A DNA stretch of 24,144 nucleotides, taken from the IMG/VR virus record IMGVR_UViG_3300027796_000300, positions 1-24,144 of that record, one strand, 5' to 3'. This DNA comes from a virus. Shown one piece after another: positions 1-24,144 of this stretch (within the stretch, counting starts at the first letter, position 1; the number at the start of each line of letters is the position of its first letter). Made by a program: the position numbers and the translations under genes. The notes under the pieces were generated by a model, which worked only from the letters and a program-made list of their open reading frames with translations, was not told the origin of the DNA and made no database searches.

Positions 1-1
1 A

Positions 2-691
2 TTAGATATCTTGACCGATTATATACCCGTCGAATGTTCCTTCTCCTGTCACGATGAATCCGAGCGTATCCTTTTTATTCGGACCGGAAAGAGTCGGAGC
101 CGTACCCTCTGCCCATTTGATTGTTTCGAACAATGCAGCTGTTCTTCCTCCGACGGAATCCTGAGTTATCTCTATCATGAAAATCTGCCCAACTGACGCA
201 TTGCTCAAAGCGATCGTTATATTTCCTGCGGGCATTTGGATCCTATTCCTGTTTGATACATCAAGGTCGATAGTAACTGTCGCGTCAGCATCGGGAGAGA
301 AGGAAGCAGTTACCGGTCCCTTATGGATTCCGCTTTGCTTATGTTCAGCCAGAAGAGCTTCGACCCATTTGTTGAAATTAGCCGCTGAAATTATGATTTC
401 GACATTCGCTCCTCCCGAATGGGCTTGTGGGGTCCCTTCTACGCCGCGGATGCAGTTTATGATGCTGTTTTCGGAAACTATTCCCAGGATCCTTTCCATT
501 TTTGCCGGGGTTTTAGCTCCGCTGGAATCAACTCGATCAACAGTTACAAGAACCGCCGTATCGGTCGGAAGACCGGTAGATGAAACGAGTCCGAAATGAT
601 CAACTGTCGAGTCGATTATTCCAGAAGCCTCCAACTGCCATCCGGTGTTAGGAGCTACTTTGAGGAACTTGTCAGTGTTTTTTGGTGTCAT
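2..691 (-). CDS. Putative tail tip or tail fibre protein
   Basis: This 229-residue protein is complete; its TAA stop is at 4-2. It is the last gene of the leftward structural block, 21 bases after the nozzle-like gene. Residues 1-110 are a mixed region with a TPQAHSGG segment. Residues about 125-229 are rich in beta-strand-like alternating residues and glycine, ending in GTFDGYIIGQDI, which resembles the C-terminal beta domains of phage fibre or collar proteins. No signal peptide or membrane segment is visible. Position and composition suggest a distal tail component involved in adsorption, but I recognise no specific family. A receptor-binding protein could equally lie further left, outside the window. 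Confidence 0.55.
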   Translation of the reverse strand: MTPKNTDKFLKVAPNTGWQLEASGIIDSTVDHFGLVSSTGLPTDTAVLVTVDRVDSSGAKTPAKMERILGIVSENSIINCIRGVEGTPQAHSGGANVEIIISAANFNKWVEALLAEHKQSGIHKGPVTASFSPDADATVTIDLDVSNRNRIQMPAGNITIALSNASVGQIFMIEITQDSVGGRTAALFETIKWAEGTAPTLSGPNKKDTLGFIVTGEGTFDGYIIGQDI

Positions 692-712
692 AAGATTATC
701 AGGTTAATTATT

Positions 713-2674
713 TTACTTGAAAAAATTAGATGGCGTTCTCAGCTTCTCGATGACTCCCTTGGCCTGCACTTTGAGAATGGTGAAATCTGAATCAAACGAT
801 TTCGAGTAAACATGGAATTGTATAGCATTCAGGATCTTTCCGATCCGCTTCGCTTTCTTAACGGATGCCTGGTTGTATGTTATCGGAGCATCTTCCTCAT
901 CTTTGAGTGTTATCTCTCCGAGGTCTCCTTTCCAGAATTCTATGGCTTGCAAGCTGTCGGTTATCTGTTTTGTGGCTAGCGATGAAAATCCTCGCTTTTT
1001 TTCCAGTCCGAGAACTTCGAAATATATTGTCCCGCTAGGCCTCCCAAGCTCTATCAGCGCTTCCTGGACATTGGCGAAAACAGTCGAATCATCAGAAATA
1101 GGAATCAGCCCGGATATCCAAGACTGATAAAAAGGCTTGCCAAGATCCCCCTTGATGTTCGGAGATATCTCGATTAGCCGCGTACCGTCATTAGGGATTC
1201 CAAGAAGCTTCGTTTTTCCGTCGCTCTCAGTGACTTCTAGGAATGATTTGAAACCGACAGTCCATTTCCAGAACCATTCATTCTGTTCCGTGTCCAAACC
1301 GAACATGATATCGTTTCCGTTCCCGCTTTCTGACGCTGTGAAGATAATCTTAGCGTCATACCATATCCCAGCTATATCGTTGATATTTTTCAATCCTCTG
1401 AATGACGGCCTGATGTTTCCTGAAAGTTCCCCGGTCGAAAGGATATTAGTGACATTCGCTTTGTTATTAAGGGAGAATATTCCACGACCATTAGGAATGT
1501 ATAGCGAGTCATTGGCAGAAACCACTCCGAGGGATGCCACTGTTCCGATCGGTCCAGGAAGCTTGGTCGGATTAGGAACGATGATAGTCGTATCGGCTAT
1601 CGCAGTCGCTTCCAAAGGGATCTGCCAGATGGAACCGGTTCCCGCCTTGTTCCTCGTTAGCGCGGTGGCTATAGCATCGCCTTTCCCGTTACGGAAGTGG
1701 CCGACCCATTCCAATTCCTCTCCAGTCCCTCCCAAGAGAGGCTGATACCCCCCTCCATAGAAGTCGGAGAATATTCCAAGATAATCCCCCGTGCCGCTCC
1801 AATAGATCAGGTCTTTCGTAATTCCCCACAAGCGGGATCCTGAATCGGCGATCATCTTGAAAGCCGGCGCTCCGGTCGTGTCGCTGGTCGGGCAAGTGAA
1901 AAACGGATTCTGGACGTATGTCCCATCATCTTTGAAAGTCACATCGGTCGTCGATGTCTCAGCTAGGAGCAACTGCTTCCCTGATTCGTCCGAATAATAG
2001 ATCTGATAGCGCGCCGCTCCCGGTACCGCCGTCCAGGACAATGTCAGGTATTCGTTGGAAGTCGTAATCCACGAGTTCCTGGTCTTATTGGTAGTCAGGT
2101 CGAATTCAGCGCTTCCCTGGGTCTCTCCTACATCGTTAAGAGCAGTCACCTTGTAATAATTGTGATACGATCCGGCAGTGAGAACGCTTCTCGTTCCAGT
2201 GAGTCCGGTAGGCGCTGCAAGCTGGGTATATCGGAGCAATACCGTTCCGTTATACCTGGTGAGCCTATCGACCCCGTTGGAAATATACAGCTGGTTGACT
2301 GATTGGCAGAAGTTGTATTTGGTGGCCGTTGTCGTGAAAGTCGCGCCGCTTACTTCGGTCCATGCTCCCTGATCGACGCTCTTATATGCTTTGCCGTCCG
2401 ATCCGACAGCTATCTTTTCCTGAACGCCGTCCGTCTTCTCATAGATTCCTGAGGCGATTATCTTCGCCCCTCCGGGAAGCTCTTGCCCATAATATGCCGT
2501 TCCCCATCTAGTCTTATGGCGCCCGTCCTGAACCATATACAGGTTGAGCATCTCCTTGGCGAATTTCTTCCCCAGAATGACATCGTCCAAAAGCGAAGCC
2601 ATGCCCTTGAATTCATCAACGACCAGCTTCCACGGTGTCTTGGCTATTCGTCCTCTTGTTTTGCGGATTTGCAT
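713..2674 (-). CDS. Putative tail nozzle (tail tubular B-like) protein with an FN3-like domain
   Basis: The 653-residue protein opens with basic residues and a segment around residues 20-60 (LVVDEFKGMASLLDD, YMVQDGRHKTRWG) of the kind found at the start of podovirus nozzle or stabilisation proteins. Residues about 155-255 look like a fibronectin type III-like insertion (APTGLTG at the start, then YKVTALNDVGE and YQIYYSDESGKQ). The remainder is beta-rich and repetitive, consistent with a beta-propeller platform (LWGITKDLIYWSGTGD, SLYIPNGRGIFSLNN). It starts 4 bases after the adaptor-like gene and is followed by the tail tip gene, which fits the T7-type order adaptor, nozzle, fibre. The role is inferred from order and architecture; there is no catalytic motif. 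Confidence 0.65.
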   Translation of the reverse strand: MQIRKTRGRIAKTPWKLVVDEFKGMASLLDDVILGKKFAKEMLNLYMVQDGRHKTRWGTAYYGQELPGGAKIIASGIYEKTDGVQEKIAVGSDGKAYKSVDQGAWTEVSGATFTTTATKYNFCQSVNQLYISNGVDRLTRYNGTVLLRYTQLAAPTGLTGTRSVLTAGSYHNYYKVTALNDVGETQGSAEFDLTTNKTRNSWITTSNEYLTLSWTAVPGAARYQIYYSDESGKQLLLAETSTTDVTFKDDGTYVQNPFFTCPTSDTTGAPAFKMIADSGSRLWGITKDLIYWSGTGDYLGIFSDFYGGGYQPLLGGTGEELEWVGHFRNGKGDAIATALTRNKAGTGSIWQIPLEATAIADTTIIVPNPTKLPGPIGTVASLGVVSANDSLYIPNGRGIFSLNNKANVTNILSTGELSGNIRPSFRGLKNINDIAGIWYDAKIIFTASESGNGNDIMFGLDTEQNEWFWKWTVGFKSFLEVTESDGKTKLLGIPNDGTRLIEISPNIKGDLGKPFYQSWISGLIPISDDSTVFANVQEALIELGRPSGTIYFEVLGLEKKRGFSSLATKQITDSLQAIEFWKGDLGEITLKDEEDAPITYNQASVKKAKRIGKILNAIQFHVYSKSFDSDFTILKVQAKGVIEKLRTPSNFFK

Positions 2675-2678
2675 AAAA

Positions 2679-3293
2679 TTAGATCATCGCTTTATATTTC
2701 ATCTTCTTTAGTTTTTCATTGGCGGCCAGCATATTCGATTCGTATTTATTGTCATCCGAATTGTCATCAAAGATCATAGCTGTGACATAGTCCTCAATGA
2801 ATTTAGGATTCGACATCTCCGGTTCATCCGTTTCTGACCCGGTTGTGTAGCGGGTCGCTTTTCTCAAATATGGCAAAGTAATTGTCCCGGTCATTGCCGG
2901 CAGTGATCTGAAATTTCCGCTTGCGTCCCAAAAAATATTCGGAGAAAATCCAGCTTGTGCCATCCGCTCTCCCTCTGATGCGTTGACTTCATTCCATTCC
3001 GATCCGTTGATTATCAGCGTCGCCATTTGGAATCCATCGCCCTGCATATTAAAAGACCTTATAAATGCACGGAAATCAGTTGGCAAAGGATCCGTACCCG
3101 TTCCGCTTAAAACAAGTTGCGTAGTAGTCATTAATTCCTTCCAGCTATATCCTTCATCAACCAGATCTTCCCATTCCGAAATGGCATCGTCGACATGGTC
3201 AATCCGCGTTAGAAGATCCTCGCTTCCAGCTTCAGGGTAATCAGTATCCTTAGCGAATTTCCTATGGACTTTTTTTAAGATGTCAGCAATCAT
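2679..3293 (-). CDS. Putative head-tail adaptor (tail tubular A-like) protein
   Basis: This 204-residue soluble protein has an all-helical N-terminal third (MIADILKKVHRKFAKD, then DHVDDAISEWEDLVDEGYSWKEL), a beta-rich middle (residues about 65-150) and a helical C-terminal tail. Helix-beta-helix organisation and size match podovirus gatekeeper/adaptor proteins that sit between the portal and the nozzle. It lies between the giant internal protein (5-base gap) and the nozzle-like gene (4-base gap), the expected place for that function. No family-specific motif is recognised, so the call rests on position and size. Confidence 0.5.
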   Translation of the reverse strand: MIADILKKVHRKFAKDTDYPEAGSEDLLTRIDHVDDAISEWEDLVDEGYSWKELMTTTQLVLSGTGTDPLPTDFRAFIRSFNMQGDGFQMATLIINGSEWNEVNASEGERMAQAGFSPNIFWDASGNFRSLPAMTGTITLPYLRKATRYTTGSETDEPEMSNPKFIEDYVTAMIFDDNSDDNKYESNMLAANEKLKKMKYKAMI

Positions 3294-3298
3294 ATTTT

Positions 3299-6200
3299 TT
3301 ATTTAGCGTTTATTATCTTGTTTCTTCTAGTTCTGCGTACCGGTGGCAATCTCCTGGCTATGAGCGGAAGAGCTCTCTTTCCTATGACGGGCTTCCTTGC
3401 CGTACCCGCGATGAGAGAGCTTATTTTCAGCATCTCAGGGTCAACCAACGACGGATATCTGAACTTCTCTTCCAGCTTCTTCGGCGCCCGGCCTTTAGTG
3501 AATCCTCCTTGACTTTCAATTTTTAATGCCTTATCAATAAGATTTTCTTTTTCTAACGTCAGTTGATCTATTTGATCCTGATCAATAGCTGGATCAAGAG
3601 TCGATATATACGTATTTATGGCCGTAATTTTTTTATCAGCAGCGGTAGCCCACGCTTTAACGTCTTTTTTGGCTTGCGCCCTGTCCATTTCAAGATTAGA
3701 ACTGGATTTATCCAATTTGCTTTTGCGAGCCGTCATGCTTTCCTTATGAAAATCTCCGTTTGAATCCTTGTACCAAAAATCTCCGTTATACTCACGCGCC
3801 CTGTCTTCCGAATCAATAAAGTTCTGCTTATCAACAGCGAAGCGAGCAAGCTTCTCAGTTTTAAATTCCTTATCCAAAGATTTCACATAGATATTTCCAT
3901 TGGACAGCTGACTCATGTCATCAGAAAGATTTTTTGTTTCTCCTGAAGCCTTTCCTGTTTTTAACGACTCTTTTTCTTTGTCCGATGCTCTTTCCGCTGA
4001 GACCTTATTGAAATATCCCAGATCATTTCCCATGAGCTTGTATTTCTCCGTTTGCATATCACTCAAAGGAGCACTGTTCTTATCGTAATAATCCTGAACT
4101 TCACCAAGAGCGCTTTTCCCGAATAGGAGTCCTCTGGCAATATTTCCAGGCGTTGAATCTACCGGAGTCATGACCTTGCCGGTATTATTTTCTGCATAAC
4201 CCTTAAGCAACGCTTTTCCTCCTTGATACATTTTGTCGATTTGCTTTCCGCCAAAAGGAAGAGCGAATCCAGTAAGAGGATTTTGAATCGCGGAAATCAA
4301 CGGAAGCCCGGTTCCGAATCTTGTCGGATCTCCCTCGCCGAAAAAATCCTTCCTCGGAATATTCAAAACTTTAGCGGCATTCGGGAATGTTTCTTTATCA
4401 ATCCCAAATCCGTATTCCGGATATACCCCGGCGAATGTCTGCCCCCCAGGAATATTGGAAAGCCCTTCTCCGGCTATCCTTCCGAGAGCCTTGGCAGCCC
4501 CAACCGCCTTATTGTCCTCATTTTTGTATTCGTCATATGCTTCGATCATGGAGTTGATCGGATCGAAGGAGACATCGGATCCGCGTATTTCCTTCACTAC
4601 GCGATTCATCAAATAACTGGCTACGGAAAATTCAAGCATTTTTTTCGCGACAACCAATTTTCTAGGATCATTCTTAGCGATATCGCGGAGCGCATACCAT
4701 TGGTTGGCGACTTCCAGTTGGAAAGGCGCCACCAGCTGCACTATCTTCGATTTCTGAAGGATCGGAACTTCTCCGATTCCGCGGCCGGCCACCATCTTCC
4801 TAGTCCAGTCATCGGCATACTTCACTGGATTGGCTATCCCATCGCTCAAGGCTTTCTGATATTGGGAATTCCAAATGAATTTCGTCCCGACCTCGTCTCC
4901 GATCCCAGTCATCCACACTGCGAATTTTTTGGTATCATTCAGTATTCCGGTATCGAATTTGTTGAATCCGTCGAAAGTCCTTTCTCGGATGAAAGCAGAC
5001 TGTTTTATTGGTCCGCCTTCCTTGAATATCCCGGCTAAGCTGCTTCCGACGGCCTTGGCTGAGTTCTTTATCCCGGCATTCGCGATGCCTTGAGGGATGT
5101 TGAAAAATTGCGCCAATGAGCTGGAAGCATTTCCCAGGATGGCATTGGCTTTGAATCGGCTATTAGCCCAATTGGCAATACTCAACGCTTTTCTTCCGAA
5201 TACGTTTTCTTGAAATGGACGATCGAGAGGATTTGTTTTACCAGCCAAATCTCTCGAAAAATTTTTAATGAATACCAGGAAATTATTTTCTTTGTTTTCT
5301 GCCTTCTCTGCAGGGGACGATGCCGTGCCTAGATTTTCCAACTGCTTCCCCGTGTTCTTCTTTAGTTTGTTTTTAAGATAAGCTTGAGTTTTTTCATAGT
5401 CCGGAATGTTGGCCAATTCCTTGCTCATCCATTCCGCCTGCGGTTCGCTCACTTCCTTGTCTATCAATATGCTCTTTATCCTTGCCGGATCGGATGAGTC
5501 GGATATCTGCTGGACAGGATCCATTTTCTGCGATAATTCTTCAGCCAAGCCTCTTCTGGTATCGTCTCCGGAAAAAGCGCCCTGCGGAAGCATATCCTTA
5601 GCCTCATCATCAATCCCCTTGAATCTCTGAATGAACGGGTCGATATGCTTGGCATAGGAGTGGTTCTTGATATAGTCCAGATAACCTTCAATAGCTCCGA
5701 AATCATTGGCATCCCCCTTTCTTTTCTGTGCGAAGGATAGCCATTTCGTCTTCGGGTTCGTAACGTCGGATGAAACAGCCAATGCAGGATCGATGCTGGC
5801 TGAACCTTCGAACATATTGCGAAGCCCGGTGAATCCTTCCGAATTCCTTCCATGGCGATAATAGTCCGCTCTTTGCGGGATGACCTTGCTGCTCTCAGGA
5901 TAAAGAGGATGGGTTGGGAAATTAGCTTCACGGACCGCGTTCAAATCATCAAGAAGCTCTGGATATTTGTTCCTGAACCAAGCATCAGCTTTGACGACCT
6001 TCTCCCAGTCATCAGGGAAATCCTTCTGCAGATCCGCCAGGCTTTTCTTTCCCTCTCCGAATTCAACGACTGCCTTATCGAGATCGCTTCCTTTCTTTAT
6101 GCCTAGCTTTTTGACTACCTGATCGAAAACCTCGTTAGTCAAAGCCTCTTGCTCCTTGAAAAGATTCCCTTTCGCCTCATCGAACGGATCAAGCAATTGC

Positions 6201-8626
6201 TCTTTGATTTTGGGATAATTCTTGCCGAATGCCGCCTCGAAATTGCGATAGACGTCTCTTCCGCCAGCCATGAGAGGGTTGATATCGCTTAGCGTTGACG
6301 GATCGACGCCATCCAAAAAATTAGTATTCAAAGATTTCTTGCGCGCATAGTAATCCTTCAGCTGTCCCCATGAAACTTTCTTCTTGATGATCCTGTCCAC
6401 CTGATCGGACAAGAGGTCTTTCGGCATCGCATTCTTTGGAAATCCCAATTCAGAAAGCTTCAAGATCCTGTCCGCCTGCTCATTGCCTATCTTGCGGATC
6501 TCGCTTTTTTTGTATCCGATTTTCCTCAGCTCATTGGGATAATCAAGAAGCTTCTTAATATCATTTATGCGCTCGTTCCTCTTCTCATACGCGCGCTTCT
6601 GATATTCGTTATATCCTCCTTCCGGAACATCGAAAGGAGTTCCGTTATCAGCTATCTTCCCCTTGCTTCTTACGAACTCCTCGATATCAGGCAAGGACAG
6701 TTTTTTGCTTGTTTCCTGTTTCCCATTGACGAATTCCTCTATGCTAGGAAGAGGCTTTTTTTCCGCATTCCCCCCGTTCACATACTCTTCTATATCCGGA
6801 AGCCTTGATTGCTTCCCTTGCGAAATTCCGGATTTAGTGCTAGTGTCAGATAAAGAAACGTCTAGTTGTGGCGTCGTTGCTTCCCCAGGAAGCGGACGTC
6901 GAGAACCTAGGGCCGACTCGTCGGCAGCAAGGTTCGCGCCACTACTAGGCGTTTTTGTTTTATACATCGTAGTCATCGACAGCGTATTGTTACCTGTCCT
7001 AACTTCCTCGATATAATAAACAGTCCCGTTGTATTTTTTCGAATATTTCAACGCATTCAGTCCCTGTTTTGTTTTTGCTGCAAAAGCCACGGTACTTGGA
7101 TTTTCTATAATATCCGGAATAAATTTGAAATCATCAACAGTAAGAGGAATTTCATCTTTAGAATGTTTTTTTAAAGAGTGCCTCAATGCATAATTATCCA
7201 CCTCATGATTGAACTGGGACACATCTATCCCGGTCTTTTCCTGGATTATCTTTGCCGATCGAGGATTAGCTTTACCGACGGTGATCACTTGGCGCTTATA
7301 AGGAGAAAATTCAGATCTGGAAAGGTTGGCTATGTCTTCCCCTATGTCTCCCGACGGCTTCGGAGCCGGCGCCTGGACATTCTGAGGGGCCACAAAACCA
7401 GGCTCTGCGGTGTCCAAACCAGCCTTCTGATTATCTATCTGCCTTCCGACCAATTCCTTCGCCTTAGCCTGTTTTTTAGCGATGACATCTTCCGAAGAAA
7501 CAACCTTCGGCTTTCTCATGTTCACATCTTCGATATTGAGTCCAGGTCTAGCAGTCAGAACTTTTCCCGTGACGCTTTCCGGAACGAACGGATTCCTGAC
7601 TGTTTCAATCACCTTCCTTTCGCTTCCTGGAATCGGACGAGTCGCCGGATCTCCTCCCGAAAAAACACCTGGAATGACTTCGTATTCGCTCTTTGTAGTG
7701 ACGCGCTTAGAATACGGATTCCTGAAATTGGAAATATCCTTTGAAATGTTGGAAGCCTCTTTGGTGATTCCCTCTGCCACCGGCTTTCCCACCACGCCGA
7801 ATCCAGCGCCCATTGCCGTTCCCATTCCAGGAACGAAATCCTTGGGAGTCGCTTTCCCTTTGTCCGCTATATTGCCCAGAACATCAAAGCCATAACCGGT
7901 TCCCGCTCCTGCCGCTAATCTTTTGAGCTTGGAAGCGTTTTCCATCCAATTCAAGGCCTTCGGAGTCTTTCCAGCCGTAGCCACTTCCAAGACGGCTTTC
8001 CCTGTGTCAGCCAGCATGGAAGCCGGGGAAGTATTCGATATAGTCGGCAATATTCCAGTATTGCCTTTTTCGTATTGTTCCCTGACATTCGGATCGGTTG
8101 CATAAGCCAAACCTTCCCCGAAAATCTTCGGAGCCTTAGAAGCAACATTGAGCGTTCCGCCGATCATCTCCTTTCCTGTTTTCAAAGCAGCGCCAGGAAT
8201 CTCGCGAACGAAATCCCTCGCCCGGACATTTTCAGTCGGTTTGAAATAGCTGGTCCTTTCCAGCGGCTTCGATACTTTCATCGGATCATCGAATACGTCC
8301 CCCGAAGCGTCGTATGTCTTCTTGGCGAAGTTCTTTATCGGCTGGATTGCCTTGCTCTGGATTTTCGGCGCTATCTCCTTGCTGGCATAATCCATGGGAG
8401 ACGGATATTTCTGCGTAAAATCCTCCTCCGGTTTGACATAGTTGTCATCGAAGCTTTGCAATTTAGGCGCGACATAATCATCCGCTTTCTGCGTGGCGTT
8501 TCCCAGATAATTTTTAGCGCTATTGTAAGCATAGCCAAGACCACTGGAAACAGCCTTTTGGACAGGCTCTTCCCAGTCTTGCAATTTCTTTTTAGCTTTC
8601 TTGTAAAAATCGGAAAGGAATCCCAT
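3299..8626 (-). CDS. Giant internal virion (ejection) protein with a PBECR-like nuclease segment
   Basis: At 1775 residues this is the largest gene here. Size, location before the tail genes and long helical stretches suggest a T7 gp16-like ejection protein that enters the host with the DNA. Residues about 445-560 look like a phage Barnase-EndoU-ColicinE5/D-RelE-like (PBECR) nuclease: Arg482 and His483 open an RHSLKKH motif, then LTVDDFKFIPDIIENP, YYIEEVRTG and a TTMYK end at residue 554. Three LPxIEEFV-type repeats follow at residues 609, 626 and 645. Residues about 690-1100 are charged helical sequence. Residues about 1110-1350 contain amphipathic or hydrophobic segments (SSSLAQFFNIPQG, IVQLVAPFQLEVANQWY). 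The last 30 residues are very basic (RRLPPVRRTRRNK), possibly binding DNA. It is a multi-domain 'polyvalent' protein; the catalytic role is inferred. Confidence 0.75.
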   Translation of the reverse strand: MGFLSDFYKKAKKKLQDWEEPVQKAVSSGLGYAYNSAKNYLGNATQKADDYVAPKLQSFDDNYVKPEEDFTQKYPSPMDYASKEIAPKIQSKAIQPIKNFAKKTYDASGDVFDDPMKVSKPLERTSYFKPTENVRARDFVREIPGAALKTGKEMIGGTLNVASKAPKIFGEGLAYATDPNVREQYEKGNTGILPTISNTSPASMLADTGKAVLEVATAGKTPKALNWMENASKLKRLAAGAGTGYGFDVLGNIADKGKATPKDFVPGMGTAMGAGFGVVGKPVAEGITKEASNISKDISNFRNPYSKRVTTKSEYEVIPGVFSGGDPATRPIPGSERKVIETVRNPFVPESVTGKVLTARPGLNIEDVNMRKPKVVSSEDVIAKKQAKAKELVGRQIDNQKAGLDTAEPGFVAPQNVQAPAPKPSGDIGEDIANLSRSEFSPYKRQVITVGKANPRSAKIIQEKTGIDVSQFNHEVDNYALRHSLKKHSKDEIPLTVDDFKFIPDIIENPSTVAFAAKTKQGLNALKYSKKYNGTVYYIEEVRTGNNTLSMTTMYKTKTPSSGANLAADESALGSRRPLPGEATTPQLDVSLSDTSTKSGISQGKQSRLPDIEEYVNGGNAEKKPLPSIEEFVNGKQETSKKLSLPDIEEFVRSKGKIADNGTPFDVPEGGYNEYQKRAYEKRNERINDIKKLLDYPNELRKIGYKKSEIRKIGNEQADRILKLSELGFPKNAMPKDLLSDQVDRIIKKKVSWGQLKDYYARKKSLNTNFLDGVDPSTLSDINPLMAGGRDVYRNFEAAFGKNYPKIKEQLLDPFDEAKGNLFKEQEALTNEVFDQVVKKLGIKKGSDLDKAVVEFGEGKKSLADLQKDFPDDWEKVVKADAWFRNKYPELLDDLNAVREANFPTHPLYPESSKVIPQRADYYRHGRNSEGFTGLRNMFEGSASIDPALAVSSDVTNPKTKWLSFAQKRKGDANDFGAIEGYLDYIKNHSYAKHIDPFIQRFKGIDDEAKDMLPQGAFSGDDTRRGLAEELSQKMDPVQQISDSSDPARIKSILIDKEVSEPQAEWMSKELANIPDYEKTQAYLKNKLKKNTGKQLENLGTASSPAEKAENKENNFLVFIKNFSRDLAGKTNPLDRPFQENVFGRKALSIANWANSRFKANAILGNASSSLAQFFNIPQGIANAGIKNSAKAVGSSLAGIFKEGGPIKQSAFIRERTFDGFNKFDTGILNDTKKFAVWMTGIGDEVGTKFIWNSQYQKALSDGIANPVKYADDWTRKMVAGRGIGEVPILQKSKIVQLVAPFQLEVANQWYALRDIAKNDPRKLVVAKKMLEFSVASYLMNRVVKEIRGSDVSFDPINSMIEAYDEYKNEDNKAVGAAKALGRIAGEGLSNIPGGQTFAGVYPEYGFGIDKETFPNAAKVLNIPRKDFFGEGDPTRFGTGLPLISAIQNPLTGFALPFGGKQIDKMYQGGKALLKGYAENNTGKVMTPVDSTPGNIARGLLFGKSALGEVQDYYDKNSAPLSDMQTEKYKLMGNDLGYFNKVSAERASDKEKESLKTGKASGETKNLSDDMSQLSNGNIYVKSLDKEFKTEKLARFAVDKQNFIDSEDRAREYNGDFWYKDSNGDFHKESMTARKSKLDKSSSNLEMDRAQAKKDVKAWATAADKKITAINTYISTLDPAIDQDQIDQLTLEKENLIDKALKIESQGGFTKGRAPKKLEEKFRYPSLVDPEMLKISSLIAGTARKPVIGKRALPLIARRLPPVRRTRRNKIINAK

Positions 8627-8644
8627 GTCGTTTCTTATTATTTT

Positions 8645-9847
8645 TTAAGCAGTGATCGGATCGCCGTTCTCATCCACCTCGTTGCCGGCAGCATCCTCAT
8701 ATGCGATAGGATTTCCGGCCGCGTCACGTGATTTCACTTTTATCTTCTTGCCCTGATTATTTTGAGGGTCGAACCAGTCTTCAGCATTGTTCGGATCAGT
8801 GAGATCGATAGTCTCTGAAAAATCAGGCGTATCGAGTTCGGCCGGAGCATCCACATCGACAGCAGCCACATCCAATGCATCGGCCAGTCCCCCGTATTCC
8901 ATATACTTAGCAGCTAGATTATCCCTGAATGACTTGGCCTTGTTCTGTATGTCGCTTATTCCGCTAAGAAGCTTATTGAGGTTCCTATCGCTAAGAGCCT
9001 TGATATCGCTTTCCTTCCATCCGGATTTGTTCTTGCTCAGCCTCTCGAGAGCGTCCTTCTGTTCGTTGTAATCATCCAGCGCCTGTTTCCTTGCCTCCTT
9101 CTCCCATTCATAGGCTTGGGAGCGCTTCGTGTTGTATTCTTCCAGTGCATTCTGAGCTGCCTGGTTCTGTTTGCTGGTCTCATCCCCATAGCTTGTCAAT
9201 ACTCCGGCCCTTGTCTTTCCAGCGCTTTCAGCGATCGCTCTGGCGGCCGCCCTGCTGGCACTTCCTCCGCTGGCGCCTTTGATCCCCAACATCACGTTGG
9301 TGTTATCCATGCTCTTCCTGGTGTCTCCAGCCAAAGTATCAAGATCCTTCTTCTGGTTCTGCTCGATCAGTGTCTTGTTCCCAGTGATAGCGTCGTCGGT
9401 CTTCTTCTTGTAATTATCAAGAGCTGAGATATATTGGTCCCTGACTTTGCCAAGGTTTCCGATGTAGTTCTTGGAAGTGCTAAGGGATTTCTTGGTGGAA
9501 CTGATCAGGTCCCCGGTATCGTCCCATCCCTTTCCGATCGAGGCGATGATCTTGGAATCGTTCGAATTGTTGGTATTCCCTCCCGAACCGGTCGTTTTGC
9601 TCGGACTGGAAATATCGGATGGCTTTTCAGGATCGATAGGAAATCGATTGGTGTTGTCTTCTTTTGTTTGTGCAGGTTTTGTTTCATCATAAAGTCCTCC
9701 GGAGGTATCTTTTCCAACTGCCAGATCCCTTCTGTATTTGTCCGCCACTGCAGACAAGCTGCCCGATTTTATTCCGGTAGTTACTAATCCGTAAATTTCA
9801 TTTACCCCCTTTGAGGCTTTATTGCTAGCATTTGGTATGAGTGCCAT
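8645..9847 (-). CDS. Putative internal virion protein (ejectosome component)
   Basis: The 400-residue protein has a polar Ser/Asn/Thr-rich N-terminal third (residues about 45-100, including a GSGGNTNNSND run), a long helical, coiled-coil-prone centre (residues about 110-310) and an acidic C-terminal third rich in Asp and Glu. The central GASGGSASRAAARAIAESAG stretch is typical of small, Ala-rich ejection proteins in podoviruses. It is immediately upstream of the giant internal protein (18-base gap), as expected for a pair that forms the ejection channel. Its 5' side faces the divergent plus-strand moron. No SD precedes the ATG. No enzymatic motif is seen. Confidence 0.55.
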   Translation of the reverse strand: MALIPNASNKASKGVNEIYGLVTTGIKSGSLSAVADKYRRDLAVGKDTSGGLYDETKPAQTKEDNTNRFPIDPEKPSDISSPSKTTGSGGNTNNSNDSKIIASIGKGWDDTGDLISSTKKSLSTSKNYIGNLGKVRDQYISALDNYKKKTDDAITGNKTLIEQNQKKDLDTLAGDTRKSMDNTNVMLGIKGASGGSASRAAARAIAESAGKTRAGVLTSYGDETSKQNQAAQNALEEYNTKRSQAYEWEKEARKQALDDYNEQKDALERLSKNKSGWKESDIKALSDRNLNKLLSGISDIQNKAKSFRDNLAAKYMEYGGLADALDVAAVDVDAPAELDTPDFSETIDLTDPNNAEDWFDPQNNQGKKIKVKSRDAAGNPIAYEDAAGNEVDENGDPITA

Positions 9848-9886
9848 GTTTTTTTGGTCTTTGCAGCTGCTTTAAAGGCAGCGCTA

Positions 9887-9915
9887 TTGACTTGTTTAGT
9901 TGCTTATTGTATATT
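9887..9915 (+). promoter_or_regulatory. Sigma70-like promoter of the plus-strand moron
   Basis: The -35 box TTGACT (9887-9892) and -10 box TATATT (9910-9915) are separated by exactly 17 bases. Both are close to consensus. A start near 9922 would leave only about 12 untranslated bases before the ATG at 9935, so the signal peptidase mRNA would be almost leaderless. It is the only evident promoter in the plus direction and reads away from the late genes. Confidence 0.75.
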
Positions 9916-9934
9916 TCCTTGTTAAATTAAACGT

Positions 9935-10351
9935 ATGAAAAAACTGTTTAAATTGATAACCATATATCTTATCGGGTTAGTGACTGCTATTTTTCTCATA
10001 AATTGGCTTGTCTTTGATGTTCAGAAAGCTTATATTTCAGATGTTCAGGATACGCACTCTATGGAGCCGAATTTCAAATATGGGGATTCTGTTATAACTT
10101 TTCCATTTGAGAGGCCGAATATCGGGGATGTGATTGCATTTGACTGTTATGTTCCGGATAAGTGTCTCAATGGAGCTATGCATCGCCTTGTCAGTGTTGA
10201 TTCCAATGGATGTATGTACATCGAAGGAGATAATCAGCCGGACGCTTGGGATATGCATGATTACGGATGTTTAATGCCTGACGAGATTCATATCAAAGGG
10301 GTACTTCATAAACTCAACTCTTTTGAAAATTTATTATTTTTAAATTTTTGA
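9935..10351 (+). CDS. Signal peptidase I family protein, S26B (archaeal/ER/SipW) type
   Basis: This 138-residue protein would cleave signal peptides of exported proteins at the outer face of the cytoplasmic membrane. Residues 7-27 form one N-terminal membrane anchor. The S26 box B is seen as HSMEPNF with Ser42 as nucleophile, followed by GD at 50-51. Box C is IGDVIAF (63-69). The general-base position is His83 in MHRL, not lysine, and GDNQPDAWD follows at 98-106 with Asp103 or Asp106 as the likely third residue. Ser-His-Asp is the archaeal and ER form, also known in Bacillus SipW; bacterial LepB uses Ser-Lys. It is encoded against the late genes behind its own promoter and has no SD. Its substrates are unknown. 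Confidence 0.88.
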   Translation: MKKLFKLITIYLIGLVTAIFLINWLVFDVQKAYISDVQDTHSMEPNFKYGDSVITFPFERPNIGDVIAFDCYVPDKCLNGAMHRLVSVDSNGCMYIEGDNQPDAWDMHDYGCLMPDEIHIKGVLHKLNSFENLLFLNF

Positions 10352-10390
10352 TGAAGTAGTCCAAAAGCTTAGGTTTTGACTTATAAATTC

Positions 10391-10645
10391 ATGCAGACAA
10401 TAAAATCCATGGAATCAAACAGATTAGTATCAAGAACATTGCTTTTGGGCTTTATAGTTTTTGCAATCATAATTTTCTACATCACGAGAATGCATGGCGT
10501 TCTATTTCTAGCCGCGATATCGTTGACAATTGGCTTCATCGTTTCTCTTATTTGGAAAAAGCTTGACCCGGTTACCGGTGATGATTTAAACGACAATCAC
10601 CGTGAAGTTTCATCATTCTCAGACGATTATCTTGGTAAAAAATAA
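10391..10645 (+). CDS. Small two-pass membrane protein of the moron
   Basis: The ATG at 10391 gives 84 residues; an in-frame TTG at 10376 would add five, and an ATG at 10409 would shorten it. Two hydrophobic segments (LLLGFIVFAIIIFYI, then VLFLAAISLTIGFIVSLIW) are separated by a very short loop, followed by a hydrophilic acidic tail of about 28 residues. It begins about 40 bases after the signal peptidase gene and is followed by a terminator, so the two genes probably share one transcript. It could be a partner of the peptidase, a superinfection-exclusion protein or another cell-envelope modifier. No family is recognised. Confidence 0.65.
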   Translation: MQTIKSMESNRLVSRTLLLGFIVFAIIIFYITRMHGVLFLAAISLTIGFIVSLIWKKLDPVTGDDLNDNHREVSSFSDDYLGKK

Positions 10646-10678
10646 CCTTTTCAATGAACTTTCCCCTCCCCCGAGAAA

Positions 10679-10700
10679 CCCCGCCCAAGCGGGGCTTTTT
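10679..10700 (+). terminator. Intrinsic terminator ending the moron transcript
   Basis: A perfect 6-bp GC stem (CCCCGC at 10679-10684, GCGGGG at 10689-10694) with a CCAA loop is followed by CTTTTT on the plus strand. It sits between the convergent ends of the membrane protein gene (10645) and the minus-strand gene ending at 10714. In the minus direction the following T-tract (TTTCTC) is interrupted, so it may also act, more weakly, on leftward late transcripts. Confidence 0.85.
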
Positions 10701-10713
10701 CGTGAAAGACGAA

Positions 10714-11019
10714 CTATTTTTCTTCCGATTTTACAATGAGATCAATGATATCAGACTTTTTCAGAGAAGGATCCGCTTCGATACCCTTATCTTGGCAGAC
10801 CTCAAGCAGTTCAGCTTTTGTCATGGAGTCGTATGATGTTTTTGTTTCCTCAAGAATCGATTTGAAGACTTCTTTCTCAACTGATGTAAGATAAGAGCTT
10901 CTCGCGCGTATAACCGCTATTTCTTCCGCGTTCAATGCAGAAACGCTTTTTATCAGCGCATCTTCTAGCTTTTTTTTGTCGCTCTGAACAAGCGTTGACT
11001 TGTCTAATACTTTTTCCAT
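10714..11019 (-). CDS. Small virion-associated protein with a C-terminal SAP/HeH-like domain
   Basis: The 101-residue helical protein ends with a segment at residues about 66-98 (SMTKAELLEVCQDKGI, then KKSDIIDLIV) that matches the pattern of SAP, HeH or Rho-N helix-extension-helix domains. These commonly form the tail of small phage head proteins and bind nucleic acid or partners. It follows the major capsid gene across a 90-base gap containing a hairpin. It may be a head decoration or head-completion protein, but that is inference. The moron terminator lies 14 bases beyond its stop. Confidence 0.55.
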   Translation of the reverse strand: MEKVLDKSTLVQSDKKKLEDALIKSVSALNAEEIAVIRARSSYLTSVEKEVFKSILEETKTSYDSMTKAELLEVCQDKGIEADPSLKKSDIIDLIVKSEEK

Positions 11020-11052
11020 GAGTTTTTTTATTAATATTTATGGACTCAATTT

Positions 11053-11075
11053 CCCCACGAAACCAATTCGTGAGG
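11053..11075 (-). other. RNA hairpin after the major capsid gene
   Basis: On the minus strand, CCTCACGAA (11075-11067) pairs with TTCGTGGGG (11061-11053) through nine pairs, one a U-G wobble, with a 5-base loop. The wobble would be an A-C mismatch on the other strand, so the structure favours the leftward transcript. No T-tract follows, so it is not a standard terminator. It may protect or process the capsid mRNA 3' end. Confidence 0.5.
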
Positions 11076-11110
11076 ATATGAGGCTATAAAATTGTAAAGA
11101 TACTGTGAGA

Positions 11111-12271
11111 CTAGGCGGAAAGGTTGAATTTTGCGTAAAAACAAATTCCTGCCTTGCGTCTTTCATCAGCAACTTTTTCACCATGTCCGAACAAACCTTT
11201 GACAAGGTCGCTGTGACCGTTTGGATTTTGTTCAGCAAGTATAGTTGAGATGTTTTCGATATAATCGAAAGCTCCAGTGATGAAAGCTTTGTGACCGCCA
11301 ACGCATTTGTATCCGTTGGTGTTGTCTCCTGTAAACCATTCGTCCGGTAGGAAATACAAATCAAATCCGGATGTTTTGGCCAATTTCCCTTTGACTACTG
11401 TTTCATCATTGACTTCCTTAATAGAAACATTGAAAATCGCCGCTTCCATAAGAACCGGCCCAGCCGAGTCTGCAGGGAGAGCCAACCATCTTTTTCCATC
11501 ATTAGGAACCTTGTTGGTATTCAATTTTGCAGAAAGCTTATTGAGATAGAACTTGAAGTTTTTCTCTGTGATTGCTAGGCAAGTATTGGCCTGAATCACA
11601 TAGGCAGCTCCGGCAGTAATTGCTCCGCCATCATATGCAGAAGCTTTGTCATCAGAATCGTTTTCGATAGATATGTGTGTCGCGTCGACATAAGAACCGA
11701 CTTTAACCCGATAAAACCTTGAATGACCAGCCGCCCTGAACGGCTTTCCCTCCATGCTTGAAGTGAATGTCGTTCCATTTCCTACTACTGCTCCGGTAGT
11801 TTCCGAAACGGCGACCGAACCTGTAGAATAATCAGTTCCGACCCAGTTTCCTGCAGCTGCATCCGCCCAGTATGCCATAAGGCACTTGTCCATTTCCTCA
11901 TACAGGGAATTTCCAGCCTGATTTATGATTTCGCTATCTGGAGCATCTACCGCTGAAGCGAAAGCATCTACAGATGGGATCTCGTCAGCAATTTCCAAGA
12001 AGGTATTGACAACCAATCTGGAAAGAACTTCCGTAACCTTCGAATAAGTGATAGCGCTTTTCCCGTCAGTGGATTTCCATCCGCCGCCAGTCAAAGTCGT
12101 AACTACGAATTCCTTCCATTTCTTATCTACTTTTTTCTTCATTTTGGGGTCAGAAACATTCTGAGCCTCAAAATCACTGTTGACCACATCCACATACATC
12201 GAGCGCTGAAAGAACTTTTGAAGTGCTTTAGTCTGATATTTGATGGAGGTAGTCGTTGTTCCTAATTCCAT
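11111..12271 (-). CDS. Major capsid protein
   Basis: The chosen start (ATG at 12271, MELGTTTTSIKYQ) gives 386 residues. A further 18 codons upstream are open, but they run through the intergenic hairpin region and look non-coding. The N-terminal helix, the long central region and the C-terminal FDYIENISTILAEQNPNG ... GEKVADERRKAGICFYAKFNL pattern fit an HK97-fold capsid subunit. Residues about 150-240 look like a beta-rich inserted domain (GSVAVSETTGAVVGNGTTFTS, YRVKVGSYVDATHISI). It lies directly after the scaffold-like gene, the standard order. Expression should be high; only a weak AAGAT element precedes the start. An exact fold assignment would need structure prediction. Confidence 0.8.
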   Translation of the reverse strand: MELGTTTTSIKYQTKALQKFFQRSMYVDVVNSDFEAQNVSDPKMKKKVDKKWKEFVVTTLTGGGWKSTDGKSAITYSKVTEVLSRLVVNTFLEIADEIPSVDAFASAVDAPDSEIINQAGNSLYEEMDKCLMAYWADAAAGNWVGTDYSTGSVAVSETTGAVVGNGTTFTSSMEGKPFRAAGHSRFYRVKVGSYVDATHISIENDSDDKASAYDGGAITAGAAYVIQANTCLAITEKNFKFYLNKLSAKLNTNKVPNDGKRWLALPADSAGPVLMEAAIFNVSIKEVNDETVVKGKLAKTSGFDLYFLPDEWFTGDNTNGYKCVGGHKAFITGAFDYIENISTILAEQNPNGHSDLVKGLFGHGEKVADERRKAGICFYAKFNLSA

Positions 12272-12293
12272 GATCTTAAAGTTAATTTTTACA

Positions 12294-12339
12294 ATTACAC
12301 ACATTTGCACTTGGTGTAATCGCATTAACTGCTATTACA
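12294..12339 (-). promoter_or_regulatory. Mutually exclusive hairpins between scaffold and capsid genes
   Basis: The minus strand carries TGTAAT (12339-12334, overlapping the scaffold stop codon), ATTACAC (12320-12314) and GTGTAAT (12300-12294). The middle element can pair with either neighbour: 6 bp with the first or 7 bp with the last. Two alternative hairpins just ahead of the capsid start (12271) could couple scaffold translation to capsid expression. The stems are A/T-rich and modest, so this is a candidate only. Confidence 0.35.
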
Positions 12340-13324
12340 TCAAATGCTTGAATTTTCCCTCGGCAAGCATGCGGCGATAAGCCACTGGATCTTCCTGCTG
12401 TATCTTTTTCACATCATCCCAATCGAGCTCTTTGTCTGTCGGGATGACTTGGCCGTTTCCAGATAGGACTCCAGAGAGTGCCGCACTTTTAACCTTTTTC
12501 TCTTCAGCGAGCTTAGCTTTCCTCACTGACTCGATTTCTTCAGTGACAGTCTCAAACGCTTCCTGTATCGACATCCCTGCCGGACCTTCTATCCCATATG
12601 GAAAAGTTAGTTTTTCAACTGCCTTTGCCAGAATAGGATCAAAAGGTTTTTTATTCGGGTAGTTCTTTTTACTATCCGGACTATCAGGAATAAGCTCCGT
12701 GTGCTCATCGATAAAGCTGATAAAGCTTTTTTTCTCGCGTTTTTCGTTTTCTTCCGCTAAGATTTCTTGCCTGATTTCCTCACGATCAGCGTCTTTGATT
12801 GCCTCTTTGTCATCCTCTTCAAGTTCATCTCCGGTGATGTTCTCACCTCGGAACTCTTTTATCTTGCGAAGATGCTCTTTCAAAGAAGCGACCTTATCCT
12901 CTTTCGAATAACTCTTCAGATCAGCCAATATTTCTTCCTCTGTCGGAACGTTCTTCTCTCCGAACAGATGGAGCATATGAATATGCCTATTAGCTAGACG
13001 CCTATCAAGACGAGTAGATCTTGCTTCAGGAGGAGCAATCCTTGGCGATTCAACATCCTCATTGACCTTGTCATCCTGACCTTCTTTTTTGGGATCCCCA
13101 TTTAGAGCATCCTTGCTTTCCTCTTCGGTAGGTTTTCCATCTGCTTCCGGTTTTTCTCCGAAAGCCGACTGAATCTTATCCTTTCCGATCATCTCGACAA
13201 TTCTAGGATCGATGTCCTCTTTGATCTCTACAGCCTCTTTGTTTTCAGTGGGCGCCACTGACGAATTGTTCTCATTTGGGGCATCTTGTTCGCTTGCCTC
13301 CGGAGCGGTTCTTGGTTCTTCCAT
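12335..13324 (-). CDS. Putative capsid scaffolding protein
   Basis: The 329-residue protein is highly charged and low in hydrophobic residues. Its acidic N-terminal half (residues 1-100) contains many Glu, Asp and Pro, then come long helices (residues about 110-290, for example EEDDKEAIKDADREEIRQEI). The C-terminal end is a short conserved-looking QQEDPVAYRRMLAEGKFKHLM. A short basic/amphipathic C-terminal helix that touches the capsid, and a location immediately before the capsid gene, are hallmarks of phage scaffolds. No protease motif is visible, so it is probably recycled or cleaved by another enzyme. The ATG has no SD and follows an 84-base structured gap. Confidence 0.7.
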   Translation of the reverse strand: MEEPRTAPEASEQDAPNENNSSVAPTENKEAVEIKEDIDPRIVEMIGKDKIQSAFGEKPEADGKPTEEESKDALNGDPKKEGQDDKVNEDVESPRIAPPEARSTRLDRRLANRHIHMLHLFGEKNVPTEEEILADLKSYSKEDKVASLKEHLRKIKEFRGENITGDELEEDDKEAIKDADREEIRQEILAEENEKREKKSFISFIDEHTELIPDSPDSKKNYPNKKPFDPILAKAVEKLTFPYGIEGPAGMSIQEAFETVTEEIESVRKAKLAEEKKVKSAALSGVLSGNGQVIPTDKELDWDDVKKIQQEDPVAYRRMLAEGKFKHLM

Positions 13325-13409
13325 GTTTCTTTTTTACCCAGTTACGTTCGGGCACCACGATTGCAATCAGGTTCTCTTTCGAGAAGTTCCCGAGGAGAAG
13401 CACAATTCC
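13325..13409 (-). other. Structured intergenic segment before the scaffold gene
   Basis: Read on the minus strand, TCGGG (13393-13389) can pair with CCCGA (13352-13348), enclosing a TTCTC-GAAA-GAGAA hairpin with a GNRA tetraloop (13385-13372) and a self-complementary GATTGCAATC (13368-13359). This 85-base gap is long for such a packed block. It may be a leader RNA or processing site for scaffold/capsid expression. Helices are only 5 bp, so support is moderate. Confidence 0.35.
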
Positions 13410-13754
13410 TTATGCTCCTGTCTTGGATTCTTCTGCTTTTTTTGCAGCCATTTGCCTTCTGGCATTTTTAACGGTTTCTGCTTGATTAATGAATGATCTG
13501 AGAACTTTCAACGCTTTTGCATTGGCCAGTGTATTCGCTCCAATAAGCGCTAGATCAGCTTCTGCAGTCACATCTCCTGAATCAATAGGTTCAAGGAGCG
13601 AGACGATGACCTTATTTGCTTTCTTCATCATCAATCTCCATCCCTCTCCTTCAGCCATAATAGCTATCGCATCTTCTTCAAGGTTGGGATCGATTTTTTC
13701 TTTTTCTTCTTCTGCTACGATTTCCTTTAATTGTGTGATTTCTTCTTTGTTCAT
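13410..13754 (-). CDS. Small acidic protein between portal and scaffold genes
   Basis: This 114-residue protein is helical, with an acidic N-terminal third (many Glu) and an Ala/Lys-rich C-terminal end (ARRQMAAKKAEESK). It has no membrane segment, Cys cluster or catalytic motif. It begins 9 bases after the portal gene and precedes the structured gap and the scaffold gene. Small genes at this position in podoviruses are often head-assembly accessory proteins, but I do not recognise the family. Confidence 0.6.
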   Translation of the reverse strand: MNKEEITQLKEIVAEEEKEKIDPNLEEDAIAIMAEGEGWRLMMKKANKVIVSLLEPIDSGDVTAEADLALIGANTLANAKALKVLRSFINQAETVKNARRQMAAKKAEESKTGA

Positions 13755-13763
13755 ATCTTTTTA

Positions 13764-15515
13764 TTAAAATTGAGGTATGTCTTGAGGCTGTGCCTGAGGA
13801 GATGATTGAGTCACTACGTGAGACGCTATTTCCTGAGTCTGTTCAGTTGGCGCAACAGTTACGGTTCCGCCAGAGTCTCCAACACCGTCCACTGAATTAG
13901 GATTGCCAGAGGAAACTATGATCTTATCCCAGTCCTGGATTCCTGAATCAATCGCGACTCGTTTTATTGCTTCCGCCCAATTTATTTTCTTTCCAGTTTC
14001 TTGTAAATCTTTCATAATAGCCCCATTTTGTTCGATACGCTCTAAGAAGGCCATTATCTTTTCTCCAGCGTCATCCTGCTTAGCTGTACTTCCCGGATCA
14101 ACCTGATAACGGACTCGAAGATCAGACAATAAGTCACCACTGATGATTCCATTTTCAAACTCGCTCAAATCTTGATCAGGATACGCTAATTTTATTTTTT
14201 CCAGCGCTGCTTTGATTCCCGGAATCTTTATCTTTCCCATCCCTCGCTTGCTCGCCACAGCCATCATCATGTTGGCGCATTCCTCCAAAAATCTTTCTTG
14301 CGTGAACCTGTCCCAACTGTCTCGTGCTCCTTCGCGTGCTCCTTGCATCTTTAAAGCTTCCGGAGTCTTTCCAAATTCAGCGTCCGTGTTTGTTGAGATA
14401 GAAGTATCAGTTTGAGCCCCTAAAGACATGAGGTTGGCTTTCATGATCTGACGTGTAGTTTGGTAGGTAACAAGCCCCTGAGGAGCGTTTTCGAGTACTC
14501 TTGGCTCGTTAGTCTTGCTGTCTTTGGCAAACCAGAACTTATTATCAACACCCACGCTCGACATCACCATGTTTTCCGGGTCGATAATGGTGGTCGGGTC
14601 AATGCTCTTGTCCAACGATTTGAAATATTTCTTGTCCAGAGTATCGATGTTTCTTTGCGCCGTTTCACCTCGTTCGTAATCGCAAAGGTCCCAATAACGA
14701 TCAATAACCGGAATAGTTCCCTTTTCAACCAATGGAATTCCCGGCCAATAATCTGTCTCGCTGAAAATCACCTTTCCGGAAGTAGCTTCGTATAGCGTCC
14801 AGTCTCCTTCGCGCGTGAAATAGTTCCTAAGAATAATCTGTTTCTTGTCTTGATTCCCTCTTTTTTCCTCGCTGGTCAGCGATGATTGGTCGGCAGTGGT
14901 CGGATTGAGTTCTGCAATTATTAGCGGATTCCAAACTTCCGGATTCAGTTTTGAGCGGTACTCCAACCATCCTTTAGTGACAAACGTATCAACGAAACAC
15001 CAATCCATATCCGCGATGGAGGTCTTTCCAGGTTGCGGAACGAATCTTCTAGGATGGATAAGAATGAGATCCGGTCCGGTGTATTTATCAGTAACGAGAT
15101 AATCGATGAATCCAAGCATCTTTCCATAGACCTTGGAATATATGTTGGTCTGGCGTTGTTTAGTAAAGAAGTCCCCTCCGCTCTTGGCATTCGGCAATAT
15201 GTATTCGTGATAAACCAAATTGGCAGCGATTACCCGTGGAATGGTTTCGTCATCTATTCCGGAGAATCGGCCGCTCGACATCTGACCCATCACCCGGCAA
15301 GCACTGTCGATAACCAAACTTTGCAACTCTCCAGAAGAATGATCAGTTATTGATTTCTTTTCCCTGTCATCTGTTGATGGTCCTTGATATATTCCATAGA
15401 AAAGTTTCTCTCGATCATCCCACGAAAAACCGGACGTCATAACGTCTTTTTTTACCTTCTCAGCGTCGGTGTAGTTCGAGGATATTTCGTCTGATATTGT
15501 TTTTGCGTCTTCCAT
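13764..15515 (-). CDS. Portal protein
   Basis: The 583-residue protein forms the dodecameric DNA gate at one capsid vertex. Support comes from its length, its place after the terminase genes and before scaffold and capsid, and portal-like segments: an acidic N-terminus with helix, a wing domain at residues about 95-300 (LILIHPRRFVPQPG, WCFVDTFVTKGW), a helical stem at residues about 360-450 (APQGLVTYQTTRQIMKANLM, QERFLEECANMMMAV) and a C-terminal helical crown followed by a low-complexity Gln/Pro tail (TQSSPQAQPQDIPQF). The ATG at 15515 has no SD; it lies 20 bases after an intrinsic terminator, so its expression probably depends on readthrough from the promoter near 15700. Confidence 0.8.
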   Translation of the reverse strand: MEDAKTISDEISSNYTDAEKVKKDVMTSGFSWDDREKLFYGIYQGPSTDDREKKSITDHSSGELQSLVIDSACRVMGQMSSGRFSGIDDETIPRVIAANLVYHEYILPNAKSGGDFFTKQRQTNIYSKVYGKMLGFIDYLVTDKYTGPDLILIHPRRFVPQPGKTSIADMDWCFVDTFVTKGWLEYRSKLNPEVWNPLIIAELNPTTADQSSLTSEEKRGNQDKKQIILRNYFTREGDWTLYEATSGKVIFSETDYWPGIPLVEKGTIPVIDRYWDLCDYERGETAQRNIDTLDKKYFKSLDKSIDPTTIIDPENMVMSSVGVDNKFWFAKDSKTNEPRVLENAPQGLVTYQTTRQIMKANLMSLGAQTDTSISTNTDAEFGKTPEALKMQGAREGARDSWDRFTQERFLEECANMMMAVASKRGMGKIKIPGIKAALEKIKLAYPDQDLSEFENGIISGDLLSDLRVRYQVDPGSTAKQDDAGEKIMAFLERIEQNGAIMKDLQETGKKINWAEAIKRVAIDSGIQDWDKIIVSSGNPNSVDGVGDSGGTVTVAPTEQTQEIASHVVTQSSPQAQPQDIPQF

Positions 15516-15534
15516 TTATTGATTTTTAGACAAT

Positions 15535-15584
15535 AAAAAAAGGGCAGGAAAGACGCCTTTTTAAAAGCTTCTTTCCTGCCCTTT
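15535..15584 (-). terminator. Strong intrinsic terminator just upstream of the portal gene
   Basis: On the minus strand a perfect 14-bp stem (AAAGGGCAGGAAAG type, 15584-15571 paired with 15552-15539) encloses an 18-base loop and is followed by a run of seven T (15541-15535). This is a textbook rho-independent terminator facing leftward. It stands between a promoter at 15677-15704 and the portal start at 15515, so it must be bypassed for late expression or it ends a short RNA. Confidence 0.92.
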
Positions 15585-15670
15585 CAATGCATAATGCGGG
15601 ACAGTGTGGGATATTTCACCCGAATTTTATCATCATCTGCTCATACTACGACTGGGAGGTAAGGTGCTAT
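15535..15670 (-). ncRNA. Candidate small RNA or attenuated late leader, about 135 nt
   Basis: A promoter at 15704-15677 and a terminator at 15584-15535 define a leftward transcript of about 135 nt with no substantial ORF; only a 6-codon frame (MMIKFG) is present, starting at an ATG in the middle. The 5' end contains a C-rich CACCTTACCTCCC stretch. The middle can form CGGG/CCCG and ATAA/TTAT helices ahead of the terminator stem. It could be an independent small RNA or a pR'/6S-like leader that is read through under antitermination. Direct evidence is limited to the promoter and terminator. Confidence 0.6.
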
Positions 15671-15676
15671 GGTTCG

Positions 15677-15704
15677 ACTATAACAGGTTATTTTATTTTG
15701 TCAA
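15677..15704 (-). promoter_or_regulatory. Sigma70-like promoter driving the leader RNA or late genes
   Basis: The minus strand shows a consensus -35 TTGACA (15704-15699), a 16-base spacer and a near-consensus -10 TATAGT (15682-15677). The TGA of the -35 box is also the stop codon of the gene ending at 15701. An imperfect palindrome with a GGTTCGAC-like core overlaps the -10 box and start region (15667-15685) and could be an operator. Predicted start is near 15670. Confidence 0.75.
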
Positions 15705-15955
15705 ATCTGGGTTTTTTCTCTCCCTCTTTTCAATTCAAAAGTATATTCATAACCTCCATATCCACCTTCCGAATATGGAAGTTGACGCATTATTAACTTT
15801 AATTTTCTAATATCTTTTGCTTTGAAATCCCTTGAAGCGCAATAAGCCTTTAAAAAGTCGTCGATAATCTTGGCTTTTTTATTCGCAATGTCGTTTACTA
15901 TTTTTTCAATTTGCAATTCCCTTTTTTGGATAAAATCCAAATGACTTTTTATCAT
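15701..15955 (-). CDS. Small helical hypothetical protein
   Basis: The protein has 84 residues. The N-terminal two thirds is a charged helical, coiled-coil-prone region (IQKRELQIEKIVNDIANKKA). The C-terminal part has a Gly/Tyr-rich GGYGGYEYTF segment that looks like a short beta hairpin. No family is recognised. It starts 9 bases after the previous gene and ends inside the -35 box of the leader promoter. It belongs to a cluster of four small genes between the large terminase and the portal. Confidence 0.55.
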   Translation of the reverse strand: MIKSHLDFIQKRELQIEKIVNDIANKKAKIIDDFLKAYCASRDFKAKDIRKLKLIMRQLPYSEGGYGGYEYTFELKRGREKTQI

Positions 15956-15964
15956 ATTTTTAAA

Positions 15965-16171
15965 TTAAAGTGGCTTACTCCAATCCTTCGGAGGATATTT
16001 ATTTGGTTCTTTCTGGTGAACTTCAAAAGGTATCATTTTGAACTTTCCCTCAAAAACAAGCCTTATGGTCAATCTTTTGCAACCATCTCCCCAATCAAAA
16101 TTTTCCAGAACATCGTTCACTTTCTGCAATATTTCATCTTTTTGTTTTTCTTCTTGTTCGCTTCCAATCAT
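15965..16171 (-). CDS. Small hypothetical protein
   Basis: The 68-residue soluble protein has a Glu/Lys/Gln-rich helical N-terminus, then a mixed stretch with RLTIRLVFEGKFKMIPFEV that reads as two beta strands, and a Pro/Lys-rich end. Three bases separate its start (16171) from the preceding stop at 16174. No function can be given. Tight spacing within a same-strand cluster supports it being real. Confidence 0.5.
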   Translation of the reverse strand: MIGSEQEEKQKDEILQKVNDVLENFDWGDGCKRLTIRLVFEGKFKMIPFEVHQKEPNKYPPKDWSKPL

Positions 16172-16173
16172 GG

Positions 16174-16329
16174 TTATTTAGTTTTATTTTTTAAGATAAA
16201 ATTAATCTGCTCAAATGCAATCATCATCAGTGTTATTGATAACGCCACGGACCAATGAGAGTTTTCCCATACGAAAAATAGCAGAATAATAGAGAGAATA
16301 ATTCTTATTATTGGCGGTATATTTCTCAT
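16174..16329 (-). CDS. Small two-pass membrane protein
   Basis: The start at 16329 (MRNIPPI) overlaps the previous gene's TGA stop as ATGA, which supports this start over an ATG 11 codons upstream. The 51 residues contain two hydrophobic segments (IPPIIRIILSIILLFFVW and ALSITLMMIAFEQINFIL) with a short HWS turn and a basic tail. Size and topology are compatible with a holin or other small phage membrane protein, but no lysis enzyme is adjacent, so this is only a possibility. Confidence 0.55.
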   Translation of the reverse strand: MRNIPPIIRIILSIILLFFVWENSHWSVALSITLMMIAFEQINFILKNKTK

Positions 16330-16595
16330 TGGTTTATGATTTTCCAATAACTCTTGACCCACCTCAAGAAAGTAATGAGCCTTACAGTTACGAGTATTTT
16401 AAATTGCATTATCAAATGCTTTCTTTCTCTCTTTCTTTCCTGTTTTCTGGCAATAGCTGGACTAGCCTCTTCCATTATTCTTTTTACTTCCCGAATAAGA
16501 GATCCGAAGTCTTCAGCACTTAGAGATGTGATGATGTTTTTGTCTCGGAGCACATCGACCGTGTCACCGTTCTGGTTGTAATTCAGCTTGATCAT
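16326..16595 (-). CDS. Small basic hypothetical protein
   Basis: The 89-residue protein starts MIKLNYNQNGDTVDVL, a short beta-strand-like opening, followed by a charged helix with a KQERKRERK run at residues about 51-59 and a hydrophobic, Trp-containing C-terminus. The basic run may bind nucleic acid. It lies 18 bases after the large terminase stop, and its own stop overlaps the next start as ATGA, which indicates translational coupling. No family is recognised. Confidence 0.5.
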   Translation of the reverse strand: MIKLNYNQNGDTVDVLRDKNIITSLSAEDFGSLIREVKRIMEEASPAIARKQERKRERKHLIMQFKILVTVRLITFLRWVKSYWKIINQ

Positions 16596-16613
16596 AGTTT
16601 TTATTATTGATTA

Positions 16614-18167
16614 TTAAATTAAATATCCTCGCTTGTCGTAAGAATCAGGCTGTTTATAATTATCGTATTTCTTGTATGGATCTTTCTCTTTAGCGATATT
16701 CGCCTTATCAAGATTGACTGCCAGATATTCAGTCGCGGATCGATGATGGGACGTCCAGTCATGGATCGGCAGCGTTACCGGAGAAGTCGCTTGCGAGTTC
16801 TCGTTGCGCTGAGGATAGCGAGCGAACTTGATGGATGAAACCCACATCTTCGTACCGACATCCCCTGATCCAGGGGTATCATTCACCTCGATTCCTTTCT
16901 GTAAGAATACTTTCGTCTTTTCCTTCCTGATTGCGAAAGTATTTGCTTCCGGTGATGTCTGGACGAAGATTCCGGCCTTCTCTAGCTCAAGCCTGGTACT
17001 GGTCTTTTCCTTGCTCGTGATAGATCTCTTGGCTACGTCAGGATCTCCCAGATGGACAGCTTTTTTCCACTGGCTGACCTTGGCAATCAAAGCCAGCTCT
17101 TCAGACGTATATTCGAACAATGAATCGATAAGGTTTCCAGGGAAGAACGGGAACAGATAGTGGATCGAGACATTCTCTTTCTTGTATGCTTCAACCAATC
17201 TATATTTTCCATTGTCCATGTTCTTCTGCCACCATTGGACCGCTATTCCATCCAATCCGAAGTCCCACGTCACGAATAGCGGCCATTCCGGATTATATGG
17301 AAATATCCCGACTTCGATATGCTTGATTTCGTCATACACCCTACCCCTGATGGACGTGTCCCAGTTCCTCATGATCTCCCGGGCAAAGTCCTCTTCGCTT
17401 CGGCGCTCACGCTCTCCATTGATGTATTTATCATCTTTTCGAGGATCAAGAGAATAATCGAGTTCTATAATCTTAATCTTTTCTCCATCTTCTCCGAATC
17501 TAAGGCGCTTGGCTTTTCCAGGCTTGATTCCTGGAGTGGTGATGACTATTCTACAATTGGTCGTGTCGGCAGTAGATCCCCAGGCTGCGGTATCGTTATC
17601 CCAAAAAGCGAATTCATCAAGGATGATTAATTTATACCGGCCTCCTCGCGAGAAGTTTTGATTTGATGATTCTCCAGAAATAACATTGCCATTCTCAGGA
17701 TTGATAAGCGACATGTAAGTGAGATGTTTTCTAAAATCAAAACCTTTCGGGAGTATGAATTTCGGCTGCCTCATTAAGGTATATTCTATTTTCCCAAATA
17801 GCGATTCCTCTTTGTTTGAGTTCCCTCCGGAATCTCCCTTGGTATTGTCGACATAAGCTTCCTTGCGGGATCCAAGCAATACGTTTGATCCAGGAATATA
17901 TCTCCAAAACCAAAGTGCCACATCAAGCACGGTATATGATGCTCCCATGTCGCGACTTTTTTCAATGAAAATATCATAGCCATCTTCAATTCCTTGTCTT
18001 ATTTCATCAACCAGATTCTCTTGGAATGGAAACAGCTTGAATTTGAGGTGATGCGGTGCGCGCTTAGGGTCAAAGGTCTTGCAGAAATTGTTGATGTAAG
18101 CTTTAGGATTGGATTCAGCATCCTTTTTCATCTCCTTGAGTTTTGCTAGTTTCTCTTCACGAGACAT
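16614..18167 (-). CDS. terL: Terminase large subunit (packaging ATPase and nuclease)
   Basis: The motor pumps DNA into the prohead and cuts concatemers. With the start at 18167 (MSREEK) it has 517 residues. The N-terminal ATPase shows a Walker A variant SRDMGASYT at 71-79, Walker B LIILDEF at 180-186 with catalytic Glu, and coupling motif IVITTPG at 207-213. The C-terminal RNase H-like nuclease begins with VTWDFGLDG (first Asp) and contains the LGDPDVAKRS segment. It overlaps the small terminase gene by 11 bases. An in-frame ATG at 18200 would extend it into a region coding for the small subunit tail, which is less likely. Confidence 0.93.
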   Translation of the reverse strand: MSREEKLAKLKEMKKDAESNPKAYINNFCKTFDPKRAPHHLKFKLFPFQENLVDEIRQGIEDGYDIFIEKSRDMGASYTVLDVALWFWRYIPGSNVLLGSRKEAYVDNTKGDSGGNSNKEESLFGKIEYTLMRQPKFILPKGFDFRKHLTYMSLINPENGNVISGESSNQNFSRGGRYKLIILDEFAFWDNDTAAWGSTADTTNCRIVITTPGIKPGKAKRLRFGEDGEKIKIIELDYSLDPRKDDKYINGERERRSEEDFAREIMRNWDTSIRGRVYDEIKHIEVGIFPYNPEWPLFVTWDFGLDGIAVQWWQKNMDNGKYRLVEAYKKENVSIHYLFPFFPGNLIDSLFEYTSEELALIAKVSQWKKAVHLGDPDVAKRSITSKEKTSTRLELEKAGIFVQTSPEANTFAIRKEKTKVFLQKGIEVNDTPGSGDVGTKMWVSSIKFARYPQRNENSQATSPVTLPIHDWTSHHRSATEYLAVNLDKANIAKEKDPYKKYDNYKQPDSYDKRGYLI

Positions 18168-18741
18168 ATTCGTCGAGTTCATCATCGCTAATGTTATCAA
18201 TTATGTTTTGGTTGCTATTCGAATTCTGGTTGCTGTTGTTGATTAGGATCTCTGCTCCCTCTAGTCCCAAGAGGCGGCCGAGTGCTTGATGGTAATGCCG
18301 GCGTGTCTTATGGTCCGGTTCTTCAATGGTAGAGTTCACTGGCCCGAAATCATCGAATCCGGTGCATATCTCTACTTTTATTGAAGCTTCAAGCCCTTGT
18401 TTAAGCTGATAAAGATACTTATCGACTCCGACTCCGTATGCTTCCAATATCATTTCGATTCCCCCGAGATTCTTAACTTTTCTTAACAATCGGCATCCCA
18501 TCACGCTCGCAACGTCATAGCTGACTCCTTTGTTTAATGCCTGATATGCCTTGGTGGCGTTCCGGTTATTTTTCATCCAGGCTAGAAAGAACAAAACCAG
18601 CTCCTTGTCTCCTTCGAAAGCCTGCTCCAAAACTGACATGCTGCTGGGAATAAGTTCGAGCTTCTCAGGTGTTTTATTCTTTGCAATAGCATTCTTAGGA
18701 GCTCTCTTTCTCGGTTTTTGTTTGGGTTTGCTTTTCGGCAT
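18157..18741 (-). CDS. terS: Terminase small subunit
   Basis: This 194-residue protein recognises phage DNA for packaging. The N-terminus is very basic (KSKPKQKPRKRAPKN). Residues about 50-90 (AWMKNNRNATKAYQAL through MGCRLLRKVK) form a helix-turn-helix of the terminase small subunit type, followed by helical oligomerisation sequence. The C-terminal tail is Asn/Ser-rich and ends acidic (ISDDELDEYVS). It sits directly before the large subunit with an 11-base overlap. One base separates its ATG from the TGA of the 41-residue gene upstream. Confidence 0.85.
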   Translation of the reverse strand: MPKSKPKQKPRKRAPKNAIAKNKTPEKLELIPSSMSVLEQAFEGDKELVLFFLAWMKNNRNATKAYQALNKGVSYDVASVMGCRLLRKVKNLGGIEMILEAYGVGVDKYLYQLKQGLEASIKVEICTGFDDFGPVNSTIEEPDHKTRRHYHQALGRLLGLEGAEILINNSNQNSNSNQNIIDNISDDELDEYVS

Positions 18742-18742
18742 T

Positions 18743-18868
18743 TCATTGGACTATTATGTGATAACCGTCTTTTCTCCTTTCGACAGAAAATGATCCTCCG
18801 GGATTGGAATTCGGGTAGGCCGATCGGATTATTATTTTCAGGAACCAGAGGATGAGCTTGCGTTTCAT
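18743..18868 (-). CDS. Small 41-residue protein upstream of the small terminase
   Basis: A short ORF on the minus strand starts at ATG 18868 (MKRKLILWFLKIII) and ends at TGA 18745-18743, one base before the small terminase ATG. The N-terminal 14 residues are basic and then hydrophobic, followed by RSAYPNSNPGGS and a charged end (ERRKDGYHIIVQ). It fills an otherwise unexplained gap exactly and ends in near-coupling with the next gene. No family is recognised. Confidence 0.5.
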   Translation of the reverse strand: MKRKLILWFLKIIIRSAYPNSNPGGSFSVERRKDGYHIIVQ

Positions 18869-18872
18869 GGGC

Positions 18873-19064
18873 TTATTTTTTTAAAACAATAATGCCAATC
18901 AGAATAACAACAACAACGACCCAGAGCATTAACCCTATCCAAATAGGAGATAAGACCCATATCCAAGGCCACGATATTTTTCCGATTAGTTTTAGAACGA
19001 TGAACACGATTCCAAGCAAACCGAAAAAACCGATTCCGCTTGAGCTAGAGTTTGATGTAGCCAT
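18873..19064 (-). CDS. Small two-pass membrane protein of the phage 'Fragile-X-F' type
   Basis: The 63-residue protein has a Ser-rich N-terminus (MATSNSSSSGIGFFGLL), one membrane segment at residues about 10-27, a KISWPWIWVLSPIWIG linker rich in Trp, and a second membrane segment to the end. The SSGIGFFGLL...ISWPW pattern resembles phage proteins annotated as transmembrane Fragile-X-F protein, whose function is unknown. It could act as a holin-like or membrane-associated factor. It is preceded by a strong hairpin (19093-19130). Four bases separate its stop from the 41-residue gene. Confidence 0.7.
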   Translation of the reverse strand: MATSNSSSSGIGFFGLLGIVFIVLKLIGKISWPWIWVLSPIWIGLMLWVVVVVILIGIIVLKK

Positions 19065-19092
19065 TTGTTTTGTTCTTAATAATTTACTTATC

Positions 19093-19130
19093 CCAGCTCA
19101 CGCCCCTTCAACCTGAAAAGCACGAGCTGG
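19093..19130 (-). other. Long RNA hairpin upstream of the small membrane protein gene
   Basis: On the minus strand CCAGCTCGTGCTTTT (19130-19116) pairs with the arm at 19107-19093 over 15 continuous pairs, five of them G-U wobbles, around an 8-base loop. On the plus strand those five positions would be A-C mismatches, so the structure is selected in the leftward RNA. No T-tract follows. It may be an RNase III-type processing site or mRNA stabiliser. Confidence 0.65.
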
Positions 19131-19139
19131 AGAAATAAA

Positions 19140-19382
19140 CTAGTCCTTCCAGGTAATAGCTTTAACGGCCCACATTTGAGCACTCTGAGCTTCTGTGATA
19201 GCGATTGATATGAGTCTATTGCTTTCGGACTGTCCAGGTGTTCGCATTTCGTTAAGCTGATCTATGACGTTGGCGTATGCCTTTTTCACTCGATCCACTT
19301 GATCGTTGTTTCCCGGATTAAAGGTAAGTCCGACAGCTTTTTCACCATAGGTCATTTCTCTTTGGTTCGTGTCTTTTTCCAT
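19140..19382 (-). CDS. Probable Acb2/Tad1-family cyclic-nucleotide sponge (anti-CBASS/Thoeris)
   Basis: The 80-residue protein resembles the Acb2/Tad1 hairpin domain of phage proteins that sequester the nucleotide second messengers of CBASS and Thoeris defence. The recognisable pattern is TYGEKAVGLTFNP at residues 11-23, a helix at 27-47 (DQVDRVKKAYANVIDQLNEMR), a turn, and a second helix at 55-78 ending ITEAQSAQMWAVKAITW. Two antiparallel helices joined by a short loop fit the family fold and its compact length. It is a single-gene unit with structured RNA on both sides. Family assignment is from memory of the pattern; which nucleotide it binds cannot be told from the sequence. Confidence 0.72.
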   Translation of the reverse strand: MEKDTNQREMTYGEKAVGLTFNPGNNDQVDRVKKAYANVIDQLNEMRTPGQSESNRLISIAITEAQSAQMWAVKAITWKD

Positions 19383-19415
19383 TTTCGTAATCTTAAAATT
19401 ATTTAATCTCCATAT

Positions 19416-19453
19416 TTTTTAAGAATATGCCACAAGGACGTGTTTCTTAAAAA
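19416..19453 (-). other. RNA hairpin upstream of the Acb2-like gene
   Basis: A perfect 10-bp inverted repeat, TTTTTAAGAA (19453-19444) and TTCTTAAAAA (19425-19416) on the minus strand, begins directly after the TAG stop of the gene ending at 19454. Its loop contains a smaller CAC/GTG hairpin. No clean T-tract follows, so it is not a typical terminator; the A/T-rich stem could still cause pausing or be processed. Confidence 0.5.
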
Positions 19454-19738
19454 CTAGAGTTCCACCTTTCTCTTTATGCAATTCAATCTTTCGATAGCAT
19501 TCTCCAGGGAATCATTTTGATCCTTCATTACTCTGCCTAGAGGAGAAGCGCATGGAATGGATTCTTCTCTAGGGTTGCTTCCATCAGGAACATCCCTCAA
19601 TATAGAAGATATTCTTGTTGCTAGATCTGAAATAGCGCTATGGATTCCTGATATCAGCTTCTCCGTTCTATCAATCTCCTGCTGGATTTCTCCTTCATTT
19701 TCTTCACATCCAGGTTCTGTTTCGTAATCTTTTTTCAT
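19454..19738 (-). CDS. Small hypothetical protein with a perfect Shine-Dalgarno site
   Basis: The 94-residue protein is acidic, with a helical region (EIQQEIDRTEKLISGIHSAISDLATRISSILRD) at residues about 17-50 and another at the C-terminus. Two Cys (about residues 11 and 63) and a third near the end (NCIKRK) are present but form no metal-binding spacing. No function is recognised. AAGGAGGTG at 19754-19746 is a perfect match to the 16S anti-SD with 7 bases to the ATG, exceptional for this genome, and predicts high translation. Confidence 0.55.
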   Translation of the reverse strand: MKKDYETEPGCEENEGEIQQEIDRTEKLISGIHSAISDLATRISSILRDVPDGSNPREESIPCASPLGRVMKDQNDSLENAIERLNCIKRKVEL

Positions 19739-19745
19739 TGTTTTT

Positions 19746-19754
19746 CACCTCCTT
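19746..19754 (-). promoter_or_regulatory. Perfect Shine-Dalgarno site
   Basis: AAGGAGGTG, nine bases complementary to the consensus 16S rRNA 3' end, lies 7 bases from the ATG at 19738. Nearly all other starts in the window lack an SD, so this site fixes the start and shows that the translating ribosomes probably retain a standard anti-SD. Confidence 0.9.
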
Positions 19755-19772
19755 CCTGTTTTAATTTTTTAT

Positions 19773-20120
19773 TCAAATTTTCTTAAACTTCACGCTCCAC
19801 ACCGGCTCATACTCGTTTTCATATTGGTCCTTAATCACAACACTCTTTCCAGATGTGAGATCAGTCATAGCCTGATCGGTAAGCATGGACTTCTTAACCT
19901 TCAGTTCCCCTTTTATCTCCTCCAGCTTCTCATAGCGCTTCCCCATGCGACTCTGGGCAATTTCCTCTATCTTCTTTTTCTTTTCCCTGAGCTTCTTGAT
20001 TTCCTCGGTCGTTTTCTCGAACTCGTTCATGTTTTCGAGGACGTCTTTGTATTCCCTCCTGATTTCCTTCGCCTCCTGATTCTTCAAGGCGATCTCGTCG
20101 AAGATCAGTTGTATCTGCAT
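19773..20120 (-). CDS. Coiled-coil protein
   Basis: The 115-residue protein is almost entirely coiled coil from residue 10 to 75, rich in Glu, Lys and Ile/Leu in heptad-like spacing (EEIKKLREKKKKIEEIAQ). The C-terminal 35 residues are beta-like (SGKSVVIKDQYENEYEPVWSVKFKKI). No enzymatic motif is present. Its first 190 bases lie in another frame of the gene at 19930-20214, an unusual overlap. The ATG at 20120 is inside that upstream frame and has no SD, so an upstream start or ribosomal frameshift is an alternative. Confidence 0.6.
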   Translation of the reverse strand: MQIQLIFDEIALKNQEAKEIRREYKDVLENMNEFEKTTEEIKKLREKKKKIEEIAQSRMGKRYEKLEEIKGELKVKKSMLTDQAMTDLTSGKSVVIKDQYENEYEPVWSVKFKKI

Positions 20121-20214
20121 TTTTCATTTGGTCCAGCATCTCCTCCAATTCGGAATACGTTATGATTCCCTTTTGGTGAAGAAGCAGGATGATTAGTTTT
20201 AAGATTTTAATCAT
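19930..20214 (-). CDS. Small ORF coupled to the methyltransferase, overlapping the coiled-coil gene
   Basis: The ATG at 20214 overlaps the methyltransferase TGA as ATGA, which is good evidence of a coupled start. Residues 1-32 (MIKILKLIILLLHQKGIITYSEL onward) look like a real short helical protein. From about residue 33 the reading frame runs in parallel with the coiled-coil gene and shows low-complexity RR/GG/EE composition typical of an out-of-frame shadow. It may be a genuine 94-residue overlapping gene, or a short N-terminus joined to the coiled coil by frameshifting. No function is recognised. Confidence 0.4.
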   Translation of the reverse strand: MIKILKLIILLLHQKGIITYSELEEMLDQMKNADTTDLRRDRLEESGGEGNQEGIQRRPRKHERVRENDRGNQEAQGKEKEDRGNCPESHGEAL

Positions 20215-20681
20215 TTTGTTTTCATAAAGCATATCCATTTAGTGTTTCCACTTCTTCCCGTGGTATGTCCAAATAGCGGCTTATGATCGGTTAGTTTCAA
20301 TATCTCTGAAACTTTTACGTCTCGCTCATTCCATTTAAAAATCAATATTCCATAGTCCTCCAAAACCCTGAAACATTCACTAAATCCTTTTCGAAGATCA
20401 TCTTTCCAGCCTTTTCCAAGGACTCCGTATTTTTTGGCCATCCAGCTTTTTTCTCCAAGTTTCATCAGATGCGGCGGGTCAAAAACCACCAGCTTGAATG
20501 CCTCATCTTTAAACTCAAGATCTCTGAAATCCCCAATGACATCCGGACCGATAGTCAATTTTCTCAAATCACATAGCACATGAGTTTCTTCCCTATTATC
20601 CATAAAAAGAACTGCCGGATTTCCCTTATCGAACCAGAACATTTTGCTACCGCAGCACACATCAATTATTTTCTTCTCCAT
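20211..20681 (-). CDS. DNA adenine methyltransferase-like protein
   Basis: The 156-residue protein is a minimal class I SAM-dependent methyltransferase. The SAM-binding motif I is IIDVCCGSKMFWFD (residues 5-18). Acidic D28 in LFMDNRE and D54 in DFRDLEF fit cofactor-pocket positions. Motif IV is DPPH at 68-71, the variant of DPPY/NPPY seen in amino-methyltransferases, so adenine N6 is the likely target, although N4-cytosine is not excluded. It lacks a recognition domain, so its specificity is unknown. Such solitary enzymes protect phage DNA from host restriction. Its start overlaps the end of the zinc-binding gene by 20 bases, and its stop overlaps the next start as ATGA. Confidence 0.8.
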   Translation of the reverse strand: MEKKIIDVCCGSKMFWFDKGNPAVLFMDNREETHVLCDLRKLTIGPDVIGDFRDLEFKDEAFKLVVFDPPHLMKLGEKSWMAKKYGVLGKGWKDDLRKGFSECFRVLEDYGILIFKWNERDVKVSEILKLTDHKPLFGHTTGRSGNTKWICFMKTK

Positions 20682-20850
20682 TTTTTTCCTTAAAAATGCT
20701 TAATTGATTCTCCGGAACCTTAGAGCGCCTGCAGACCGCGCAAACCTCATCCTTGGCATTTTTCTTCTTGTGGCTCTGGCAATGCTTCCTGCCGCACTTG
20801 CAAGTGAAATACCAGATCCGGCGCTCCTTGAATTGGTTGCTATTTTCCAT
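20662..20850 (-). CDS. Small zinc-binding protein
   Basis: The 62-residue protein has a Cys/His cluster: CKCGRKHC at residues about 17-24 with His nearby, then CAVC at about 37-40. Two Cys pairs about 15 residues apart are typical of a zinc ribbon or finger, with basic residues (KKKNAKDE) between them. It probably binds nucleic acid or protein. It overlaps the genes on both sides by 11 and 20 bases, which supports it as a real gene in a tightly coupled cluster. No specific function is recognised. Confidence 0.6.
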   Translation of the reverse strand: MENSNQFKERRIWYFTCKCGRKHCQSHKKKNAKDEVCAVCRRSKVPENQLSIFKEKNGEENN

Positions 20851-21283
20851 CTCCCAGTAAAAAATTAGGATTAGTTTCTATATGCTCTGAAAGGGTACGG
20901 CCGTCTTTCATAATTGCATAAGGCAAAAATACCTGTTGAATCTTAGCCTGCTTGGTTTTGACTAGGGCCATCTGCGCATCGATCCAATCCCGTATATTAG
21001 CCCACGCAGTATAATAGGCCTGCTCTCTCTGTTTCTCTGTCGGCTTTTTGGGATGTCCATATCGATCCTCTCCTCCATAAAGAATTTCCACTACGTTTTC
21101 CACCATTGCCGGAAGCTTGAATCCTACCTGCTTGCCGTCAATTTCTAGGCCGAAAGTTATAGCCTCCAATGTGCCGTCTTTTTTATAATCGAACATTATC
21201 TTGTTGGCTCCGTTGGAAGACAGGATCGTCTGTATTTTCTCGAAAGTATTCCTTCCGCTGCTGGTATAATTCTTTAATGCCAT
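20840..21283 (-). CDS. Conserved phage protein of unknown function
   Basis: The 147-residue protein has a widely seen phage pattern: ALKNYTSSGRNTFEKIQTILSS at the start, GANKIMFDYKKDGTLEAITF and FKLPAMVENVVEIL in the middle, then AWANIRDWIDAQMALVKTKQA and VFLPYAIMKDGRTLSEHI at the C-terminal third. Similar proteins occur in replication or early regions of many siphoviruses and podoviruses. The charged, mixed alpha/beta sequence carries no catalytic motif I know. It ends 11 bases inside the zinc-binding gene. Confidence 0.65.
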   Translation of the reverse strand: MALKNYTSSGRNTFEKIQTILSSNGANKIMFDYKKDGTLEAITFGLEIDGKQVGFKLPAMVENVVEILYGGEDRYGHPKKPTEKQREQAYYTAWANIRDWIDAQMALVKTKQAKIQQVFLPYAIMKDGRTLSEHIETNPNFLLGDGK

Positions 21284-21287
21284 TTTT

Positions 21288-21512
21288 TTACATTATTTCA
21301 ATTACGCTTTTTTTGATCGACTTGAATTCCTCATCCGTCAGCTCAACATCCAATGCCTTAACGGATTTATATTTGTTCCTATCGATATAATTGGGATAAC
21401 TTTCAGGACTTTCCCGGGTTGGAAAGTCTCGATTATATCTGTGAGCATCTTCAATCTCTTTTATTTCTTCTTCGCTCCTTTTCTCGAATTTTATAATTTG
21501 GATCTGATACAT
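21288..21512 (-). CDS. Small acidic hypothetical protein
   Basis: The 74-residue protein is charged (KFEKRSEEEIKEIEDAH) with a central Pro/Tyr-rich stretch (RESPESYPNYIDRN) and a helical C-terminus. No family is recognised. It is separated by four bases from the next gene and has no SD, in keeping with the surrounding early cluster. Confidence 0.5.
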   Translation of the reverse strand: MYQIQIIKFEKRSEEEIKEIEDAHRYNRDFPTRESPESYPNYIDRNKYKSVKALDVELTDEEFKSIKKSVIEIM

Positions 21513-21534
21513 ATTTATTCGCTTATATGAATTA

Positions 21535-21900
21535 TTAAATATCCCCCTGCTTGATTATCGAAAACCTGACACCCGGATGTTCCTTGAGATATGTCGCATA
21601 GAGCAGCTTCTTCTTGAGTTTCCAGACGTCAGTCTCATGGCCCTTGCATTCCACCAGCTCGATTGACCCGTCATTATGCGTTATCTCGAAATCGCACTTA
21701 TACGCGCATATCTTCTCTCCGTTCGCCGCCAGGTCGATTGAAACCTGCCTCCGCCATTCCCTGATATCCTTCGCTTTCTTCCTGAGATCGAGCTGAGTCG
21801 CATATTTAACCTCGAGCCGGCTGTCATACAACTCTCCGCCATAGACAGATTTTCTGTTGCCATATTTGCTCTTCGATTGATAGGCGTAGATGATCGTCAT
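21535..21900 (-). CDS. DUF1064-like PDDEXK-fold phage protein
   Basis: From the ATG at 21900 (121 residues; an upstream ATG exists at 21948) the protein matches the DUF1064 pattern of small phage proteins with a restriction endonuclease-like fold: YGNRKSVYGGELYDSRLE at 13-30, then REWRRQVSIDL, YKCDFEI and VECKG. Candidate catalytic residues are Glu30, Asp70, Glu84 and Lys86 (E-x-K). This would be a nuclease acting on DNA during replication, recombination or DNA entry; specificity is unknown. The ATG overlaps the previous TGA as ATGA, which supports this start. Confidence 0.8.
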   Translation of the reverse strand: MTIIYAYQSKSKYGNRKSVYGGELYDSRLEVKYATQLDLRKKAKDIREWRRQVSIDLAANGEKICAYKCDFEITHNDGSIELVECKGHETDVWKLKKKLLYATYLKEHPGVRFSIIKQGDI

Positions 21901-22334
21901 AATGTTTTCAACCTTTCCAAAACATCTGCTGGGGTGTGACCATCCCATTCAGGAGCTTTTTCAAGTGTCCAATGAACAAAATCAGTTTCTTCCCATCGAT
22001 CAATTGGCAAATGATAAGTGATCTGCTTTCCCTTTTCTTGATTTATCCCCAAAATGAACCAACCTTCAAAAGATGACCCATCGCTATGCAGTTTAGAACG
22101 CCATACAACATTCAAAGGGGGATAAGCTGTCTGCCATTGACTAGGTTCTTTCGTGTCTTCATATAGTTTGCACACTGCAATAAATAAGGTGATTCTATGC
22201 TCATACAGCTCACCGAAAGTATGGTATCCGTCAGATACGTCATTGGTGTTCGCAACGGGTATCACTACATTATCTCCAAACTTTTCTATTGAGTGATTGG
22301 CAATGTTTATTGACGGGGTGATTATTTTTTCCAT
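21897..22334 (-). CDS. Conserved phage protein with DGYHTFGELYEHR and WRSKLHSDG motifs
   Basis: The 145-residue protein contains a pattern that recurs in many phages: SDGYHTFGELYEHRITLF at residues about 34-51, WRSKLHSDGSSFEGWFILG at about 78-96 and ITYHLPIDRW at about 104-113, ending in a WDGHTPADVLERL tail. The His, Asp and Trp content could mark a binding site, but I know of no assigned activity. It is coupled through an ATGA overlap to the DUF1064-like gene. Confidence 0.7.
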   Translation of the reverse strand: MEKIITPSINIANHSIEKFGDNVVIPVANTNDVSDGYHTFGELYEHRITLFIAVCKLYEDTKEPSQWQTAYPPLNVVWRSKLHSDGSSFEGWFILGINQEKGKQITYHLPIDRWEETDFVHWTLEKAPEWDGHTPADVLERLKTL

Positions 22335-22352
22335 AGTTGCTTTAAAAAATTA

Positions 22353-22712
22353 TTAAACCATTGCCATCTGCTCGCTACCGACGAGCGCTTCCCTGTCTTT
22401 CTCGCTTGCCCATCCTCTTCGGTCCTGAAGCTGTCCAAGCGCATGATATTTCATATCGGCGATCCTATATTCCCTCAGTCTTGAAAATACTACCGCCCCT
22501 TCAGGATATCTGACTGAATACCGGAACAATCCATTATCATGCAGATACAGCTCAAATCCTTTTATGACTCGTCCGAGAATGTTTCTGCTCTGGCCAAGAT
22601 ATGGCTCGAGCTCCTTCTCGAAAGCAATTATCTGGAGACGATCATCTGAATTGTCCAAATCGAACTTCTCCTCATGGATATCTGTATTTAATTGTTTTTT
22701 CCCAAATGCCAT
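22353..22712 (-). CDS. Hypothetical soluble protein
   Basis: This 119-residue protein starts with a charged segment (GKKQLNTDIHEEKFDLD), followed by a helix (DRLQIIAFEKELEPYLG) and a mixed alpha/beta region (FELYLHDNGLFRYSVRYPEGAVVF). There is no membrane segment or metal-binding cluster. No family is recognised. Four bases separate it from the 67-residue gene upstream, so it probably shares the replication-region transcript. Confidence 0.5.
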   Translation of the reverse strand: MAFGKKQLNTDIHEEKFDLDNSDDRLQIIAFEKELEPYLGQSRNILGRVIKGFELYLHDNGLFRYSVRYPEGAVVFSRLREYRIADMKYHALGQLQDRRGWASEKDREALVGSEQMAMV

Positions 22713-22716
22713 ATGG

Positions 22717-22920
22717 TTATTTTATTTTTATTATTTTAAATCCGAGCTCATGCAATTTATCTATCAACTCGACTACCATCGAAGTTTTTGGAATTCTTTC
22801 AAGCCATTCATAGATACTTTTTCCATTATCATCGTCTGCAACGTCCTGAAATGTTTGCATTAAAGCATTCTGTTCAATGGCGTCTTTTCCTCCAAACAAA
22901 TTTACTTTCATTTTGCTCAT
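22717..22920 (-). CDS. Small hypothetical protein coupled to the replication-initiator-like gene
   Basis: The 67-residue protein is helical and starts MSKMKVNLFGGKDAIEQNAL. Its ATG overlaps the initiator-like gene's TGA as ATGA, a strong sign of translational coupling. Co-expression with the initiator suggests a small replication-associated partner, but this is inference from position. No family is recognised. Confidence 0.5.
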   Translation of the reverse strand: MSKMKVNLFGGKDAIEQNALMQTFQDVADDDNGKSIYEWLERIPKTSMVVELIDKLHELGFKIIKIK

Positions 22921-23729
22921 TTTATTTTTGCGTTAGTAATATATTTAAAAAGCGTTTCCAATGTCACAGTATCCAGATATTTCGCATCCTTGATTTTCTG
23001 GAATCCTGTCTCAAGCTGTTCCCTGGAAAATGGGACAAGATTCCTGGCCGGGCGAAGGTAGCGCTTAATATAAGCTTCCCACTGTTCCACTGTTTCGAAT
23101 TGAGGTCCTGTAGTTTCTGCCCATTCCCCGATAATCTGAATATGCTTTTGGGGACTTCGGGAGCACCATTCGACGAACTGCTGAAGATTCATGGGCCTAT
23201 CTTCTTTATCCCTTGAATTTTCAGATCCGTCCGCCGCGTCAGCGGCAGTCCTTAATTGTGAATCCTTCTTCTCTGTGTATCCTTCTAGTGCATCTGGTGC
23301 ACTCGGCTTTTGTGCGTCAGATGCACCCGGCTCTGCATCTGAGATGCACTCGGCTCGGGGTGCATTTAATGCACTCGGCTTAGGTTTCCATTCGGATTTG
23401 TCGCACAGGAGATAGACATTTTTCAACTGGCGCTTCGTCTTCTCGTCTTTTTCCCTTTTAACTTGTATTATTCCCCATTCCTCAAGCTTCCTTATCGCCT
23501 TTATGACAGTATGCTTGGATTTGAATCCATGCTGTTCCATGATGAGCTCCATGCTTGGATAGCATTCTTGATCCTTGGATGCATGGCGGCACAGAGAGTT
23601 ATAGACAGCCGTAGCATTAGGGAGGCAGAGCCGGGCATATCCGTTGAGATATTCGTCGTCGATCGTGTATTTGTCTTTGCGCCTAAGATCCCTTATTTTC
23701 AATATTTTGTTTTTTTCTATTTTAGACAT
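22917..23729 (-). CDS. Winged-helix replication initiator-like protein
   Basis: The 270-residue protein has an N-terminal winged helix-turn-helix (residues about 25-110; YPSMELIMEQHGFKSKHTVIKAIRKLEEWGIIQVKRE) of the kind in phage replication initiators and HTH_36-type proteins. A flexible linker follows at residues about 115-180, rich in Ala/Asp/Pro/Ser and encoded by the iteron repeats. The C-terminal domain (NLQQFVEWCSRSPQKH, VEQWEAYIKRYLRPARNLVPF) may load helicase, as in lambda O-type proteins. Repeats inside its own gene strengthen the origin-binding role. It overlaps the upstream gene by 8 bases and the downstream gene as ATGA. A transcriptional regulator is the main alternative. Confidence 0.7.
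   Translation of the reverse strand: MSKIEKNKILKIRDLRRKDKYTIDDEYLNGYARLCLPNATAVYNSLCRHASKDQECYPSMELIMEQHGFKSKHTVIKAIRKLEEWGIIQVKREKDEKTKRQLKNVYLLCDKSEWKPKPSALNAPRAECISDAEPGASDAQKPSAPDALEGYTEKKDSQLRTAADAADGSENSRDKEDRPMNLQQFVEWCSRSPQKHIQIIGEWAETTGPQFETVEQWEAYIKRYLRPARNLVPFSREQLETGFQKIKDAKYLDTVTLETLFKYITNAKIK
23289..23380 (-). repeat. Four iteron-like repeats inside the initiator-like gene (putative origin)
   Basis: Four copies of a 20-22-base unit with the core TGCACTCGGCT (second copy CCCGG) occur at 23289-23308, 23313-23332, 23334-23355 and 23361-23380. Each contains a TGCA...TGCA-type dyad. The third copy is in a different reading frame from the others, so the repeat is kept at the DNA level and not the protein level. 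This is the pattern of initiator iterons in a lambda-O-like origin. It is not a CRISPR array, because the copies are adjacent and coding. Confidence 0.75.
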
Positions 23730-23940
23730 GAAGATTTTTCTTGTTTTCTAATTTTGATAAATCCTCGATATATTTGTTGGCTTCTCCCTTGGTTAGTTTA
23801 TTTATCTCCTTTCCGGTCATGAATTCGAACCACGTCTCGTCTTTTTTGAGACGCTCAAGCATTTTCCTGATTTTGTATTTCTGGCTATCGCTTGCAGGAT
23901 CTTCAGGATTTTTTACCCACACCCCTTTTGGATGATTCAT
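23722..23940 (-). CDS. Small protein with a phage-type UBA-like helical motif
   Basis: The 72-residue protein has the segment SDSQKYKIRKMLERLKK...MTGKEINKLTKGEANKYIEDL, a three-helix pattern with the LTKGEA-x-x-yIEDL ending found at the ends of many phage DNA-related proteins. It may bind DNA or a replication protein. It is followed by the initiator-like gene with an 8-base overlap and is preceded by an RNA-like switch element. Confidence 0.55.
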   Translation of the reverse strand: MNHPKGVWVKNPEDPASDSQKYKIRKMLERLKKDETWFEFMTGKEINKLTKGEANKYIEDLSKLENKKNLHV

Positions 23941-23950
23941 AAAGTTTTTT

Positions 23951-23999
23951 CTCTTTCCCAGGCACCACCGAGCAGAGATGCCGGGAAAAGAGGCTCGGT
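23951..23999 (-). promoter_or_regulatory. Possible alternating RNA structure before the replication genes
   Basis: On the minus strand, ACCGAGC (23999-23993) is complementary to GCTCGGT (23973-23967). A second pair, at 23992-23979 and 23964-23951, forms 13 bp with two single bulges. The order a-b-a'-b' makes the two helices mutually exclusive, or a tight pseudoknot. The second helix buries purine-rich GGGAAAGAG 10 bases before the ATG at 23940, so it could control translation of the replication block. No known riboswitch is recognised. Confidence 0.55.
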
Positions 24000-24006
24000 T
24001 AATTAT

Positions 24007-24144
24007 TTACATTCCAAAAATCACAAATAACAAACTCACCCACTTCAAAAGTCCTACCATCAAAACAGCAATAAGCATCAAGAACAGGACTGCCAATATG
24101 ACAGCCAATAAAAATGACACAGTTTCGTTTATCAATCCCTTCAT
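24007..24144 (-). CDS. Small membrane protein at the window edge
   Basis: An ORF of 45 residues starts with ATG at 24144-24142 (MKGLINETVS) and ends with TAA at 24009-24007. After a short polar start it is a nearly unbroken hydrophobic stretch of about 35 residues (FLLAVILAVLFLMLIAVLM, then a GLLKW break), compatible with one or two membrane segments. The coding frame may begin further upstream, outside the window. No family is recognised. Confidence 0.5.
   Translation of the reverse strand: MKGLINETVSFLLAVILAVLFLMLIAVLMVGLLKWVSLLFVIFGM

Follow-up and report, generated by a model that had tools for sequence, protein, structure and literature searches.

On balance, we favor a reading in which the S26 gene at positions 9935-10351 (+) supplies the peptidase in a moron-like cassette for lysogenic conversion, carried by temperate phages of Moranbacteria, and in which its product cleaves a cassette partner, host surface proteins, or both, using, if active, Ser42 and His83. 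The gene lies in an IMG/VR virus record (IMGVR_UViG_3300027796_000300) that was analyzed over its full 24,144 bases, referred to here as the window.

An S26-family protein with an altered catalytic center

The gene encodes an S26-like, membrane-anchored signal peptidase of 138 amino acids, a designation that draws on the open reading frame call, the residues, profile matches, homologues, and trees. An N-terminal hydrophobic membrane segment (residues 3-19) is followed by the catalytic-serine box Ser42-Met43-Glu44-Pro45 (HSMEP; Ser42 codon TCT), by His83-Arg84 in MHRL (His83 codon CAT), and by a GDN box at residues 98-100, with Asp99 and Asp106. The open reading frame and all three motifs had been reported in a first-pass annotation, and the translation bears them out. 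The domain also has four cysteines (Cys71, Cys77, Cys93, and Cys112). The lysine general base required in S26A (P-type, Ser-Lys) enzymes is missing, and His83, a base of the S26B type, is in its place. Lysine to histidine takes two base changes, so one sequencing error does not explain it. Box E reads GDNQPDAWDMHDYG. Compared to GDNxxxSxDSR, GDN and Asp106 are retained, and Ser104, Ser107, and Arg108 are replaced by Ala, Met, and His, respectively. Catalysis by signal peptidase I of E. coli relies on Ser90 and Lys145, and optimal activity also requires Ser278, whereas in the signal peptidases of the ER and archaea a histidine replaces the lysine (PMC2913515). The residue pattern in the window protein fits either a switch of the base or a protein that has become inactive.

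Matches of the window protein to S26 profiles are weak. They comprise TIGR02228 (E=8.9e-6), TIGR02754 (5.6e-4), TIGR02227 (5.7e-4), and PF10502 (E=0.0017), all four below the curated cut-offs (for PF10502, 18.8 bits vs 22.9). The similarity is well beyond chance because homologues in the same genomic slot of three sister phages (L123, L141, and L177) exceed the PF10502 cut-off with 35-50 bits, and because full-length relatives in Moranbacteria match with E-values of 1e-12 to 1e-15. The earlier proposal of an S26-type peptidase in a phage thus stands. When whole genomes were searched with the window protein (P0001), 25 of 129 genomes of the Moranbacteria order had matches at E<=0.01, the six best being those at 1e-12 to 1e-15. 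Across the phylum, matches at E<=1e-5 were found in 7 of 380 genomes, none as good as these six, and full-length relatives appeared only in some Moranbacteria genomes. Back-translated single-sequence scans of viral and genome contigs with the same query found no relative. Traits of the S24 proteins (LexA/CI/UmuD) are lacking: there is no HTH, with an N-terminal membrane segment instead, a PF00717 search of the window was empty, and the protein matched no PHROG repressor family. (A separate candidate, L178, was rejected as an S26 member and is an S24-type repressor.) Sequence comparisons thus identify the window protein as an S26-family protein with a single N-terminal membrane segment.

AlphaFold without an alignment gave a pLDDT of 50 for the protein, and a structure model built from four sequences had a pLDDT of 74.5. 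Foldseek alone found no match to the model at E<=0.001 in the PDB or BFVD. In a second-look structural comparison, which covered residues 40-134 of the moderate-confidence model, the top 28 matches were all LexA, UmuD, lambda repressor, or signal peptidase I (S24/S26), with Z scores of 5.4-7.1. The best matches of the family profile were 4me8 and 4nv4. The model, of moderate confidence, suggests that the catalytic domain has the LexA/signal-peptidase fold.

Among the structural matches is SipA (4n31), whose entry calls it a signal peptidase homologue that pilus polymerization requires. The main rival to an active enzyme, which we regard as rather unlikely, is a pseudo-peptidase that has lost catalysis and binds exported proteins or acts as an assembly factor, as SipA does in pilus polymerization in Streptococcus pyogenes. 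The simultaneous replacement of Lys83, Ser104, and Arg108, the degraded box E, and the long branch of the protein in trees (1.2-1.4 changes per site) are all consistent with such a loss. However, Ser42, Asp99, and Asp106 are kept, residue 83 is the base found in S26B (PMC2913515), and the open reading frame, promoter, and terminator are intact. Most likely, the protein is an exported, membrane-anchored peptidase that acts on its partner or on host surface proteins. Since the lysine base and the box-E serine and arginine were lost together in the window phage but Ser42 and Asp106 remain, this peptidase, if active, would probably work with Ser42-His83, perhaps together with Asp106.

Placement among the Ser-Lys and S26B enzymes

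On the strength of His83, the protein had initially been filed under S26B. We compared it to S26A and S26B proteins in trees of 47 and 50 sequences, from an alignment of <100 columns, and in a third tree without the dyad and box-E columns. The split between the Ser-Lys side and S26B has support of 100/99, and the window protein is on the Ser-Lys side, within a clade of cysteine-rich small S26 proteins (96/88, or 97/93 with more phages) and paired with a protein from the phage contig L182 (96/89). In the third tree, the window gene and the two sister-phage genes then sampled (L093 and L141) form a clade with support of 95/85. AU tests of trees in which the window protein is joined to S26B gave p values of 0.21, 0.14, and 0.30, so that with <100 alignment columns this grouping is not rejected. 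Because the trees place the window protein among the Ser-Lys enzymes, His83 most likely arose inside that clade, an origin that is supported but that the AU test and the short alignment keep from being proven. Its Ser-His chemistry would then have been reached independently of S26B.

The alignment can be read in the same direction. Position 83 is lysine in all other members of the clade (16/16) and in 20/20 S26A/SodX-like rows, and histidine in 13/13 S26B rows. Position 104 is serine in 36/36 Ser-Lys rows and alanine in the window protein. We think it quite unlikely that the window gene is a genuine S26B gene of a Patescibacteria host that replaced the Ser-Lys gene of the slot. Beyond His83 and the AU values, this explanation could draw on TIGR02228 (archaeal type) being the best single profile of the window protein, and on S26B being common in Patescibacteria (above cut-off in 65 of 287 genomes). 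It has to contend not only with the best trees but also with the four domain cysteines, present in 0/13 S26B rows (most S26A rows also lack them), with Asp106 and a box E of S26A length, columns that the S26B rows lack, and with the absence of the C-terminal membrane segment found in the sampled Patescibacteria S26B proteins. In addition, the slot and promoter of the window gene match those of its lysine-bearing sisters.

Known groups each share part of this design. S26A signal peptidase I (LepB/SPase I) and phrog_15562, which matches host S26A strongly, have the SM.P and GDN boxes and the LexA/SPase fold that the model suggests for the window protein, and phage-borne members exist; unlike the window protein, they have a lysine base, the SxDSR box, a longer domain, and no cysteine pattern. 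S26B enzymes (archaeal Sec11, SEC11, SipW; TIGR02228) resemble it in the histidine base and the conserved serine and aspartate, but differ in their shorter box E, in having no cysteines in the sampled rows, and in the C-terminal membrane segment.

The cysteine-rich small-S26 clade occurs in Moranbacteria chromosomes and in their phages. Five chromosomal proteins (from L121, L122, L124, L125, and L126) are 26-35% identical to the window protein over the full length and share its design, with 133-140 amino acids, one N-terminal transmembrane segment, four domain cysteines, and the GDN box. They differ in their lysine base, SxDSR box, and chromosomal location, where they adjoin either a gene for a RecB-like nuclease or two genes for membrane proteins. 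The L182 protein, nearest to the window protein in the tree (GDNQPSSWDSNDYGWLC vs GDNQPDAWDMHDYGCLM), has a lysine base and comes from an early-gene setting in another phage type (a 44-kb contig). There (3033-4282, +), the 116-aa cysteine-rich S26 gene directly follows that of an SPFH/prohibitin-like membrane protein. Moranbacteria also have a second cysteine-rich S26-like family (L127 8468-8914, -; L131 9072-9518, -), whose N-terminus seems to be a signal peptide rather than a membrane anchor. It has a conserved neighborhood, and the adjoining gene resembles a sugar-phosphate nucleotidyltransferase.

A variable cassette among the virion genes

The minus strand of the window carries virion genes, recognized by PHROG matches and as conserved virion-operon genes. 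Among them are the terminase large subunit (16614-18200, -; PHROG match) and the major capsid protein (11111-12325, -; phrog_267 major head protein, E=1.7e-10; 77% identity to L002). Residues 455-558 of a 1775-aa protein of this operon (3302-8626, -) form a PBECR3 nuclease-like domain (E=1e-18). In terminase searches, a near relative, IMGVR_UViG_3300025154_002773, was 85% identical to the window in terminase and 77% in capsid. A Ca. Moraniibacteriota MAG contains nearly the same phage as this relative, on a contig of 82 kb (TerL 85% identical). About 50 kb of that contig is bacterial, with SecA, a class I (Trp/Tyr-type) tRNA synthetase, and a NifU-like protein among its genes, and the order is bacterial genes, then a tyrosine integrase, then phage. 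The prophage region (L059/L060, 51.5-82 kb) encodes an M23 peptidase as well as the integrase. By this gene order, the sister of the window contig is an integrated prophage of a Patescibacteria host (Ca. Moraniibacteriota). Because a relative is integrated in a Patescibacteria chromosome, the window phage, too, is very probably a temperate phage of such a host; we infer both because the integrase end is absent from the window contig.

The S26 gene and its neighbor run opposite to the flanking virion genes. Their slot is bordered on the left by a 400-aa virion-operon gene (8645-9847, -) that is conserved in sister phages at 52-66% identity, and on the right by a 101-aa gene (10714-11019, -) downstream of the major capsid gene, with a homologue in L001/L002. 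The cassette has a predicted sigma-70-like promoter, TTGACT-17-TATATT (9887-9915, +), that matches the consensus at 10/12 positions; 0.45% of shuffles gave as good a match in the stretch upstream. Downstream of the S26 gene, and co-oriented with it as reported earlier, is the gene for a small protein with two hydrophobic segments (10376-10645, +; 89 aa from TTG, or 84 aa from ATG at 10391), a probable cassette partner. An intrinsic-terminator-like hairpin with a T run (CCCCGC-loop-GCGGGG-CTTTTT; 10679-10694, +) ends the cassette. The cassette genes have a GC content of 0.35-0.36 vs 0.43-0.49 in neighboring genes. An imperfect inverted repeat (GCTGC..GCAGC, ~9863-9885) lies between the start of the 400-aa gene and the promoter, is similar in L123 and L141, and may be an operator or a leader hairpin.

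The same slot holds an S26 gene in the sister phages L123, L141, and L177. These genes are like the window gene in position, orientation, promoter, and a downstream membrane or secreted partner, but they have lysine at the position of His83, an intact SxDSR box, and unrelated partners. In L123, from a contig binned with Moranbacteria, the S26 gene is accompanied by one for a 245-aa membrane protein, in L141 by genes for 102-aa and 197-aa proteins, and in L177 by one for a 235-aa protein that starts with a textbook signal peptide (predicted FSLA^TSG). A cysteine-rich stretch, CCSYHGGVSHC, and a C-terminal membrane segment are further features of the L177 partner (5195-5902, +), which also gives a weak Ig-like/tail host-specificity match. 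In the Moraniibacteriota prophage and its IMG/VR twin (L002/L048), the slot holds genes for 77-aa and 112-aa membrane proteins in the same orientation and no S26 gene. In each of the five cassettes, consensus and conservation point to a sigma-70-like promoter immediately upstream and to terminator-like hairpins. The promoter matches in the sister phages are 10-11/12 at the same place. The stretch is nearly the same in the four S26 phages, with the window and L177 nearly identical across it, and the closing hairpins of L141 and L177 are similar.

The window partner had no convincing family match in profile searches. Weak and inconsistent matches to a holin or an MFS fragment were not accepted, and the L002 cassette proteins were rejected as relatives, being unrelated. 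Because partners in this slot differ between sister phages and are unrelated to that of the window, a dedicated peptidase-partner pair is a candidate only.

We read the slot as a moron cargo cassette because it is on the opposite strand, has its own predicted promoter and terminator, varies in content at one site, and is low in GC. Phage morons and lysogenic-conversion genes share all of these features. Unlike known morons, the window cassette combines a signal-peptidase homologue with a small membrane protein, and the literature searched yielded no moron that includes a signal peptidase.

The cassette organization also bears on an early suggestion that the enzyme matures a virion protein. We consider a protease that processes a capsid or tail protein, or a membrane-bound lysin, in the lytic cycle very unlikely. 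The gene does sit within the virion region, and phages of the group encode membrane-anchored wall enzymes (e.g., a 234-aa protein in L048), but it has its own promoter and reads counter to the virion operon, in a cargo-like slot, it is dispensable in that L002/L048 have no S26 gene, and no virion protein in the window was found to have a signal peptide.

Possible roles in the lysogen and significance

We postulate that the S26 gene is expressed from the cassette's own promoter and that its product is anchored N-in/C-out, with disulfides stabilizing the domain. There it would cut the cassette partner, host surface proteins, or both at their signal peptides or membrane anchors, and cleavage would alter the surface of the lysogen. 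A host-modifying role, one of several first suggested, thus keeps some support as one option among others. A search for a phage protein with a matching signal peptide had also been suggested. In a crude scan of the window genes, none had a clear cleavable signal peptide; the partner in L177 has one.

It seems unlikely that the enzyme raises or bypasses the signal-peptidase activity of the host in general, without a particular substrate. In favor of this, a PF10502 search of the Moraniibacteriota host genome (G001) found one S26A gene, but the host thus already owns an S26A enzyme, and the phage S26 genes are in every case accompanied by membrane or secreted partners that vary. We propose more tentatively, as a possibility short of even odds, the full evolutionary account, in which a Ser-Lys signal peptidase independently turned into a Ser-His(-Asp) enzyme, losing its lysine and the supporting serine and arginine together, in a cassette that remodels the surface of a Patescibacteria host.

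Signal peptidases in phages were initially thought to have few examples; they are indeed rare, but not unprecedented. S26A genes occur in two large metagenomic phages, Acinetobacter phage MD-2021a has an annotated lepB, and an annotated signal peptidase of Bacillus phage BCD7 is among the weak structural matches. Most S26 matches in named phage records lie in unannotated fragments that may be host DNA. In a study of Patescibacteriota phages, peptidases were removed from the set of auxiliary genes and signal peptidases go unmentioned (PMC12911398), and no study of a phage-encoded signal peptidase was found in the literature searched, which covered few subscription journals. What is new is the recurrent S26 cassette in a Patescibacteria phage lineage, together with its histidine variant; phage-borne signal peptidases were already known.

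A lysine or histidine base separates the bacterial from the archaeal and ER signal peptidases (PMC2913515, PMC12984324), and the window protein provides a natural test of a change from lysine to histidine in type I signal peptidases. Patescibacteria are ultra-small and have few cultured phages, and a signal-peptidase cassette that recurs at one genomic site gives a lead on how temperate phages may alter these hosts.
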